Assembly (NCBI RefSeq): GCF_000169175.1
Contig: NZ_AAWS01000012.1
Location: 67,001 to 131,000 of the forward strand
DNA from: Microscilla marina ATCC 23134
GTDB lineage: Bacteria; Bacteroidota; Bacteroidia; Cytophagales; Microscillaceae
Direction of reading: 5' to 3'
Length of the DNA: 64,000 nucleotides
Position numbers and translations under genes: made by a program. The notes beneath the pieces are model-generated. The model saw nothing but the letters and a program-made list of their open reading frames with translations, was not told where the DNA came from and made no database searches. Below are positions 1 through 64,000 of the stretch, in pieces; position 1 is the stretch's first letter; each line of letters opens with the position of its first letter.

Positions 1-314
1 TACATTTTCAAGAAGGATATTTCTTTTTACAGCAACAAGGAAAAAAAGATACGCAGGTATATGAATATCAGGTCTCTATATTTGAAAGTGCCAACGAAAA
101 ATACCGGGGCATTCATACTTCTTTTGTTGAGAGCATTACCCGGGGCATTGGACGCACCTTTGAGAGCTTAAAGTTAGAGTTGATACGCAAGTACAAAAAA
201 CTGCCTAATCCGGCAACTTACCTCATCAACTCGCAAGTGGTTTGCCCGGTAAACGCTACTTTGTTGCCCGTGTCTAAGCGAATGCTCATGAAATACCTGG
301 CAACAGTGCATTGA
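1..314 (+). CDS. C-terminal fragment of an unrecognised protein
   Basis: An open frame runs from the window edge (first full codon at position 3) to a TGA at 312-314, giving about 103 residues that end in ...LLPVSKRMLMKYLATVH. The start lies outside the window. The visible part is soluble and basic, with no membrane segment. I do not recognise the family. A strong terminator 30 bases downstream supports this being the true end of a gene. Confidence 0.6.
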   Translation, partial: HFQEGYFFLQQQGKKDTQVYEYQVSIFESANEKYRGIHTSFVESITRGIGRTFESLKLELIRKYKKLPNPATYLINSQVVCPVNATLLPVSKRMLMKYLATVH

Positions 315-343
315 ATGATCTAAATATTAAAGAATAGAACAGA

Positions 344-387
344 GGCAGAAACAGGGGGATTTAGATAACCAGGTTTCTGCCTTTTTT
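344..387 (+). terminator. Rho-independent terminator after the partial gene
   Basis: GGCAGAAAC (344-352) pairs perfectly with GTTTCTGCC (373-381) and is followed by six T (382-387). Confidence 0.85.
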
Positions 388-1203
388 GCTGAAGCAAAAA
401 AGCGGGTGGGGTAATGTTGTTTCACGCACTCATTCATTGTTTGTGTAATAGACAACCAAACAACGTAACTTTGCCTGGCTTATGTATACAGGTTTTTTTA
501 GCCCTAAGTAGCAGCAAGTAATTAGCTATAAATTATAAAAACAACTTGCTCATAATATGGTACACCTACTCATTAGGTATGTTGAATGCTGCCTTGGTAC
601 TTAATTTGTCTAACTTTATATTAGCTTAGGCTTATACGTTGGGCTTGATTATAAACTTACAATTGAACGTGTCAATCAGATAATTTTTGACAGTAAACTT
701 TTCTACCTATTCCAATTATTTTTTCATCTCCCCTTTAAAGTTTCATCAGGCATGTCCTTAATTTTTGCGAACCAGTATGCTTGCAAACTAACCTCATGTT
801 AATTAGAGCTTTGCTCAACTCCGCCGTATGGAGAGGCTAAAGCTAAAATAAAGACTTTGTTAAGGAAGCACATAGGGTTGAGCATCACTTTCGTGTATGA
901 CTTTTATACTGCTCGAATAGTTCGTTTATTCAGTCAAGGCTTAGTGCTACAAAATACCTGAAAAGTAAAGATTTTGTGTTGTTTAACTTCTACTTCTTCC
1001 TCAAAAGAATGATTTTATAAAACATGTACTGAAAAGACTCGAAAAGTTATCTTTGTTGAAATTTTTTTTTAGTAAGTTTAAAGTACCTACAAATCAATCA
1101 AATAAGTTGCTTATGGAGAGGTGTGTTTCAGTGATTAAAGATTATTTGATTTGGTAAGAGTAGCTCTGTTTAAGATACGAACAAGTCTAACGCTATTTTA
1201 CTT
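388..1203. other. Long intergenic region, no gene seen
   Basis: No convincing ORF, tRNA or known RNA is visible in these 816 bases. One imperfect hairpin lies at 807-844: AGCTTT with AAAGCT outside, and CTCC/GGAG around a 7-nt loop inside. It presumably also holds the promoter of the downstream TPR gene, but I see no exact TAnnTTTG box close to it. Confidence 0.5.
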
Positions 1204-2073
1204 ATGAACAATGAATTTACCAGCCAGGTAAACCTTGCAATGATTGCATTTGCCAAGCAAGCATACTATGACTCAATAGTGGCATTGGCTATGGCGTATA
1301 CCGATGAAAACTTGTGGAACCAAGCAGGAGAGTTTCAGGCTCCCTCAGAAAGCTTGAGCAATTCTCTGGAGATTATTACCCGCTTGGCTGAATTACCCGA
1401 AATCGAAGTACAGGATTTTGTGCATAGAATTATACAACAAATGCAAGAAGCACTAGAGATTACCCATCAAAATAGTACGGAGGCGTTTGAACAAGCCATA
1501 TACAATACGCGACATTTGGTAGATGCCTTTTACCAAGGGTTGAGACTGCTCAAAGAGCAAGGAGTGCCTATAGGGGTAAATCAAGACCCTCATATCAAGT
1601 TGGGCTTTTTTCTCGAACAGGGTAAAATTAATGTCCACTTATATGGTAAAATATCCAGTAGCCCGCCAGGGTTAAACCCTACCGAGGCACAACAGCTCCA
1701 GGATGCATTTTTACAGACAATGGATGCTGGTTCCAACTATCAACAAATGATTAATCTGGCAGCACGTTTGTCTAATCAAGGGCAATACGAAGATAGCAAT
1801 ACACTCTTGGTAAAAATTATAGAGCAATATCCAGAAGAAAAAGCCAGCAGTTTGAACTTGATTGGCGCGAATTGGTTTTTTTTGGCAAACTATGAGCAAG
1901 CCATTGAGTATTATGTAAAAGCTCGTGATGCCGGAGAAAGCGAAGACATGATTGATTTTAATGTATGGGAGGCTTGCCGCGAATTGTACAAGAGTGCTGA
2001 TACCCCTGAAGAAGCACTGCATTGGAAAAACTACTACAAACGATTATTCCCCCAAGGCAAACATAAATTTTAG
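1204..2073 (+). CDS. TPR-containing protein of unknown function
   Basis: This 289-residue protein has no signal peptide or membrane segment, so it is probably cytoplasmic. The N-terminal two thirds (about 1-175) is helical and matches nothing I know. The C-terminal part (about 178-285) carries degenerate tetratricopeptide repeats, e.g. 'NLAARLSNQGQYEDSNTLL' and 'LIGANWFFLANYEQAIEYY', with the usual small/large residue pattern. TPRs are protein-binding scaffolds; no partner can be inferred. The gene stands alone between an 800-base empty region and hslU. ATG at 1204 is the first good start. Confidence 0.75.
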   Translation: MNNEFTSQVNLAMIAFAKQAYYDSIVALAMAYTDENLWNQAGEFQAPSESLSNSLEIITRLAELPEIEVQDFVHRIIQQMQEALEITHQNSTEAFEQAIYNTRHLVDAFYQGLRLLKEQGVPIGVNQDPHIKLGFFLEQGKINVHLYGKISSSPPGLNPTEAQQLQDAFLQTMDAGSNYQQMINLAARLSNQGQYEDSNTLLVKIIEQYPEEKASSLNLIGANWFFLANYEQAIEYYVKARDAGESEDMIDFNVWEACRELYKSADTPEEALHWKNYYKRLFPQGKHKF

Positions 2074-2324
2074 AGATATAGCTGTACTTTTGTCTACCTA
2101 TTGGAAAGACATTTTGTCATACTTTGCTAGTTTGGCAAACTTTTCAAGGTAGTTGCCTGTAGTAATTTTTGATTTTGTGAACTCAACAAATCCGGTCATT
2201 GCAATTTATATTTTAGCACAATCTAAATATTGGATTGATCAGCCAATAACAAATCTTATTTTGAGTTATATTCACAAATCTTGCAAACTACCAGATAAAA
2301 CGAAGACAATTTCAACAAAACAAT

Positions 2325-3737
2325 ATGGCAGATAATCAAAAACATCTTACTCCAAGAGAAATCGTAGCCGAACTTGACAAATATATCATAGGACAAAATG
2401 ACGCAAAAAAACAAGTAGCTATTGCTTTGCGTAACCGTTGGAGACGAATGAATAGTGCTGATGATATGCGGCAAGAAATAGTACCCAACAATATTTTGAT
2501 GATTGGTGCTACTGGGGTAGGTAAAACCGAAATAGCCCGCCGTTTAGCTAAAATAGCTGATGCCCCCTTTACCAAAGTAGAAGCCTCTAAATTTACCGAA
2601 GTTGGATATGTAGGTCGTGATGTAGAAAGTATGGTACGCGACCTTGTAGAACAAGCCATTAATATGGTGAAGGCGTCTAAGCGCGAAACTGTACAAGAAC
2701 GTGCCACAGAAATTGTAGAAGAAATTATATTAGATGCCCTTATTCCTCCAGTACGTGATGCCTCCGCTCAAAATTCGTTTACTGGTTTTACAATGGATGT
2801 CACCCCTGACGAAACCTCGTCAATGAGCAAGGATGATCAGGAGTTGAACGAAAAAACCCGTGACCGTTTCCGCGAGAAAATTCGGAATGGTGAAATGGAT
2901 GAGCGAAAAATTGAAATCAATATTTCGCAAAATGGCATGGGCAACGTCGGAATGGTAGGACCAGGAATGGACGAAATGGCAATGATGAACATCCAGGAGA
3001 TGATTAATGGAATGTTGCCCAAGAAAAGTAAAAAACGAAAGGTAACGATTGCCGAAGCACGTAAGATATTGTTGGAAGAAGAGGTAAACAAACTCATCGA
3101 CATGGATGAGGTAAAAGAAGAAGCCTTAAAGAAAGCTGAAAACACCGGGATGATCTTTATAGATGAGATCGATAAAATTGCCCGTGGTTCAAGCGGAGGC
3201 AGTGGACCTGATGTAAGCCGTGAAGGTGTACAACGTGATTTGCTCCCTATAGTAGAAGGTAGTTCTATCAATACCAAATACGGAGTACTTAAGTCTGACC
3301 ATATTTTATTCGTTGCAGCTGGGGCATTTCATGTGTCTAAACCCTCTGATTTGATCCCTGAATTGCAAGGACGTTTCCCAATCAGGGTAGAACTTAGTAG
3401 CTTGACCAAAGAAGACTTCTACCAAATTTTGAAAGAGCCGAAAAATGCTTTGACTAAGCAGTATGAGGCAATGTTACATGCCGAAGGAGTATCGCTTGCT
3501 TTTCAAGACGATGCTTTAGAGCAACTTGCTGAAATGGCTTACCAGATCAACCTTGAGGTAGAAAACATAGGTGCACGTCGCCTGCATACTGTCATGAGTC
3601 ATCTGCTAAACGACTTCTTATTTGACGTACCCGATGTGATTGGACCCAATGCCAAGATTTTGGTTACCAAAGATATGGTACAAGAAAAACTTGCTGGCCT
3701 GGTACAGGATAAAGATTTGAGTCAGTTTATACTTTAA
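2325..3737 (+). CDS. hslU: ATP-dependent protease ATPase subunit HslU
   Basis: HslU is the AAA+ unfoldase ring that feeds substrates to the HslV peptidase in the cytoplasm. The 470 residues show the N-terminal 'LTPREIVAELDKYIIGQ' motif, Walker A GATGVGKTE at 61-69, an intermediate domain (about 110-250) rich in Met/Gly near 'GMGNVGMVGPGMDEMAMM', Walker B 'MIFIDEID' with the acidic pair at about 280-281, and 'LQGRFPIRVEL' near 350. The C-terminus 'DLSQFIL' matches the tail that docks into HslV. hslV is not in this window. The gene has its own terminator at 3782-3822. Confidence 0.97.
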   Translation: MADNQKHLTPREIVAELDKYIIGQNDAKKQVAIALRNRWRRMNSADDMRQEIVPNNILMIGATGVGKTEIARRLAKIADAPFTKVEASKFTEVGYVGRDVESMVRDLVEQAINMVKASKRETVQERATEIVEEIILDALIPPVRDASAQNSFTGFTMDVTPDETSSMSKDDQELNEKTRDRFREKIRNGEMDERKIEINISQNGMGNVGMVGPGMDEMAMMNIQEMINGMLPKKSKKRKVTIAEARKILLEEEVNKLIDMDEVKEEALKKAENTGMIFIDEIDKIARGSSGGSGPDVSREGVQRDLLPIVEGSSINTKYGVLKSDHILFVAAGAFHVSKPSDLIPELQGRFPIRVELSSLTKEDFYQILKEPKNALTKQYEAMLHAEGVSLAFQDDALEQLAEMAYQINLEVENIGARRLHTVMSHLLNDFLFDVPDVIGPNAKILVTKDMVQEKLAGLVQDKDLSQFIL

Positions 3738-3744
3738 GCCATGA

Positions 3745-3772
3745 GCTGCTAGTTACAAGCTTATAGCTTTGG
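3745..3772 (+). repeat. Degenerate 7-nt periodic repeat
   Basis: Four consecutive heptads, GCTGCTA, GTTACAA, GCTTATA and GCTTTGG, start 8 bases after the hslU stop. They belong to the GCTTxxx heptad class seen at several other intergenic sites in the window. Confidence 0.55.
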
Positions 3773-3781
3773 TAAAGTAAG

Positions 3782-3822
3782 CCTTGAGTGTTATTTTCAA
3801 TGATAATACTCAAGGTTTTTTT
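3782..3822 (+). terminator. hslU terminator
   Basis: CCTTGAGTGTTAT (3782-3794) pairs with ATAATACTCAAGG (3803-3815), 12 Watson-Crick pairs plus one G-U, followed by seven T. Confidence 0.9.
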
Positions 3823-3857
3823 ATGCCCATAAAGAGCGAAAGTGTAAAAATGCCTGA

Positions 3858-3895
3858 ACTTGAAGCTTGTTGCCTGTAGCTTATCGCTTGTCGCT
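3858..3895 (+). repeat. Degenerate 7-nt periodic repeat
   Basis: Five heptads in register (ACTTGAA, GCTTGTT, GCCTGTA, GCTTATC, GCTTGTC) plus a trailing GCT lie just upstream of the efp promoter. The TTG of the last full heptad (3888-3890) is also the best candidate for the promoter -33 element. Confidence 0.6.
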
Positions 3896-3917
3896 AAAAA
3901 GAAAAATCTTAATTTTG
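3888..3917 (+). promoter_or_regulatory. Probable efp promoter (Bacteroidota type)
   Basis: TAATTTTG at 3910-3917 matches the TAnnTTTG -7 consensus of this phylum. TTG at 3888-3890 lies 19 bases upstream as a -33 element. Transcription would start near 3924, about 20 bases before the ATG at 3947. This also rules out the longer in-frame start at 3860, which would lie upstream of the promoter. Confidence 0.5.
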
Positions 3918-3946
3918 CCACTCATAAGAATCAAAACATAGAATTT

Positions 3947-4513
3947 ATGGCGACTACTTCAGATATTTCAAGAGGTGCATTTATCCGGTTAAATGGTGAG
4001 TTGGGCGTAGTGATGGAATACGAGCATGTAACTCCTAACAAAACCCGCGCTATGTACCATGTAAAATTACGCAATATCCGTACTGGCAAAATCATCGAAC
4101 ACCGTTATCGCTCAGGCGAAACCGTAGATATGGAGCGTGTAGAAACTAAAGAGCTTCAATATATTTATAAAGAAGGTGATGCTTTGGTATGTATGGATAC
4201 CACTACTTATGAGCAAACAATGATTGATGGCTCGTTGGTAGGCGATACCCTTAAGTTTGTAAAAGAAGAGATGCTGATCAGCGTAGGCTTCGACTCTGAC
4301 GAAAATCCTATTTTCGCTGAAGCACCTACCTTTGTTGAGTTGGAAATAACTTATACCGAACCTGGGCTTAAGGGCGATACGGCTACCAACACCCTAAAAC
4401 CTGCGACTTTAGAAACAGGAGCCGAAATAAGAATACCTTTGTTTGTAGACACTGGCGAGATAGTAAGAATAGACACTCGTACCGGAGAGTATGTAGAACG
4501 GGTAAAAAAATAA
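3947..4513 (+). CDS. efp: Translation elongation factor P
   Basis: EF-P enters the ribosomal E site and relieves stalling on polyproline stretches. I place the start at ATG 3947 (MATTSDISRG...), giving 188 residues, the usual EF-P length. An in-frame upstream extension to 3860 encodes repeat DNA, not protein. The three beta-barrel domains are clear: KOW-like (1-65), OB (about 66-128) with 'VCMDTTTYEQ', and the C-terminal OB signature 'LKGDTATNTLKPATLETGA'. The domain I tip loop, normally PGKG, reads P30-N31-K32-T33. The modified-lysine position is kept but both flanking glycines are lost. It has its own terminator. Confidence 0.96.
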   Translation: MATTSDISRGAFIRLNGELGVVMEYEHVTPNKTRAMYHVKLRNIRTGKIIEHRYRSGETVDMERVETKELQYIYKEGDALVCMDTTTYEQTMIDGSLVGDTLKFVKEEMLISVGFDSDENPIFAEAPTFVELEITYTEPGLKGDTATNTLKPATLETGAEIRIPLFVDTGEIVRIDTRTGEYVERVKK

Positions 4514-4537
4514 ATAAACAATTATCAAGTTCTGAAT

Positions 4538-4577
4538 AACCCTGTGTAACCACTTGTTGCGCAGGGTTGTTGTTTTT
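4538..4577 (+). terminator. efp terminator
   Basis: AACCCTGTG (4538-4546) pairs with CGCAGGGTT (4560-4568) around a 13-nt loop. GTTG and five T follow. Confidence 0.75.
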
Positions 4578-4675
4578 AGGTGGTTTTGTGCCATTGCTTT
4601 ACTATGACTGTAGCAAGGTAAAGCCTCACCTCAATGCCTGAAACCTACTTTTGAACCTTATCCATTGATTTTTGT

Positions 4676-4683
4676 TATATTTG
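4676..4683 (+). promoter_or_regulatory. Probable mnmG -7 promoter element
   Basis: TATATTTG exactly matches TAnnTTTG, 68 bases before the ATG at 4752. The upstream spacing to a TTG (4651-4653) is a little long at 22 bases, so the -33 box is uncertain. Confidence 0.4.
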
Positions 4684-4751
4684 TAAAATTTTTAGATCAT
4701 AACTGACCTAAGCGGGTACACAAAGCGTTTAGGTTGAAATTATTGAATGCC

Positions 4752-6614
4752 ATGTTTCCAAAGTATGATGTTATAGTAGTAGGAGGGGGGCACGCAGGGT
4801 GCGAAGCAGCTTCTGCTGCTGCCAATCTGGGTTCTAAAGTTTTGTTGATTACCATGGATATGAACAAGATCGCTCAAATGTCTTGTAACCCGGCCATGGG
4901 TGGCGTAGCTAAAGGACAGATTGTGAGAGAGATAGATGCATTGGGCGGTATGAGCGGCATTGTCACTGATAAAACAATGATTCAGTTTCGAATGTTGAAC
5001 CGATCCAAAGGAGCTGCTATGTGGAGTCCACGTTGCCAAAGCGATAGAATGCGCTTTGCCGAAGAATGGAGAATTACCTTGGAGCAAAACCTCAATGTAG
5101 ATTTTTGGCAAGACATGGTGGTGGGGATGGTCGTGAAAGACAACCAGGTAAGTGGGGTAGTGACTTCTATGGGGCTTGAGGTTTTAAGTAACTCAGTGAT
5201 TCTCACCAGTGGCACTTTTATGAATGGCCTGATTCACATAGGAGAAAAACAATTTGGAGGAGGCAGAGCAGGCGAACGAGCTTCTAAAGGGATTACCGAA
5301 CAGTTGGTGCAGTTGGGTTTCGAGGCAGGAAGAATGAAAACCGGAACCCCTCCACGTGTTGATGCCCGCTCGATCAACTATGAGGTAATGGAAGAACAAG
5401 CCGGAGATGTAGATCCTGGTAAGTTTTCTTATACTGATACTCCCAAACTCAAAGAGCAACGGAGTTGTCATATTACTTATACCAACAAAAAAGTACACGC
5501 CATACTAGAGAAAGGCTTTGACAAGTCTCCTATGTTTGCGGGGCGTATCAAAGGCATAGGTCCTCGTTATTGTCCCTCTATCGAAGATAAAATCAATCGT
5601 TTTGCCGAGCGTGAACGTCATCAAATATTTGTAGAGCCCGAAGGCTGGAATACAGTAGAAGTATATGTCAATGGTTTTTCTACTTCGTTGCCCGAAGAGG
5701 TGCAGTATGAAGCCTTACACAGTATTGTAGGCTTCGAAAATGCCAAAATGTTTCGCCCTGGATACGCCATAGAGTATGATTATTTTCCGCCTACCCAATT
5801 GAAAATGACGCTTGAGACCAAACTGGTTGAAAACTTATTTTTTGCTGGGCAAATCAACGGAACCACTGGCTACGAAGAGGCGGCTTGTCAGGGAATGATG
5901 GCAGGAATCAATGCTCATTTAAAGGTAAAAGAAGAAAACCCATTTATTTTGAGTCGTTCTGAAGCATACATTGGAGTATTGATAGATGATTTGATCAATA
6001 AGGGCACAGATGAGCCCTACCGCATGTTTACTTCAAGGGCTGAATACCGTATTTTGTTGCGTCAGGACAATGCTGACCTGCGATTGACTGAAAAGTCTTA
6101 CAAACTAGGGCTTGCCTCAGAAAAGCGTATGCAACGCGTGCGGGAAAAAAGAGGGCAAATCAAACAAATGTCTGAAGAGTTGGCAAAGATCAAATACAAA
6201 CCCAACGAGATTAACAACCACTTAGAAACCTTGGGTACTGCCTCTATCAAAGAAAAATCGGCTTTGATCAACCTGGTAAAGCGACCTGAAGTAAGTTTCG
6301 AAAAGCTAAGGAGTTTGGAAGGAAGCGTTGCAGAGTTTTTAAACCAGTTTGATCACGAAGTAGTAGAGCAAGTAGAGATTTTGACCAAATATGCTTCTTA
6401 TATTGACAAAGAAGAAAAAATGGCGCAAAAGCTGTATGAACTGGAAGGTTTTCGGATTCCTGTAAGCTTTGATTATGACAACCTCAAAGCCATTTCGTCT
6501 GAAGGACGTGAAAAACTCAAAACTATTCGCCCTGACACTATAGGGCAGGCTTCACGCATTAGTGGCGTATCACCATCAGACATTTCTATTTTAATGGTGT
6601 ACCTGGGGCGTTAG
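4752..6614 (+). CDS. mnmG: tRNA uridine-5-carboxymethylaminomethyl modification enzyme MnmG (GidA)
   Basis: With MnmE, this FAD enzyme installs the (carboxymethyl)aminomethyl group on wobble uridine 34 of several tRNAs. From ATG 4752 the protein has 620 residues. A TTG six codons upstream is possible, but [16 protein letters not shown] is the common family start. Seen: the FAD Rossmann motif [12 protein letters not shown] near the N-terminus, '[20 protein letters not shown]', the catalytic-cysteine loop '[12 protein letters not shown]', '[14 protein letters not shown]', and the helical C-terminal tail '[19 protein letters not shown]' that contacts MnmE/tRNA. It is monocistronic, ended by a strong terminator. 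Confidence 0.97.
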
Positions 6615-6633
6615 TTCAGAAATATACATAAAC

Positions 6634-6663
6634 AAAAAGCGGAGGTATCACCTCCGCTTTTTT
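6634..6663 (+). terminator. mnmG terminator
   Basis: GCGGAGG (6639-6645), 5-nt loop TATCA, CCTCCGC (6651-6657), with A-run before and six T after. Confidence 0.93.
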
Positions 6664-6793
6664 GTAAACCAATGTAAGGCATTACGATACAGTAATAATA
6701 TCCCTTTTGCCTGTTTATAAGGAAAACAGTTGAGTTGAAGATCAAGACAACTGTTTAAATAATCTATTATTGATATAGTTGGCTTTTGTGTTC

Positions 6794-6990
6794 CTAGTAC
6801 AACGGGAACTAAATTACTAATGATTTATTCAGCGACTTTTGCCCTCTTACTTCATCGCCAAAAAGTTAGATAGCTATGGCTATCCGCCATTTTAACGATT
6901 CGTTAGAGAACAAAACCGAGCTTTTCGCGAGCTCAACGAAGTTAATTCATCCAAATTAATTCATTATTTACTTAATCCCCATTGTACTAG
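6794..6990 (-). repeat. Long-hairpin intergenic element, copy 1 (inverted)
   Basis: The ends are inverted: CTAGTACAA (6794-6802) against TTGTACTAG (6982-6990), continuing as ACGGGAACTAAAT against ATTTACTTAATCCCCA with only transition differences. The centre holds the family apical hairpin GATAGC-TATG-GCTATC (6869-6884), which on the minus strand has the loop CATA. The outer arms are homologous, in reverse orientation, to the element at 14638-14846. It fills most of the mnmG-hmuY intergenic gap, where no gene is seen. Confidence 0.6.
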
Positions 6991-7110
6991 CTGGTCGGAG
7001 AATAATTGCTATTGGATTCAAAAACTCAATAAAAGGTTAAGTAAATGTTTGTTTTCATTGTCGCTGATACCAGCGAACAAGTGTAAGTATGATATTTAGG
7101 TATTGTAGAA

Positions 7111-7734
7111 TTACTTTAGGTTTTTACTTCCGTCAGCCTGGTACATATACCTGAAAGTATAAGTGGCCGATTGATCTTTGAAAGCATCAGGCGTAGCCGG
7201 AGCATCTTTATAGTAGCTTAGTATCTCTACTTTGGCATATTTGCCATCAAAGGTTTTCACCATAATTACCTTACCAGCAATGGGAGTAATCAAGTGCGAA
7301 GGAGGTCCGGCATAATTGTACCATCCATTGTTGCTTCCGGCAGGCACTGCCAGGCGCTCGTTACTATCCTGACGAAACTCCTCGCTTGCTGGCGCTGTAG
7401 TGAGCTCTTCAAACACCCCTGTTTTGATTACTGCACCTGCTTGCCCACTCCCGCTAATTCCACTATTAAATATGATACTGGAGCCCTTAAAACCAATGTC
7501 CCAGTTTTCGTCTTTGCTTACAGTACTACCTTTTTCAAGGCTAAAATATACATAAGGGTTTTCCTGAATCACCTTGCCCGTAGTGCGGTCAATCACATCG
7601 CCAGGAGCTGCCAGGTTCTGATATGTTTTGGTTTCTAAAGGAGGAGTTACAGTTTCAGAGGCTTCTTTCTTGCAAGCGGTGCAAGTCAGCAGAACTCCTG
7701 CCACCATCAGAAAAATAAAGCTAAATCTAGTCAT
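7111..7734 (-). CDS. hmuY: HmuY-like heme-binding lipoprotein
   Basis: HmuY proteins are outer-membrane lipoproteins that take heme from host proteins and pass it to the TonB receptor HmuR. The 207-residue product has a lipoprotein signal (residues 1-20, lipidated Cys21 in 'CTAC'), then the family pattern 'YVYFSLEKGS', 'NWDIGFKGSSI', 'HLITPIAGKVIMVKTFDGK' and 'KVEILSYY'. It lies 58 bases downstream of the receptor gene on the same strand. The mature chain has one histidine only (His147) plus Met158 and Met197, so bis-histidine ligation as in the Porphyromonas protein is impossible. The family call is by motif memory and context. Confidence 0.85.
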   Translation of the reverse strand: MTRFSFIFLMVAGVLLTCTACKKEASETVTPPLETKTYQNLAAPGDVIDRTTGKVIQENPYVYFSLEKGSTVSKDENWDIGFKGSSIIFNSGISGSGQAGAVIKTGVFEELTTAPASEEFRQDSNERLAVPAGSNNGWYNYAGPPSHLITPIAGKVIMVKTFDGKYAKVEILSYYKDAPATPDAFKDQSATYTFRYMYQADGSKNLK

Positions 7735-7792
7735 TGTTTCTACACTATTTGTTATTAAAAATTGATTCTAATCTAAGACACTAAAATGCCAT

Positions 7793-9901
7793 TTATAAAG
7801 TTTTGCTTGGGGTATTTCTTTGCCATTGATAGCTCAACCGTATGTACCACAACCTACCTGCAATACCTGGTATTGCTGTAGCGTTCTGAAAGCCAAACAG
7901 GTTGTCTATCCCTACCTGTGCCCTCAATGTTTTATACAAGCGTTGGCTCAATGAGGCATTCCAAAGCCAATACCCCGTAACGTACTCATTGTCAGCGTCT
8001 AATATTTGGTTGTTGTTCATATCGGCAAGCCCATAGCGACCCCGGTAAACTCCTCGCAAGCTGGCATTGAAACCTTTGGGTAAGTGCTCATAAAACAGGC
8101 GTACATTCCACATATGACGCGAGCGATTAAATAAGCCTCCGTATTCAGAAGAGCGCACCCTGGTAGTGACCAATGTTTGAGGATCACGTTTAAATACTTC
8201 TCCGTTGTTTAGTTGATCAATCACCGATTTATCTTTGGCGATTAAATACTGATAACCAGCCATTAACTTTAAGCTTTTGAACAATCGGTAACTACCATTA
8301 AACTCTACCCCTTGAGTAAATACCTCGCGTAAATTGGCGTAGCTAAATACCGATTGGCTATTTGTTTTTCGGGCAACAATCTGGGTTTCAATCAGGTTTT
8401 GTACATCATTCCTAAAAAAGTTGAAACTTGTTTTTAGCCCGCTTTTCCATCGGGTTTCTATCCCAATATTGTAAGCTATAGAAGTTTCAGGTTTTAAACC
8501 TTGAAACCGAGATATGTCAGTAAATACAGCCGCTATCTGTCCGGCATCATTGAGTTGCTCTATTCCAGTGGCCAATGCTTGGGTACCAAATACACTATAG
8601 CCTGCTACTGCATTGCTAAAATTTAAGTACAATTGTCTAAAGTCAGGTGCTTTAAATCCCACCCCTGCCGAACCCCGCATTGCCAACCAGGGCAGGGCTT
8701 GAAACCTTGCCGAGAGTTTGGGACTTACTTGGTTGCCATAGACCGAATGCTGGTCAAACCTGAGTCCTGTAATCACCGAAAGCTTTTTTGCTGGTGTCCA
8801 TTCGTGTTGCCCAAAGGCATACAATGTACTAAAGCGTTGTTGGGTAGTGTAGCGGGTAGCCTCTACCGACTCCAAGGTACTGCCTATGCCCAGCGTTAAA
8901 AAATGCTGTTTGTTGATATAATAGTTGGTGACCACTTCGGGGCGGCTAAATTTCTGTTTAAAAAAGCTTTCATCATACACACTTTGGTCTTGCTCGTAGC
9001 GTAGCAATGAGCGAGTAGAGTATTGGGTGTGGTAAAACTTATACTTGAACTGTACATTTGGTGTAAGCTTGTGCTCTGCTACTGCATGTATATTCATATC
9101 TGTTTGTGCCCCATCTCCACTTACTATCACAGGTGGGTTGCTCCCTATATTGGCTTTTTGCTGTTGGCTTTCGCCAAAATATCTACCCGACAAAGAGAAC
9201 TTAAGTTTTGGGTTGAATTTGTATTGCAGTTTTGCCTGCAAGGTATGGTTACGAAAAGGTTCCACGGTGGCTCCTTCAACAGTAGGCGTAAGGTCATAAC
9301 CCGCACTTTGGTAGCTATCAGCAAATAAAGAAACCGCCAGTTTTTTATGGCGAAAGCCTACTTTACCATTGATATTAAAGGTTTGGTTTGCTCCGTATTG
9401 TACATTTACTCCTCCGTTCAAGTCATCTTTGGGTTGGTGAGTAATGATATTAATTACCCCAGCCAAAGCCTCCGAACCATATAAACTAGAACTAGGTCCT
9501 TTGACAATCTCTATTTGTTTGATGTTATTTACTGCAATTCTCGACAGAGCCAAAGTGCCTGCTGTTCGTCCAATCAATGGTTCACCATCTATCATAATCA
9601 AGGTATAGTCAGCGTCAAACCCTTGCATTTGTATTCCTTGCCCATGGTCATTGTTAATGGCAAGCCCAGTTTGCTCTTGCAATACCTCGGTAAGTCTTAC
9701 TGCCCCCAAAGCCTTGATTTGTTGCTGAGTAATCAGGGTTACAGGCGTAGTAAGTGTACCCAATTGTTTTTCGGTGCGAGTAGCCGTTACTACTACTTCT
9801 TCTAACCTGACTGCCTCAGCACTGTCAGTGAGCCCTGTTTGGCTATATCCATAGCTAACTGTTATACAAGAGATTACAAATAATATTGCAGCATTTTTCA
9901 T
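7793..9901 (-). CDS. hmuR: TonB-dependent outer-membrane heme receptor (HmuR-like)
   Basis: A 22-stranded beta-barrel importer driven by TonB. The frame opens at 9940, but I prefer ATG 9901 (MKNAAILFVISCITVSYGYSQ, a clean signal peptide) because a TAnnTTTG promoter box overlaps the region just upstream of 9940. The product has 702 residues. Seen: TonB-box region 'LEEVVVTATRTEK', plug 'GFDADYTLIMIDGEPLIGRT' and 'IEIVKGPSSSLYGSEALAGVINIIT', a FRAP-like 'GFKAPDFRQLY', and an aromatic C-terminal strand 'WYIRLSYQWQ'. It forms a leftward operon with hmuY, divergent from hmuTUVS. Substrate heme is inferred from the neighbours. Confidence 0.9.
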   Translation of the reverse strand: MKNAAILFVISCITVSYGYSQTGLTDSAEAVRLEEVVVTATRTEKQLGTLTTPVTLITQQQIKALGAVRLTEVLQEQTGLAINNDHGQGIQMQGFDADYTLIMIDGEPLIGRTAGTLALSRIAVNNIKQIEIVKGPSSSLYGSEALAGVINIITHQPKDDLNGGVNVQYGANQTFNINGKVGFRHKKLAVSLFADSYQSAGYDLTPTVEGATVEPFRNHTLQAKLQYKFNPKLKFSLSGRYFGESQQQKANIGSNPPVIVSGDGAQTDMNIHAVAEHKLTPNVQFKYKFYHTQYSTRSLLRYEQDQSVYDESFFKQKFSRPEVVTNYYINKQHFLTLGIGSTLESVEATRYTTQQRFSTLYAFGQHEWTPAKKLSVITGLRFDQHSVYGNQVSPKLSARFQALPWLAMRGSAGVGFKAPDFRQLYLNFSNAVAGYSVFGTQALATGIEQLNDAGQIAAVFTDISRFQGLKPETSIAYNIGIETRWKSGLKTSFNFFRNDVQNLIETQIVARKTNSQSVFSYANLREVFTQGVEFNGSYRLFKSLKLMAGYQYLIAKDKSVIDQLNNGEVFKRDPQTLVTTRVRSSEYGGLFNRSRHMWNVRLFYEHLPKGFNASLRGVYRGRYGLADMNNNQILDADNEYVTGYWLWNASLSQRLYKTLRAQVGIDNLFGFQNATAIPGIAGRLWYIRLSYQWQRNTPSKTL

Positions 9902-9941
9902 AGTAATTCTGAGTTTGTGTTTGTCAGAAAGACGTTGCAAA

Positions 9942-9949
9942 CAAACCTA
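9942..9949 (-). promoter_or_regulatory. hmuR -7 promoter element
   Basis: On the minus strand this reads TAGGTTTG, an exact TAnnTTTG match. A TTTG lies 16 bases further upstream as the -33 element. The Fur-like palindrome at 9952-9970 falls exactly between the two, where a repressor would block RNA polymerase. Confidence 0.6.
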
Positions 9950-9951
9950 CT

Positions 9952-9970
9952 ATTTAGAATGATTCCAAAT
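9952..9970. promoter_or_regulatory. Fur-like operator 1 (hmuR side)
   Basis: ATTTAGAAT-G-ATTCCAAAT is a 9-1-9 inverted repeat with one mismatch, the geometry of a Fur box. It covers the spacer of the hmuR promoter. Iron-dependent repression by Fur is inferred from geometry, position and the heme-uptake function of both flanking operons. Confidence 0.65.
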
Positions 9971-9987
9971 AATTTGAGAACTTTATT

Positions 9988-10006
9988 TTTATTTAGTCTA
10001 AATAAA
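9988..10006. promoter_or_regulatory. Fur-like operator 2 (hmuT side)
   Basis: TTTATTTAG-T-CTAAATAAA is a perfect 9-1-9 palindrome sharing the TTTAG/CTAAA core with operator 1. It ends four bases before the TAAGTTTG element that should drive hmuT. Confidence 0.7.
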
Positions 10007-10009
10007 CTA

Positions 10010-10017
10010 TAAGTTTG
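10010..10017 (+). promoter_or_regulatory. hmuTUVS -7 promoter element
   Basis: TAAGTTTG matches TAnnTTTG exactly. Transcription from about 10023 would give a leader of about 215 nt before hmuT, and that leader contains the hairpin element at 10050-10206. No clear -33 TTG is seen. Confidence 0.5.
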
Positions 10018-10049
10018 CCTTATCAAATAACACAACAACATGAGTTTAG

Positions 10050-10206
10050 TAAAACGGAAAAAATAAAATGAGCCAAATTTTGGTGCAATATTTTAGTTTC
10101 AGGCGATTGAAAAAATATTTGCATAGCCAAAGCTATGGACATATTTTTTTAAGAAGTCTGGGGCTATAAGATTAGTCAAATGGCTCAGGTTATTTTAGTA
10201 GTTTTA
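10050..10206 (+). repeat. Long-hairpin intergenic element, copy 2
   Basis: The arms pair from TAAAAC (10050-10055) with GTTTTA (10201-10206), through AAATAA/TTATTT and TGAGCCA/TGGCTCA, to an apical stem (10110-10127 with 10132-10149) capped by CATAGC-CAAA-GCTATG (10122-10137). It shares sequence and length with the copy at 20766-20926. It lies inside the predicted 5' leader of hmuT, so its RNA form could affect expression of the operon. Confidence 0.65.
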
Positions 10207-10237
10207 TTTATAATCAAATAGACAAAACTGAATAGAT

Positions 10238-11185
10238 ATGGAACAATCTGCAATACATCAAAAAAACGTGATTACTCAACTGGGTTTAATTCTCGCCTGG
10301 GTAGGGTTACTAGCATATAGCCTGATGGCAGGAGGTTGTACAAGCAATGCATCTGACGAAAGTCAACAACAGCATATAAAGAAGGTAGAAAAAACAACCG
10401 TTACACCACTTAGAATTGTATCGCTAAACGGAACCATTACCGAAGTACTATGTGTACTGGGCTATGAGCAAAACATAGTAGGAGTAGATGTAACAAGCAC
10501 CTATCCAAGCGCCATTAACAAATTGCCTAAAGTAGGGCATACCCGTAATATGCAAGCAGAGGGCATTATATCTTTGAAGCCCTCATTGATTTTGGGTAAA
10601 ACCGAAGAGCTTAAGCCTGAGCTAATCCAGCAATTAAAAGCCACTAAGATCGATCTAGAGCTTTTTAAAATAGACTATTCTGTTCAGGGAGCCAAGCAGT
10701 TGATCAAAGACATAGCTCAAAAACTACCTCCAACCAATGGCGCAACTGTAGAGGCACTCACAAAACAAATAGATGAGCCACTTACAAAGTTGGAAAAGTT
10801 GCCAAATACCCCTAAAGTGTTGTTTATTTATGCCAGAGGCGCAGGTACTTTGATGGTAGCTGGCAAAAATACCCCCGTACAAAAAATCATTGAAATGGCA
10901 GGTGGACAAAATGCCATCAATGATTTTGACAACTTCAAGCCATTGACTGCTGAGGCATTAGTAAAAGCCAATCCTGAGGTAATTTTGATGTTTGAAAGTG
11001 GGCTAAAAAGCCTGGACGAGGGCAATGGATTGTTGAAAATACCAGGGGTAGTCAATACCAACGCTGGACGTAACAAAGCGTTTGTCGCCATGGATGGTCA
11101 GTTTCTTACCGGATTCAGTCCGCGTTTGGGGCAAGCAGTATATACTTTAAACAAAAAACTGAAAGCCACTCTTGCAACGCAATAG
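10238..11185 (+). CDS. hmuT: Heme ABC transporter substrate-binding lipoprotein HmuT
   Basis: The class III substrate-binding protein that carries heme across the periplasm to HmuUV. The 315 residues start with a membrane segment and lipobox ('LMAGGC', Cys34), followed by the periplasmic-binding fold: 'RIVSLNGTITEVLCVLGYE', 'VGVDVTSTYP', 'LPKVGHTRNMQAEGIISLKPSLILG', and the family signature 'IYARGAGTLMVAGKNTP', whose tyrosine is the likely heme ligand by analogy with ShuT/HmuT. Its end overlaps hmuU by 14 bases. It is the first gene of the rightward heme operon and is probably Fur-controlled. Confidence 0.93.
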   Translation: MEQSAIHQKNVITQLGLILAWVGLLAYSLMAGGCTSNASDESQQQHIKKVEKTTVTPLRIVSLNGTITEVLCVLGYEQNIVGVDVTSTYPSAINKLPKVGHTRNMQAEGIISLKPSLILGKTEELKPELIQQLKATKIDLELFKIDYSVQGAKQLIKDIAQKLPPTNGATVEALTKQIDEPLTKLEKLPNTPKVLFIYARGAGTLMVAGKNTPVQKIIEMAGGQNAINDFDNFKPLTAEALVKANPEVILMFESGLKSLDEGNGLLKIPGVVNTNAGRNKAFVAMDGQFLTGFSPRLGQAVYTLNKKLKATLATQ

Positions 11186-12203
11186 CTACATACTCATTGT
11201 ATTATCAGTCATTGTCTTACTATCATTGGTGGCAACATCGGGTATGGGGGCTATTCACATTGGCTTTAGCGAGTGGTGGCAAATACTGCTTGCCAAGGCT
11301 GGGTGGGTAGAGGAAGTATCCGATGCGCAAAAAACGGCCGTTTTATGGGTCATTCGTTTGCCCAGAGTAATCACAAGTTTATTGGTAGGAGCATCGTTGG
11401 CGTTGTGTGGTGCAGCACTACAGGGTTTGTTTCGCAACCCGCTGGCAGACCCTTCCATTATTGGCATTTCTGCTGGAGCCGCTTTTTCAGCAGCGTTGGT
11501 CATTGTGTTGGCCAGTTCATTGTTGGCGTCTGGCTGGTGGGCAGGCACCTTACTCTCTTTGGTTACTTTTTTGGGAGCAGTAGGGTCTACTTTTCTGGTG
11601 TTTGCCTTGGCACGTCAAAAACACCGCACCAATGTTACTATGATGTTGTTGGCAGGTATTGCGCTCAATGCGTTGGCAAGTGCTTGCACTGGGGTACTTA
11701 TTTTCGTAGCCGATGATGCTCAGTTACGCAGCATTACCTTTTGGACATTGGGTAGCCTGGGTGGTGCCAATTGGACAACCGTAGGTTTGATAGCATTTGC
11801 TACTGGGCTTGCTACAGTGTTTTTATTTCGTCTGGCAAAAGTTTTCAACGCTTTGACACTGGGCGAACAAGAAGCCAAATACATAGGAATGCCCATTGAG
11901 CGTCTTAAGATTCAAGTAGTAATACTTACGGCGTTGGCAATAGGCACTGCCGTAGCATTTTGCGGGATGATTGGTTTTGTTGGCTTGGTAGTACCTCATG
12001 TCCTTCGTTTGATCGGAGGAGGTAACTATAGGTTTTTATTGCCTGCATCAGTGCTTGCGGGTGCCTTATTGCTTTGTTGGGCAGATACGCTTGCCCGTAC
12101 TGTAGTGGCTCCTGCTGAAATACCCATTGGGGTAATCACTGCTTTATTGGGGGCACCTGTATTTCTAATAATTTTGTATCGACAAAAAAATGCACTAAAT
12201 TAA
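11172..12203 (+). CDS. hmuU: Heme ABC transporter permease HmuU (FecCD family)
   Basis: An inner-membrane permease with about ten hydrophobic helices over 343 residues. Family motifs include 'RLPRVITSLLVGASLALCGAALQG', 'NPLADPSIIGISAGAA', 'TFWTLGSLGGANW', and the coupling region 'CGMIGFVGLVVPHVLR' before 'LARTVVAPAEIPIGVITALLGAPVFL'. The start is a TTG at 11172, within the 3' end of hmuT (14-base overlap). Later ATG codons would cut the first helix. Translational coupling with hmuT is likely, and the gene shares one base with hmuV. Confidence 0.94.
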   Translation: MQRNSYILIVLSVIVLLSLVATSGMGAIHIGFSEWWQILLAKAGWVEEVSDAQKTAVLWVIRLPRVITSLLVGASLALCGAALQGLFRNPLADPSIIGISAGAAFSAALVIVLASSLLASGWWAGTLLSLVTFLGAVGSTFLVFALARQKHRTNVTMMLLAGIALNALASACTGVLIFVADDAQLRSITFWTLGSLGGANWTTVGLIAFATGLATVFLFRLAKVFNALTLGEQEAKYIGMPIERLKIQVVILTALAIGTAVAFCGMIGFVGLVVPHVLRLIGGGNYRFLLPASVLAGALLLCWADTLARTVVAPAEIPIGVITALLGAPVFLIILYRQKNALN

Positions 12204-13039
12204 TGTTACAACTACGCCAGGTAGACTATCGCATCAAGTCGCAAGATATTCTTAAAAATATTTCTTTTGATACAACCAAAGGAGAACTAATTGCCGTGGT
12301 AGGTGCTAATGGGGCGGGTAAATCTACATTGATGAAGTTGATCAGTCAGGAATATTTGCCTACCCAAGGAAAAATTGCCTGGAAAGGAACACCCTTTGCC
12401 AAAACAACTAGTAAGCAAATGGCTTATGAACGGGCAATATTGACCCAAAATATTCATATGAGCCAAGATTTTCCCGTAGAAGAAGTAGTGCTCATGGGGC
12501 GTTATCCTCATTTTAAGCACCAACCTGGCAAGTACGATTGGGAAGTGGTTCAAAAAGTGAGCGAGCAAACGGGCATACAACCACTGGCAAAACGTAATTA
12601 TGCGTCACTGTCGGGAGGTGAAAAGCAAAGGGTTCAACTGGCAAGAGCTTTGGCGCAGTTGCATCAACAGACAGCTGCCACCACCTCCAAACTACTGTTG
12701 TTGGATGAGCCTTTAAATAACTTAGACATTCGTTATCAACACCGTTGTTTACAACTCACTAAAGGTTTTGCCCACAACGGAAATATAGTATTGTTGGTGA
12801 TTCATGACTTGAACCTGGCAGCATTGTATGCCGATAAAATTTTACTATTGCACCAAGGAAAGTTAGAAGCTTATGGAACACCAAAAGAAGTATTGACTGA
12901 ACAATGTTTAAACAAATGTTATCAGTTTTCGGTGAAGGTGGCTACCCACCCATATCACCATTGTCCGGTAGTGTATTTTGGCGATTTCGACAAATTACCC
13001 TACCAGTCATCTATCCATCAACACCAGACCATTATATAA
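12203..13039 (+). CDS. hmuV: Heme ABC transporter ATP-binding protein HmuV
   Basis: The ATPase that powers HmuU. Of 278 residues, Walker A GANGAGKST lies near residue 35, the Q-loop region follows near 'AILTQN', then the signature LSGGEKQRVQLARAL, Walker B 'LLLLDEPLNNLD' and the switch His in 'LVIHDLNLAA'. It starts in a TAATG overlap with the hmuU stop. hmuS follows after 22 bases. Order and overlaps make hmuTUVS one transcription unit. Confidence 0.95.
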   Translation: MLQLRQVDYRIKSQDILKNISFDTTKGELIAVVGANGAGKSTLMKLISQEYLPTQGKIAWKGTPFAKTTSKQMAYERAILTQNIHMSQDFPVEEVVLMGRYPHFKHQPGKYDWEVVQKVSEQTGIQPLAKRNYASLSGGEKQRVQLARALAQLHQQTAATTSKLLLLDEPLNNLDIRYQHRCLQLTKGFAHNGNIVLLVIHDLNLAALYADKILLLHQGKLEAYGTPKEVLTEQCLNKCYQFSVKVATHPYHHCPVVYFGDFDKLPYQSSIHQHQTII

Positions 13040-13061
13040 GAATTAAAAATTACCGAAAAAT

Positions 13062-14138
13062 ATGGAAAGCACTCCAAAAAATCTCAAAGCCCGTTGGGAA
13101 GAATTAAAACAAACTCAACCTCATTTACGCATTCGCAATGCCGCTGACTCTTTGAAAGTAAGCGAAGCCGAACTTTTGGCCACTCGTTGCGGAAGCGATG
13201 AAGTTACCCGATTGTTGCCTGCTTTTAAAGAAATACTACAAGAAGTTGAATCTTTGGGCAAAGTGATGGCCTTGACCCGCAACAATGATGTAGTACACGA
13301 GCGCAAAGGAGTATACGCGAACGCTTCGCTGGAAAACCCTCACGTGGGTTTGTTTGTAGGCGAAGACATAGACTTACGTATTTTTTTCAAGTCGTGGGAT
13401 TCAGCTTTTGCCGTAACCGATACAGTCAGAGGCAAAGCCCGGTATAGTCTTCAGTTTTTTGCCAAGGATGGCGAGGCTATTCACAAAATATATCTTACTG
13501 CCAAGAGCAACCTGGATAAATATCAGGCATTGGTAACCAAATACCGTCACGAGGATCAATCTGACCTACAGGCTGTACATGCCTGGGACGAAACGGTAGA
13601 AGAACATCCAGACGAAAACATTGATGTGGCTGCTTTTCAAAAAGGATGGATTAATTTAGAAGATACCCACGATTTTTTTGGGTTGGTAAGAAAACATAAG
13701 CTTACCCGAACCCAAGCTTTAAGACTAGCTCCTGCCGGAAATTATGCCATCAAAGTAAACCCACAAGCTTTTCGCAAAGTAGTGACGCTGGCCGCTGAGC
13801 GTAATACGCCTATTATGGTATTTGTGGGTAACAAAGGAATGATTCAAATTCATACTGGCCCGGTAAAAAAACTCCTGGATCATCAGGACTGGTTCAATAT
13901 AATGGACCCTGATTTTAACCTACACGTGAAAGAGCCTCACCTAAAAGATGTGTGGGTGGTGCGTAAGCCTACCAAAGATGGGGTAGTAACTGCCTTGGAG
14001 TGTTTTGACGCTCAAGGCAATCAAATTGTACAGTTATTTGGCAAACGAAAGCCAGGGATTCCTGAACTCACTGCGTGGCAAGAGATTATAGCCGAAGTAG
14101 AGAAAGAAACAGCCTTGCAGGAAAGTGTCAATGCATAA
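13062..14138 (+). CDS. hmuS: Cytoplasmic heme-binding/degrading protein, HemS/ChuS family
   Basis: HemS/ChuS proteins bind imported heme in the cytoplasm and help degrade it to release iron. The 358-residue chain is the usual two-repeat length: repeat 1 about 1-175 ('NLKARWEELKQTQPHLRIRNAA', 'ALTRNNDVVHERKGVY', 'DLRIFFKSWDSAFAV') and repeat 2 about 176-350 ('VAERNTPIMVFVGN'-like 'AAERNTPIMVFVGNKG', 'IQIHTGPVKKL', 'FNLHVKEPHLKDVWVVRKP'). This is the proteobacterial-type HmuS, not the CobN-like protein that carries the same name in Porphyromonas. It is the last gene of the operon, with a terminator 8 bases on. Confidence 0.93.
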   Translation: MESTPKNLKARWEELKQTQPHLRIRNAADSLKVSEAELLATRCGSDEVTRLLPAFKEILQEVESLGKVMALTRNNDVVHERKGVYANASLENPHVGLFVGEDIDLRIFFKSWDSAFAVTDTVRGKARYSLQFFAKDGEAIHKIYLTAKSNLDKYQALVTKYRHEDQSDLQAVHAWDETVEEHPDENIDVAAFQKGWINLEDTHDFFGLVRKHKLTRTQALRLAPAGNYAIKVNPQAFRKVVTLAAERNTPIMVFVGNKGMIQIHTGPVKKLLDHQDWFNIMDPDFNLHVKEPHLKDVWVVRKPTKDGVVTALECFDAQGNQIVQLFGKRKPGIPELTAWQEIIAEVEKETALQESVNA

Positions 14139-14145
14139 AGGTAAC

Positions 14146-14182
14146 AATACCGGATGGCAAGTAGTCATCCGGTATTTATTTT
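14146..14182. terminator. Terminator shared by hmuS and the convergent membrane gene
   Basis: AATACCGGATG (14146-14156) pairs perfectly with CATCCGGTATT (14166-14176). T-rich sequence follows on the plus strand. It lies between two convergent stops, so it may work in both directions. Confidence 0.88.
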
Positions 14183-14614
14183 TTAGAATCGACTCCCTAC
14201 TTCAATATCATACTTCTGTACAGAAGGACGTTGCATAAAAAATAAGCCCAATACTGCTACAATCGGTATAAGTAGCCATTGCACACCAGTAAGCAAGTAG
14301 GCGACCAAACAAAAGATATTGCCTCCTTCCAGAAGCCCTGCTTTAACAATAGTAGCTGTCTGATACATCATGAGTTTGTCTTCTTCTGCAGCCTCAGATG
14401 CCTGTGCTCTTTGTATTTGCTTTTTATATAAAACCTGGCTCATCATTACCATAGGCAACAAAGCCCCCACCGCTACATACTCCAGCAAACCTTGTGAACT
14501 TTCGTTAATCCCACTATCTTGAAATACAAGCAGAATGACACATAGAAAAATGACTTGACCAAAGATGAGTGCAAACCAGATGATATTTAATTTTTTGATA
14601 AAATCTTCTTTCAT
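14183..14614 (-). CDS. Small four-helix membrane protein, unknown function
   Basis: This 143-residue protein has four hydrophobic segments, at about 9-31 ('IIWFALIFGQVIFLCVILLVF'), 43-62, 87-107 and 108-127, and a charged loop in the middle (QRAQASEAAEEDK). The TM1-TM2 hairpin, charged linker and TM3-TM4 hairpin are typical of small uncharacterised Bacteroidota membrane proteins. I cannot assign a function. It converges on hmuS, and the upstream gap contains only repeat elements. Confidence 0.7.
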   Translation of the reverse strand: MKEDFIKKLNIIWFALIFGQVIFLCVILLVFQDSGINESSQGLLEYVAVGALLPMVMMSQVLYKKQIQRAQASEAAEEDKLMMYQTATIVKAGLLEGGNIFCLVAYLLTGVQWLLIPIVAVLGLFFMQRPSVQKYDIEVGSRF

Positions 14615-14637
14615 AATTCAAGGTGTTTTGGGTAAAA

Positions 14638-14846
14638 CTAATGCACTGGGGATTAAATAAATGCGCTATTTATTCGAGGGTATTTTGTTTGCTGACACAC
14701 TTCGAAAAGTGCGCATAGCCAAAGCTACGCAAACTTTTTTAAGTAAAGTCAGCAGGCTAAAGGCTCCGAATAACCGAGCCTACAGCTCTGCTGTGGCGAG
14801 CTCTGCGAAGCTAATGTAGTAGGAATTTAGTTCCCAGTGCACTAAT
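14638..14846 (+). repeat. Long-hairpin intergenic element, copy 3
   Basis: ACTAATGCACTGGG (14638 on) is inverted against CCCAGTGCACTAAT (ending 14846). An inner stem runs from TTATTCG (about 14670) to CGAATAA (about 14774), with GCTGAC/GTCAGC, and is capped by GCATAGC-CAAA-GCTACGC (14713-14730). A second hairpin rich in AGCTCTG words follows at about 14776-14812. The ends match copy 1 in reverse orientation. Confidence 0.6.
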
Positions 14847-14927
14847 TGGGTTTAAGCAGTAGCAAGTCTTAGATACCGATTCCTATTGGCGCAATTAGCT
14901 ATTAAACTATCATAGTAAACTAATTAA

Positions 14928-15049
14928 CTAATGTTACATACCTTCCTCAAAAGGCTTATATTGTTTTGCGATGCATTGCGAAACAATATAGCCATATGAC
15001 AATATAACCATCAAAATAGAGGTGCTTAGAAGGATTTGCGTGACTTCAG
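14928..15049 (+). mobile_element. Candidate MITE, copy A (7-bp target duplication)
   Basis: This 122-bp element lies between direct repeats TAATTAA (14921-14927 and 15050-15056). Its right end TGACTTCAG and inner text 'AACCATCAAAATAG' match the element at 41015-41144; its left end is degraded. The middle is a near-perfect palindrome around ATGCAT, with TATTGTTTTGC inverted against GCGAAACAATA. There is no coding capacity. Confidence 0.65.
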
Positions 15050-15067
15050 TAATTAATTATTCAAGGC

Positions 15068-15907
15068 TTACACAAAGCTAAATAATACAAAATATAAAAA
15101 CATAGCACCATCCACATATTTTTTGTAGTAAATTCGGGGAGTCTGTGCGTTTACTTGTCTCAAAAATATCCCACAACTGAACATCAGCACACCTGCCATT
15201 ATTACAAAAATAATCTGTTGAAAATGTCCTATTGCTGTAGCCATATAAACTACAATGAGCAGGTAGCCTATTTGACGGGCACGCTTGATGCCCAACCATA
15301 CGGGAATAGTAATAATACGATGGTTTTGGTCATTTTTTACATCACCTATATCAAAAGGCAGCGTAATAATAAAAATGAATAAAAACCTTTCAGTAAACAA
15401 ATATAACACCTGAGGAGCTTGCCAGTCTGTATGCAATGTAATTACAGGAAGGATTACCGTAACTGCTGCCCAGCCATAGGCAATCAAAAATATTTTGAGC
15501 AAAGGTATACGTCGCAACGAAAGCCACGAAAGCCACCCTAACCCTTTAGGGATAGAATAAAAAACCGCAATAAACCCCAAGTGTACTACGAATAAAAGCA
15601 ACTGCCAGGAAAGCCAAAAGCTACATGTAATTATTCCGATGGTGGCAACCAACTGGAGTGTGATAGTAAACCAATGATTAAAATAGAAAGGAACACGATC
15701 TATGTTGTAAGTGAATATGGTAGCACAAAAAATAAATAAAAGTAGTGCCCAGTTGATTTGGGTTAAAGGTGTGTCAAGCAAAAGGTAAGTAGTAAAAGCA
15801 AGCGCCATAGCCCCCAATGCTATGTATAAGTTGTGGTAAATGAGCCATTCAAGCCCCCGATTAGGTATTTTTAAGTATTGATAGAGTGTGTCTTTTACTG
15901 CCTTCAT
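15068..15907 (-). CDS. UbiA-like integral membrane protein
   Basis: This 279-residue multi-pass protein (about eight hydrophobic helices) resembles the UbiA prenyltransferase superfamily. Such enzymes join a polyprenyl chain to an aromatic or other acceptor in the membrane. Two acidic loop motifs sit where the superfamily has its Mg-diphosphate sites: 'TYNIDRV' (weak, one Asp) and 'DIGDVKNDQNHRIITIPVWLG' (clear, three Asp). The reduced first motif leaves activity uncertain. It lies downstream of the PBP1A gene on the same strand but beyond its terminator. Substrate unknown. Confidence 0.65.
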   Translation of the reverse strand: MKAVKDTLYQYLKIPNRGLEWLIYHNLYIALGAMALAFTTYLLLDTPLTQINWALLLFIFCATIFTYNIDRVPFYFNHWFTITLQLVATIGIITCSFWLSWQLLLFVVHLGFIAVFYSIPKGLGWLSWLSLRRIPLLKIFLIAYGWAAVTVILPVITLHTDWQAPQVLYLFTERFLFIFIITLPFDIGDVKNDQNHRIITIPVWLGIKRARQIGYLLIVVYMATAIGHFQQIIFVIMAGVLMFSCGIFLRQVNAQTPRIYYKKYVDGAMFLYFVLFSFV

Positions 15908-15959
15908 TGTTCACTTGTATCCGCGTATATCATTAGTACGACAGGTTGGATATAAAAAC

Positions 15960-15991
15960 AAAAAAACCTGCAAGAATTTGATTCTTGCAGG
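15960..15991 (-). terminator. PBP1A terminator
   Basis: On the minus strand CCTGCAAGAAT (15991-15981) pairs perfectly with ATTCTTGCAGG (15977-15967) around a 3-nt loop, followed by TTTTTT, 27 bases after the PBP1A stop. Confidence 0.9.
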
Positions 15992-16017
15992 CGATATTAA
16001 TTTATAATTTATATAAT

Positions 16018-18264
16018 TTATTCATTATCCAGTAACATCTGAGCTCGTTTTTGTCGCATCTTGGCACAATTCAACTCTATGTCTACTTTATCGGGGCGTT
16101 CAAACGAACCACGGGTATAAGGCAAATCCTTGTTGGCATATACTTTTTTCATATACTCACCCCACATGGGCAAAGCAAGTACTGCACCCTGTCCGTATAC
16201 AATGCTCCTAAAACGAATACTACGGTTATCGCCACCAACCCAAGCACCCGATACAAGATCTTTGGTTACACCAATAAACCAGGCATCCGAGTTATTTTGA
16301 GTAGTTCCTGTTTTACCACCAATTTCATTTTTAGTAGCTACACCATAGCTCCATAGTCGGGTAGATGTACCACCGGGCTCCAAAGCAGCCTTGAGCATGT
16401 GCAACATAATATAAGCAGTCTCTTCATCCAATACCTTGGTTACCTTGGGTATAAACTCTTTGACAACATTTCCGTTGCGGTCTTCTATGCGCGATATAAA
16501 TATAGGTACCGTATGTTTCCCTTTGTTGGCAAAGGTGCTGTAAGCTCCCAACATCTCAAATAGCGATACCTCACTTGACCCTAAACACAACGAGGGTACA
16601 GAGCGTAACGGAGATGATATACCCAACTCTCTGGCGTGTTCTACTATCGTTCTTACCCCAATGGCTTTGGTAAGTCCGGCTGTAACTGAGTTGATTGATT
16701 GCCCTAGTGCCCGGCGCAAAGTCAGGGGAACACCCGTATAAGATAAAGTAGCATTACGGGCTACCCAAGGGCCTCCTCCGGCATTAAACACTACTGGCTG
16801 ATCAACAAATTGGTGACAAGGAGTATACCCCAGGTCAATGGCAGAGGCGTACACAATGGGTTTAAATGTAGACCCAGGTTGTCTGCGTCCTTGTTTTACG
16901 TGATCATACTGAAAATATTTGTAATTGATACCTCCTACCCAGGTTTTTACATGACCACTTTGTGGTTCCATAGACATGAAACCAGTATGCAAAAAGTGTT
17001 TGTAGTAGCGTAAAGAGTCCATTGGACTCAATAAGGTGTCTTTTTCACCAGTCCAGGAAAATACCCTAGTTTTTACAGGGGTATTCATTGCCTTGTTAAT
17101 GCTGGCAGTATCTTTTCCATATTTTTTTCTGAAAATACGGTATTGAGTAGTAGTTTTCGCCAAATCTTCAATAAAGTTGGGTAATTCTACATTGTAAGCG
17201 TCTACCCACGGATTCCTGTTTTCCCAGTGTTTGTAGAAGATTTTTTGTTGTGTTTTCATTTGCTTTTCTACTACCTTCTCGGCGTAGGCTTGCATACGAG
17301 AGTCTATAGTAGTATAAATGCGTAAGCCATCTGTATATAAGTCACGCCCTGACTCTTTTGCCCATTTTTTCAGAAACTTTTTGGCTTCTTCTCTAAAATA
17401 AGGAGCAATTCCACCTACGTGGTCCTCTACCCCAAATTTAAGCTTGATAGACTGAGATTTGAAATAACTTGCTTGTGATGAAGTAATAAATTTATATTTC
17501 TCCATTTGCTCAAGCACCGTGTTTCGGCGGGCTTTCGATCGCTCAGGATTAGATACCGGACTATAACGGGTGGGAGCCTTTAACAAACCTACCAACACTG
17601 CCGACTCAGGCACATTTAACTGGCTAGGGTGTTTGTCAAAAAAAGTACGGGCAGCGGTTTGAATACCAAAAGCATTGCTACCAAACTCTACCGTGTTGAG
17701 GTACATTGTAATAATTTCTTTTTTTGTATAATTCCGCTCAATTTTAATGGCAGTGACCCATTCTTTGGTTTTTGATACAATCGTGCCCACCAATGGGTAG
17801 TCGTGAAGTTTACCTTTGCTGGCTGCTCCACGGGTACGGTAGAGGTTTTTTGCAAGTTGTTGGGTAATGGTACTTGCCCCTCCATCTTTACCCAGCCTTA
17901 CAATGGCACGGGTCAAACCTTTGAGGTCAATGCCAGAGTGACTCTCATAACGAATATCTTCGGTAGCTATGAGGGCATTGATCATGTAGGGAGAAATTTC
18001 TTCATATTCTACCGGGCTTCGGTTTTCCCGGTAATATTTACCCATCAGTTTGCCATCTGCAGAATAAATTTCAGAGGCAAGTTCTGTTTTGGGGTTTTCT
18101 AAGCTTTCCAGACTTGGTATAGGACCAAAAAATCCCATAAAGTCGTTCTCTAGTGCGGTAAAATAAAGAACGGCTCCGGTAATAGTTGCCAAAAAACCGA
18201 TCCAAATAAGCATAATCAGCCGCCAATATCCTTTTCTGTAAAATGGTCTGTCTTTTTTACCCAT
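16018..18264 (-). CDS. Bifunctional penicillin-binding protein 1A
   Basis: A class A PBP that polymerises and cross-links peptidoglycan. The 748 residues hold one N-terminal membrane anchor (about 13-36), a GT51 transglycosylase domain (about 60-240) with 'EDIRYESHSGID', 'GGASTITQQLAKNLY' and 'KKEIITMYLNTVEFGSNAFGI', and a transpeptidase domain (about 420-710) with the SxxK serine in 'PGSTFKPIVYA', SxN as 'GQSINSVTAG', and KTGTT ('IGGKTGTTQNNSDAW'). The length is usual. A TAnnTTTG element on the minus strand (18301-18294) lies 30 bases upstream of the ATG. Confidence 0.95.
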   Translation of the reverse strand: MGKKDRPFYRKGYWRLIMLIWIGFLATITGAVLYFTALENDFMGFFGPIPSLESLENPKTELASEIYSADGKLMGKYYRENRSPVEYEEISPYMINALIATEDIRYESHSGIDLKGLTRAIVRLGKDGGASTITQQLAKNLYRTRGAASKGKLHDYPLVGTIVSKTKEWVTAIKIERNYTKKEIITMYLNTVEFGSNAFGIQTAARTFFDKHPSQLNVPESAVLVGLLKAPTRYSPVSNPERSKARRNTVLEQMEKYKFITSSQASYFKSQSIKLKFGVEDHVGGIAPYFREEAKKFLKKWAKESGRDLYTDGLRIYTTIDSRMQAYAEKVVEKQMKTQQKIFYKHWENRNPWVDAYNVELPNFIEDLAKTTTQYRIFRKKYGKDTASINKAMNTPVKTRVFSWTGEKDTLLSPMDSLRYYKHFLHTGFMSMEPQSGHVKTWVGGINYKYFQYDHVKQGRRQPGSTFKPIVYASAIDLGYTPCHQFVDQPVVFNAGGGPWVARNATLSYTGVPLTLRRALGQSINSVTAGLTKAIGVRTIVEHARELGISSPLRSVPSLCLGSSEVSLFEMLGAYSTFANKGKHTVPIFISRIEDRNGNVVKEFIPKVTKVLDEETAYIMLHMLKAALEPGGTSTRLWSYGVATKNEIGGKTGTTQNNSDAWFIGVTKDLVSGAWVGGDNRSIRFRSIVYGQGAVLALPMWGEYMKKVYANKDLPYTRGSFERPDKVDIELNCAKMRQKRAQMLLDNE

Positions 18265-18293
18265 TGTTTGAGACTGTTTTTAATTTAGTGTTT

Positions 18294-18301
18294 CAAAATT
18301 A
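18294..18301 (-). promoter_or_regulatory. Probable PBP1A -7 promoter element
   Basis: On the minus strand this reads TAATTTTG, an exact TAnnTTTG match 30 bases before the ATG at 18264. No good -33 TTG is visible. Confidence 0.4.
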
Positions 18302-18388
18302 GTGATTTTTGATATAGTTAATTAATCATAGTGAAGTTTATACAAAAAAAAATAAAAAGTAACCTTTTTTAACCTACAAGCTTCAGGC

Positions 18389-18438
18389 AAAAAGCGATAA
18401 GTCAAGTATTAAAATTACAAACTTGAAACTTACCGCTT
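18389..18438 (-). terminator. Probable terminator of the sprE-like gene
   Basis: On the minus strand AAGCGGTAAGT...CAAGT pairs with ACTTG-ACTTATCGCTT across about a 14-nt loop and runs into TTTTT. The arms are themselves heptad-repeat words (ACTTGAA, ACTTACC, GCTTAGG). Confidence 0.5.
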
Positions 18439-18462
18439 AGGTTACTGTGAAATATGAAGTGG

Positions 18463-20595
18463 CTACATTGCTTTAGACTTTTTAAGCAAGTTGTTGGCAA
18501 ACTTTTTAAGGTTGCTGCCCGGGTAGTCTTTAATAAACTTTAACAAGGCTTTTTCCCTTACTTCTTTATTTTGTGTGCGACTAATAATTAGCACCTTCAG
18601 AAACGAAAACTTATCTTGAATGAGGTTTTGTGGAAACTTTTTCAGTGTAGCATCCATGAGTTGTTGCGATTTTTCATACTGGAGGTTTTGATAAGCCTCA
18701 TAAGCTTTTTTGTAAGCCTCTTTTACTTCTTTTTCGTGTTTCTTGGCCTCTTTTAACCAATTAGGGTTAATAATCATATTTTTGTATACCGAGTTAGGGT
18801 ATTTTTTCAGCACTTGCTGCTTATAATAGGCTGCCCTGGAAGCATTCGGCAAGTTTTTGTTAATGAGGTACAAAAAATAAAGTACCTCTGCCTCATACTT
18901 TGTCTTAGAAAACCTTTTGAGCAACTCTTCAAATGACCCAATGGCCTTTTTGTTTTCATTCAAATGGAGGTTATAAATTTTACCTAACTCATAAAAACCA
19001 TCCTCCAGTTTTTTGTCAGAGGCCTTGATAGCTTCTGGAGTAAAAGGTATAATTTTATAGAGTTCTTCTTTTGCCTTTTTTACCCTGTCTGCTACAATTT
19101 TTCCTTTGTCAGGCTTTTTGTCTCCCCCTATAAACAAAGAATCAGGTGGCTCAGGATCTTTGTTGCTCCGGCGCCAGTTATCTTCAAGTACCCTTGTGCC
19201 CCATTTCTGTTGAAACTTTACCCTGCCTCGCGCCACTAATTGAGGATTATAGAAATACCATACATTACTTTGCAGTTCTTTCAAAGTGCTGGTATTATTG
19301 CTTCGTTTGGCTTTGTCTTTGGCAGCTTGTATAAGGCGTTGTTCCTCGTCGTATGCTTTTTCTATTTTAACTTTCAAGTTTTTATCCAGGTAAGCTGATA
19401 ACTGTAAGGTGTCCATTTTAGCCATTCTTTGCAGGCTATCTTCCAGCCTTACACTATTCAGGTATTTTACAAAGTCGCCCAAGATACGCGCCCTTCGCTT
19501 GATCATCTTATAGTTTTCTACATTTTTGGGCAGCGACACCATCGAGCTATCATAATATTTTTTGGCAAGTTCATACTCTTCTAGTGGGGCATAGTGCACT
19601 TCACCTAGTTTAAGGTAAGAGTAGGCTTTTTGTACCTTGTTACCTGCACTGGCATCAATAGATTTTTTGAGCATAGTAACTGCTCGGTTGGTGCTGTCTT
19701 GTCGCAGTTCAAAAAGCGCCAGTTCATAATAAATTTTATCATGATACTCTTTGTTCTTTACATCACGTAGTAGCCGTCTGAAATAACGTCGGGCTTTACG
19801 TATGTCTTTATCCGTTTTTATGTTAGATACCTGGGTCATTTTGAGTCGGGCATAAAAAGCCAGCTCATAAGGAGGGTTGTTTCTAAGCACAGAGCGGTAA
19901 TGAGTATACGCTTTATCGTATTGTTCAAACCTTTGGTATATTTGCCCTATGATAAAATGAATGCGTCCTTTACGTTCTCCATGGCGCATCATATCTACTG
20001 CTTTTACCAAATACCTCCCGGTTCTTTTATAGTTAAGTTTTGTTCGGTAATAGTGCGCCCGCATAATCAAAAAATCACGCAGGTTTTGTTTACTCATTGC
20101 CTGTTTTTTCAAATAATTAATTACCGTCAACGCGTTTCTGTCCTGATCAGTGCGCAGAAAAGTTCGAATAAGAAATATAAGTGATTTATGCCGGAGGTCA
20201 TCGTCTTCACTTTGGGTATTCACAAACTTAAAGCCTACGATTGCCTGGTCAAAGTTACGTCCGTAAAACCTGGCTTTAGCAATCACATGGTAGGCATTAT
20301 CCATCCAGTTGCTTTCATCGTGTTTGTGATATATAATAGAAGCTTTCTCTAGACTGTACTTAATGTCCTGATCGTGTGCCTTCATAGTATTGGTATCTAT
20401 AAAAGGCTGCACATCCAATATCTTATTGTAATCTTCGATACGCTTCAGAAACAGCTTTCTTTCTATCTCTTGCATTCGCTCATTGGCAAGAAAATAAGCA
20501 TTGTAATGAGCTGTAATGTTATGGTAAGGCTTACAGGCTTGTAAAATGGCCACTATTGCGATTGCAAGCAGAGGTATGACTTTAAAATACTTCAA
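18463..20595 (-). CDS. sprE: SprE/PorW-like TPR lipoprotein (type IX secretion and gliding)
   Basis: SprE (Flavobacterium) and PorW (Porphyromonas) are periplasmic TPR lipoproteins needed for type IX secretion and gliding. The open frame extends to a GTG at 20661. I favour TTG 20595, which gives MKYFKVIPLLAIAIVAILQAC, a textbook lipoprotein signal with Cys21 (710 residues). After it come the family hallmarks 'NITAHYNAYFLANERMQEIE', 'SIIYHKHDESNWMDNAYHVI' and 'KARFYGRNFDQAI', then many TPRs through the protein, a Lys-rich middle (about 395-520) and another TPR block to the C-terminus. The family call comes from these N-terminal motifs. Confidence 0.82.
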   Translation of the reverse strand: MKYFKVIPLLAIAIVAILQACKPYHNITAHYNAYFLANERMQEIERKLFLKRIEDYNKILDVQPFIDTNTMKAHDQDIKYSLEKASIIYHKHDESNWMDNAYHVIAKARFYGRNFDQAIVGFKFVNTQSEDDDLRHKSLIFLIRTFLRTDQDRNALTVINYLKKQAMSKQNLRDFLIMRAHYYRTKLNYKRTGRYLVKAVDMMRHGERKGRIHFIIGQIYQRFEQYDKAYTHYRSVLRNNPPYELAFYARLKMTQVSNIKTDKDIRKARRYFRRLLRDVKNKEYHDKIYYELALFELRQDSTNRAVTMLKKSIDASAGNKVQKAYSYLKLGEVHYAPLEEYELAKKYYDSSMVSLPKNVENYKMIKRRARILGDFVKYLNSVRLEDSLQRMAKMDTLQLSAYLDKNLKVKIEKAYDEEQRLIQAAKDKAKRSNNTSTLKELQSNVWYFYNPQLVARGRVKFQQKWGTRVLEDNWRRSNKDPEPPDSLFIGGDKKPDKGKIVADRVKKAKEELYKIIPFTPEAIKASDKKLEDGFYELGKIYNLHLNENKKAIGSFEELLKRFSKTKYEAEVLYFLYLINKNLPNASRAAYYKQQVLKKYPNSVYKNMIINPNWLKEAKKHEKEVKEAYKKAYEAYQNLQYEKSQQLMDATLKKFPQNLIQDKFSFLKVLIISRTQNKEVREKALLKFIKDYPGSNLKKFANNLLKKSKAM

Positions 20596-20765
20596 AATTT
20601 TCCAGTTTATTTTTTTGTGGCTAATTTTAAATGAAAGGACATTAAAATAAACCTGTCTCACAAAAAAGAGTTTTTATACTATAATGGTAAAAACCTACGC
20701 CACTATACTGCTTCTGCTTTCAAAAAATGGAGATTAAAAAGCCAAATTAAAATAGTATATTGGCA

Positions 20766-20926
20766 AGTGATCTGGAAAAAATAAGATGTGCCAATTCAAG
20801 AAAATATATTATTCTCAGATAATTCAAAAAAAACGGTGCATAGCCAAAGCTATGAAACTTTTTTTTTGAGGAGAATGAGGACAATAGATACACTTTAATG
20901 GCTCAAATTATTTATGAAAGATCACT
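20766..20926 (+). repeat. Long-hairpin intergenic element, copy 4
   Basis: The arms pair from AGTGATCT (20766-20773) with AGATCACT (20919-20926), through AATAA and GCCA/TGGC blocks, to an apical stem (20824-20869) capped by CATAGC-CAAA-GCTATG (20839-20854). Inner sequence matches copy 2 base for base in many places and the TGxGCCA-to-TGGCTCA span is nearly the same. The outermost eight bases differ completely from copy 2 yet remain self-complementary. Confidence 0.65.
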
Positions 20927-21128
20927 AAGTTACAATACCTAAATAAAACACTATTGTGTTTGGTTGATTTTAATTAATACAGGTTTTGTATATGAAACAT
21001 TGATTTTCAAGTGTTTAACTAAGTGTTTTTTGGCAGATAAATTGCCTGTATTTACAGTATAATGTACTATAAATACCAAAAACAGTATCAAAATTACATA
21101 AAAAACCCATATTTCAGCATATTTTTAG

Positions 21129-21169
21129 GCAAATTAACGATCAATATCAATAAAAATACGTTAATTTGC
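21129..21169. promoter_or_regulatory. Perfect 11-bp inverted repeat upstream of the M23/bactofilin/atp operon
   Basis: GCAAATTAACG (21129-21139) and CGTTAATTTGC (21159-21169) are exact reverse complements separated by 19 bases. The right arm contains TTAATTTG, one base off the TAnnTTTG -7 box. The start codon lies 46 bases downstream. It could be an operator or a 5' RNA hairpin. Confidence 0.5.
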
Positions 21170-21215
21170 ACCGATTTTGTGGGTTTGTCCAGATGTGTAA
21201 CAAAAATATACCACA

Positions 21216-22085
21216 TTGAAAGTAAAAAAAACATTGTCTAATTGGCTTACTACCCGATATAAGTTAATTATAAGAAACGAAGAAAGTTTAGAGGAGAAAA
21301 AACAAATCCCTTATACCTACTCCATTGTTATATTTATTGCTACGCTATTTTCCGGATTGGTCTTTACTTTAGGCTTTTTCACCTCTCAAAAATTTTTCAG
21401 TGAAAGTACCTTGACTACTGATAATGGGGCTGAGTTTGTGCGAAGTGTAAAAACTTTGAATCAAAAGATCGATTCAATATCAAGCCAGGTACAAGGACGG
21501 GAATTTTTTATCAAAAACTTTAGAAATGTGGTAGGAGGGAAGGTAAAGTACTTTAATAATGAAGACAGCGCCAAATCAAAAATACCTGTCATTCGCAAAG
21601 TTTCTGACTCAATCAATCCAGATTATATAGATCCTAACGATAAGTTATTGCGCGAAGAATTTGAGGGAAGTTCAGGAAACCCGCTCATGGGTGGGCAAGG
21701 AATCAAAAGCCTGAAGTCGCTCTATTTGTTTGCTCCCTTAAAAGGAGTAATCTCTAAAAAATATAATCCTCGTCAACAAAATTACGGGGTGGATATTGTG
21801 TCTACGCACGGCAGTACTGTGTCTTCTATTGCAGATGGCACAATTATTATGACTTCTTGGACAAGTGATAAAGGGTATGTTGTAGCAATACAACACCAAT
21901 CTAATCTCATTTCGGTGTATACGCATTGTGCTACTTTGTTTCAGAACAAAAGAGTAGGAAGTTTTTTGAAAGCAGGAGAAGCAGTAGCTCTTTTAGGTAA
22001 AAATTCAAAAAATAAGCCGTTTTTGCATTTTGAATTATGGTACAAAGGTACGCCAGTTAACCCCGAAGCATTTGTTTCATTTTAA
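21216..22085 (+). CDS. M23/LytM-fold membrane protein, probably degenerate
   Basis: The 289-residue protein has a cytoplasmic stub, one membrane helix (about 33-55), a coiled-coil-like stretch (about 65-100) and a C-terminal M23 domain (about 170-289). M23 enzymes cut peptidoglycan cross-bridges using a zinc held by H-x3-D and HxH. Here the first histidine position reads Asn189 ('NYGVD', Asp193 kept), while 'YTHC' and 'LHFELW' keep the other two. Hydrolytic activity is therefore doubtful, and it may act as an amidase activator like EnvC/NlpD. Start is TTG 21216. Bactofilin follows after 18 bases. Confidence 0.85.
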   Translation: MKVKKTLSNWLTTRYKLIIRNEESLEEKKQIPYTYSIVIFIATLFSGLVFTLGFFTSQKFFSESTLTTDNGAEFVRSVKTLNQKIDSISSQVQGREFFIKNFRNVVGGKVKYFNNEDSAKSKIPVIRKVSDSINPDYIDPNDKLLREEFEGSSGNPLMGGQGIKSLKSLYLFAPLKGVISKKYNPRQQNYGVDIVSTHGSTVSSIADGTIIMTSWTSDKGYVVAIQHQSNLISVYTHCATLFQNKRVGSFLKAGEAVALLGKNSKNKPFLHFELWYKGTPVNPEAFVSF

Positions 22086-22103
22086 ATTAAATCCCAAAAA
22101 AAC

Positions 22104-22556
22104 ATGTTCATGGCTGTATTTGGAAATAACACTAGCAAAGAAACCAAAAAAGATATCACAGAACTTAGCAATGCAGAAACCCGCATTGGTAAAGGAGCTG
22201 TTTTAGATGGTAATATCGAGACTTACGGACCAGTACGCTTAGACGGTAAGATTGTCGGTAATATTAAAAGTAAATCAAGAGTTGTACTTGGAGAAACTTC
22301 TGGTTTACAAGGAAGTATTTTAGCCCAAAATGCTGAGATTTCAGGTGAAGTAAAAGGCTTGGTTGAGATCGCAGACTTATTGACCCTTAAATCTACAGCA
22401 GTGATTAATGGTGATATTGTTTGTAACAAATTGATTGTTGAAGCAGGAGCTGTATTTAATGGAAGCTGCAAAATGGGCAACATGGTAAAAGAAATAAAAA
22501 TAAACGATAGTACTAAGAAACCTTCTCATGACCAAAAACAAAAACAGGTCGTCTAA
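22104..22556 (+). CDS. Bactofilin (polymer-forming cytoskeletal protein)
   Basis: Bactofilins self-assemble into membrane-associated filaments that position cell-wall enzymes. The 150 residues show a short N-terminal tail, then the right-handed beta-helix core (about 30-125) with repeated 'GNIETYGPVRLDGKIVGNI', 'LQGSILAQNAEISGEVKG' and 'VINGDIVCNKLIVEAGAVFNG', and a polar C-terminal tail ending in Lys/Gln. ATG 22104 or, more typically, ATG 22110 (MAVFGNN) starts it. Pairing with an M23-like gene directly upstream is the arrangement known for CcmA/Csd1-type shape modules. Its last 29 bases overlap atpZ. Confidence 0.93.
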   Translation: MFMAVFGNNTSKETKKDITELSNAETRIGKGAVLDGNIETYGPVRLDGKIVGNIKSKSRVVLGETSGLQGSILAQNAEISGEVKGLVEIADLLTLKSTAVINGDIVCNKLIVEAGAVFNGSCKMGNMVKEIKINDSTKKPSHDQKQKQVV

Positions 22557-22740
22557 CGATTACGTTCGTTATTCAGCACTTGCTTTTGAAATGTTTGCCT
22601 TAATTTTGGCGGCAGTTTTAGGAGGTAGGTGGTTAGATGAATACTGGGGGCTAGAAAACCCTATCATGACACTCATCTTATCACTTACTTCTGTAATTGT
22701 CGCTATTTTTCTTTTAATTCGAACCCTTACATCTCGTTAA
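22528..22740 (+). CDS. atpZ: AtpZ-like small membrane protein of the ATP synthase operon
   Basis: A 70-residue protein with a basic N-terminus (MTKNKNRSS) and two membrane helices (about 16-34 and 44-66), the AtpZ/AtpQ type usually encoded before F0 genes and thought to aid Mg/Ca import or synthase assembly. 'GRWLDEYWGLENP' between the helices is the family motif. Its start lies inside the bactofilin gene (29-base overlap), so the two are probably translationally coupled. Confidence 0.85.
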   Translation: MTKNKNRSSNDYVRYSALAFEMFALILAAVLGGRWLDEYWGLENPIMTLILSLTSVIVAIFLLIRTLTSR

Positions 22741-22742
22741 AG

Positions 22743-23120
22743 ATGCAGCAACATTTACGACAGATTGGCATCCCTTCATTAATTATTGCAATTTTTATTA
22801 TTGCTGATACATTTATTAAACAAATTAATTTATTTCATTTTACCAAGTGGGGCTTATGGGGATTTTTTATTGCTATAGCCTTGGTAACCTCGCTTGTAAC
22901 AAGCTACGGGCTAAAAAAAGATGAAAAAGCATTCCATGTATACTACTTTTTATCAATGGGTATAAGGCTATTTTTGAGTGTTATATTTGTATTTGTTTGT
23001 ATTATTCTCAGAATGGAAGGCATTTACTCGTTTGTAATAACCTTCTTTGTTTTTTATTTCTTGTACTTTGTTTTTGAAATTTATTTCCTGTTGGGTAATT
23101 TGCGCGCAAAATCTGAATGA
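22743..23120 (+). CDS. AtpI-position membrane protein
   Basis: A 125-residue protein with four hydrophobic helices (about 11-28, 36-56, 70-94, 98-120). It lies two bases after atpZ and 45 bases before atpB, where AtpI is often encoded. AtpI helps assemble the c-ring in other bacteria. The sequence is too diverged for me to assign AtpI by motif, so the role rests on position, size and topology. Confidence 0.7.
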   Translation: MQQHLRQIGIPSLIIAIFIIADTFIKQINLFHFTKWGLWGFFIAIALVTSLVTSYGLKKDEKAFHVYYFLSMGIRLFLSVIFVFVCIILRMEGIYSFVITFFVFYFLYFVFEIYFLLGNLRAKSE

Positions 23121-23165
23121 TCGGATTAAATATATACGAAAAACGAGACTATCATAGATAATAAA

Positions 23166-24242
23166 ATGCTTAAAAAAACGCTACTATTGGTTGGACTTCT
23201 TTGTCTTTTTCAATTTGCACAAGCCAAAGGAGGAGGAGATGACAAGTTTGAAGCAAAAGACTTCAGTGAACTCATCACTCACCACATTGCCGATTCGCAT
23301 GGTTGGGAGTTTTTCAAAGGCTTTACCATCCCGTTGCCTGTAATCTTATACACCGACAAAGGTCTTGATATTTTCATGTCTTCTGCCATTCCTCACGGAG
23401 ATGGAAAACATGAGGACATCAAAAAAGAAGGGCACAAAGAAGGAGCGAAAGCTCATCATGGAGCCATAACCTTTGAACATGGAGGCAACAAATATGTATA
23501 TGCTCATGGACATTTTGCCTTGGCAAATGGAGGGCACGTAATGGATTTTTCTATTACCAAAAACGTAGCTTCTTTGTTTGTAAGTGTAGCCTTATTGTTT
23601 TTCGTGTTTTTTAGTGTTTCTAAAGGATATAAAAAACGAGCGGGTAAGGCTCCAAGAGGCATCCAATCATTTTTTGAGCCTATCATCATTTTTGTGAGAG
23701 ATGATATAGCCAAAGAAAACATTGGACCTAAGTATGAAAGGTTTACTCCTTATCTTCTTACCGTATTTTTCTTTATCTGGTTTAACAACATGTTGGGGTT
23801 ATTGCCTGGTGCAGCCAACCTTACCGGAAACATTGCCGTAACTTTGGTGCTTTCTGTAATTACTTTTGTAATTACAACGCTGAGTGCTAACAAAAACTAC
23901 TGGGCACACATATTTACCCCTCCTGTACCCAAACTACTTTACATTATCTTGGTTCCTATTGAAATTATAGGAATGTTCACCAAGCCATTCTCTCTAATGA
24001 TCCGATTGTTTGCTAACATTACAGCAGGTCACATTATTATGTTGAGTTTGTTTGGTTTGATCTTTATTTTCCAAAGTCTTGCTGTAGGAGTAGTAAGTAC
24101 TGCTTTTGCAACCTTTATGAACTTTCTGGAGCTACTGGTAGCATTTATTCAAGCGTATGTGTTTACCTTGCTTTCTGCCTCTTATTTCTCAACAGCAGTA
24201 GAGGAGCATCATCATGATGAAGCACACGCACACGCTCACTAA
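23166..24242 (+). CDS. atpB: ATP synthase F0 subunit a
   Basis: Subunit a forms the proton half-channels against the c-ring. The 358-residue chain is longer than the enterobacterial form because of a signal peptide (MLKKTLLLVGLLCLFQFAQA) and a His-rich periplasmic extension (about 20-130), common in Bacteroidota. The core has 'WFNNMLGLLPG', the essential Arg in 'SLMIRLFANITAGHI', and 'ELLVAFIQAYVFTLL'. The C-terminus is His-rich ('EEHHHDEAHAHAH'). A His-rich tail plus extension could bind metal, but that is speculation. Confidence 0.96.
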   Translation: MLKKTLLLVGLLCLFQFAQAKGGGDDKFEAKDFSELITHHIADSHGWEFFKGFTIPLPVILYTDKGLDIFMSSAIPHGDGKHEDIKKEGHKEGAKAHHGAITFEHGGNKYVYAHGHFALANGGHVMDFSITKNVASLFVSVALLFFVFFSVSKGYKKRAGKAPRGIQSFFEPIIIFVRDDIAKENIGPKYERFTPYLLTVFFFIWFNNMLGLLPGAANLTGNIAVTLVLSVITFVITTLSANKNYWAHIFTPPVPKLLYIILVPIEIIGMFTKPFSLMIRLFANITAGHIIMLSLFGLIFIFQSLAVGVVSTAFATFMNFLELLVAFIQAYVFTLLSASYFSTAVEEHHHDEAHAHAH

Positions 24243-24299
24243 AAATATTACGTGACACAGCAAATTGGTAAATCGGTTTGTGGTGACACTGTTAAACGC

Positions 24300-24340
24300 A
24301 TTAATTATGCATGAGTGGTTAGCACTCTTGTTAATTAATA
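24300..24340 (+). other. Intercistronic hairpin between atpB and atpE
   Basis: ATTAATTA...GAGTG (24300-24317) pairs with CACTC...TAATTAAT (24323-24340 region) around GTTAG, an interrupted stem with no T-run. It may be a processing or stability element ahead of the c-subunit gene. Confidence 0.4.
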
Positions 24341-24376
24341 TTTTCTTTTTATTCATTATTACATAAGTTCAATATT

Positions 24377-24652
24377 ATGTTAGCTCAATTATTATCTATT
24401 ATTTCATCTATCTTCATGATGGATATGGGATCTGGTATGGCAATTATGGGTGCTGGTATCGGAGCCGGACTTGTAGCGTTAGGCGCAGGTGTTGGTATCG
24501 GACGTATTGGTGGTGGTGCTGTTGAAGGTATCGCTCGCAACCCAAGTGCTTCTGGAGACATTCAACGTAACATGATTATTGCAGCTGCCTTGATTGAAGG
24601 TGTTGCTCTTTTTGGTGTTGTAATCTGTTTGTTGATTTCTTTCAAAGGATAA
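24377..24652 (+). CDS. atpE: ATP synthase F0 subunit c
   Basis: The ring-forming proteolipid. The 91 residues make two helices joined by the polar loop 'RNPSASGDIQRN'. Helix 1 has the glycine-rich 'GAGIGAGLVALGAGVGIGRIGGG'; helix 2 has the ion-binding glutamate in 'AALIEGVALFGVVICLL'. The residues around the Glu do not show the full sodium-binding pattern, so proton use is likely. The gene is followed by a strong terminator-like hairpin, which should raise c over downstream subunits. Confidence 0.96.
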   Translation: MLAQLLSIISSIFMMDMGSGMAIMGAGIGAGLVALGAGVGIGRIGGGAVEGIARNPSASGDIQRNMIIAAALIEGVALFGVVICLLISFKG

Positions 24653-24662
24653 TTTACAAAAT

Positions 24663-24704
24663 AAACCTACTTGTTGACACTAGGTCAACGAGTGGGTTTT
24701 ATTT
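24663..24704 (+). terminator. Terminator-like hairpin between atpE and atpF
   Basis: A 16-base stem, AAACCTACTTGTTGAC (24663-24678) with GTCAACGAGTGGGTTT (24684-24699), has two G-U pairs and a 5-nt loop ACTAG, then a T-rich TTTATTT tail. It lies inside the operon, 10 bases after atpE, and probably acts as a partial terminator or 3' stabiliser of the c-subunit message. Confidence 0.85.
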
Positions 24705-24808
24705 AATTCTACACAATTGAGTAAGCTTATTGAGCTTTTATAAAAAGTGCATTTAATTAAGCTATTTTGCTATTTACATAAGTCTATTACTAAAACTTTT
24801 ATATAAAA

Positions 24809-25303
24809 ATGAATTTAGTTACGCCCGACATTGGTCTGATATTCTGGCAAGGGATTACCTTCCTGGTAGTACTTTTCATTTTAAGCCGATATGCCTGGAA
24901 GCCTATTATGAAGGCTTTGAGAGATCGTGAAGATTCTATCCAAAATGCATTGGATGAAGCCGCGACTGCCCGCAAAGAGGTAGACGAGCTTAAAAAGTCT
25001 CAAGCCAATATGGAAGAGGCCGCCCGCATAGAAAAAGACAGAATACTTAAGGAAGCAAAACTAATTGCTGACAAAAACCTGGAAGAAGCAACTACCAAAG
25101 CATCTAAGATCATTGGTGATGCTGAAGAAGCAGCAAAGCAGGCTATTGATAAAGAAAGACAAGCTGCCATAGCTGATATCAAAAGTCAAATCAGTACACT
25201 TTCGGTACAAGTAGCTGAAACGTTACTAAAACGTGAATTGTCAGATAGTAATAAACAAGAAAACTTAATGCAGGAATTGATTAACGACCTAAAGGTTAAC
25301 TAA
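24809..25303 (+). CDS. atpF: ATP synthase F0 subunit b
   Basis: The peripheral stalk subunit: one N-terminal membrane helix (about 9-27, 'LIFWQGITFLVVLFILSRY') followed by a long charged coiled coil to residue 164, with the usual 'WKPIMKALRDREDSIQNALDEA'. The 156-base gap after atpE has the terminator hairpin and probably a secondary promoter, although I see no exact consensus there. atpH follows after 66 bases. Confidence 0.95.
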   Translation: MNLVTPDIGLIFWQGITFLVVLFILSRYAWKPIMKALRDREDSIQNALDEAATARKEVDELKKSQANMEEAARIEKDRILKEAKLIADKNLEEATTKASKIIGDAEEAAKQAIDKERQAAIADIKSQISTLSVQVAETLLKRELSDSNKQENLMQELINDLKVN

Positions 25304-25369
25304 TTCACGCATTGTATTTCTTTGATTTTCTATTCAATTTTTTAGGCGAAACTATCAAAATTATTAATA

Positions 25370-25909
25370 ATGGTGTCTGATAACAGAATTGCACAACGAT
25401 ATGCCAAGGCTGTCATGGATTTGGCCATCGAGAGAGGTACGTTGGATCAAGTGGACAAAGACATGGAGCTTTTCCAGACAGTGAATGAAGAAAACCGACA
25501 GTTTTTTGCCGTCATGCACAATCCTATTATTCGTGCACATAAAAAATTGTCAATATTGAAGGCTATCTTTGAAGGTAAGGTATCAGATGTAATGATACTT
25601 CTTTTTGAGATTCTTGCCCGTCGTAGCCGCGAAGAAGTATTGTATTCTATTAGTGTTGCATTTCGCGAGCAGTTCAATATTTATAAAAATATTCAAGAAG
25701 TATACGTCACTAGTACGGTGACACTTCCTGATCCTTTGAAAGAAGAGTTGAGGGCGGCATTGTCGCAAAAAACTGGCAAGACAATTAAGATTGAAGAGGA
25801 AATCGATGAAAGCTTAATTGGAGGTATGGTCATTCGCATTAGCGATACTCAATTAGATAACTCTATCAAAAGTCAACTACAAAAAATAAAACAAGATTTT
25901 CGTTCTTAA
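25370..25909 (+). CDS. atpH: ATP synthase F1 subunit delta
   Basis: The cap joining the b stalk to the alpha3beta3 head. Of 179 residues, the N-terminal six-helix domain starts 'DNRIAQRYAKAVMDLAIERG', and the C-terminal part has 'VYVTSTVTLPDPLKEELRAALSQKTGK' and the signature 'IDESLIGGMVIRISDTQLDNSIKSQL'. Length and order are typical. It lies 24 bases before atpA. Confidence 0.95.
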   Translation: MVSDNRIAQRYAKAVMDLAIERGTLDQVDKDMELFQTVNEENRQFFAVMHNPIIRAHKKLSILKAIFEGKVSDVMILLFEILARRSREEVLYSISVAFREQFNIYKNIQEVYVTSTVTLPDPLKEELRAALSQKTGKTIKIEEEIDESLIGGMVIRISDTQLDNSIKSQLQKIKQDFRS

Positions 25910-25933
25910 CAGGCGATTTTAAATATACTAATT

Positions 25934-27532
25934 ATGGCTCAAATTAGACCCGATGAAGTTTCTGCTATTCTAAGAGAACAGCTTTCTAACTTTCAAACCG
26001 AGGCCGAACTAGAAGAAGTAGGTACCGTATTGCAGATTGGTGACGGTGTTGCCCGTGTGTATGGACTATCTAAAGTTCAGGCGGGAGAATTAGTAGTGTT
26101 TGCTAACGGACTACGTGGATTGGTATTGAACCTTGAAGAAGATAACGTTGGGGTTGTATTGTTTGGTGATTCTTCTGATATTAAAGAAGGCGACACTGTA
26201 AAACGTACCAAAGAGATTGCATCTATTAAAGTAGGTGAAGGAATTGTTGGTCGTGTAGTAAATACACTTGCTAATCCTATTGATGATAGAGAGCGACCTA
26301 TCGAAGGCGAGCTTTATGATATGCCCTTGGAACGAAAAGCCCCTGGTGTTATTTATCGTCAGCCTGTAGATGAACCTCTACAAACTGGTATCAAAGCGAT
26401 TGACTCGATGATTCCTATTGGTCGTGGTCAGCGTGAATTGATCATTGGTGACCGTCAAACTGGTAAAACTGCCGTAGCGATTGACACCATTATCAACCAA
26501 AAAGAATTTTATGACAGGGGAGAACCTGTTTACTGTATTTATGTTGCCATTGGGCAAAAAGCAAGTACTGTAGCACAAGTAGTAAAATCATTGACCGATG
26601 CTGGTGCAATGAGCTATACTACTGTAGTTTCTGCTTCTGCTTCTGACCCTGCACCTATGCAGTTTTTTGCTCCGTTTACTGGTGCTGCTATTGGTGAGTA
26701 CTTCCGCGATACTGGCCGCCCTGCGTTGGTAATCTATGATGACTTGTCGAAGCAAGCAGTAGCATACCGTGAAGTATCTCTACTTTTACGTCGTCCTCCA
26801 GGGCGTGAAGCTTATCCTGGTGATGTGTTTTACTTGCACAGCCGTTTGTTAGAGCGTGCCGCTAAAATCAGTGAATCTGATGACATTGCACAACAAATGA
26901 ATGATGTGCCTCCGTCTTTGAAAGGCAAGGTAAAAGGTGGTGGTTCTTTGACTGCACTTCCTATCATTGAAACGCAGGCAGGTGACGTTTCTGCTTATAT
27001 TCCTACCAATGTAATTTCTATTACTGACGGTCAGATATTCCTTGAAACCAACTTGTTTAACTCTGGTATTCGTCCTGCCATTAACGTAGGTATCTCGGTA
27101 TCTCGTGTGGGTGGTGCAGCTCAGATCAAAACAATGAAAAAAGTAGCGGGTACTTTGAAGTTAGACCAGGCGCAATTCCGTGAACTGGAAGCGTTTGCTA
27201 AGTTTGGTTCTGATTTGGATGCAGCAACTCAGCTGACAATTGAAAAAGGACGTAAAAACCTGGAAGTATTGAAACAAGGTCAGTACTCTCCAGTGAGAGT
27301 AGAAGAGCAAGTAGCAATTATTTATGCTTCTACTAATGGTTTGTTGAACGATGTGCCTACTAATAAGGTAAAAGAGTTTGAAAAAGAATATCTTCAGTCA
27401 TTGCAGTTGAACCATAAAGAAATGATGGCAACTTTGGGTAACAAGAAAACCAAACCTAAGGGAGACGATTGGAAAAAAATTACCGATACTCTTGAAGAAA
27501 CTGCCAAAATGATTGCTAAAAGATATAAATAA
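25934..27532 (+). CDS. atpA: ATP synthase F1 subunit alpha
   Basis: The non-catalytic nucleotide-binding subunit. The 532 residues include the beta-barrel start '[17 protein letters not shown]', P-loop [11 protein letters not shown] near residue 173, '[17 protein letters not shown]', '[46 protein letters not shown]' (read in parts), and the Arg finger region '[20 protein letters not shown]'. It is slightly longer than usual (about 505-525), due to C-terminal insertions near '[14 protein letters not shown]'. A hairpin follows it. Confidence 0.97.
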
Positions 27533-27543
27533 TTGATTAACAA

Positions 27544-27570
27544 CCGCTTACTGCAGTTTGCAGCAAGCGG
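27544..27570 (+). other. Hairpin between atpA and atpG
   Basis: CCGCTTACTGCA (27544-27555) pairs with TGCAGCAAGCGG (27559-27570) with a single mismatch and a 3-nt loop, followed by CTTGTTTATT. It is too weak in T content for a sure terminator and is possibly a partial one. Confidence 0.55.
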
Positions 27571-27601
27571 CTTGTTTATTCTATGAACCTCTGAAAAGAC
27601 A

Positions 27602-28534
27602 ATGGCAAACTTAAAAGAAATCAGAACCAGAATAAGTACGGTAAAGTCTACCCAGCAGATTACCAAGGCAATGAAGATGGTAGCTGCGGCAAAACTTCGC
27701 CGGGCGCAGGACGCGATTGAAGGAATGAGACCTTATGCTTCTATGCTTAAGGGAATCATTGATAATCTGTCCAGAAATATGAGCAGCGAAGACCTTACAA
27801 GTGAGTTCATGGAAGATCGCTCACCAGAGAAAGTATTGATCATTGCCATTACTTCTGATCGTGGTCTTTGTGGAGCTTTTAACAATAATATTATTAAAGC
27901 TGCAGTAGCTTTGGCTGAAGATAAATATGCTGACCAGTTGGCTAAAGGCAACCTTACTTTTTTAACTATTGGTAAAAAAGCAAGTGAAGGTTTGGCTCGT
28001 CGTGAGTACAAAACCATTTTTCCTCAAAAGAGAAATGCTCAAGGCGAACTGGAAAGAGTAGAAGTATTTCAAAACCTAAACTTTGCCAATATCAAAGATA
28101 CTGCAGAGGTTGTTTTGGAACAGTTTAAATCTGGCGAAATAGACAGAGTAGAGATCATATACAACGAATTTATCAATGTAATTACCCAAGCGGTTCGTTG
28201 TAAGCAGTTTTTACCTATTTCGGCTGACAGTATAGAGGATTCTTCTGAGATCAAGGAAAAAAACAGCGATTCGGTAGATTACCTGTTTGAACCTTCGGAA
28301 GAAGAAATTATGGAAGAGTTGATTCCTAAAAGCCTTAAGATTCAGTTGTATAGCAGTATTTTGGATTCAAACGCTGCTGAGCATGGCGCTCGTATGGCAG
28401 CGATGGATCAGGCAACAGAAAACGCCGAAGAATTGGTGAAAGAGTTGAAACTTACTTATAACAAGTCTCGTCAGGCGGCCATTACCAAAGAAATCCTAGA
28501 GATTGTAGGTGGTGCCGAAGCATTGAACGCATAA
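27602..28534 (+). CDS. atpG: ATP synthase F1 subunit gamma
   Basis: The central rotor shaft. The N-terminus 'NLKEIRTRISTVKSTQQITKAMKMVAAAKLRRAQ' and C-terminus 'EHGARMAAMDQATENAEELVKELKLTYNKSRQAAITKEILEIVGGAEAL' (read in parts) are diagnostic. At 310 residues it is a little longer than E. coli gamma, with an acidic insertion around 205-235. It is the last gene: atpD and atpC (beta, epsilon) do not follow, as is usual in Bacteroidota, where they sit elsewhere. Confidence 0.97.
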   Translation: MANLKEIRTRISTVKSTQQITKAMKMVAAAKLRRAQDAIEGMRPYASMLKGIIDNLSRNMSSEDLTSEFMEDRSPEKVLIIAITSDRGLCGAFNNNIIKAAVALAEDKYADQLAKGNLTFLTIGKKASEGLARREYKTIFPQKRNAQGELERVEVFQNLNFANIKDTAEVVLEQFKSGEIDRVEIIYNEFINVITQAVRCKQFLPISADSIEDSSEIKEKNSDSVDYLFEPSEEEIMEELIPKSLKIQLYSSILDSNAAEHGARMAAMDQATENAEELVKELKLTYNKSRQAAITKEILEIVGGAEALNA

Positions 28535-28559
28535 TACGAGTATTGTTTATTAAATATTT

Positions 28560-28598
28560 ATACCTGACAGGTTGTAGCAACTTGCCAGGTATTTTTTT
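28560..28598 (+). terminator. Terminator of the atp operon
   Basis: ATACCTGACAGGTTG (28560-28574) pairs with CAACTTGCCAGGTAT (28578-28592), with one mismatch, one G-U and a TAG loop, followed by six T. Confidence 0.92.
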
Positions 28599-28660
28599 GT
28601 TCTTTAAGTACTTACTAAGGTTTTATAAATTGTTAAAAAATCAACGTGATAGAAAAAATG

Positions 28661-28683
28661 TAGTTACCTGTGAACCGAATCTA
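28661..28683 (+). repeat. Left copy of a 23-bp inverted repeat flanking the large kinase gene
   Basis: The core TGAACCGAATCTA matches the reverse complement of 33366-33388 at 21 of 23 positions. A third, weaker direct copy lies at about 28860-28882 (CTACCTGTGAACTGAAGCT). Confidence 0.55.
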
Positions 28684-28704
28684 TTTCTAAATCCCGATTC
28701 ATTG

Positions 28705-28842
28705 CATTGGCGTCAACTTAACTTTTCAAGTGAAGGCTTTAAATATCTGATAAACAATGCTTTCAGTTAAAAATAAGTGCCTTTTAGAACTACTTGATCT
28801 CAATGCGTTAGGAACACACGTGGGATGCGTGCGCCAGTCGTG
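28705..28842 (+). repeat. Interspersed repeat ending in GTTAGGAACACACG..., intact copy
   Basis: This roughly 138-bp block (GCGTCAACTTAACTTTTCA at the left, AACACACGTGGGATGCGTGC at the right) is repeated at 42525-42908, where it is interrupted. The right end is itself palindromic (ACACG...CGTGCG). It lies in the 400-base gap between atpG and the kinase gene; no gene is seen there. Confidence 0.6.
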
Positions 28843-29003
28843 CATACTATGAATTTGTTAGCTACCTGTGAACTGAAGCTGTTTTTAAACCCGATTCATT
28901 GGGGCAGCTTGTTGTGATGAGGTCAATGTAGAGTGCATAACTTGGAGCCCCGATATTCATCGGCATCCAAGGATTTGCAACTTTTGCTTAAAGCTTGTCT
29001 CTA

Positions 29004-32000
29004 TTACTTCACCAACCCTTGGTAATTTGCCTGAAAATCGCGGAAATATTGCAGTAGTTTTTGCAAATTGATTTCCAGGTCGGTAATATCTTGCACTTTC
29101 AGTTGGTCTTCCATTGTTTCAGACAATTCGGCTACTTGTACTATGCCTAAAGTACCTGCCGAACCCTTGATGGTGTGCAAATGTTTACGTACCTGTTCGT
29201 AGTCACTTTGCTGAAAAGCCTCCATGGCATCAGTGAGTAGTTGGTCGGTTTCATTTTCAAAATCTTGCAGCGACTCTATGACCAAATCGTTTCCACCATA
29301 TTTTTTGAGTTGTCCCAGCACCGACATATCCAAAATCATGGGTTGCACATCTACTTCTGTATCAGCAGGTTTTAGCGTAATCGTTTCACTTTCATGTAGT
29401 TGAGTAGCCGAATGTTGAGGTACATTACTTTTACCCAAAATATACTCTTGCACTTTTTGGATCAATGTCTGGGCTTTGACTGGTTTAGACACATAGTCAT
29501 CCAGACCTTCTTCCATAAAACGTTCTCGATCTTCTTTCATCGAGTAGGCAGTCATGGCAACGATAGGAGGGAGTTGTTCAATGCCCAAACCCTTAATTGC
29601 GCGTGTAGTTTCTACCCCATCCATACCAGGCATTTGAATATCCATAAAAATGAGGTCGTAGCTGTGTGCCTGTACCTTATCTAATGCCTGATAACCACTT
29701 TCGGCAAGCGAAATAATACACCCAGCGTTATTTAGAATCTCACTGGCCACCTTACGGTTCACGATGTTGTCATCAACAATAAGAATTCGTGGGCGGTAAT
29801 CGCCAAAATGATCTTTAGACGAAAAATCCCAATCATCCATCAAATACCCTTCAGGTTTTTCATCGGTAGGTTGTGCCTCAAACGTAAACCAAAAAGTACT
29901 ACCATGTCCAATCTCCGAAATCACCCCAATGTCTCCATTCATTAGGCGACAAAGTTCTTTAGAAATGGCAAGCCCTAAGCCAGTGCCAGAGTAAGACTTA
30001 GACGAAGAGTTGTCGAGTTGGGTAAATGTACTAAACAATCGATTTTGATCTTCGGGCGATATACCCAAGCCGCTATCAGCTACCTCTACCAATAAGTGTA
30101 CAGACAGTTCGCCCTTAGAAGCAAGCGTAAACTTGATGGCTACTTGCCCGTCTTCGGTAAATTTAATAGCGTTCGACATCAGGTTAGATATAATCTGAAT
30201 TAAACGGGTTTCGTCTGCCTCCAAAAAATAAGGGATTTTAGGGTCTACCTGATAACTCAAAAAATTGTTTTTGGCTTTGGCTTGTTGCAAAAATAAGGTG
30301 TAAACCTTTTCTACCATAAAGCGGATGTCCATTGGCTTCGGGTGTAGCGCCATTTTACCCGCTTCTAGTTTCGACAAGTCCAAAATATCGTTGAGAATAT
30401 TGAGCAAGGTCTCTGACGACTTTTTGATAGTGTACATATATTCTTGCTGCTTGTTTTCCAGTGGAGTATCCATCATAAGGTCAATCATTCCTATAATTCC
30501 GTTCATAGGCGTGCGTATCTCGTGGCTCATATTGGCAAGAAAACGTTCTTTTACTTTGAGCGATTTCTCGGCAATTTCTTTAGCCCTGATCACCTCTTGC
30601 TCTACCAATTTCTTTTGGGTAATGTCGTGCGATATTGCCGAAACCTCTTCTATCCGCCCATCTTCTAACCTTATAGGGTTTAAGTACACTTCGCGCCACC
30701 AGGTTTCACCATCTTGAGTGTCCGATTCTATCTCAAAATATTGCGTTTCCCCTTTGAACGCATTCTCATACATTTTTTGCCAAACCTTATAGTTATTGGT
30801 TTTACGTAACTTGGCACTCAATTGGATCAACCCCCGATTGAGAGTAGGCGATACTCCATACTGGCGCTGCAGGGTTTCGGCGTAGTTGTGGTTAAACGAA
30901 GTAAGTTTCCAGTTACGGTTAATAGACCACATCACGTGTGAGCTACTCTCAAAAATAGCCTGAAGCTGGGCAGTTTTGCTACTCAACTTGGCTTCATTAC
31001 GCTTTCGCTGAATTGCCAGTGCAATTTGCCCCGACACAAAGTCGAGTAACTCAAGGTCTTTGATGGTATAAATATTACGATCGCGGTACGATTTGACCGA
31101 AATTAGCCCTATTACCTCATTTTCAAACTTGAGTGGTACCCCAATCCATATTTTAGGAGCAGGACCCGATAAAATCAAGCCTTCAGCCTCAGCCAATGCC
31201 TGTATTTCTTCTTCGTAAAGAAACAAAGCTTTTTTAGACTCCACCACATACTCAGCCAGTCCTTTATCGGTTTTGTTTTGGCGTATTTCTAATCCTCCGC
31301 TGGCGAAAGCCTCATCTACATAATAGTGATAACTCATTTGGCGGTGGTCAGAGTCATACAGTTTGATATAAAAGTTTTTGGCTTGAATCACATTGCCCAG
31401 TTCCCGGTGAATGCTTTGATAAAACTGATTCATATTTTTACTGCGTACCGTCAGGTTGGCAATACTGTAGTACAGAGTCTGGGCTTTTTCGGCGCGTATC
31501 TTATCTGTGGTATCGTGTAATATGCCTCGCATTGCTGTAGGCTTACCATCTTCGAAACGACAAGTAACACTGCCTTCTAAATACAAATTACCCCCTTCTT
31601 TGTGCGACAAGATGGTGATGAAATTATATACCGTTTCGCCTTGTATGATGCTTTTGACTGTACTAAGGGTAGATTTTTTGGTGTCTTGATGGAGCAAATC
31701 AAGAATATTCATCTTTTTAAGCTCCTTATTGGTATACCCGGTTTTTTTCTTGAAAGTCTTGTTTACAAACAAAAACTTACCCCGCATAGAGCAAATAAAA
31801 ATTAAGTCGTTAGAATTGTCAAACAAGTCCTGCAGTGCTTCATTACTTTGTTTGAGTGCTTTCATTACTTTGCGGTTTTCAGTAATGTCTTTGCCTACCT
31901 TGGTCAAGCCACCCAGTTCTCCTTTTTCATTGTTCAATATTACCGAGTTAAACTGAATATAGCGCACATCACCAGTTTTAGTAAGAATGGTACGCTCTGA

Positions 32001-33107
32001 GGTTTCCCAAAAACCCCCGTTTTGCAGGGTCTTATCAAACTCATTCCACCGTTCGGGGCGCTCGCTTTCCTGTACAAACAGGTCAAAGTAATTTTTGCCT
32101 ACAATCTCCTCTTTAGTATACCCCGTTACTTTTTGCCAGTAGTTGTTGCACATAGTAACTGTACCATCAGTGGTTACACTAATCCCCATCAGGTTTACCC
32201 CTTCCAATGCTTCCTGAAACCGAGTCTTAGTCTCCTTGATCAGCTGGATGCGTTTGGCTTCTTCTTCTGCCATTTTTTGTTCTGTAATATCTACCGCTGA
32301 CGCTATATATCCCCTGAAGTGGTTGCGTGCGTCGAGGTAAGGCACCCCCTTTTCTACAATCCAGCGGTATTGTCCGGTGTGGCGGAGCAAACGATATACT
32401 ACCTCATATTTTTTTTGTTTTTCAAACGACTTCAACAAATGATTTTTTACCCCCTCATAGTCAGTGGGGTGCACATTTTTTAGCCAACCTTCATTGATTT
32501 CTTCTTCTACAGTTTTGCCTGTAAACTCAAGCCATTGTTTGCTGAAAAAATAAAACTGGTGTTGGGGGTTCGACATACGCAACAACACTGGGGCGTGGTT
32601 GGCAATGGTGCGAAACTGAGACTCACTTTCGCTGATAATTTTTTGAGAAATTTGTGATTGATACAACGCTTTGCCAAAAGCCACTACTACCTCTTGTTGA
32701 GATAAATACATCATTTTTTTGAGCACCAATTCACGCAAAATCAATTGGTTGTGGCGGTTTAAGACCTGTAAGTCTACTTTACCCGTACCTTGTTCCCAAG
32801 CGTCTTGAATGCCCTGTTGAATCGCCTGAAAATCGTATTGGTAACGATCACAAAACGCCTTGACACTTTTATTTACAATATCTTCGCGCTGGCATTGGTG
32901 GGTATGCAGGGTAGTTTCGTTTACGTCAATAATCATCCCGTCGTCATCACAAATAAAAATGCTGTCAATAGTTGAGTTAAACATTTCTTTGTAAAAACTA
33001 TGGTTGGCCGATGGGGTACCATTGCGCTTGAGTTGGTCAAGTTCCTGACGAAGTTGTGCAATTTCCTGCATCAAATCTTCGGTGACTGGTTTATTCTCTT
33101 GATTCAT
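29004..33107 (-). CDS. Hybrid sensor histidine kinase with PAS/GAF sensors, receiver and Hpt domain
   Basis: A 1367-residue multi-step phosphorelay protein with no obvious membrane helix, so cytoplasmic sensing is likely. In order (approximate, counted from M33107): coiled coil 5-35; PAS 40-155; PAS 160-285; PAS 290-415; PAS 420-540; GAF 550-700; PAS 705-835; HisKA with 'FLANMSHEIRTPMNGIIGM' about 865; HATPase with 'LMSNAIKFTEDG' and 'GTGLGLAISKELC'; receiver 'LIVDDNIVNRKV'...'DLIFMDIQMPGMDG' about 1125-1240; Hpt with phospho-His in 'LHTIKGSAGTLG' near the C-terminus. The frame opens at a GTG (33131); ATG 33107 is preferred. It is flanked by inverted 23-bp repeats and no response-regulator gene is adjacent. 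Confidence 0.93.
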   Translation of the reverse strand: MNQENKPVTEDLMQEIAQLRQELDQLKRNGTPSANHSFYKEMFNSTIDSIFICDDDGMIIDVNETTLHTHQCQREDIVNKSVKAFCDRYQYDFQAIQQGIQDAWEQGTGKVDLQVLNRHNQLILRELVLKKMMYLSQQEVVVAFGKALYQSQISQKIISESESQFRTIANHAPVLLRMSNPQHQFYFFSKQWLEFTGKTVEEEINEGWLKNVHPTDYEGVKNHLLKSFEKQKKYEVVYRLLRHTGQYRWIVEKGVPYLDARNHFRGYIASAVDITEQKMAEEEAKRIQLIKETKTRFQEALEGVNLMGISVTTDGTVTMCNNYWQKVTGYTKEEIVGKNYFDLFVQESERPERWNEFDKTLQNGGFWETSERTILTKTGDVRYIQFNSVILNNEKGELGGLTKVGKDITENRKVMKALKQSNEALQDLFDNSNDLIFICSMRGKFLFVNKTFKKKTGYTNKELKKMNILDLLHQDTKKSTLSTVKSIIQGETVYNFITILSHKEGGNLYLEGSVTCRFEDGKPTAMRGILHDTTDKIRAEKAQTLYYSIANLTVRSKNMNQFYQSIHRELGNVIQAKNFYIKLYDSDHRQMSYHYYVDEAFASGGLEIRQNKTDKGLAEYVVESKKALFLYEEEIQALAEAEGLILSGPAPKIWIGVPLKFENEVIGLISVKSYRDRNIYTIKDLELLDFVSGQIALAIQRKRNEAKLSSKTAQLQAIFESSSHVMWSINRNWKLTSFNHNYAETLQRQYGVSPTLNRGLIQLSAKLRKTNNYKVWQKMYENAFKGETQYFEIESDTQDGETWWREVYLNPIRLEDGRIEEVSAISHDITQKKLVEQEVIRAKEIAEKSLKVKERFLANMSHEIRTPMNGIIGMIDLMMDTPLENKQQEYMYTIKKSSETLLNILNDILDLSKLEAGKMALHPKPMDIRFMVEKVYTLFLQQAKAKNNFLSYQVDPKIPYFLEADETRLIQIISNLMSNAIKFTEDGQVAIKFTLASKGELSVHLLVEVADSGLGISPEDQNRLFSTFTQLDNSSSKSYSGTGLGLAISKELCRLMNGDIGVISEIGHGSTFWFTFEAQPTDEKPEGYLMDDWDFSSKDHFGDYRPRILIVDDNIVNRKVASEILNNAGCIISLAESGYQALDKVQAHSYDLIFMDIQMPGMDGVETTRAIKGLGIEQLPPIVAMTAYSMKEDRERFMEEGLDDYVSKPVKAQTLIQKVQEYILGKSNVPQHSATQLHESETITLKPADTEVDVQPMILDMSVLGQLKKYGGNDLVIESLQDFENETDQLLTDAMEAFQQSDYEQVRKHLHTIKGSAGTLGIVQVAELSETMEDQLKVQDITDLEINLQKLLQYFRDFQANYQGLVK

Positions 33108-33304
33108 CAGAGTTTGGGGGTATAGAGACACACAAACAGAACTCGTCTTGTTTGGGCAAAAAGCATTACAATGCTGTGTACCCGGTAAAATTCAAGATAA
33201 GTTCACAGAAAAAATACGGCGAATTGATTGCCTTCTATTCTTTAATCTTTGATATTACAGTAGCCCATAGCGTTGGTAGGTGTAAGTTTGAAGTGTCCAC
33301 AGGG

Positions 33305-33339
33305 GCAAGTTTCAAGCGACAAGTCGCAAGCTACACCCT
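33305..33339 (-). repeat. Degenerate 7-nt periodic repeat
   Basis: Five heptads in register on the plus strand (GCAAGTT, TCAAGCG, ACAAGTC, GCAAGCT, ACACCCT). On the minus strand they are GCTTGTC-like words. Confidence 0.6.
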
Positions 33340-33365
33340 GTTTAACTGCATTGAGCAAACTGCTG

Positions 33366-33388
33366 TAGATTCGGTTCATAGGCAACTA
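33366..33388 (-). repeat. Right copy of the 23-bp inverted repeat flanking the large kinase gene
   Basis: On the minus strand it reads TAGTTGCCTATGAACCGAAT and on to TCTA, 21 of 23 identical to 28661-28683 in the opposite orientation, about 4.7 kb away. Confidence 0.55.
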
Positions 33389-33629
33389 ATAAAATCATAG
33401 TAAACTTATTTTCAATGGGTTATGAATTTGTTAGTTTGATGCTTACCCTTGTCAGGGACTTTTAATTAACAAAATTATAAATGCTTAAAAATAAGTAAGT
33501 TATCAACTTGTTAGTTGCTAATGAAACAAGGACTAACTCGAAGCTGGTTGCTTAAAGCTTGAACCTGTCATTGCTATGGACTTTTGATATTACTCAAATA
33601 TAGTTAAATCATTACAAAATAAGCTACAA
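33389..33629. repeat. Kinase-miaA intergenic region with heptad repeats
   Basis: From 33543 heptads run in register (GCTGGTT, GCTTAAA, GCTTGAA, CCTGTCA), then shift to the second word class (CTATGGA, CTTTTGA) to about 33587. The rest is AT-rich with no gene. The miaA promoter must lie here, but no exact TAnnTTTG is seen. Confidence 0.5.
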
Positions 33630-34544
33630 TTGACCAATCTCAACAAATACTTGCTGGTAGTGGTAGGGCCTACGGCAGTGGGTAAAACAACCTTGTGTAT
33701 TCGTTTGGCGCAACATTTCGACACTGAGATAGTGTCTGCCGACTCCCGACAGTTTTACCGTGAAATGGCTATAGGAACCGCCAAGCCTACCTCCGAAGAA
33801 TTGGCGCAAGCTCCTCATCACCTGATCGATTCTCAGTCTATTATGGATGACTATAATGTGGGAGACTATGAGAAAGATGCATTGGTTTGCCTAGAGGACA
33901 TTTTTGCCCGTAAACAAGTAGCCATCCTTACGGGTGGGTCGGGCTTGTATATACAGGCGGTGTGCGATGGAATAGACGAAATGCCTGAAGTAGCTCCCGA
34001 AATTCGTGCCCAGTTGATGGGGAGGCTCCAGCAAGAAGGGCTTGAGCCTTTATTGCAGCAATTGGAGCAACTAGATCCGGTGTATTACCAACAGGTAGAC
34101 CAAGCCAACCCTCATAGGGTAGTACGTGCTCTGGAGGTGTGCTTGAGTACAGGGCAACCTTATTCTTCGTTTCGTAAAAAAAATAAAGTACAGCGACCTT
34201 TTAATATTTTAAAAATAGGGTTGGAGCGTGACCGGGAAGAGTTGTACGAGCGCATTAATTTGCGCATGGACTTGATGCTGGAGCAAGGACTGTTAGAGGA
34301 GGTAAAAGCTTTGTACCCTTACAAAAACCACAATGCACTGCAAACAGTGGGGTATAAAGAGATATTTGACTATATGGACAACAAGCACGATTGGGACGAG
34401 GCAGTACGTTTGCTTAAGCGCAACAGTCGTCGATATGCGAAGCGACAAATGACTTGGTTTAGGCGAGACGAAGAAATCCATTGGTTTTCGCCCCAAAAAG
34501 TTGATACAATCATAGATTGGGTAGATCGACGAATGAGTGATTGA
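33630..34544 (+). CDS. miaA: tRNA dimethylallyltransferase MiaA
   Basis: Adds a dimethylallyl group to N6 of A37 in tRNAs reading UNN codons. 304 residues: P-loop 'VVGPTAVGKTTL' at 10-21, 'VSADSRQFYREMAIGTAKP', 'HHLIDS', 'ILTGGSGLYIQAVCDG', 'HRVVRALEVCLSTGQPYS', and C-terminal 'NALQTVGYKEIFDYM' and 'NSRRYAKRQMTWFRRD'. The start is a TTG at 33630; the P-loop is too close to the next Met for a later start. The next gene begins 64 bases downstream. Confidence 0.97.
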   Translation: MTNLNKYLLVVVGPTAVGKTTLCIRLAQHFDTEIVSADSRQFYREMAIGTAKPTSEELAQAPHHLIDSQSIMDDYNVGDYEKDALVCLEDIFARKQVAILTGGSGLYIQAVCDGIDEMPEVAPEIRAQLMGRLQQEGLEPLLQQLEQLDPVYYQQVDQANPHRVVRALEVCLSTGQPYSSFRKKNKVQRPFNILKIGLERDREELYERINLRMDLMLEQGLLEEVKALYPYKNHNALQTVGYKEIFDYMDNKHDWDEAVRLLKRNSRRYAKRQMTWFRRDEEIHWFSPQKVDTIIDWVDRRMSD

Positions 34545-34607
34545 CAAACAAATAGGGTGCTAAGAATGTTAAACAGGTGATATTTTACTTGCAAATATGA
34601 GAATAAT

Positions 34608-35780
34608 ATGCGCATACTACTTTATACTGGAAAAGGTGGGGTAGGCAAAACTACCATAGCCGCCGCCACTGCCGTAAAAACCGCCGAAATGGGGTATAAA
34701 ACCTTGGTAATCTCTACCGATCCGGCGCACAGCCTGTCCGATGCCCTAGACGTAAAGCTACAGCCTGAGCCTACCCTTATTCAAGAAAACCTCTATGGGC
34801 AGGAGTTAGATGTATATTATTCTATGAAAAAGTACTGGGGACAAATGCGCGAGATGTTGTTGGCCATTTTTAAGCTACAAGGGGTAAACCGGGTAGTGGC
34901 AGAAGAAATGTCAGCGTTGCCCGGTATGGAAGAAGCCTCTGCTTTTTTGTGGATAGACAAGTATTATGAAGAAAAGGCCTTCGATGTGGTAATTATTGAC
35001 AGTGCGCCTACTGGCGAAACCCTTACTTTACTTACCATTCCACAAGTGAGCCAGTGGTGGTTGAGCAAAGCATTTCCTTTTCAGAAATATGCCATCAAAG
35101 CAGTGGGGTCTATGGTACGGGGAGTTACGGGTATTCCTATAGACAAAGGGTATGAAGAACTGGATGAGCTTTTTAATAAGTTGCAAAAGGTGCAAAAACT
35201 CATGAGCAACCCCGAAATATGCTCTATTCGCTTGGTGGTAAACCCGGAGCGAATGGTGATCAAAGAAGCTAAACGTGCTTATACTTACTTGCAAATGTAT
35301 GGGTATCCGGTAGACTCAGTGGTGATTAACCGCATCTTTCCAGAAATGGATGCCGACTCGGTTTTCCATAAATACATTCAGAGCCAAAAGAAGTACTTAC
35401 AAACTATAGAAGAAAGTTTTGATCCGCTGCCTATTGCACAGGTAAAACATTTGGGGGAAGAAGTTTTTGGAATCGATTTGCTCAAAACCATCGCTACCTT
35501 GCTTTACCCCGACAGCGATCCTTCAAAGCCTTTGTACAACGAGTCCCCTTTTCAAATCATTGAAAATGGCAGTCGTTATTTGTTAAAAATCCACTTGCCT
35601 TTTGTAGAAGAAGGGAGTGAAGACCTCCGTGTAACCAGCGTAGGGCAAGAGTTGGTTATACAATTGGGCAACCAAAGACGCAATTTTTTCGTGCCTAACT
35701 TCCTGAGCTTTTATACTATGGAAAAACACACCATCAACGAAGGTTGGCTAGTGGTTTTCTACAAAAAGAAAGGGGTATAA
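34608..35780 (+). CDS. ArsA/Get3-type anion-pumping ATPase homologue with C-terminal HSP20-like domain
   Basis: A deviant-Walker P-loop ATPase of 390 residues. Seen: 'YTGKGGVGKTTIAAATA' (signature Lys in GKGGVGKT), 'VISTDPAHSLSDALD' (switch I), 'VVIIDSAPTGETLTLLTIP' (switch II), and 'VVNPERMVIKEAKRAYTYLQMYGY'. After about residue 305 comes an HSP20-like beta domain ('YLLKIHLPF', 'QELVIQLGNQRRNFFVPNFLS') found in bacterial ArsA-like proteins without arsenic links. No arsenic genes are near, so a protein-targeting or chaperone role is as likely as transport. Confidence 0.88.
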   Translation: MRILLYTGKGGVGKTTIAAATAVKTAEMGYKTLVISTDPAHSLSDALDVKLQPEPTLIQENLYGQELDVYYSMKKYWGQMREMLLAIFKLQGVNRVVAEEMSALPGMEEASAFLWIDKYYEEKAFDVVIIDSAPTGETLTLLTIPQVSQWWLSKAFPFQKYAIKAVGSMVRGVTGIPIDKGYEELDELFNKLQKVQKLMSNPEICSIRLVVNPERMVIKEAKRAYTYLQMYGYPVDSVVINRIFPEMDADSVFHKYIQSQKKYLQTIEESFDPLPIAQVKHLGEEVFGIDLLKTIATLLYPDSDPSKPLYNESPFQIIENGSRYLLKIHLPFVEEGSEDLRVTSVGQELVIQLGNQRRNFFVPNFLSFYTMEKHTINEGWLVVFYKKKGV

Positions 35781-35887
35781 TACACGTCAGTACCATTGTA
35801 TAGCATCACTATAACTTTTGACTGGCTTACAAGAAATCACTATCTTGAACTTTATAACACTGACAAAAACATAAATTGATATTATAG

Positions 35888-37933
35888 ATGTCTATGAATC
35901 CTTTTTTAGAGAAATTTGATACACCTTTTGAAACGGTACCTTTTGATAAAATCAAAACGGAGCATTTTAAACCTGCCATAGAAGCCGCAATGACAGAAGG
36001 TAAAGCAGAAGTAAAAGCCATTACTGACAATGCAGAGGCTCCTACTTTTGTCAATACCGTAGAAGCCCTGGAGCGTGCCGGGTCTAAAGTAAATATTGTA
36101 GCAGGAGTATTGTCGAACCTCAATAGTGCCGAAACCAGCCCAGAGATTCAGGAGTTGGCAAAAGATATTTTTCCAATGATTACCGAGTACGGCAACGACA
36201 TCTTGTTGGATGAAGCTTTATTTGCTCGAATCAAAGCGGTATACGAACAAAAAGAAGCCTTGAGTCTATCGGCAGAGCAAACTACTTTGTTAGACAAAAC
36301 TTATAAGAGTTTTGTGCGTAATGGAGCAAATTTAAATGATACAGATAAGCAAAAGTTAAGGGAAATAGATGTAGCGTTGTCGAAGCTTTCGGTGCAGTTT
36401 GGGCAAAACGTATTGGCAGATACCAATGCGTATACTATGCATTTAACTGATGAGGCAGATCTTGAAGGTTTACCAGACCAAGTGCGTGAGGCGGCCGCAA
36501 TGACGGCAAAGCAAATGGAAAAAGAAGGGTGGGTGTTTACTTTACAATACCCAAGTTATGTGCCCTTTATGACCTATGCCAGCAAGCGTGAATTGCGAGA
36601 AAAACTTGCCAAGGCTTACGCCAAAAGAGGGTGTCAAGGCAACGACAACGATAACCAAAAAATAGTAAAAGACTTTGCGCGCCTGCGTTATGAAAGAGCC
36701 AACCTATTGGGGTATGCTACCCACGCCGATTTTGTGCTGGAGCAACGCATGGCAAGTACCCCCAAGGTGGTAGAAAACTTCTTGAACGACTTGCTCAAGC
36801 ATGCCAAACCCGCAGCTGACAAAGAGATGCAAGAATTGGTGTCTTATGCCAAAAAACTGGATGGTATAGAGGAAATGCAGCGTTGGGATTATGCCTATTA
36901 CTCTGAGAAACTCAAGAAAGAGAAGTTTAATATTGACGACGAAATGCTCAAGCCTTATTTTGAGTTGGATAAGGTGATTGAGGGTATTTTTGCAGTAGCA
37001 AAAAAACTATATGGGCTCAACTTTAAAGCCAATGCCGATATTCCGGTGTATCACCCAGAGGTAAAGGCGTATGAGGTAGAAGATGAGGAGGGGCGCCATG
37101 TATCTGTGTTTTATGCTGATTTTTTTCCAAGAGAAGGCAAACGCAATGGTGCTTGGATGACCAGCTTTAGAGGGCAAAAAGTAGTCAATGAGGAAGAGCA
37201 GCGCCCTCATGTGTCTATTGTATGCAACTTTACCAAACCCACCGAAACTCGCCCATCTTTGCTTACTTTCAACGAGGTACTGACCTTTTTCCATGAGTTT
37301 GGGCATGCTTTGCATGGGATGTTGGCAAGTGGTAATTATGAAAGCCTGAGTGGTACCCATGTATACTGGGACTTTGTGGAACTACCTTCGCAGATTATGG
37401 AAAACTGGGTGTTTGAAAAAGAAACTCTGGACATTTTTGCCCAACATTACAAAACCGGGGAAAGTATTCCTGCTGACCTGATTCAACGCATCAAAGACAG
37501 TGCAAACTACATGCAAGGATACCAAACCGTTCGCCAGATTAGTTTTGGCAGGTTAGATATGGCATGGCATGCTCAAGATCCTCGCAATGTTGGTGATATT
37601 GCAACATTTGAGCGTGAGGTAGGGGAGGAGACGCGTTTGTTTCCCGAAAGCAAAGAAAACAATAGCATGAGCTGTGGTTTTAGTCATATTTTTGCCGGAG
37701 GCTATTCGGCAGGCTACTATAGTTACAAATGGGCAGAGGTATTAGACGCTGATGCTTATGAGTATTTTCAGGAAAACGGGATTTTTGATTCCAAAACTGC
37801 CCAATCTTTCAAAGACAACATTTTAGCAAAAGGAGGCAGCGAGCACCCTATGGTGTTGTACAAACGCTTTAGAGGCAAAGAGCCTTCACCAGAAGCTTTG
37901 TTGCGTCGTGCCGGTTTGATCGAAAGTAAGTAA
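35888..37933 (+). CDS. dcp: M3-family peptidyl-dipeptidase (Dcp-like)
   Basis: A zinc peptidase of the thimet oligopeptidase family that removes C-terminal dipeptides from small peptides. The 681 residues equal the E. coli Dcp length. The N-terminus 'MNPFLEKFDTPFETVPFDKI' has no signal peptide. The zinc site is HEFGH (His469, His473) with the third ligand Glu498 in 'FVELPSQIMENW'. 'FGRLDMAWH' and 'FSHIFAGGYSAGYYSYKWAEVL' (read in parts) are family motifs. Dcp versus the oligopeptidase A subfamily is judged from length and N-terminus only. Confidence 0.93.
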   Translation: MSMNPFLEKFDTPFETVPFDKIKTEHFKPAIEAAMTEGKAEVKAITDNAEAPTFVNTVEALERAGSKVNIVAGVLSNLNSAETSPEIQELAKDIFPMITEYGNDILLDEALFARIKAVYEQKEALSLSAEQTTLLDKTYKSFVRNGANLNDTDKQKLREIDVALSKLSVQFGQNVLADTNAYTMHLTDEADLEGLPDQVREAAAMTAKQMEKEGWVFTLQYPSYVPFMTYASKRELREKLAKAYAKRGCQGNDNDNQKIVKDFARLRYERANLLGYATHADFVLEQRMASTPKVVENFLNDLLKHAKPAADKEMQELVSYAKKLDGIEEMQRWDYAYYSEKLKKEKFNIDDEMLKPYFELDKVIEGIFAVAKKLYGLNFKANADIPVYHPEVKAYEVEDEEGRHVSVFYADFFPREGKRNGAWMTSFRGQKVVNEEEQRPHVSIVCNFTKPTETRPSLLTFNEVLTFFHEFGHALHGMLASGNYESLSGTHVYWDFVELPSQIMENWVFEKETLDIFAQHYKTGESIPADLIQRIKDSANYMQGYQTVRQISFGRLDMAWHAQDPRNVGDIATFEREVGEETRLFPESKENNSMSCGFSHIFAGGYSAGYYSYKWAEVLDADAYEYFQENGIFDSKTAQSFKDNILAKGGSEHPMVLYKRFRGKEPSPEALLRRAGLIESK

Positions 37934-37954
37934 CTAAAAGTAATGAAGTTTTAA

Positions 37955-38080
37955 GGGGCTGTCTCATAATTCAAGCATTACCAAATTTCTTTTTTTAAGA
38001 AAAAACGGTTTTAAAAACCTGGCAGGTAGGGGTTAATATTCAAAATAATATTTTAGTTGAAGTTATTATGAGACAGTCCT
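37955..38080. mobile_element. Candidate MITE with GGnCTGTCTCATAAT terminal inverted repeats
   Basis: GGGGCTGTCTCATAAT (37955-37970) and ATTATGAGACAGTCCT (38065-38080) are inverted at 14 of 16 positions. The sequence resembles ends of common IS families. The 126-bp unit has no ORF. No clear target duplication is seen. It could also serve as terminator for the upstream peptidase gene. Confidence 0.5.
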
Positions 38081-38087
38081 TTTTTAG

Positions 38088-38263
38088 TTTTAGGAATGGT
38101 GAAAAAATAAATTACCGATTTTGAGGTAGGGATTTTATTCTGAGAGGAGGCACTTTTTGCAGGCGTAACCATAGCTACGGCTAAAAAAAGTAATGAAGTA
38201 TCAGGGTGAAAGAGCACCTCCACCCGAACTTGATTCGGGGGTTATTTTTTTTCCGTTCCTTAA
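38088..38263 (+). repeat. Long-hairpin intergenic element, copy 5
   Basis: TTTTAGGAATGG (38088 on) is inverted against CCGTTCCTTAA (to 38263). The apical stem ACTTTTTGCAGGCGTA...TACGGCTAAAAAAAGT is capped by CGTAAC-CATA-GCTACG (38164-38179), with one stem mismatch. The block GAGGCACTTTTTGC through CTACGG is shared with copy 6 (43912-43941). Confidence 0.55.
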
Positions 38264-38281
38264 TAGCGTAAACAATCACAA

Positions 38282-39226
38282 ATGCCTGTTCACTATACAC
38301 CCGAAGAAGTGCTTAATCTTGTAAAACTCATTTGCAATGGGCAACCAGAAAATGAAGCACTTGCCGAGCAAATTATTCAAGGCAGAGGATTGCCCAAGGC
38401 GCTTGAGTACTTTATGCAAATAGAGAGCGATGCCCTTCGAAAAAAAGCCATGTGTGTTCGGTATGGGTTGGTAGAAGCTTTTCCTCATTTACGTGAATGG
38501 AATTTTAACCCTTATCTAAAACACTATAACCTACCCTTAAGAGAGAGTTTTATTGGTTTACAGCATTTTGAGAGCCTTGAGCGCCTCATGATCAACCAAT
38601 ACCGTAATGAGGTATTGACACTGCCTCCCGAAATAGGTTTATTGACCCAGCTTACGGCACTGGCTGTACTTACCTCACAATTGTTTGAGCTACCCCAAGA
38701 AATAGGGCAGCTGCGCAACCTCATCGAAATATCTATTACTTATTGTCGTTTGACTGAATTGCCCCCACAAATAGCCCAATGGCAAAAACTCAAATCGCTG
38801 AACCTGAAGTACAATAAATTGCATCGCCTACCTCCAGAAGTAAGTGAACTTGGGTTGTTGCAAAGGGTGAGTTTGTTTCATAACCAATTGCAGGGCTTGC
38901 CGGATGGTTTTGAAAAGTTAAAAAAAATTGAAAAATTGTATTTAGGAGGCAATCAGTTCAAGGTTTTCCCCAAACAGGTGTTGGCGCTAACAAATTTAAC
39001 CGAGCTTAATTTATACGATAATCAACTGAGCGAAATACCAGCAGAGATTGTGCAGTTAACCAAACTTCAGTATTTGTATTTGCACAGCAATCAGTTAACT
39101 AGTTTACCTAAAATAATCCAGCGAATGCCTAGCTTAAAAGCAATTCATTTGAAGAACAACCCCATAGCACCCCTTCATCAAGAGAAACTCACCAGACAGT
39201 TTGCTGGTATCATATTAAAGTTTTGA
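38282..39226 (+). CDS. Leucine-rich repeat protein
   Basis: 314 residues without signal peptide or membrane segment. An N-terminal helical part (about 1-90) contains 'ENEALAEQIIQGRGLPKAL', similar to the N-terminal domain of the LRR protein at 58927. About eight LRRs of the 23-residue type follow (LxxLxLxxNxLxxLPxxI), e.g. 'LKSLNLKYNKLHRLPPEV', 'LTELNLYDNQLSEIPAEI' and 'LQYLYLHSNQLTSLPKII'. The C-cap ends 'NPIAPLHQEKLTRQFAGIILKF'. LRRs form protein-binding horseshoes; the target is unknown. It converges on the NTF2-like gene with a 5-base gap. Confidence 0.88.
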   Translation: MPVHYTPEEVLNLVKLICNGQPENEALAEQIIQGRGLPKALEYFMQIESDALRKKAMCVRYGLVEAFPHLREWNFNPYLKHYNLPLRESFIGLQHFESLERLMINQYRNEVLTLPPEIGLLTQLTALAVLTSQLFELPQEIGQLRNLIEISITYCRLTELPPQIAQWQKLKSLNLKYNKLHRLPPEVSELGLLQRVSLFHNQLQGLPDGFEKLKKIEKLYLGGNQFKVFPKQVLALTNLTELNLYDNQLSEIPAEIVQLTKLQYLYLHSNQLTSLPKIIQRMPSLKAIHLKNNPIAPLHQEKLTRQFAGIILKF

Positions 39227-39231
39227 CCAGG

Positions 39232-39702
39232 TTACTTACTGAGCTTCGAGTCGTGAAAAGCGGCACGTTTCCACACGTTTTTTTCTTTGACCCACATCTG
39301 TGTTACACGGATGATAGATTTAAATTTTTTAGCTCGAAAAACACCACTGGAAGTGATTAGGCCATTGGCAATGGCACTATTGCCATATACCTTCACTGTG
39401 AGTTCGGTCATTTGGTAAGTATGCACCTTTAGTTGTCCTGATTTGAGTTGGGTGTGTCGTTTTTTGATGTAATTGAGCCATCCTTTTTTGTCAATCAAGG
39501 CACTGCCACTGTTTGAGTGAATGTACTCTTCAGTAAGGTGTTGGTCTAAAAAAATTACATCAGCAGTTAAAAATGCTTGATTAAACGCTTCAATGGCTTG
39601 GGTTACTTCTTGGATGGCTTGGGTAGAGCGTTGCGCATGTAGCGGCAAGGTGTACAAAAATGTGGCAATGATCAAACCCGTAATTGACTTAAAACTATTC
39701 AT
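39232..39702 (-). CDS. Secreted NTF2-like (DUF4440-type) protein
   Basis: 156 residues with a signal peptide (about 1-23, 'FKSITGLIIATFLYTLPLHAQ'). The rest fits a SnoaL/DUF4440 cone fold: 'AIEAFNQAFLTADVIFLDQHLTEEYIHSNSGSALIDKKGWL', 'VKVYGNSAIANGLITSSG', and 'IRVTQMWVKEKNVWKRAAFHDSKL' (read in parts). Proteins of this fold often bind small molecules; some are enzymes. It is cotranscribed with the LRR gene 12 bases upstream (39715-40602), which suggests, but does not prove, a joint role. Confidence 0.8.
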   Translation of the reverse strand: MNSFKSITGLIIATFLYTLPLHAQRSTQAIQEVTQAIEAFNQAFLTADVIFLDQHLTEEYIHSNSGSALIDKKGWLNYIKKRHTQLKSGQLKVHTYQMTELTVKVYGNSAIANGLITSSGVFRAKKFKSIIRVTQMWVKEKNVWKRAAFHDSKLSK

Positions 39703-39714
39703 AGAAGCAGTAGT

Positions 39715-40602
39715 TTAAATTTCTATCATTGTAGAGGGAGAAAACAATTTTTTTACTTTCACTTTTTCAGCCCCCGAAAAATGGTTTCCTACCAACCATA
39801 CCCGTCGTAGTTTTTTTAATTGACCAATTTCGGGGGGCAAGGTTGTCAAACGATTATAGCTCAGGTGTAGCACCTCAAGGTTGGTCATGAGACCTATCAA
39901 AGGAGTAACGGTTTCTATCTTGTTATGCTCTAATCGCAATTCGCGCAAATATTCTAGTTGGCATATACATTCAGGAAACTCACTGAAAAAATTATCATTG
40001 AGGTACAAACGTTTTAAGTATTTAAGGTTACTGATCTCGTCTGGCAAGGTACTTAATTGATTGAGCTCAAGAAATAGAAAATTTAAATTAGTAAGCCCAC
40101 CCACCGCAGCAGGCACCTCCTCAATGTCGAGGTTATCAAGCGAAAGCTCCCGATTATGAATCCAATCCTGTAGTTGGTCGGCACTAGCAGTTTGTTGCTG
40201 GAGGCAAAACATCCAACCTGTATTCAATAACCGCAAGGCAGTATTGCCCACAATAGAAGAGTTAAGGTTAAACTCAAAGTGTAGTTCAGACAAAAAATCA
40301 GAAAGCTTTGACTCATTGTCCAAATGGTACTCCAGGTCAAAGTTATAACTGAGGGCATACACATCGGAGCTTGAAGCCAGACTGTTTTCAACAATTAATC
40401 TGGACTGTTCAGTCACAAAATCGTCAGGAAAAAAAAGTGAGATAGCAAAAAGGTAAGAAAGGATATCAATGGAAAGATTAGAGGTGTTTTCGGAGAGTTG
40501 AAACGCACCAATGATATTGCTTTTGTCCAGTGTTTCGAGTAATTCAAGTATGGTCTGAAAGTGCTCTTCAGACGAGTTGTCCAGATGTTGATTATTAGCC
40601 AT
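39715..40602 (-). CDS. Leucine-rich repeat protein
   Basis: 295 residues, cytoplasmic by prediction. The N-terminal domain (about 1-150) is helical and homologous to that of the 58927 protein: both have a run like 'IFALSLF/LFAISLF..D...E.S' and then 'VGNTALRLLNTGWMFCLQQQTA' against 'MGNTVLELLGRGIRFCLENKTA'. Five to six 23-residue LRRs follow ('LRELRLEHNKIETVTPLI', 'LEVLHLSYNRLTTLPPEI'). The C-cap 'NHFSGAEKVKVKKLFSPSTMIEI' is shared with 58927 as well. It starts a leftward pair with the NTF2-like gene. Confidence 0.88.
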   Translation of the reverse strand: MANNQHLDNSSEEHFQTILELLETLDKSNIIGAFQLSENTSNLSIDILSYLFAISLFFPDDFVTEQSRLIVENSLASSSDVYALSYNFDLEYHLDNESKLSDFLSELHFEFNLNSSIVGNTALRLLNTGWMFCLQQQTASADQLQDWIHNRELSLDNLDIEEVPAAVGGLTNLNFLFLELNQLSTLPDEISNLKYLKRLYLNDNFFSEFPECICQLEYLRELRLEHNKIETVTPLIGLMTNLEVLHLSYNRLTTLPPEIGQLKKLRRVWLVGNHFSGAEKVKVKKLFSPSTMIEI

Positions 40603-41014
40603 GGCAAAAGCCCTAAAAAGTAGTAAATCTCAATATTAGTTGAATAAGCATACATTGACATGACTTGTTTTAGCTTATTCTTAAAAGTTAATATACAAAA
40701 ACCCTACTATATTCTAAAGTTTTCATTTTTATCAAGGAGATTTATGACAAAGTAGTCATAATATAAGTGTTATGTTTAACCTTAAAATAGTGCTACTTAT
40801 CGAAATATCAAGTTGTTTAGTCTAAACTGATTGACTTTATACTAATATATGTTGTATACATAGACAAGAGCATAGTTGATTTACCTTATAAATAAAATTA
40901 GACATTCTAAAAAGTTTAATTTTTCCATAAAAAGCAAGCACCTACACACCCCAAAAATCATTGTTTTTGGGGTGTGTTTTTTTTGTAGGTACTTTTTAGT
41001 CAATTACTTAGTAT
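40603..41014. other. Intergenic region with an orphan terminator
   Basis: No gene is supported here. The only strong signal is the plus-strand terminator at 40944-40984, with no plus-strand gene upstream. An unannotated small RNA between about 40650 and 40984 is possible. Confidence 0.4.
40944..40984 (+). terminator. Strong terminator without an upstream gene
   Basis: ACACACCCCAAAAA (40944-40957) pairs perfectly with TTTTTGGGGTGTGT (40964-40977) around TCATTG and is followed by seven T. Confidence 0.8.
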
Positions 41015-41144
41015 CTCAAGTTACGCAGTTTTCTGAAGGTCACCTGTTTCTATTGTTGAATGGCTTTATTGCGCAATGCGTAGCCAAACCATTGAGCAAT
41101 AAAGCCATATAACCATCAAAATAAGTAGGTCTGCGTAACTTCAG
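41015..41144 (+). mobile_element. Candidate MITE, copy B (intact, 7-bp target duplication)
   Basis: A 130-bp element bounded by CTCAAGTTACGCAG (41015-41028) and CTGCGTAACTTCAG (41131-41144), inverted at 13 of 14 positions. It is flanked by perfect direct repeats TTAGTAT (41008-41014, 41145-41151). Inside is a hairpin of 16/17 pairs (GGCTTTATTGC... with GCAATAAAGCC). There is no ORF. It ends 12 bases before the tlpA-like stop codon. Confidence 0.8.
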
Positions 41145-41156
41145 TTAGTATAATAA

Positions 41157-42455
41157 TTATTGACTTTTCCCTTCAGCGATTAACTCATCCATTGTTTGTT
41201 TAAAATCTCTTTTAAAATCCTCATAATATTTGCCTGTTCCGGGGCCGTTAAACCCTGTGTGTATTTTACGTACCTTGCCCTGGCGGTCAATAAAAATGGT
41301 GGTAGGAAAAGATAAAATATGATTGAGCATTGGCAATGTTTTCGCGGCTTCTTTTTTATCATTATGCCCCGCAAATAAAAAGTCATACCCTATATTATAC
41401 CGTTTAATCATCTTCTCAATGCGTTTTTTCGCCTTCGCAAACTCAGGGCTGCGTTCATAAGCCAAACCGATAATTTCTACCCCACGACTTTTATTTTTGT
41501 CATACCAGGGAGCTAAAAAAGCCGTTTCATCCAAACAATTGGGGCACCAAGTGCCAAATATTTGTACCAACACCACCTTATTTTTAAACTTTGGGTCATT
41601 CAACGATACTTTTTTGCCCAACATATCAGGAAAGCTAAACGCAAGCTTGTCGTGACCAGGTTTTAGGTAAGTAAGCCTGTTGGCATCAGGTAATTTAGCT
41701 TGGGCGTTTTTTATCCCTGTCCAACTTTCGTATACACTTTTACCATGCCAAAACTGCCCCTTGAGACTGTCGCCTTGTTGGGTGGCTTGAAACAAAAAAG
41801 CGTGATTGCCATCAAAGGCGCTAATTTGTAGCTCACCAGCTTGGTTTACTTGTCCCTCAAGATAACGGTAGTCGCCAGTAGTAGTCATAAAAGTACCCGT
41901 TACCTTACGTTTTTGTTGTTTGAAAATACCTATAGCCGGATATGTGCTCCCATCTTTTTTGGTAAACTCTACCTGCCACCTACCATTAAAGTCAACCAAT
42001 GGTTGATTGGCATCAGCTACAGGAGCAAAACGGTAGTTTTTGCCGTGTTCAGCTTCAAACGCTACCTCATAAGGTTTTTTGAGCCCGTTTTTTATCCACA
42101 AACCCTTGATACGCCTCCCATCAATGATTTTACCCGTAAGGTAAGCATCAAACACGTGCAGAGTAATCTTGACCGAATCAGGTTTTACAAACTCAAATTC
42201 ATCAAGTAAAATGCGTTCTTCGCCATTGATGATATGGGCAGTATATTGTTGGTTTTCCTCGTTTTTTTTGATGTCTAACTGAAAGGGCAATTTGCCTCCC
42301 GGAGTTTGTATAGTAGCACGCCACATACCAGCGGTAAGTAGGGGCGTTTTTTGAGTTTGTTTGTTTTCTGAAGTGGGTTGTTTGCAGGCACTCACAAAAA
42401 ACAGGAGTAAAAACGTGTACAGCGCTAGTGAAAATTGTGGAAATATCTTTTTCAT
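41157..42455 (-). CDS. TlpA-like thioredoxin-fold lipoprotein
   Basis: A periplasm-facing thiol-disulfide protein. I use ATG 42455 (MKKIFPQFSLALYTFLLLFFVSAC), giving a lipoprotein signal with Cys24; the longer frame to 42482 lacks a sensible signal. Of 432 residues, the first about 260 form a beta-rich domain ('WRATIQTPGGKLPFQLDI', 'GRWQVEFTKKDGSTYPAIGIF') typical of Bacteroidota TlpA relatives. The thioredoxin domain follows with the redox CxxC in 'FGTWCPNCLDETAFLAPW' and cis-Pro region 'LSFPTTIFIDRQGKV'. Its partner is unknown; it is monocistronic. Confidence 0.88.
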   Translation of the reverse strand: MKKIFPQFSLALYTFLLLFFVSACKQPTSENKQTQKTPLLTAGMWRATIQTPGGKLPFQLDIKKNEENQQYTAHIINGEERILLDEFEFVKPDSVKITLHVFDAYLTGKIIDGRRIKGLWIKNGLKKPYEVAFEAEHGKNYRFAPVADANQPLVDFNGRWQVEFTKKDGSTYPAIGIFKQQKRKVTGTFMTTTGDYRYLEGQVNQAGELQISAFDGNHAFLFQATQQGDSLKGQFWHGKSVYESWTGIKNAQAKLPDANRLTYLKPGHDKLAFSFPDMLGKKVSLNDPKFKNKVVLVQIFGTWCPNCLDETAFLAPWYDKNKSRGVEIIGLAYERSPEFAKAKKRIEKMIKRYNIGYDFLFAGHNDKKEAAKTLPMLNHILSFPTTIFIDRQGKVRKIHTGFNGPGTGKYYEDFKRDFKQTMDELIAEGKSQ

Positions 42456-42524
42456 AATGGATGATTGAGTACTTAGTAACAATGTTCTAAATCGGACAGC
42501 TTCAAAGCCCCGATTTCTTATCGT

Positions 42525-42908
42525 ATTAGCGTCAACTTAACTTTTCAGTTGAATTATTTAAATTACTGATAGGCCAATACTCCTCAGTGATTTTAGTCAA
42601 AGTTGATTACTGATTACCTTCGGTGAGCTCCCGTTGGTCGGTTATCAAATGGTTATAAGTTTAAAAACTATTTAATTTAGACGTAAAACTGAAACCCTTT
42701 GAAAAATAAAGCAAGTACGCAAATTTAATATACGCCATTGGTTTACAGTGATTAATAGGGTAAACATTTACTCGAATCCGCTATGGACTACGGACTAAAT
42801 GCTATGGACTATTGATAGACAACACCTTCAATTAAAAATAAGCACCTTTTAAAGTTACTTGATCTTAATGTGTTAGGAACACACGCGGGATGCGTGCGCC
42901 AGCCGTGA
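42525..42908 (+). repeat. Interspersed repeat, copy interrupted by a 246-bp insertion
   Basis: 42525-42572 matches the left third of 28705-28842 and 42813-42908 matches the rest, through GTTAGGAACACACGCGGG. Between them 246 bp are inserted, bounded by the direct repeat TGATAG (42567-42572 and 42813-42818). The insert is non-coding. The whole 42456-43307 gap contains no gene. Confidence 0.6.
42781..42815 (+). repeat. Degenerate 7-nt periodic repeat
   Basis: Five heptads in strict register: CTATGGA, CTACGGA, CTAAATG, CTATGGA, CTATTGA. They lie at the right end of the 246-bp insertion. Confidence 0.65.
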
Positions 42909-43307
42909 GAAATGCTCCCTACTTTAGCTAAACAATCTTGAAGTCAATAGACAAAATGAATGGTTTGTAGCGCATTATTAAAAGCTGAGAGGAGTTCTTG
43001 TGGTAAAGTAAACAATATATCGGCAATAAGATTCTTTTAGGGGAGAAAATCTCTGTTAAACTAGTGTTAAGAGGTGAATAGTCTATAAAAAAGAGTGTTA
43101 TGGTAAAATGTGTTTTGGTTGGTCAAGGCAACAAGGGCATGGCACCACGACAGTTGCTTACAAAATAAATTTTAATGAAGTGTGGCTGGTAAAACTGAGG
43201 TTAAAAATGCGTATTTATTTGGTTACCACCCCTTAAGATGCGGGCAAAGTTTTTATCTATCTTTCGAATCTCCTACCTTGCCAATAAATTACAAACAAAA
43301 AATTGAT

Positions 43308-43751
43308 ATGAAAACAGCAGACATTCATACAAATAAGGGAGTAATGAAAGTAGAGTTTTTTGAAAAAGACGCTCCCGGGACAGTAGCTAACTTTATAAAA
43401 CTTGCCAATGAAGGTTATTACGATGGTTTGGCGTTTCATCGTGTGATCCCAAACTTTGTAGTACAAGGTGGTTGTCCAGATGGCACAGGTGCCGGAGGAC
43501 CAGGCTATAGCATTGCTTGTGAGTTGGATGGCGACAACCAATACCACGATAAAGGGGTGTTGTCTATGGCGCACCGTGGAAGAGATACTGGTGGTTCACA
43601 ATTCTTTATTTGCCACAATCGCCAAAACACACAGCACCTCGACCGTGTACACACAGTGTTTGGTAAAGTAATAGAAGGACTTGAAGTGATAGACACTATT
43701 CGTGAGGGTGATGTGATGGAAAAAATCGTAGTAAACCAGGTAGAAGCATAG
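43308..43751 (+). CDS. Cyclophilin-type peptidyl-prolyl cis-trans isomerase
   Basis: Speeds proline isomerisation during folding. ATG 43308 gives 147 residues, the normal length of small cytoplasmic cyclophilins. The frame continues upstream to 43182, but that part has no family similarity. Motifs: '[26 protein letters not shown]', '[18 protein letters not shown]' (catalytic FHRxI), '[10 protein letters not shown]' and '[20 protein letters not shown]'. No signal peptide is present. A hairpin terminator follows 22 bases on. Confidence 0.95.
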
Positions 43752-43773
43752 TTTTTACCCAATTATCAAGACT

Positions 43774-43849
43774 AAAAAGAGACTGTTTCATAGTAAACTT
43801 AAGCCAAATAAAATTTGGTATGAGTTGCTTTAGGAGACAGTCTCTTTTT
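43774..43849 (+). terminator. Long-stem terminator, possibly a trimmed mobile element
   Basis: AAAAAGAGACTGT (43774-43786) and ACAGTCTCTTTTT (43837-43849) are a perfect 13-bp inverted repeat around a 50-base loop. The arm GACTGTTTCATA resembles the GGCTGTCTCATAA end of the candidate MITE at 37955, so this may be a related insertion used as the cyclophilin terminator. Confidence 0.6.
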
Positions 43850-43851
43850 AT

Positions 43852-44012
43852 TTAGGAACATGTTCAAAATAAGTGTCGAGATTGAGGGCATAAACTCAAG
43901 GCTGACTGAGGCACTTTTTGCGGGCGTAGCCATAGCTACGGACAATAAAAGCTCATAGTCCCGGCGGAACTGCCGGGGTAACGAAAGTCAGTAAAGAGGA
44001 TATGTTCTAAAC
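43852..44012 (+). repeat. Long-hairpin intergenic element, copy 6
   Basis: TTAGGAACAT (43852 on) is inverted against ATGTTCTAAA (44003-44012). The apical hairpin CGTAGC-CATA-GCTACG (43925-43940) is perfect. The block GAGGCACTTTTTGCGGGCGT is nearly identical to copy 5. The right end ATGTTCTAAACCGGACAG recurs at 42482-42499 with one change. The rest of the gap to 44269 has no gene. Confidence 0.55.
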
Positions 44013-44269
44013 CGGACAGTTATTGCGATCACGGGCTGTTTTTCACAATGTATGATGGATAACTCATTGATAATTAGATTTATAATAATTACTTAGACTA
44101 GTTCCTAATATTTCTAATGTCTACTCAAGCCCTTTATGGGCGTTAGAGACTCAGTTAATGAAATTACTCTTCATCTAGTAAACATCTAACTCGCTTATTA
44201 TTAGCAAGATACTCATCATACATTTAATAAAACAGCCCGATCACGTTCCTTAATCAAGAGCAACTTATA

Positions 44270-44566
44270 TCAATCAACTTCATCCAGCGGAATCAAGCCA
44301 GCACAGAGGTTTACTTCGTTGATAAGGTAGTCCAGCTCTTTGCGCATGGCTTGTAGTTGACTACTTGCTTGTTGTACTGATTGTCTGTTGTATGGTTGAG
44401 TGGTGCGGGGCATCAACTCCAGAATATCGTCAGCATCAAAGGCAAATTTCTCAAGCCGATGACGTAGACTCAGCTGAAAAATAAGCAAGTGCTCTATCCT
44501 CAGAGAAATTGCTTTCTGTTCGGGGGTTTGATTTGGTTGCGCCTGTAAATTTTGATTATCTTGCAT
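44270..44566 (-). CDS. Small protein of unknown function
   Basis: 98 residues, predicted helical and cytoplasmic. A Gln/Asn-rich N-terminal tail (MQDNQNLQAQPNQTPEQKA) precedes an amphipathic helical body with 'LRIEHLLIFQLSLRHRLEKFAFDADDILELMP' and 'MRKELDYLINEVNLCAGLIPLDEVD' (read in parts). I do not recognise it. The ATG is well placed and the composition matches that of a real gene. It lies 161 bases downstream of, and on the same strand as, the small basic protein at 44728. Confidence 0.6.
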   Translation of the reverse strand: MQDNQNLQAQPNQTPEQKAISLRIEHLLIFQLSLRHRLEKFAFDADDILELMPRTTQPYNRQSVQQASSQLQAMRKELDYLINEVNLCAGLIPLDEVD

Positions 44567-44727
44567 TGTTATATTTTTTAATTTAACAATAGCCCTTGAG
44601 GTGTGTCGTCAAACAGAACCTCTTGGGCTTAATTTCTTCTGAAATCTAAAGTAAATATAGCCTTTTTTAGCTTCAAAAGCCAGTTTTATCCCTTCCTTCA
44701 TTGCGTCAAAAAAACGATAATAACTGC

Positions 44728-44976
44728 TCAACCAGGGGCTTTAAAACGGTAAACTACTTCAAACTCACCATAGGTTTGCAAGATTTTTTTCATTCGTTTA
44801 ATCGACAATTTATGCCCTTTTTTGTGGGCACGTTTTGCTTTCTTTAGCTTCTTTTTTTGTTGGGCGTTGAGCGTAGGGTAGGTATGTTTGATAAACCAAT
44901 CGAAGGCTTTTTTGACTGATTTAAACTCGTGGGAATTCTTATGTTGCTCAATATATGTTCGGTTATAAATAATCAT
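44728..44976 (-). CDS. Small basic protein of unknown function
   Basis: 82 residues with a very basic middle ('QQKKKLKKAKRAHKKGHKLSIKRMKKIL', about 39-66) and aromatic ends ('FDWFIKHTYP', 'YGEFEVVYRFKAPG'). There is no signal peptide. The Lys-rich helix could bind nucleic acid, but nothing proves this. I do not recognise a family. It is kept because the start, length and codon use look genuine. Confidence 0.5.
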   Translation of the reverse strand: MIIYNRTYIEQHKNSHEFKSVKKAFDWFIKHTYPTLNAQQKKKLKKAKRAHKKGHKLSIKRMKKILQTYGEFEVVYRFKAPG

Positions 44977-45385
44977 TATATAGGGTTGTGCAGCTTACTT
45001 ATTGGTATTCACAGAAATATAGTGAATTTCTGGGCGAGATAAAAGTTTGAATGTAAAGAGCTTCGAATATCTTTCTATTTACAAATAGAAGTAAAAAAAC
45101 ATCTGATTTGATCAATATTGAGGAGATTTAAAACTTTTTCTGTACATTTATTCCTTAGTAAAATGGAAAAAATAAAGGTGTTCCAAAGAAACCCAATACC
45201 TTGTTGGTGCACAAACGAAAAAGTACTGTCATAGCTGGTAATTTCGATAATCTGGAGCCAAAGCTTCGGTAGTCCTTTACAGGGTGAAATTTTTGAAGCA
45301 GTGCATCTGCTCAAGGTGCTGTTGACTGGGGTAGCTTATTTTTTGTCCATTACTTAATTAGAAAAATCACAACTTTTATAGAACA
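44977..45385. other. Intergenic region, nothing recognised
   Basis: 409 bases between divergent genes, presumably with both promoters. I see no exact TAnnTTTG box, hairpin or family repeat, and the short ORF on the minus strand lacks protein-like composition. Confidence 0.4.
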
Positions 45386-47815
45386 ATGACTAAGCATACT
45401 AAAACTGCAGTGGTTTTGCTGTGGAGTCTGTTGTTGTTGGGGCAATATGTGTACGCTCAAAACCCTCAACGACAATACAAAAGCCATCGTAGCACTCAAA
45501 ATACCTTAAATATACAAACTAATGATGGTGTACTCAGCCTCCGGGCATTTACCCCTTATATTATAGAAGTGTCTTTTGAGAAAAAGGGTTTTCAAAATCC
45601 CGATTCTTCGCATGCGGTTGTACTACAGCCCCAAGGCACTAAAATAAGCCTTAAAAATACCAGTCAAACGCTTGAGTGGAGTACCTCAGCTTTGAAAGTA
45701 ATTATTCAAAAAACACCTTTTCAATTAAAGTTTTATCGGGGCAAACAACTGATAACCAGCGAAGCCGCTGGGTATTTCGAAACCAAGGGTAAGCAAGGTT
45801 ACCTCAAAGGTTTTGCCTTTAATCTTGACAAAAAAGAACAGTTGTTTGGTACTGGAGAACGGGCTTTGCCAATGAATAGGCGAGGGTATCGACTGGAGCT
45901 ATACAATAAAGCCCACTATGCTTACAGTAACCAATCGAAACTAATGGGGTATAATATTCCTTTGGTGTTGTCTTCTAAAAAGTACTCCATCTATTTTGAC
46001 AATGCTCCTAAAGGAGTGATTGACTTAGGGAAAACCAACCCAAATCAACTGACTTTTGAGAGCATTGGTGGCAAAATGACTTATTACTTAATTGCTGCGC
46101 CAACGCTTACTCAAGTGGTAGAGCATTATACTGCACTTACCGGAAGGCAGCCTTTGCCTCCGCGTTGGGCATTGGGCAATATTGCCACCCGCTATGGCTA
46201 CCGTAACGAAGCACAAGTACGCAAAGTAGTAAAAGCTTATCAGGCAAAAGACTTTCCGCTCGATGCCGTCATTTTAGATCATTACTGGTATGGCAAGGGC
46301 GAAATTAAACAGTCGGTAGCAATGGGTGACTTTGACTGGTATACCCCCCACTGGAAAAGTGGTGCGGGACTGGTAACCGACCTCCAAAAGCAAAATATTC
46401 ACACTGTATTAATTACCCAGCCTTTTGTGCTCACTGACTCCAAAAATTTTGGGCATATTTCCAAAGCAGGTTTACTAACCAAAGATAAACAAGGCAAGCC
46501 TTTTATTATTCCTGATTTTTATTTTGGTAAAACCGGGTTGTTAGACATTTTTCAGTCAGCTACTCAGCAATGGTTTTGGGCACAATACAAAAAACATATT
46601 GATACTGGAGTGCACGGGTGGTGGGGCGACCTGGGCGAACCTGAAATGCATCCGGCTGGAATGAGGCATACTCAAGGCAAGGCAGATGAGGTGCACAATA
46701 TTTATGGGCACTACTGGGCTAAACTCATTGCCGAAGGCTACCAAAAAGAATATTCTCGTATACGACCATTTATATTGATGAGGGCAGGCTTTGCCGGATC
46801 ACAACGCTTTGGGTTGATTCCGTGGTCGGGCGATGTGAGCCGTACTTGGGGAGGGCTACAGTCACAGATTCCACTTACCCTCAATATGGGGTTGGCAGGA
46901 GTGGGCTATATGCACTCCGACCTGGGTGGTTTTGCCGAAGGAAAACTTAGCCCAGAGCTGTATACCCGTTGGCTACAGTATGGTGTTTTTCAACCTATTT
47001 ACCGCCCACATTCACAAGAAGCAGTACCTTCTGAGCCAATTTATTATGCCGATTCTACCCAAAAAATAGTGCGTGAGTTTATAAAGCTTCGTTACCAAAT
47101 GCTGCCGTATAACTATACCCTGGCTTATGAAAATGCTACCAAAGGTACACCACTGATGCGCCCCTTGTTTTTTTTAGAGCCCAACAATGCTCAGCTATAC
47201 CAAGAGAATAAAAACTACTTGTGGGGCAACGATTTTTTGGTAGCTCCAGTATTGCAAAAAGGACAAACCAAAGTGCAGGTGTATTTCCCGAAAGGGTACA
47301 ATTGGACAGACTTCTGGAGCAACAAAGTATACAAGGGTGGAACCACCACTACTATTGCTGTAACCCCCGACAAAATTCCAGTATTTGTACGCGGAGGAGC
47401 TTTTGTGCCGATGGTAGCCCACCTGAGCAATACCAGTGCTTATAGTTCTGAAAATCTCATTATACACTACTATTTTGACAAAGACCTAAAAGGAGAACAA
47501 GACGGACAAATGTATGAAGACGATGGAAAAGATGCGGAGGCACTAAAGCGTAAAAAATACGAGTTGCTAGAGTTTGAGGCAGAGCAGGAAGCTGGTCATT
47601 ATGAGATAGAGTTTAACCGTAGCAAGCATCGTTACCCTAATGCTCCCAAACACCGAAAAGTGACCCTGGTGATTCATCATAAAAAGTTTACCACGATTAA
47701 GAAAGCAGAGAAGATTGACAAGAAAAGCATCACGCTAAGTTATGATGCTACCAAAAATCAAACGACCATCACTTTTGTCTGGAAAAAGAGAAAAGCACAG
47801 TTATTTTTGAACTAA
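45386..47815 (+). CDS. Secreted GH31 family alpha-glucosidase-like hydrolase
   Basis: 809 residues with a signal peptide (1-24, ending 'LLLLGQYVYAQ'), so exported. The order is N-terminal beta domain (about 40-240), catalytic barrel (about 245-590) and C-terminal beta domains with a DUF5110-like end. The catalytic nucleophile is Asp415 in 'WWGDLGEPEMH' and the acid/base is Asp483 in 'PWSGDVSRTWGG'. 'DHYWYGKGEIKQ' and 'HSDLGGFAEG' line the active site. GH31 enzymes cut alpha-glucosides or alpha-xylosides from starch, glycogen or related glycans. No SusC/SusD pair is adjacent, so this is not a classical polysaccharide utilisation locus. Confidence 0.93.
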   Translation: MTKHTKTAVVLLWSLLLLGQYVYAQNPQRQYKSHRSTQNTLNIQTNDGVLSLRAFTPYIIEVSFEKKGFQNPDSSHAVVLQPQGTKISLKNTSQTLEWSTSALKVIIQKTPFQLKFYRGKQLITSEAAGYFETKGKQGYLKGFAFNLDKKEQLFGTGERALPMNRRGYRLELYNKAHYAYSNQSKLMGYNIPLVLSSKKYSIYFDNAPKGVIDLGKTNPNQLTFESIGGKMTYYLIAAPTLTQVVEHYTALTGRQPLPPRWALGNIATRYGYRNEAQVRKVVKAYQAKDFPLDAVILDHYWYGKGEIKQSVAMGDFDWYTPHWKSGAGLVTDLQKQNIHTVLITQPFVLTDSKNFGHISKAGLLTKDKQGKPFIIPDFYFGKTGLLDIFQSATQQWFWAQYKKHIDTGVHGWWGDLGEPEMHPAGMRHTQGKADEVHNIYGHYWAKLIAEGYQKEYSRIRPFILMRAGFAGSQRFGLIPWSGDVSRTWGGLQSQIPLTLNMGLAGVGYMHSDLGGFAEGKLSPELYTRWLQYGVFQPIYRPHSQEAVPSEPIYYADSTQKIVREFIKLRYQMLPYNYTLAYENATKGTPLMRPLFFLEPNNAQLYQENKNYLWGNDFLVAPVLQKGQTKVQVYFPKGYNWTDFWSNKVYKGGTTTTIAVTPDKIPVFVRGGAFVPMVAHLSNTSAYSSENLIIHYYFDKDLKGEQDGQMYEDDGKDAEALKRKKYELLEFEAEQEAGHYEIEFNRSKHRYPNAPKHRKVTLVIHHKKFTTIKKAEKIDKKSITLSYDATKNQTTITFVWKKRKAQLFLN

Positions 47816-48143
47816 GCAGTTCATACTGCGCAAATTTGAAAGGCTTTTGGGGAGCAAACAGTAACAATGAAGGGTAATAAGGTTTTATTTGTGATCTATT
47901 CCTGACTCTTTATTGTACAATATTGCTTCTTAATTGCCTTTTTTTTGTATTTTTATTGCCTGTGAATCCAGAAGCTTATAGTAGCAACCAGGGTTTACAG
48001 CACATATCCTTATAGTATAGAGCTGTCAGTGGCACAGGACAGTTTTCATCCAAAATTTTCTTGGTTATAATATATCGAATGGTTTATGCTATGTTTGAAA
48101 GATAAAAAGGCATTTACGAAAGGTTACGAAAACACAGGTGTTT
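47816..48143. other. Intergenic region, nothing recognised
   Basis: 328 AT-rich bases between the glucosidase stop and the TPR phosphatase start. No terminator with a good stem and no repeat-family member is seen. Confidence 0.4.
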
Positions 48144-50879
48144 ATGAAAATATACTTTTCTATTTTTTTCTTATTTTGGGCATGCTTTCAAGTAGTTTGT
48201 CAAAATAAAGCTACAATAGACTCTCTCCAACAATTACTCAATACAGACTTATCAGATACCCAAAAAACAGACTTATACAATGGCATTGCTAAAGAGTATG
48301 CGCTGAATGCCGACTCTATCAATGTGTTGAAATACACCGCAAAAGCACTGGATCTTGCTCAAAAAAACGACTATGTAAGAGGAGAAGTAGATAGTTACCT
48401 GTATTTAAGTAGCTTATACCAAAGCCAGCGCAATTTGTCTAAAGCAAAACTATACCTGGAGAAGGCATTGGCAAAATCAGAAAAAGCCAAATATACAGAA
48501 GGTATAGTAAGGTCAAATAACGGCTTGGGTAATGTGTTTCGGTCAAAAAAAGAGGAAAAAAAAGCTTTAGAGTATTATGGAAAATCATTGAATACTGAGG
48601 GTATTACACCTGTGTATCAAGTAAAGACTTATTATGATATCGGGTTGTTGTACGAACGAGTAAGTAATAACAACAAGGCTTTGGAGGTGTATAGCAAAGG
48701 AATAGCTTTGAGCAAAAAACATCAGATAAAAAGAGAACTGTCTAAGATGTATAATAGGGTGGGCTTGGTTACCCAAAAGCAAGGTAATTATGACAAAGCC
48801 CTGGAGTATTACCAAGAGGCATTGTTGATAGATCGGTCGTTGAACGACAAAATTAGTGTGTCGGCATTGTATAACAATATAGGCAATGTTTATGAGGCAA
48901 AAGGAAACTATCCTAAAGCATTAGACTATTATTTTAAATCGGTAAAGATAGATGAGGAGCTGGATAATAAAATGGGAGTGGCTTATGGCTATGGCAATAT
49001 AGGAATTATATACGACGAGCAGGGGAATTACTCCCAAGCCTTGAAACACTACCTTAAGTCGTTGAAAATATTGCAGGAAATAGGTAATAAGTCAGGAGAA
49101 GCCATTATTTATAACAACGTGGGCGATATTCACCGCAACCAAAACAACTATGCCAAAGCGTTGGACTATTATTTTAAATCGCTTGAAATCAAAAAGGAAA
49201 TTAAAAACGAGCGTGGAATGGCGTATAGTTACAACAACATAGGGGTAGTGTATCAGGAGCAAAAAAAGTACGATAAAGCCCTTGAGTATTTGCAACTGGC
49301 GTTGGACATTAGGAAAAAAAATAAAAACCAAAGTGGCATTGCCAACTCTTATATCAACCTAGGGAAAGTTTGGCTGGAGCAGCGCCAATATGCCAAAGCC
49401 AAAGAGTACCTGACCCAAGCATTGACCACCCATAAAAAGTTGGGGGAAAAAGCCTGGACAGCTCAAGCTTATGTAGAGCTGGGCAGAGTAAACTATCATC
49501 AACAAGATTATCTGGAGGCACTCAAAAACCTAAAAAGTGGTGTAAATATGGCAAAACAAAAGGGGAGCCTGGTGTTTGTAAAAGAAGGAGCTGAGCTAAT
49601 GGCAAAAGTATATGCTGCTACTAGTGACTTTGCCAATGCCTACCAAAGCTATCAATTGTTTAAACAAATGTCTGATAGCTTATTTAATGAAACCAATACT
49701 AAAAAGCTGACCCGGATGGAAGCCGAATTTGGGTTTGAAAAACAAACCGATTCGCTCAGGTTTGTACAAGACAAAGAAAAGGCAATACTCAATACAAGGT
49801 TGGAAAACGAAAAAGCAAAAAGAGAAAAAGAAGTGCTCAAAAAGCGGCTTTATCGAAATTTGGGTTGGTTTGCAGTAATAGTACTTGTGGCCATTACATT
49901 GTTTACCATGTTTATTTTTAGAAGCCGCCAACGACAAAAACAATTAAATGCAAAGCTCACCAAACAAAAGGATGATCTTGAAAGGCAACGCAAGGAGTTG
50001 ATGCTGCTTAATCAAGAGGTGCAAGAATCGAACGCTGAAATAAGTGCCGCCAATGAAGAAATCAATGCCATTAATGAAACCTTGCAGGACACGCTCGAAA
50101 CAGTACAAATACAACGCGACGATATTATGAGTAGCATTAGCTATGCTCAACGTATTCAGGAAGCTATTTTGCCGTTCGAGGAACGTATGCAAAAGGTTTT
50201 TCCTGAACACTTTGTGTTATACAAACCTCGTGACATAGTTTCGGGCGATTTTTACTGGTGCGAAGAGGTAGAGCATTTGCAAATATTGATTGTAGGTGAC
50301 TGTACCGGACACGGGGTACCAGGTGCTTTCATGACTATGCTGGGTTCTCAGGCGTTGTCGAATATAGTAGTACAAAGAAAAATAACCAAACCTGACGAAA
50401 TTCTCAATGCTTTGAACGAAACTTTGCCTTATTTGCTCAAAACAAAAGACACCCAAATAAATGATGGAATGGATATAGTGGTGTCTGTATTAGACAGGCA
50501 AAAGCAACAATTGTACTTTGCCGGAGCAAAAAACTCTTTGGTACTGGTGCAAAACGGTGAACTTACAGAAATCAGGGGCGATATTTATGGAATCAATACC
50601 GAGTCTGGTAGTTCCAAAGCGGTGGTGAAATATACCGCACACACTATAGATATTTCAGTACCTACTGTGTTTTATATGTACTCAGATGGTTATCAAGATC
50701 AATTTGGGGGCAAAGAAGGCAAAAAAATGATGAAACGAAGGTTAAGAGAGAGACTGATAGGTTTGGCAGCCAAACCAGTAAATGAGCAAAAAAGGCTGTT
50801 AGAGATTATGCTTCAAGAGTGGATGCTGGGCTATCCACAAACCGATGATATATTGGTAGTAGGAGTAAAACTGAATTGA
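48144..50879 (+). CDS. TPR-sensor SpoIIE-type protein phosphatase
   Basis: 911 residues from ATG 48144 (the frame opens two codons earlier with GTG). A signal peptide (about 1-20) is followed by about eleven TPRs (about 35-480), many nearly identical ('KGNYPKALDYYFKSVKIDEE', 'QNNYAKALDYYFKSLEIKKE'). A membrane helix ('LGWFAVIVLVAITLFTMFIF', about 573-592) precedes a cytoplasmic coiled coil (about 595-680) and a SpoIIE/PP2C domain with 'ILPFEERMQKVFPEHFVLYKPRDIVSGDFYW', 'DCTGHGVPGAFMTMLG' and 'SDGYQDQFGG' (read in parts). A periplasmic TPR sensor thus controls a Ser/Thr phosphatase. It faces another SpoIIE gene tail to tail. Confidence 0.92.
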   Translation: MKIYFSIFFLFWACFQVVCQNKATIDSLQQLLNTDLSDTQKTDLYNGIAKEYALNADSINVLKYTAKALDLAQKNDYVRGEVDSYLYLSSLYQSQRNLSKAKLYLEKALAKSEKAKYTEGIVRSNNGLGNVFRSKKEEKKALEYYGKSLNTEGITPVYQVKTYYDIGLLYERVSNNNKALEVYSKGIALSKKHQIKRELSKMYNRVGLVTQKQGNYDKALEYYQEALLIDRSLNDKISVSALYNNIGNVYEAKGNYPKALDYYFKSVKIDEELDNKMGVAYGYGNIGIIYDEQGNYSQALKHYLKSLKILQEIGNKSGEAIIYNNVGDIHRNQNNYAKALDYYFKSLEIKKEIKNERGMAYSYNNIGVVYQEQKKYDKALEYLQLALDIRKKNKNQSGIANSYINLGKVWLEQRQYAKAKEYLTQALTTHKKLGEKAWTAQAYVELGRVNYHQQDYLEALKNLKSGVNMAKQKGSLVFVKEGAELMAKVYAATSDFANAYQSYQLFKQMSDSLFNETNTKKLTRMEAEFGFEKQTDSLRFVQDKEKAILNTRLENEKAKREKEVLKKRLYRNLGWFAVIVLVAITLFTMFIFRSRQRQKQLNAKLTKQKDDLERQRKELMLLNQEVQESNAEISAANEEINAINETLQDTLETVQIQRDDIMSSISYAQRIQEAILPFEERMQKVFPEHFVLYKPRDIVSGDFYWCEEVEHLQILIVGDCTGHGVPGAFMTMLGSQALSNIVVQRKITKPDEILNALNETLPYLLKTKDTQINDGMDIVVSVLDRQKQQLYFAGAKNSLVLVQNGELTEIRGDIYGINTESGSSKAVVKYTAHTIDISVPTVFYMYSDGYQDQFGGKEGKKMMKRRLRERLIGLAAKPVNEQKRLLEIMLQEWMLGYPQTDDILVVGVKLN

Positions 50880-51001
50880 AGATGTTTTTGGTAGTTTTCG
50901 CAAAATCGTATTTATGATTTTTCACTCACCAATTATCAGTAGTAAATTTTTCAAAAAGCACAATTCAACGAGTGCCCCCACGCTATAGCCTTCTATTTGC
51001 G

Positions 51002-51036
51002 GGTTTTATAAATTGCTAAAAAATCAACCTGCTAAA
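51002..51036 (+). repeat. Short repeat shared with 28618-28652
   Basis: GTTTTATAAATTGCTAAAAA continuing to TCAACCTGCTA matches the sequence after the atp terminator with a few changes. Its function is unknown. Confidence 0.4.
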
Positions 51037-51075
51037 ACGTAAATGCTTGCACACCAAGGTGCGTTTGTCGATGAA

Positions 51076-51124
51076 GGCTTGTAGCCTGTAGTAGCTCCCG
51101 ACTACGGTCTACCAACTCTCGACT
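51076..51124 (+). repeat. Degenerate 7-nt periodic repeat joining both word classes
   Basis: Seven heptads in register: GGCTTGT, AGCCTGT, AGTAGCT, CCCGACT, ACGGTCT, ACCAACT, CTCGACT. They end two bases from the stop codon of the minus-strand phosphatase gene. Confidence 0.65.
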
Positions 51125-51126
51125 AT

Positions 51127-53298
51127 TTATACCTTTAGCCCTAAAATAACAATGTCATCAGTTTGGTCGCCTGCCCCTTGCCATTTAGCAAGTGCCTCTT
51201 CAAACCTTTGAACCTGTTCTTCTAAAGGGTACACACTTACCTCTTCAATGAGCGCAATAAAAGTTTTCTTCAAAAACTTTTGTTTTCCATTATTGGGTCC
51301 CCCCAGTTGGTCTTGAAAACCATCAGAAGCCAGGTAAAACTGGTCGCCTTCTTCAAAAGTAATGGTATGTGATTTAAACTCTTTTTTCTTCCGCGAAAGC
51401 GTACTACCTATTGATATATTGGTGCCTTTAAGGTAGGTAATCTCGCCGTTTTTTACATAAAATAAAGGCGTTTTGGCGCCACAAAAAGTAGCTGTTTTGT
51501 TTACCATGTCAAAGTTTAATATCCCCAGATCCATTCCGTCACCATCGCGCCCTTCGTCTTTTACTTGCTCTTTGAGGGTCTCCTTTACTTTTATGTTCAA
51601 CTGGGTCAATATCTCCTTAGGATCAGTAATGTTGTCTTCTTTTACAATTTGGTTGAGCAAAGTATTGCCAATCATAGTCATAAACCCTCCTGGTACCCCG
51701 TGTCCAGTGCAGTCAATGGCCGAAATAATGTAATTGTCACCTTTTTGGGCAAACCAATAAAAATCACCCCCTACAATATCCTTGGGTTTATATAATATAA
51801 AGTGGTCTTTAAAAGCGGCAGTGATCAACTCTTGAGCGGGCAATATGGCCTCTTGGATAGTCAAGGCATACCGTATACTATCAGTAATTTTGGTATGTTG
51901 CCTTTCCATTTCGTGGCGTTGTTGGCTCAGCTGGGCATTTTTTCTGTCCAAAATAGTCTTAGACTCCTCCAGCATTTCATTCTTTCGGTTAATCTCGGTG
52001 ACCTTTTCGCCCAGTAACTTATTTTGTTTACGGTTGCGACGATTGAACATGAAAAAGGCAATGGCTATCAGCAGCAAAATAGTAGCTATAGAACCAAATA
52101 TAAGGTTGTTTCGTTGGCTGCGTGCTTTAGCGGCTTTTTGCTCTAGCTGGAGCGTTTGGGCGTTTTTCTTGGCAAGGTCGCTTTGTATTTTGGCAAGTTT
52201 TAGTTTGTTGTTTACTTCTTCCAATACCTTTTGGCGAATGTTTTCTATACTATCGCCTACCTTTCGGTTGCGGGCAAGGTTAGAAAAAATAGCATCCAGC
52301 TTTCTCTTCAATTCTATCCTTTCTTCGTCGCTTACATTGCCACTATCCAGCTTTTTCTTAATCGCATCAGCTTCTTTTTCCAGTTGGCTTCTTTCGGTGC
52401 TTAAGTTTTTGTTGCGTTCAGCAAGCAAGTTGTTAAACTCATCTACCTTTACAATGAGGCGTTCACCAGAACGAGTGGTTACTACTACTGTATCGCTTAC
52501 GTTACTCAGTGCTTGTTGTACCCTTAGTCTTAAGGCGGCATTCCTTTCATCATACGCCAGGTTTACTACTTGATACCCCAAAAGTTTAAACTCGTTTTTG
52601 GTGCTCAAAGCATACCTAAACTTGATATAACCATTTTGATCAGAGGTATACTCTTTGCCATCCGCAGTCAGCATAAGGTCAGCAATGGGTTTTTTAGTGA
52701 TGTTGTCTATCACATAAGCCACTTTTACCTTGTGCGCAGGCATTTGTTGCAAACGTATGTTAGACAGCCCGTTGCGTTCATAAAATTCAAAATCAGAGCT
52801 TTCAAGCCCAAAACTGTACACAGCGTATTTTTTAGGTGAATTGGGCGAAATATCAGCGGGAAGTTTAATGGTAAATTCGCCTTTTTTGTTGGTGTGAGCA
52901 GGTGCTGCCCTGGTGCCTACCAGCAATACTTCTACATTGGGTACAGGGAGGTTTCCTTTTTTACTGGTCACTTTTCCTTTGATAAGCCCGGTAGTAACCA
53001 TGTGGATGGTAATTTCTCGGCTGGTAGTATCGTACCCCCAGTCTTTAAAAGCAAACCCGTTTTTTACTGCCGTCAATGATTGAGGGTCATCGGTGGTTTT
53101 CATGCTAATAATCAGCTTGCCATCTGGCTTGGTTACAGCAGCATAAAAACTATCTACCAACACTTCTACTTTTGGTATTGGCTGTTCATTCTCATCAAGC
53201 GCAGTAACAAATAACTTGTTGCCTTGAGCAAACCCCTGATGCGAAAATAAGCACAGAATGAGTACACCAAAAAATATGTTTAAATGCTTTAATACCAT
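51127..53298 (-). CDS. SpoIIE-type protein phosphatase with carboxypeptidase-regulatory-like sensor region
   Basis: 723 residues. Signal peptide (about 1-24, '...LFSHQGFAQG'), then a periplasmic region of two Ig-like/carboxypeptidase-regulatory-like domains (about 25-275; 'IPKVEVLVDSFYAAVTKPDG', 'LPVPNVEVLLVGTRAAPAHTNKKGEF'). A long coiled coil (about 290-400) contains a membrane helix near its end ('IFGSIATILLLIAIAFFMF', about 404-422). A cytoplasmic coiled coil leads to SpoIIE/PP2C with 'ALTIQEAILPAQELI', 'DIVGGDFYW', 'DCTGHGVPGGFMTMIG' and 'SDGFQDQLGG'. The catalytic half is closely related to the convergent gene, but the sensor is unrelated. Confidence 0.9.
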   Translation of the reverse strand: MVLKHLNIFFGVLILCLFSHQGFAQGNKLFVTALDENEQPIPKVEVLVDSFYAAVTKPDGKLIISMKTTDDPQSLTAVKNGFAFKDWGYDTTSREITIHMVTTGLIKGKVTSKKGNLPVPNVEVLLVGTRAAPAHTNKKGEFTIKLPADISPNSPKKYAVYSFGLESSDFEFYERNGLSNIRLQQMPAHKVKVAYVIDNITKKPIADLMLTADGKEYTSDQNGYIKFRYALSTKNEFKLLGYQVVNLAYDERNAALRLRVQQALSNVSDTVVVTTRSGERLIVKVDEFNNLLAERNKNLSTERSQLEKEADAIKKKLDSGNVSDEERIELKRKLDAIFSNLARNRKVGDSIENIRQKVLEEVNNKLKLAKIQSDLAKKNAQTLQLEQKAAKARSQRNNLIFGSIATILLLIAIAFFMFNRRNRKQNKLLGEKVTEINRKNEMLEESKTILDRKNAQLSQQRHEMERQHTKITDSIRYALTIQEAILPAQELITAAFKDHFILYKPKDIVGGDFYWFAQKGDNYIISAIDCTGHGVPGGFMTMIGNTLLNQIVKEDNITDPKEILTQLNIKVKETLKEQVKDEGRDGDGMDLGILNFDMVNKTATFCGAKTPLFYVKNGEITYLKGTNISIGSTLSRKKKEFKSHTITFEEGDQFYLASDGFQDQLGGPNNGKQKFLKKTFIALIEEVSVYPLEEQVQRFEEALAKWQGAGDQTDDIVILGLKV

Positions 53299-53580
53299 TG
53301 TTTAGGTAAGTATCTGCCAGTACCTTGATAATAGACTCAACAAGTTACTAAATCCTTGCCAAAATTCGCAAGAGTCTGCGGGGTTTTAATTTGATTTAAA
53401 AATGCCTTACTTGACATTTTTTGTTTCAAAGGTAAAATAAATAATGATGATTGTAGTAGAAGACTAAAAACATTCTTGGAGATAGCGAATGCAAGCAGTA
53501 AAGGTTTTAGGGAGCAACCAACAAAGCATCAGGGTAAAGCCTCTACCCAAAAATAAGTACTTTATTTAATGATTGCTCCC

Positions 53581-55662
53581 TTAGTTTGAACGAGCAGTAG
53601 ATGCCTCACTACTAATGATTTCACATTCAACCCTGCGGTTTCTTGCCCTGCCCTTTTCATTGTCACGTTTATCAATCAGTTTTTGCTCACCCCAAGCCTT
53701 CAGGGTTACCCGATTGGGATTAATATCTCTGCCAATCAAATACTCCATCACTTTACGTGCCCTGTCAGACGACAACTGTTTGTTGCGGGTTTCGGTACCC
53801 GTTTGGTCAGCATGTCCGTTCAGCACCAGGTTAGCGTCTGGGTTAGAAATAAGGTAGCTTACCAGCTTTTCCAAGTCTTTTTCGTGTTCTTTTTTTATGT
53901 TGTCAGACTTATAGTCAAAAAACACCACCACATATACGCGTTGACTTTGCTCCAGCTTTTTCAATGTCATATTCAGTACCTCCTCTTTGGCGCGTATCAA
54001 GTTAGGTACCTGCAAATATTCATTATGGTACATATACCCCTTGCGGGTAATATGCAAAATATACCTTCCTGTAGAGTCTATGGTGCCTATATAGTTGCTG
54101 TTGGTCGTATTCGACATATTTTCAAAAAGCGACAACTCCTGATTAGTTTCTACGTCTACCAGTACTATCTTTGCCCCATCCAGTGGTTTTTTACTGTCCT
54201 TGTCACGAATCATACCCCTAAGAGTAAGCACTGGGCGTTGGTATAGTTTCACTTCTACTGTATCTTTGGTTACCGCCATATAATTTTCTTTGGCTATACC
54301 CACCAAGGTAAGCGGAATACCATTGAACATATAAGGCAAAGGTTTAGTAGCAGAATACAAGTCAAGTTTGCCCAATCCTCCTTTACGATCAGAAGCGTAA
54401 TAAGCAGTTTGTCCGTCAGCCGACAAAATAAAGCAAATATCATCGCCAGTAGAATTAATAGGGTACCCCAGGTTGCGGGCAGGAGTCCAGGAAGCGTCTA
54501 CCCAAGTACTCTCAAAAACATCGTGTTTCCCCATAGTAGAGTGTCCGGTAGAGCTAAAATACAGTGTTTTACCATCTAAACTTATAAAAGGAGACTCTTC
54601 GTTGTATCGGGTGTTGATGGTACTGCCTAAGTTTACAGGACTGCCCCAAGTGCTATCTGCCTGTAACTGCGAACGGTAAATATCAAAGCCTCCATACCCA
54701 CCAGGGCGATTGCTTGAAAAATAAATTGTTTGGGCATCGTGAGCAATTGAAAAAGAGGTTTCCTGGTATTTGCTGTTTATTTTACCTTTTAGTGGCTTGG
54801 GCGAACTCCAGTTTCCATCATTTGCTAAACTTGATACATAAATGTTGCCCTTGCGGTACAAAAACAGCATTTTGCCATCAGGTGAAAACCCCAGACTTGC
54901 GTCATGGGTTTTAGTATTGATCGATTGGCTCAGTTGTTTGGGAGCACTCCATTTGCCATTACTTCTATAGGTAATATAAATATCTTCGTAAGGGTGATGA
55001 TCGTAAGGGTCGTTTTTGCCTCCTGTATTACCCGCCCGGCGTGAGGTAAATAATAAAGTAGTGTCGTTTACCGAAACAATAGGGGCATAGTCTGCTTCGT
55101 CAGAGTTTACGGCAATGCCTAGGTTTTTTACAGGAATGGCAAGCGAGTCTCTGATATACTCCCCGGCAAAATTGCATTCTGTTACCCTTTTGTTGAGCAA
55201 TGCCATAAAATCAGGCAACTTTAGTTCGTCATGCACCATGTGTACAATGTGGTCTTGTTTCTTTTGTGCCAGGTTTTGCTTGGTAAATTGATAATGCATC
55301 AATGCACGCTCTACCGACCCTGTATAATGGTAGGCCTCTGCCATAAAAAAGTCGAGCAGAGGATGGTATTTTTTGTTCAATCTATAGAGTTTCCTAAAGT
55401 AAGTAAGCGCTTGTATTTCTTGTTGCTTTTCGAGGTGGGCTATACCAGCCTTAAAGATCACTTCTTGATTGTTTGCGTCTTTCTTCAGAATTTCTTTGTA
55501 TAGCAATAGTGCCTGGTCGTAATAGTGTGCTTGAAGCCAGGCATCAGCTTTTCGAATAAGTTTATCAAACCTACGCGGGTTAGACGGTTGTGCCCAAAGC
55601 GCAGTAAGTGAAAAACTTACCAGTAAAATACACCCTAATATGTGTATCAAAGTTTTTGACAT
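53581..55662 (-). CDS. PorE-like TPR/PD40/OmpA envelope protein
   Basis: From ATG 55662 (the frame opens at 55725, but MSKTLIHILGCILLVSF is the signal peptide) the product has 693 residues. In order: TPR-like helices (about 28-130), a PD40 beta-propeller (about 190-440; 'ASLGFSPDGKMLFLYRKGNI', 'IYFSSNRPGGYGGFDIYRS', 'LYFSSTGHSTMGKHDVF'), a carboxypeptidase-regulatory-like domain (about 475-550), and an OmpA C-terminal domain (about 580-690; 'NGHADQTGTETRNKQLSSDRA', 'KDNEKGRARNRRVEC'-like end) that anchors to peptidoglycan. This is the architecture of PorE of type IX secretion, but paralogues with other roles are common. Confidence 0.85.
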   Translation of the reverse strand: MSKTLIHILGCILLVSFSLTALWAQPSNPRRFDKLIRKADAWLQAHYYDQALLLYKEILKKDANNQEVIFKAGIAHLEKQQEIQALTYFRKLYRLNKKYHPLLDFFMAEAYHYTGSVERALMHYQFTKQNLAQKKQDHIVHMVHDELKLPDFMALLNKRVTECNFAGEYIRDSLAIPVKNLGIAVNSDEADYAPIVSVNDTTLLFTSRRAGNTGGKNDPYDHHPYEDIYITYRSNGKWSAPKQLSQSINTKTHDASLGFSPDGKMLFLYRKGNIYVSSLANDGNWSSPKPLKGKINSKYQETSFSIAHDAQTIYFSSNRPGGYGGFDIYRSQLQADSTWGSPVNLGSTINTRYNEESPFISLDGKTLYFSSTGHSTMGKHDVFESTWVDASWTPARNLGYPINSTGDDICFILSADGQTAYYASDRKGGLGKLDLYSATKPLPYMFNGIPLTLVGIAKENYMAVTKDTVEVKLYQRPVLTLRGMIRDKDSKKPLDGAKIVLVDVETNQELSLFENMSNTTNSNYIGTIDSTGRYILHITRKGYMYHNEYLQVPNLIRAKEEVLNMTLKKLEQSQRVYVVVFFDYKSDNIKKEHEKDLEKLVSYLISNPDANLVLNGHADQTGTETRNKQLSSDRARKVMEYLIGRDINPNRVTLKAWGEQKLIDKRDNEKGRARNRRVECEIISSEASTARSN

Positions 55663-56060
55663 AAACAATTTAAACAGTGTCTTTTGTATGATTGTTAACT
55701 TCAGTTCAATGTATAAACACAGCAAAACAAGGCTTTAGACCTTATGATATAAGCGTTTGTTTTACTTACGTGGTCACTTAAAGCTAAATACTTGCCAGTT
55801 TTTATCAAGAGTAACTGGCTGGTTCAAATTAAGAAGGTACAGATTGGCATACATAGTAAATGTAAACATTTTAAAACAAACAATCAAGGAGACGTTTTAC
55901 CCCTTGCATAAGTGGTTGCTTAATAACGAATCAACCCTTGTTGCGTTACTTATACCAGCAATAGGAGGTGTTAGAACAAGTGTCAGGTATTGGGCAAGTA
56001 AACCTGTAGCATGGTGGTGGTGTGCGGAGAAATTTAGTTTTGTTTAAATAATTTTTTGTT
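55663..56060. other. Intergenic region, nothing recognised
   Basis: 398 bases between divergent genes. Open frames here have poor composition. No family repeat or strong hairpin is visible. Confidence 0.4.
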
Positions 56061-56390
56061 ATGAAAGGATGGATTATACACGTTCCCTGGATGAAACCCG
56101 CAGGAATGGCTTTGTTTCCCTTTATTTTGGTGCGCGAACGTCGCTTTGAGTTTGACCCTGTATTGCTCAACCATGAGCGTATTCACTTTAGGCAACAAAT
56201 CGAAATGCTCATTATCCCTTTTTACTTACTCTACATTATCAACTATACTGTTAATTACATAAAGTACGGAATACGCTATGAGGCTTATCGCCAAATGTAT
56301 TATGAGCGAGAGGCGTACGCCAACGAAAAAGATATGAATTACCTAAAAACTCGGAAATTTTGGGCTTTTTTGGGGTATATCAAAAAATAA
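56061..56390 (+). CDS. Conserved small protein with an HExxH motif
   Basis: 109 residues. The centre reads 'LNHERIHFRQQIEMLIIPFYLLYIINY': an HExxH zinc-binding motif (HERIH) at the edge of one hydrophobic helix (about 53-72). Downstream, 'YEREAYANEKDMNYLKTRKFWAF' offers acidic residues as a possible third ligand. Similar short proteins with NHERIH...EREAYxxE are, to my memory, frequent in Bacteroidota but uncharacterised. It could be a minimal membrane-associated metallopeptidase. ATG 56061 is the only good start. Confidence 0.7.
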   Translation: MKGWIIHVPWMKPAGMALFPFILVRERRFEFDPVLLNHERIHFRQQIEMLIIPFYLLYIINYTVNYIKYGIRYEAYRQMYYEREAYANEKDMNYLKTRKFWAFLGYIKK

Positions 56391-56396
56391 GTGATG

Positions 56397-56453
56397 CAAT
56401 TCATCTGGAGCAGAGTGCGATTGATAGCCAGAAAACTGACTCCAGATGAATTG
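56397..56453. terminator. Perfect 14-bp inverted repeat between convergent genes
   Basis: CAATTCATCTGGAG (56397-56410) and CTCCAGATGAATTG (56440-56453) are exact reverse complements with a 29-base loop, between the HExxH gene and the minus-strand lipoprotein gene. There is no T-run, so terminator function is only likely by position. Confidence 0.5.
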
Positions 56454-56474
56454 ATTTTGCAAAAGTTTAAGTAC

Positions 56475-56933
56475 TTATGCTGGAGCCAGCATAAAAGTAA
56501 TTGCCTGCCCTTCGAGGTGCATGTCAAAAGTTAACTGGTGAGCACTTAATGCCTTGACATCCATTTTGTTGCCCATTTTTATATCGTCAGAATTGATGGT
56601 AAGCGTTTTTTTATCCTTGCTCAAACGATAAGTTCCAGTGGCGTTTTTGCCAAAGATATTGACGATACATTTGTTGTCTGCTTTAAACTCAAAAGTGGTT
56701 TGTTTGAGCATTTCTATGATGAGTGCCTTACTTCCTCTGTTAAGCATACTTTTGGGAATCAGGTGTGACAACTTATCTGATTGAGAGAGCATAGGTGCCA
56801 GTTTCATCAACGCCTTCACATTGGGTACTTTTACGTCATTTACCTTCCATTTTTGTTGGATAGGGTTTTTAGAACCACAGGCATTCATCAAAAATACCAA
56901 CCCTAACATTATAAGCAAGTATGTTTTTTTCAT
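56475..56933 (-). CDS. Lipocalin-like small lipoprotein
   Basis: 152 residues with a lipoprotein signal (MKKTYLLIMLGLVFLMNAC, Cys19). The mature part starts 'KNPIQQKWKVNDVKVPNVKAL', then has 'TTFEFKADNKCIVNIFGKNATGTYRLSKDKKTLTI' (read in parts), the pattern of lipocalin-like domains in Bacteroidota lipoproteins (W near the start, KxGxY/F beta-strands). No ligand can be inferred. It is probably monocistronic. Confidence 0.7.
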   Translation of the reverse strand: MKKTYLLIMLGLVFLMNACGSKNPIQQKWKVNDVKVPNVKALMKLAPMLSQSDKLSHLIPKSMLNRGSKALIIEMLKQTTFEFKADNKCIVNIFGKNATGTYRLSKDKKTLTINSDDIKMGNKMDVKALSAHQLTFDMHLEGQAITFMLAPA

Positions 56934-57246
56934 AAAATTATAGAGATATGTTTACACAATCGTCCACATTGCTCAGTTCATAGCCGCTTTAGCCAACCCA
57001 GTACTTGTTATATATATTGAAAACTGAGCTTAATGTCGTTAAGCAATGGTTTACCAACGTATTTTTAAGGGCGGTGTTTTTTGCTTCGTGTACCAAAAGC
57101 CTTCAAACAAACATTTTAATTGTAGTGAAGTACTATATAGACAAGCAATCCTCCAACCGAAAAAAGTGGTGCAGCATTGTTTACATAAATGTAAGTATTA
57201 TTCTTAGCTACCCAAGACTACAGCCGCAGTTTATTTGAGTAACAGT
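56934..57246. other. Intergenic region, nothing recognised
   Basis: 313 bases with no convincing gene. A 77-codon frame on the plus strand lacks a protein-like composition. Confidence 0.35.
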
Positions 57247-57996
57247 TTAACGGCGTCGGGTAGGAGAAGTTTTTATGTTTTTATTAGAGGGTGCCTGTGC
57301 CCATCTGCGCAAGCAAAAAAACTGTAGATTGTGTTTGTTGCCAGTAGAAGCAGTAAATCCCCAAATCGCTTTGGTATTACCTTTAAAAATATCCTTGACC
57401 AAATCTCGTTTGCCTCTATGCACCACCACATTGTCTAAGTATACCGTTACCTGTTGGATGGTTGGCTCCCAACGAAACCGGAAGTTATGCAATACACCAT
57501 CTTCGAGGTTAAAGCGGGTATCTTTATTATTCCAGTATTTGGTGTGGTAATTGGTACCATTTTCAAGATAAGCTACATGGTCGCAAGTAGGGTCGTTTTG
57601 GCGGTAGTTTTGGTAAGTGTCAAACTCTACCGCTACCGAAGGAGCAATATAGTTTCCTCCGTAATAACCACGGTTCCAACGCCCATAACCCATACATTCG
57701 CCCCAAGTGCCTATAGCCCTGAAACCCCGTGTATCATTATGAATCACAAAAGTGATCCCATCAGCTCCGTTGTCATTTTTCTTGCCCAGGTATATATCAA
57801 ACTCAATCTCAAAATACTTTGACAAATCAAGTTTGGTTTTACAATAAGCAATGCCTCTTTGGTAAGGTTTATCGGCGGTGAGCATAATACATCCGTTCTC
57901 CATTTTCACGGCATCTTCAATCGTATGAAACTCTTGGGCAAACACCTGATGAGTGAAAAGGAGTAACCCTATCAGGCTAGAAAAAAATGGATACAT
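57247..57996 (-). CDS. Secreted L-type (legume-like) lectin domain protein
   Basis: 249 residues with a signal peptide (about 1-20, ending 'LLFTHQVFAQ'). The body is one L-type lectin jelly roll: 'FEIEFDIYLGKKNDNGADGITFVIHND' (the Asp/Gly pair is the carbohydrate and metal site), 'PSVAVEFDTYQN' (the metal-binding Glu/Asp strand), and 'HNFRFRWEPTIQQVTVYLDNVVV'. The C-terminal strand is 'IWGFTASTGNKHNLQFFCL'. These domains bind glycans at the cell surface. Here the domain stands alone, with a short basic tail (TSPTRRR) and no sorting domain. Confidence 0.87.
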   Translation of the reverse strand: MYPFFSSLIGLLLFTHQVFAQEFHTIEDAVKMENGCIMLTADKPYQRGIAYCKTKLDLSKYFEIEFDIYLGKKNDNGADGITFVIHNDTRGFRAIGTWGECMGYGRWNRGYYGGNYIAPSVAVEFDTYQNYRQNDPTCDHVAYLENGTNYHTKYWNNKDTRFNLEDGVLHNFRFRWEPTIQQVTVYLDNVVVHRGKRDLVKDIFKGNTKAIWGFTASTGNKHNLQFFCLRRWAQAPSNKNIKTSPTRRR

Positions 57997-58220
57997 GGCA
58001 GTAAAATTAGGGAGTGAAAAAGTAAGTCAGGGCAGATTGTACCTCTTGTTCAATATACCTAAATCCAAAGGCATTTCAAACATAAAAACCGCCTTAACAC
58101 CCGATTAACAAAGTATACAAGCCATGTGTTTTGGTCAAAAAAAGAGAGTTGTTTGCTTTCCCTTTCCAAAAGCTTACGATTTAAGGAAAAATAGCGTTAA
58201 TTTAGCAATACTAAACTGCA

Positions 58221-58772
58221 TTGAAATTGAGAACATTTATAGTCAAAATATTAGCGTATCAACGCATTTCACTTATTCAAATCCTTTGCGTAAGTATCTT
58301 ACTTGGTTTTTTTACTATACCTGGAAGGGCGCAAGATATTTACAAGTCGTCAGCTAAAATAGACAAACGAGTGATAGACCGCCTTACTGTATTAAAGTAT
58401 CAATACGAAGTAGAACCCGACGGTACTATTAAGTTTATTTTACCCATCAGCAAAAGTAAGCGATCTCAAACCCTGTACATCAGGTCAGTAACCGATTGGT
58501 ATGATCAACTCGAAATACGTGAAATATACTCTGTCATCTATAAGTCAGACAAACGCCCCCCTGAATACATGTTGGCAAAAGTACTGTTTGACAATAGCCG
58601 TAAAAAACTAGGAGCCTGGGAATTGATCTACGAAGATGCTCAATATCATATATTGTTTAATGCCAAGGTAACAGCCAATGAGTCACCTCAAAACATCAAG
58701 TCTATTATTGATATTGTGGGGGCTGCTGCTGATGGTATGGAGCAGGAATTGTTCATTTCAGACAACTGGTAA
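58221..58772 (+). CDS. Secreted protein of unknown function
   Basis: 183 residues, start TTG 58221 giving MKLRTFIVKIL and a signal-like segment (about 16-37, 'ISLIQILCVSILLGFFTIPGRAQ'). The mature part is beta-rich and charged ('YEVEPDGTIKFILPISKSKRSQTLYIRSVTDW') and ends 'IVGAAADGMEQELFISDNW'. I do not recognise the family. ATG starts further in would lose the signal. It is probably periplasmic or surface-located. Confidence 0.6.
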   Translation: MKLRTFIVKILAYQRISLIQILCVSILLGFFTIPGRAQDIYKSSAKIDKRVIDRLTVLKYQYEVEPDGTIKFILPISKSKRSQTLYIRSVTDWYDQLEIREIYSVIYKSDKRPPEYMLAKVLFDNSRKKLGAWELIYEDAQYHILFNAKVTANESPQNIKSIIDIVGAAADGMEQELFISDNW

Positions 58773-58926
58773 TGATCTCCTTGACTAGCCTTTACTGCTT
58801 AAGTTTGACCCATATCCTACTACGTGCCTTTTACGTTTAAAATGCATAAAAAAAATCCTTTTGCTCACCCTAATTGGAACATCTATTGCCTAGATTCTAA
58901 CCATAATCACATTAAGTTTTAGTACT

Positions 58927-60081
58927 ATGGATGAGCAGGCAAATTTTAGGGACTATTTTCAGGCATTACCTAAAATAAAAAAGTTGCTGGAAAGCAACAA
59001 TGAAGTAAACCTTGAGTTGGCTTTTCAGTTATTACAAGGGCAAGATATTTCTAATAAATTATTGACCCATATTTTTGCGCTCTCTCTGTTCCATAGTGAT
59101 CGTACCATTCGCGAAAAGTCTAAGAAAATGTACAAACACTTGGCGCCTGCTGAGTTTTACCAGGCTACCGAACCCGAGTGGCGCTATTTGTACAGCCATG
59201 TAGACGAAGAAGAAATTTCAGGATTTTTGGACGTGATCAGCGAAAATACCCCCATCGATAAAGTAGAAATGGGTAATACAGTGCTTGAGCTCTTGGGGCG
59301 TGGCATTCGTTTTTGCCTTGAAAATAAAACGGCGCCTCCAGAAGTGATTTTAGAGCCCTATTACCGTGGCAACCAACTATTCCTCAAACATTTTAACCTT
59401 ACCCGACTGCCCAAAGAGATTTGTCTTCTAAAAGGCTTAAAAGTGCTTAACTTGAGCGATAATCAATTGACTAATCTTCCGGCAGAAATTACCGAATTGC
59501 GTGACCTCGAAGAACTCAACCTTCGCAACAATCAGTTGACCGAATTGCCTGACAAAGTCATAGAGCTTACCAACCTGCGTGAACTTTGGTTAGGTACCAA
59601 TCAGTTGGTAGGGCTTCCGCCCGAAATAGGACAACTGTTCTCTTTACAAAACCTTTATTTGTACGATAATCAACTTGAGAACTTGCCTCTGGAGGTAGGA
59701 CAATTGGTGAGTTTACGTAACCTGTATTTAGACAATAATGAATTACTTACTTTGCCAGCTGAAATAGGCAATCTGACCAATCTCCGAGAATTGGTGCTTT
59801 CTTATAATCGTCTTATTACTTTACCTATACGCATAGGAGAACTTGCTCAGTTAGAAGTGCTATACTTGCAAAACAACCAACTTAAAAGATTGCCTGAAGA
59901 AATAGGGTTGCTGCAAAATTTAGAAGAATTGTACATAGAAAATAATCGGATCACCCACTTACCCGAAGAAATAGCACAGCTAAGCCAACTCAAATATTTA
60001 TATGCTCAAAATAATATGTTTTCATCGGGCGAAAAAGAAAAAATAAGAGAACTATTACCCAGCACCGAAATTTATTTTTAG
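58927..60081 (+). CDS. Leucine-rich repeat protein
   Basis: 384 residues, no signal peptide. N-terminal helical domain (about 1-150) homologous to the one at 39715-40602 ('LLTHIFALSLFHSDRTIREKS', 'MGNTVLELLGRGIRFCLENK'). About nine regular 23-residue LRRs follow (about 160-365), e.g. 'LKVLNLSDNQLTNLPAEI', 'LRELWLGTNQLVGLPPEI' and 'LEVLYLQNNQLKRLPEEI'. The C-cap 'NNMFSSGEKEKIRELLPSTEIYF' is also shared. It begins a tight rightward cluster: the membrane protein gene starts 43 bases after its stop. Confidence 0.9.
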   Translation: MDEQANFRDYFQALPKIKKLLESNNEVNLELAFQLLQGQDISNKLLTHIFALSLFHSDRTIREKSKKMYKHLAPAEFYQATEPEWRYLYSHVDEEEISGFLDVISENTPIDKVEMGNTVLELLGRGIRFCLENKTAPPEVILEPYYRGNQLFLKHFNLTRLPKEICLLKGLKVLNLSDNQLTNLPAEITELRDLEELNLRNNQLTELPDKVIELTNLRELWLGTNQLVGLPPEIGQLFSLQNLYLYDNQLENLPLEVGQLVSLRNLYLDNNELLTLPAEIGNLTNLRELVLSYNRLITLPIRIGELAQLEVLYLQNNQLKRLPEEIGLLQNLEELYIENNRITHLPEEIAQLSQLKYLYAQNNMFSSGEKEKIRELLPSTEIYF

Positions 60082-60124
60082 CAATATTTGTGTTCATTGT
60101 ACAATCACTTGTTTTGCAAATACC

Positions 60125-61444
60125 ATGAGCAACAAAAACGCTAAACCAAAATGGCTTGAGCATATCCAAAATAATAGCTGGGAGCCTGAACTCTTCATTT
60201 CTGGTGGTATCATCTTTACGCTACTCCAAACCACCACCTTTATCCAACATCAAAGTTTTTTGTTGCTGCAAGCCAATGGTTATTACGAAACTGTTGTCAT
60301 TGCCAATTTTTTAATAGCAGCACTCAATGCCCTTATATTTGGCTTTGGGTTGCATTTGGTTTTCAGGGGATTTTGGGTAGCCGCCGTGTGTTTGAGCTAC
60401 GTTTTTCCTAAAGGCATCCAAGCCGATAAGGTAGACCATTATGCGCCACCATTTAAACAAAAGGTGAGAAAAGTAACAGACACTTCTGTAGATTTGGTAG
60501 TGTGGATGGAGTCGGCAAGTAGCACGATATTTTTTCTCTCATTTTTTTTGTTTTCGCTTATTATGGGTGTTTTGCTTGCTCTTCTCATCATTATTCCACA
60601 TAGTAGCCTGCGCGAAACCTGGGGCGAAACAGGGTTTCTACTCTTAAAAATAGGCTCAGGAATCATGTTGTTGCTAGGTGGAGTATACCTGATCGACTTC
60701 TTAACCCTGGGGTTGATCAAAAAGCAACAAAAAATCGCCAAAATATACTATCCCATATATTGGGTATTTTCTATACTTTCCCTTTCTTTTTTGTACCGCA
60801 GTGCTTACTATGCTTTGGTAACCAATATCAGGCGTAAGTGGTGGTTTGTTGTAGGTGTGGTAGTGTATATGGCAGTAGCCTTTGCCATTACTCAGTTTTC
60901 TTTTGCTGGGTCAAGCCCAATGCCTGCTCTGAGCTTTGGTAAGCTCAACCTAAAAAGTTACTTGGGTATTCAGTCAAACCGTTATCAATTTCATACACGG
61001 CAATACGAAAACATGCGCAAAAAAAACGACATGGTTCAGCATGTATCTATCCAGTCCGATATTATTGGCAGCAAATACCTCAAACTGTTTATTGTACATC
61101 AAAAAGCCATTGAAAGATTAATGGATGTTGACTGTCAGCAAAAAAAACATCACAAGGCTCAAGCAATCCGGCAACGAAAGATGCTCCATTGTTATCAGAA
61201 TTTTTATAGAATTTATATAGACAACAAACGTGTACCTCACTTAAAATGGCGTTATTATCAACACCCACATACCAACGAAAGAGGCATTATCAGTTTGGTT
61301 CCTATCGATTATTTAGCCTCCAGTGAGCATACTGTAGAAGTAAAACTGAATGTAAGTACCAAAAAAGAATTAGAAGAACTGAAGAGATTTGGGATGAAAG
61401 ATGATATATATGCCTATATTCCTTTCTGGAAAGAGTCTAAGTAA
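60125..61444 (+). CDS. Multi-pass membrane protein of unknown function
   Basis: 439 residues. Five or six hydrophobic helices occupy the first 270 residues ('VVIANFLIAALNALIFGFGLHLVF', 'IFFLSFFLFSLIMGVLLALLIII', 'GSGIMLLLGGVYLIDFLTLGLI', 'WFVVGVVVYMAVAFAITQFSFA'). A soluble C-terminal domain (about 275-439) follows, with 'YIDNKRVPHLKWRYYQHPHTNERGI' and 'SSEHTVEVKLNVSTKKELEEL' (read in parts), which reads like a ligand-binding beta domain. I know no family name. It sits between an LRR gene (43 bases) and a UbiA-like gene (22 bases), so an operon is likely. Confidence 0.75.
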   Translation: MSNKNAKPKWLEHIQNNSWEPELFISGGIIFTLLQTTTFIQHQSFLLLQANGYYETVVIANFLIAALNALIFGFGLHLVFRGFWVAAVCLSYVFPKGIQADKVDHYAPPFKQKVRKVTDTSVDLVVWMESASSTIFFLSFFLFSLIMGVLLALLIIIPHSSLRETWGETGFLLLKIGSGIMLLLGGVYLIDFLTLGLIKKQQKIAKIYYPIYWVFSILSLSFLYRSAYYALVTNIRRKWWFVVGVVVYMAVAFAITQFSFAGSSPMPALSFGKLNLKSYLGIQSNRYQFHTRQYENMRKKNDMVQHVSIQSDIIGSKYLKLFIVHQKAIERLMDVDCQQKKHHKAQAIRQRKMLHCYQNFYRIYIDNKRVPHLKWRYYQHPHTNERGIISLVPIDYLASSEHTVEVKLNVSTKKELEELKRFGMKDDIYAYIPFWKESK

Positions 61445-61465
61445 AACGTAATTGAGCCTTATTTC

Positions 61466-62338
61466 ATGTTGTCTAAATCTACCCTGTTACACCTCCGTTT
61501 ACCATTTTCATTTTTCTTAATGCCTGTTTTTTGTTTTGCCGCAGGCATTGCTTTTTCAGGCGATTGGTTCAGGCTGTTGCTTACTTTTGGCATTTTACAC
61601 TTGATGGTATACCCCGCAAGCAATGGTTATAACTCTTATTACGACAAAGACGAAGAAAGTATAGGAGGCTTGGAACAACCTCCACCCGTAAGCAAACAAT
61701 TACTATATGTGTCACTTTTGATAGATGGCATCGCCCTTTTGTTAAGCCTCCTCGTGAGCCTGTGGTTTACTCTAGGCATTTTACTATACGGCTTGGTATC
61801 TAAAGCATATAGCAATGACACCATTCGCTTAAAAAAAATGCCTGTATTAGGTTGGTTAACGGTGGGCGTTTTTCAAGGAGGTTTTACTTTTCTGATAGTA
61901 TACCAAGGGGTTGCCCTGGCAAGTATGACTCAGTTGATGGAAGGCAAAATATTGTTTGCAGCTTTGTTAAGTACTGTATTGTTGTTGGGGTCTTACCCTA
62001 TGACTCAAGTATACCAACATAGTGAAGATGCCCGGCGAGGCGATTTGACTATTAGCCGTATGCTTGGCATTAGAGGTACATTTTTGTTTACAGGTGGGGC
62101 ATTTGCCTTGGCTACTATGGGGTATGTATGGTATTTTAGCCAATATTTTTCTATACATGTAGCATTTGCTTTTGTTGCAACTCTTTCGCCTGTGGTATTG
62201 TTTTTTGGTTGGTGGTTTTGGCAAACACTCCAAAATCCCAGACAAGCTAACTTTAAAAATACCATGCGTCTAAACCTGTATTCAGCCATTTGTATGAATG
62301 TGTTTTTTATTGGTTTAGGTATATGGTTGCAACGGTAG
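61466..62338 (+). CDS. UbiA-family prenyltransferase-like protein
   Basis: 290 residues, about eight membrane helices. The first Asp-rich site 'NGYNSYYDKDEESIGG' follows the N-x3-D pattern; the second appears as 'QHSEDARRGDLTISRMLGIRG'. Members transfer prenyl chains to aromatic acceptors (quinone, heme O or pigment synthesis) in the inner membrane. The acceptor is not predictable here and no quinone or heme genes are near. It lies 22 bases downstream of the 60125 gene. It is only distantly similar to the UbiA-like protein at 15068. Confidence 0.78.
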   Translation: MLSKSTLLHLRLPFSFFLMPVFCFAAGIAFSGDWFRLLLTFGILHLMVYPASNGYNSYYDKDEESIGGLEQPPPVSKQLLYVSLLIDGIALLLSLLVSLWFTLGILLYGLVSKAYSNDTIRLKKMPVLGWLTVGVFQGGFTFLIVYQGVALASMTQLMEGKILFAALLSTVLLLGSYPMTQVYQHSEDARRGDLTISRMLGIRGTFLFTGGAFALATMGYVWYFSQYFSIHVAFAFVATLSPVVLFFGWWFWQTLQNPRQANFKNTMRLNLYSAICMNVFFIGLGIWLQR

Positions 62339-62426
62339 TCAAGTGTATTAACTCTACTGGTTTGATTGCTTAATCTCTCAAAACGAGGTACCTTGCCTTG
62401 CTTGTAAACTCAAAAACTGTAAGAAT

Positions 62427-63194
62427 ATGGCTAGAATAGTAGACCTGTCTAAAACAATAGAATATAAAAAAGAAGATCCTTGGTTTATGCGCATCAAAGT
62501 TAAGCACAAACCCCACCATAAAGCATTTATGCTGATTCGGTATTTTCTAAAATTACCGACAAAACTATTCCCAAAAGATTTTGTGGGCTGGGCAGACGAT
62601 GCCATCAAAAAAATGGGAGTTCACTCCTCTACTCATATCGATGCCCCCTGGCACTATAGTCCTACAGTAGCGGGGCAACCCGCCAAAACTATAGATCAAG
62701 TACCGCTAGACTGGTGTTATGGCGATGGAGTGGTCATTGACATGAGTCATAAGCCTGATTTTGAAGAGATTACAGTAGATGACCTGAAAGCCGATTTACA
62801 AAAAAATAGTGTGACACTTACTTCTGGAAATATAGTGTTGATTCGTACCGACCGAGATAAACTCAAGGGAGCTGACTTTGTAGACAAAGGCACCGGAATG
62901 AGCAAAGAAGCCACCGAGTGGCTTATTGATCAAGGCATTAAAGTAATGGGAATAGACCAGTGGGGTTGGGACTTACCTTTGCGGTATTTGGTACGCGAAG
63001 CCAAACGAACCAATAATCCAGACTTGTTTTGGCAGGCACACCTGGTAGGCAAAGACAAAGAGTATTGTCACATGGAGCAACTTACCAACTTGTCGGCATT
63101 GCCTGCCAAAGGTTTTAAAGTGGCCGTGTTTCCCCTTAAAATAAAAGGCGCTTCAGCGTCACCCGCCAGGGTAGTAGCCATTTTTGATGAATAA
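62427..63194 (+). CDS. Cyclase-family (kynurenine-formamidase-like) metal hydrolase
   Basis: 255 residues of the PF04199 cyclase family, metal enzymes that open or close rings or hydrolyse N-formyl groups. The metal motif is 'GVHSSTHIDAPWHYSPT' (pattern HxxTHxDxPxH), then 'VVIDMSHKPDFEEITVDDL', 'NIVLIRTDRDKL', and 'EATEWLIDQGIKVMGIDQWGWDLPL' (read in parts). No signal peptide. The true substrate is unknown; no tryptophan-degradation genes are present. It lies 88 bases after the UbiA-like gene in the same direction. Confidence 0.88.
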   Translation: MARIVDLSKTIEYKKEDPWFMRIKVKHKPHHKAFMLIRYFLKLPTKLFPKDFVGWADDAIKKMGVHSSTHIDAPWHYSPTVAGQPAKTIDQVPLDWCYGDGVVIDMSHKPDFEEITVDDLKADLQKNSVTLTSGNIVLIRTDRDKLKGADFVDKGTGMSKEATEWLIDQGIKVMGIDQWGWDLPLRYLVREAKRTNNPDLFWQAHLVGKDKEYCHMEQLTNLSALPAKGFKVAVFPLKIKGASASPARVVAIFDE

Positions 63195-63291
63195 CTTCAA
63201 AGGCATACCAAAGAGGCAGCAGTAGCTTGGTTGTTGGCAAACCACTATGATAAGTTGCCTGAATGTCTAAGTCAAAATATTATTATATAAC

Positions 63292-63978
63292 ATGATGTCT
63301 ACCATATTACAAGTAGAAAATCTGTCTAAATCTTATGTGAGTGGAGCAAAAGACTTGACAGTACTAAAAAATGTTAGTTTTAGTTTAAGCGCAGGCAGTA
63401 CTGTCTCCATTGTAGGTGCTTCGGGGAGCGGCAAAACCACCTTGTTGGGTTTGTGCGCTGGGTTAGACCGTGCCAGTACTGGTAGTATTGCTCTCAATGG
63501 CATAATACTAGATAAGTTAAGCGAAGATGAAAGAGCTGCAGTACGTAACCAAAATGTAGGTTTTATCTTTCAAAACTTTCAATTGATACCTACCCTTACT
63601 GCCCTCGAAAATGTAATGGTGCCTTTAGAACTAAGAAAAGAGAAGAATGCAAGAAAAAAAGCGTTGCAGCTTTTAGAAAAAGTAGGGCTGGCAAGTCGAC
63701 ACCACCACTATGCTTCCCAGTTGTCAGGCGGAGAACAACAGCGTGTGTCACTGGCAAGGGCATTTTCTAATCACCCGAAAATTTTGTTTGCTGATGAGCC
63801 CACCGGAAATCTGGACGAAGAAACCAGTCAGAAAGTAGAAAAACTCTTATTTGACCTCAACAAAGAAACAGGAACAACCCTTGTATTGGTTACCCATGAT
63901 CTGGAGCTTGCTCAAAAAACTCAACGCATTATTCAGCTTAAAGGAGGTGAAGTCATCAGTGATCAGTCAGTTGTTTAA
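63292..63978 (+). CDS. ABC transporter ATP-binding protein (LolD/YbbA/MacB type)
   Basis: 228 residues: Walker A 'GASGSGKTT' near 37-45, Q-loop 'GFIFQNFQLIPTLTALENVMVPLEL', signature 'LSGGEQQRVSLARAF', Walker B 'ILFADEPTGNLD', and switch 'LVTHDLELA'. This subtype works with FtsX-fold (MacB/LolCE) permeases that extrude lipoproteins or peptides mechanically. The permease is not in the window but may start just beyond 64000. Two adjacent ATG codons (63292, 63295) can serve as start. Confidence 0.93.
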   Translation: MMSTILQVENLSKSYVSGAKDLTVLKNVSFSLSAGSTVSIVGASGSGKTTLLGLCAGLDRASTGSIALNGIILDKLSEDERAAVRNQNVGFIFQNFQLIPTLTALENVMVPLELRKEKNARKKALQLLEKVGLASRHHHYASQLSGGEQQRVSLARAFSNHPKILFADEPTGNLDEETSQKVEKLLFDLNKETGTTLVLVTHDLELAQKTQRIIQLKGGEVISDQSVV

Positions 63979-64000
63979 ACATTGGCAAAACTTAAAATTA

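What the first reader, a model, noticed from the sequence alone, without database searches (positions are those of the whole stretch)
41008..41151. Intact 130-bp MITE with 14-bp terminal repeats and a perfect 7-bp target duplication
Seen: TTAGTAT, CTCAAGTTACGCAG, hairpin interior, CTGCGTAACTTCAG, TTAGTAT. These are all the marks of a cut-and-paste non-autonomous element. No transposase is in the window. The interior stem GGCTTTATTGC/GCAATAAAGCC makes the whole unit foldable.
Basis: seen in the sequence. Interest (0 to 1): 0.6.

Follow-up and report, generated by a model that had tools for sequence, protein, structure and literature searches.

The report
Orphan MITE of IS701-family transposons
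This is a short, gene-less jumping DNA element, one of about thirty relatives in this bacterial genome, that was very probably moved by a borrowed enzyme of a known transposon family; it is an ordinary kind of mobile element whose likely kind of parent could be traced.

Summary
A 130-bp element (41015-41144) has near-identical 14-bp ends and a perfect 7-bp duplication, TTAGTAT. It is a genuine MITE. Thirty copies extracted from the same genome are 117-142 bp. Sixteen of 30 have a perfect 7-bp duplication and 2 of 30 a perfect 8-bp one; the consensus is the palindrome TTANTAA. Among 57 genomes searched, real copies were seen only here and in one congener. That congener lacks this copy at the orthologous locus but carries an unrelated MITE in the same TTA. 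Four copies of the 130-bp form, three identical, point to recent movement.

The likely kind of parent lies outside the genome. IS-sized (~1.1 kb) elements with ends CTGAAGTTACGCAG, or one to two changes from it, and 7-bp duplications encode an IS701-family (NF049921) DDE transposase. They form a supported branch beside ISAba11, which has TAGGACTTACGCA ends and 5-bp duplications. In the own genome only a ~51-codon transposase relic was found, so the MITE looks orphaned. Transposition in trans was not shown.

It is a new member of a known kind. Mildly new: an ISAba11-sister branch with 7-bp duplications, and targets that overlap or abut stop codons in 6 of 30 copies.

The parts
41008..41014 (.). 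Left target-site duplication TTAGTAT
   Evidence: Sequence; consensus of 30 copies TTANTAA
41015..41144 (+). MITE body, 130 bp, no transposase ORF
   Evidence: three copies identical over 130 bp
41015..41028 (+). Left terminal inverted repeat CTCAAGTTACGCAG
   Evidence: exactly this end in 19 of 30 copies
41062..41072 (+). Left arm of interior hairpin GGCTTTATTGC (wider quasi-palindrome 41042-41078)
41096..41106 (+). Right arm of interior hairpin GCAATAAAGCC (wider 41090-41126)
41131..41144 (-). Right terminal inverted repeat, CTGAAGTTACGCAG on the minus strand; identical to the left end of the Moraxella atlantae IS (L229) and to both ends of the Thioploca IS (L239)
41145..41151 (.). Right target-site duplication TTAGTAT
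   Evidence: Sequence
41157..42482 (-). Neighbouring gene (thioredoxin-like by its WCPNC stretch, recognised by eye, not searched); its stop codon lies 5 bp beyond the duplication
14928..15049 (+). Diverged relative of the same superfamily (122 bp, degenerate ends, TAATTAA duplication at 14921-14927 and 15050-15056)

Best explanation
It is a MITE: a transposase-less DNA transposon kept as two transposase-recognition ends around a quasi-palindromic spacer. A DDE transposase of the IS701 family, from the branch that is sister to ISAba11, binds the CTSAAGTTACGCAG ends in trans, cuts the element out and inserts it at a 7-bp palindromic TTANTAA target, whose staggered cut is filled in to give the 7-bp duplication. 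Shown: ends, duplication, multicopy distribution, absence of this copy at the orthologous site of a congener, identity of the ends and similarity of the duplication with IS701-type elements in other bacteria, and near-identity of the four 130-bp copies. Inferred: that such a transposase did the moving, that it acted in trans from an IS now lost or not assembled, and the cut-and-paste chemistry.
For: Copies and duplications. Nested insertion of one copy into another with its own TTATTTA duplication. Site without this copy in the congener. CTGA-type TTACGCA ends plus a perfect 7-bp duplication around IS701 transposases in Moraxella (L229, L304), Thioploca (L239, transposase gene in two ORFs), Acinetobacter schindleri (L305), Polaromonas (L306, L309) and two genomes of the window's own order (L274, L278). 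Transposase family NF049921: L229 353.6 bits against a cut-off of 250, and L274, L276, L278, L305, L309 all over the cut-off. Columns D84/D85, D180 and E288, taken as the catalytic triad from family knowledge (recalled), are invariant in 12 rows. The 12-row branch is separate from ISAba11 with 100/100 support. A ~51-codon transposase relic of this group is in the own genome and at the orthologous place in the congener.
Against: No intact transposase of this group was found in the own genome: 0 matches with one protein (10 of 16 candidates scored) and only the relic with a 12-row profile (14 of 14 scored). The left end has C instead of G at position 3 in 25 of 26 main-form copies, unlike the ends of L229, L239 and L274; CTCAAG does occur at one end of L275. 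Beyond the 14-bp end, no IS sharing more of the MITE was seen, so the exact parent is unknown. Three of 30 copies have no convincing duplication (L009, L010, L027) and nine have one mismatch. L275, L277, L279, L307 and L308 carry similar ends without a perfect duplication.
Confidence: 0.87

Rival explanations
1. MITE mobilised by an IS982-family transposase: the one IS982 found in the own genome has ends CCCAAGTTGCG / TTCAAGTTGCG and an AT-rich flank repeat.
For: Core AAGTTGCG resembles AAGTTACG; TTAATTAA on both sides; intact 268-aa ORF. Seven of the 30 IS982 loci L174-L203, the own one included, show an AAGTTGCG end.
Against: Ends lack the CAG extension and have G instead of A in TTACG; the flank repeat is 8 bp in the own copy. 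IS701-branch elements match 14 of 14 at one end, with 7-bp duplications. Only 13 of 25 own-genome IS982 candidates were scored, so a second one is not excluded.
Confidence: 0.04
2. MITE mobilised by the resident IS4-like element (3 identical copies, L109-L111) with ends CTGAAAACTCTACAG.
For: Resident, open reading frame without stops; same CTGAA...CAG frame; 7-bp duplications TATCAAA and CTCTTTT in two copies read.
Against: Aligned without gaps only 6 of 14 end positions agree and the central TTACG is absent; the two duplications read are not TTANTAA.
Confidence: 0.05
3. The unit is kept as a functional hairpin (3'-end stabiliser, terminator or small RNA), with mobility only its origin.
For: Very stable fold; 28 of 30 copies lie outside ORFs of 120 aa or more, and 10 of 30 have an ORF stop codon within 10 bp of the duplication.
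Against: No Rfam match at gathering score in the window; no terminator-like site inside the element; only 1 of 49 predicted pairs shows a compensatory change in 12 copies; the left arm is deleted in the three 117-bp copies (L026 folded). The stop-codon bias can follow from the TTANTAA target itself.
Confidence: 0.05

Closest known systems
IS701 family, ISAba11 group (NCBIfam NF049921)
   Same: Transposases of the matching IS elements pass the NF049921 cut-off; DDE family; ~1.1 kb; ends share the core TTACGCA; AT-rich targets.
   Different: ISAba11 itself: ends TAGGACTTACGCA, 5-bp duplications (L331 CTTTA, L332 ATATA; TATAG and ATTTA in passages of PMC7885321), about 25% protein identity to L229. 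The MITE's branch: ends CTGAAGTTACGCAG, 7-bp duplications.
MITEAba12 of Acinetobacter (mobilised by ISAba12)
   Same: Short non-coding element, ends shared with an IS, target duplications, AT-rich targets (abstract and passages of PMC6382973).
   Different: Its IS is resident and its duplications are 9 bp; here duplications are 7 bp and no resident IS was found.
MITEs of other Bacteroidota (Porphyromonas gingivalis, Cardinium)
   Same: Same kind of element in the phylum inferred for the window (search listing only, PMC4596501 and PMC9769881).
   Different: Not compared in sequence here.

Membership tests
MITE (non-autonomous DNA transposon) | Short, no transposase ORF | tested here: met
   130 bp; 30 copies of 117-142 bp
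MITE (non-autonomous DNA transposon) | Terminal inverted repeats | tested here: met
   13 of 14 positions
MITE (non-autonomous DNA transposon) | Target-site duplication | tested here: met
   16 of 30 perfect 7-bp, 2 of 30 perfect 8-bp, 0 of 20,000 permutations
MITE (non-autonomous DNA transposon) | Multiple dispersed copies | tested here: met
   40 matching rows in the own genome, 13 in the congener; both lower bounds because not all candidates were scored
MITE (non-autonomous DNA transposon) | Site without the element in a relative | tested here: met
   The congener lacks it at the orthologous locus, though another MITE sits in the same TTA
MITE (non-autonomous DNA transposon) | Autonomous IS in the same genome with matching ends | tested here: not met
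   No transposase match. Of the 61 ends with 0-1 mismatch, 58 belong to short copies; the others are one inside a gene (L064), one truncated copy (L062) and one 75 bp from a contig end (L079, whose sequence is MITE). Nine of 109 two-mismatch places were not listed. A preference, not a strict requirement, for a MITE
IS701-branch-derived element | Ends match an IS701-family IS | tested here: met
   Right end 14 of 14 with the L229 left end, both L239 ends and the L274 right end
IS701-branch-derived element | Duplication length and target match | tested here: met
   7 bp; MITE consensus TTANTAA; TTATTAA in L229, TTACTAA in L239, TTATTAA in L278, TAAATAA in L274
IS701-branch-derived element | Moved by that transposase | not testable with these tools
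   Needs a transposition assay
ISAba11 proper | TAGGACTTACGCA ends and 5-bp duplication | tested here: not met
   CTSAAGTTACGCAG ends and 7-bp duplication
IS982 family | Ends match an IS982 element | tested here: not met
   Only the AAGTT-CG core is shared

The most novel reading that the evidence does not exclude
A separate branch of the IS701 family, with CTGAAGTTACGCAG ends and 7-bp TTANTAA targets instead of ISAba11's 5 bp, spans several phyla and repeatedly gives rise to different MITE families (short elements with the same ends but other interiors, judged from the first bases read, in other Bacteroidota records). Such MITEs survive without any resident transposase, being re-mobilised by visiting IS copies, because TTANTAA targets sit at TAA stop codons, where the duplication can rebuild the stop. 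Within the family the hairpin arms copy each other (quasi-palindrome template switching): four 130-bp copies look corrected from the right arm, L024 from the left arm.
Probability: 0.4. Interest if true: 0.42.

Novelty: new member of a known kind. Interest (0 to 1): 0.27.

Why it matters
It links an anonymous repeat family to a specific transposase branch through ends and target duplications, and points to recent movement in a genome in which that transposase was not found. The branch's 7-bp duplication against ISAba11's 5 bp is a testable difference inside one transposase family. The practical use is annotation: the same ends mark short elements or IS copies in records of Bacteroidota, Ignavibacteria and Gammaproteobacteria (titles).

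Tried and rejected
Transposase by resident IS: the PF01609 scan of the own genome (22 matches) gave three multi-copy groups (ends TTAGGAGTGTTCAG, CTGAAAACTCTACAG, TTAANTTGTAG) plus four single loci; in these 22 loci no place was closer to the MITE end than 3 mismatches. IS982 looked promising and was set aside when IS701 elements matched better. A transposase remnant inside the 295-bp form (L061) or the congener-type 497-bp element (L225) was sought by tblastn; best E 0.86 for L225 and 4.5 for L061. The phage and plasmid collections hold no match to the MITE at E 0.01. Conserved RNA structure: only 1 compensatory pair of 49; no Rfam family at gathering score. Literature: no paper found that describes this family (searches; listings only, except the passages read); the founding ISAba11 paper is not held and was not used. 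The organism name was given by no tool; that the congener is the record titled 'Uncultured Microscilla sp.', and so the genus Microscilla, is inference.

Full report
WHAT IS THERE. It lies between a leucine-rich-repeat-type gene (39715-40602, minus; named by eye, not searched) and a gene on the minus strand (41157-42482) whose stop codon is 5 bp from the duplication. The unit folds strongly on either strand, as expected of inverted ends around a palindrome.

COPIES. The own genome (9.77 Mb, 135 contigs, 98% complete) gave 40 matching rows, from 40 of 77 candidates scored, so a lower bound; some of these rows are reverse-strand self-matches of the palindrome or short interior hits. I extracted the 30 rows that came with loci: 26 of the main form (117, 125, 130, 132, 133 or 134 bp; 16 of the 26 are 133 bp) and 4 of a 142-bp form. 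Further relatives were seen outside these 30: 145-153-bp forms (L073-L075), a 295-bp form (L061, and a truncated copy in L062), and a diverged form that includes 14928-15049 of this window. One main-form copy is inserted in a 142-bp-type copy, each with its own perfect duplication (C11, L069).

TARGET. Sixteen of 30 copies have a perfect 7-bp duplication, 2 a perfect 8-bp one, 9 one mismatch, 3 none; 0 of 20,000 permutations reach 16. L005 and L020 share flanks and are not independent. The consensus TTANTAA is palindromic. Twenty-eight of 30 copies lie outside ORFs of at least 120 aa, and the two others prove to be in a gap between genes (L029) and at the 3' end of a gene (L012). Ten of 30 have an ORF stop codon within 10 bp of the duplication: five overlap it (L006, L008, L010, L011, L020) and one abuts it (L022). 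A TTANTAA target naturally picks up TAA stops; no test of enrichment was made.

AGE. Three of the four 130-bp copies are identical and the fourth differs at one base, all four with perfect duplications, so this form probably moved recently. Among 57 genomes searched, only the own one and the congener G001 have real copies (13 matches in G001, 15 of 68 candidates scored); hits in G009 and G016 are 21-32-bp interior matches. Of 10 G001 loci compared with the 30 own loci, two are orthologous (L128 with L012, L134 with L015), so some insertions predate the split. The copy of the finding is younger: G001 has the same neighbourhood at 95-96% identity without it. There an unrelated MITE with GGAAYGGTG ends and a TTA duplication sits in the same TTAGTATAA sequence. 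That second family has at least 44 and 42 matching rows in the two genomes (not all candidates scored).

PARENT. An exact scan of genome contigs for TTANTAACYSAAGTTRCGCAG gave 57 stretches (the own genome's records may be left out), and of viral contigs 2. Among these 59 loci, eight have a facing end (3 mismatches or fewer) and a perfect 7-bp duplication: L206, L209, L217, L225, L229, L239, L245 and L248. Two of them are IS-sized: L229 in Moraxella atlantae (1138 bp, 361-aa ORF by the tool's start choice) and L239 in Thioploca (1113 bp, transposase in two ORFs). The L229 protein is an IS701-family transposase (NF049921, 353.6 bits, cut-off 250). With it as query, 34 of 193 relatives and 427 plasmid records have matches. 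Of the 26 loci whose ends I examined (18; eight new ones), eight have CTGA-, CTGG- or CTGT-type TTACGCA ends with a perfect 7-bp duplication (L229, L239, L274, L278, L304, L305, L306, L309); L276 has CTGAGCTTTCGC / CTGACCTTTCGC ends and an 8-bp one. L275, L277, L279, L307 and L308 have similar ends but no perfect duplication; L280-L283 show one such end with 1-3 mismatches beside a gene or gene piece; the remaining eight have other ends (several TAGGACTTTCGC or TAGGAGTTACGC) or none recognised.

PLACE IN THE FAMILY. ISAba11 copies fetched for comparison (L331, L332) have TAGGACTTACGCA ends and 5-bp duplications, as in the passages of PMC7885321; the L331 protein also passes NF049921. In a 20-row tree the 12 transposases of the CTGA branch form one group (100/100) apart from ISAba11. 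One NCBI model therefore covers two branches that differ in ends and in duplication length. That ISAba11 belongs to IS701 is stated in a passage of PMC7326120.

WHY ORPHAN. The L229 protein finds nothing in the own genome (10 of 16 candidates scored). A 12-row profile, all 14 candidates scored, finds one convincing ~51-codon relic (C27:30440-30592, E 1.6e-7), present at the orthologous place in G001 (91% over 2.1 kb), plus three hits at E above 0.01. The lineage thus hosted this transposase group long ago, but the recent moves need a later source: an IS since lost, on an unassembled replicon, or in the missing 2%. This is inference.

INTERIOR. The 133-bp left arm GGCTATATTGTTG became GGCTTTATTG, which matches the right arm; in L024 the right arm became AACAATATAGCC, which matches the left arm; in L014 two facing bases changed together. 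This fits template switching between hairpin arms, but slippage at TTGTTG plus a substitution could also make the 130-bp form, and 1 compensatory pair of 49 is no proof of selection.

VERDICT. A genuine, probably recently active MITE tied by its ends and targets to the IS701 family's CTGA-ended, 7-bp branch: a new member of a known kind, of modest interest.

Noticed in passing
window 14921-15056: A diverged relative of the same element superfamily (122 bp, TAATTAA on both sides), not mentioned in the finding; related matches in C54, C2, C41 and C14 of the own genome.
   Followed up: partly
window 38090-38262: A 167-bp element with ends GGAATGGTG / CCGTTCC and a TTA duplication: by its first 21 bases a member of a second MITE family with at least 44 matching rows in the own genome and 42 in the congener. 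A decayed piece lies at about 43150-43235.
   Followed up: partly
window about 37955-38079: Inverted repeat GGGGCTGTCTCATAA / TTATGAGACAGTCC enclosing about 125 bp directly beside the preceding element: looks like a third kind of MITE.
   Followed up: no
L273:1385-1600 (congener) against window 41008-41151: Two unrelated MITE families inserted independently in the same TTAGTAT target in sister species.
   Followed up: partly
L061:1543-1598 and own contigs C94, C23, C8, C48, C27, C30, C33, C36: Part of the 295-bp form (GTGTTGGTCTTAAGGCTTTAGCCTGACCAACAC) matches a hairpin repeat that recurs in arrays with spacings of about 100-400 bp at many places; unexplained.
   Followed up: no
L062:2910-3230: Truncated 295-bp form whose missing left end is replaced by a copy of about 23 bases of its right flank: an aberrant junction, perhaps a template switch.
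   Followed up: no
G016 contigs: Fifteen near-identical 30-32-bp hits to the MITE interior in a genome of another family of the order; could be another palindromic repeat family.
   Followed up: no
window 40944-40977: Strong terminator-like stem (15 pairs, followed by 7 T) upstream of the MITE.
   Followed up: no
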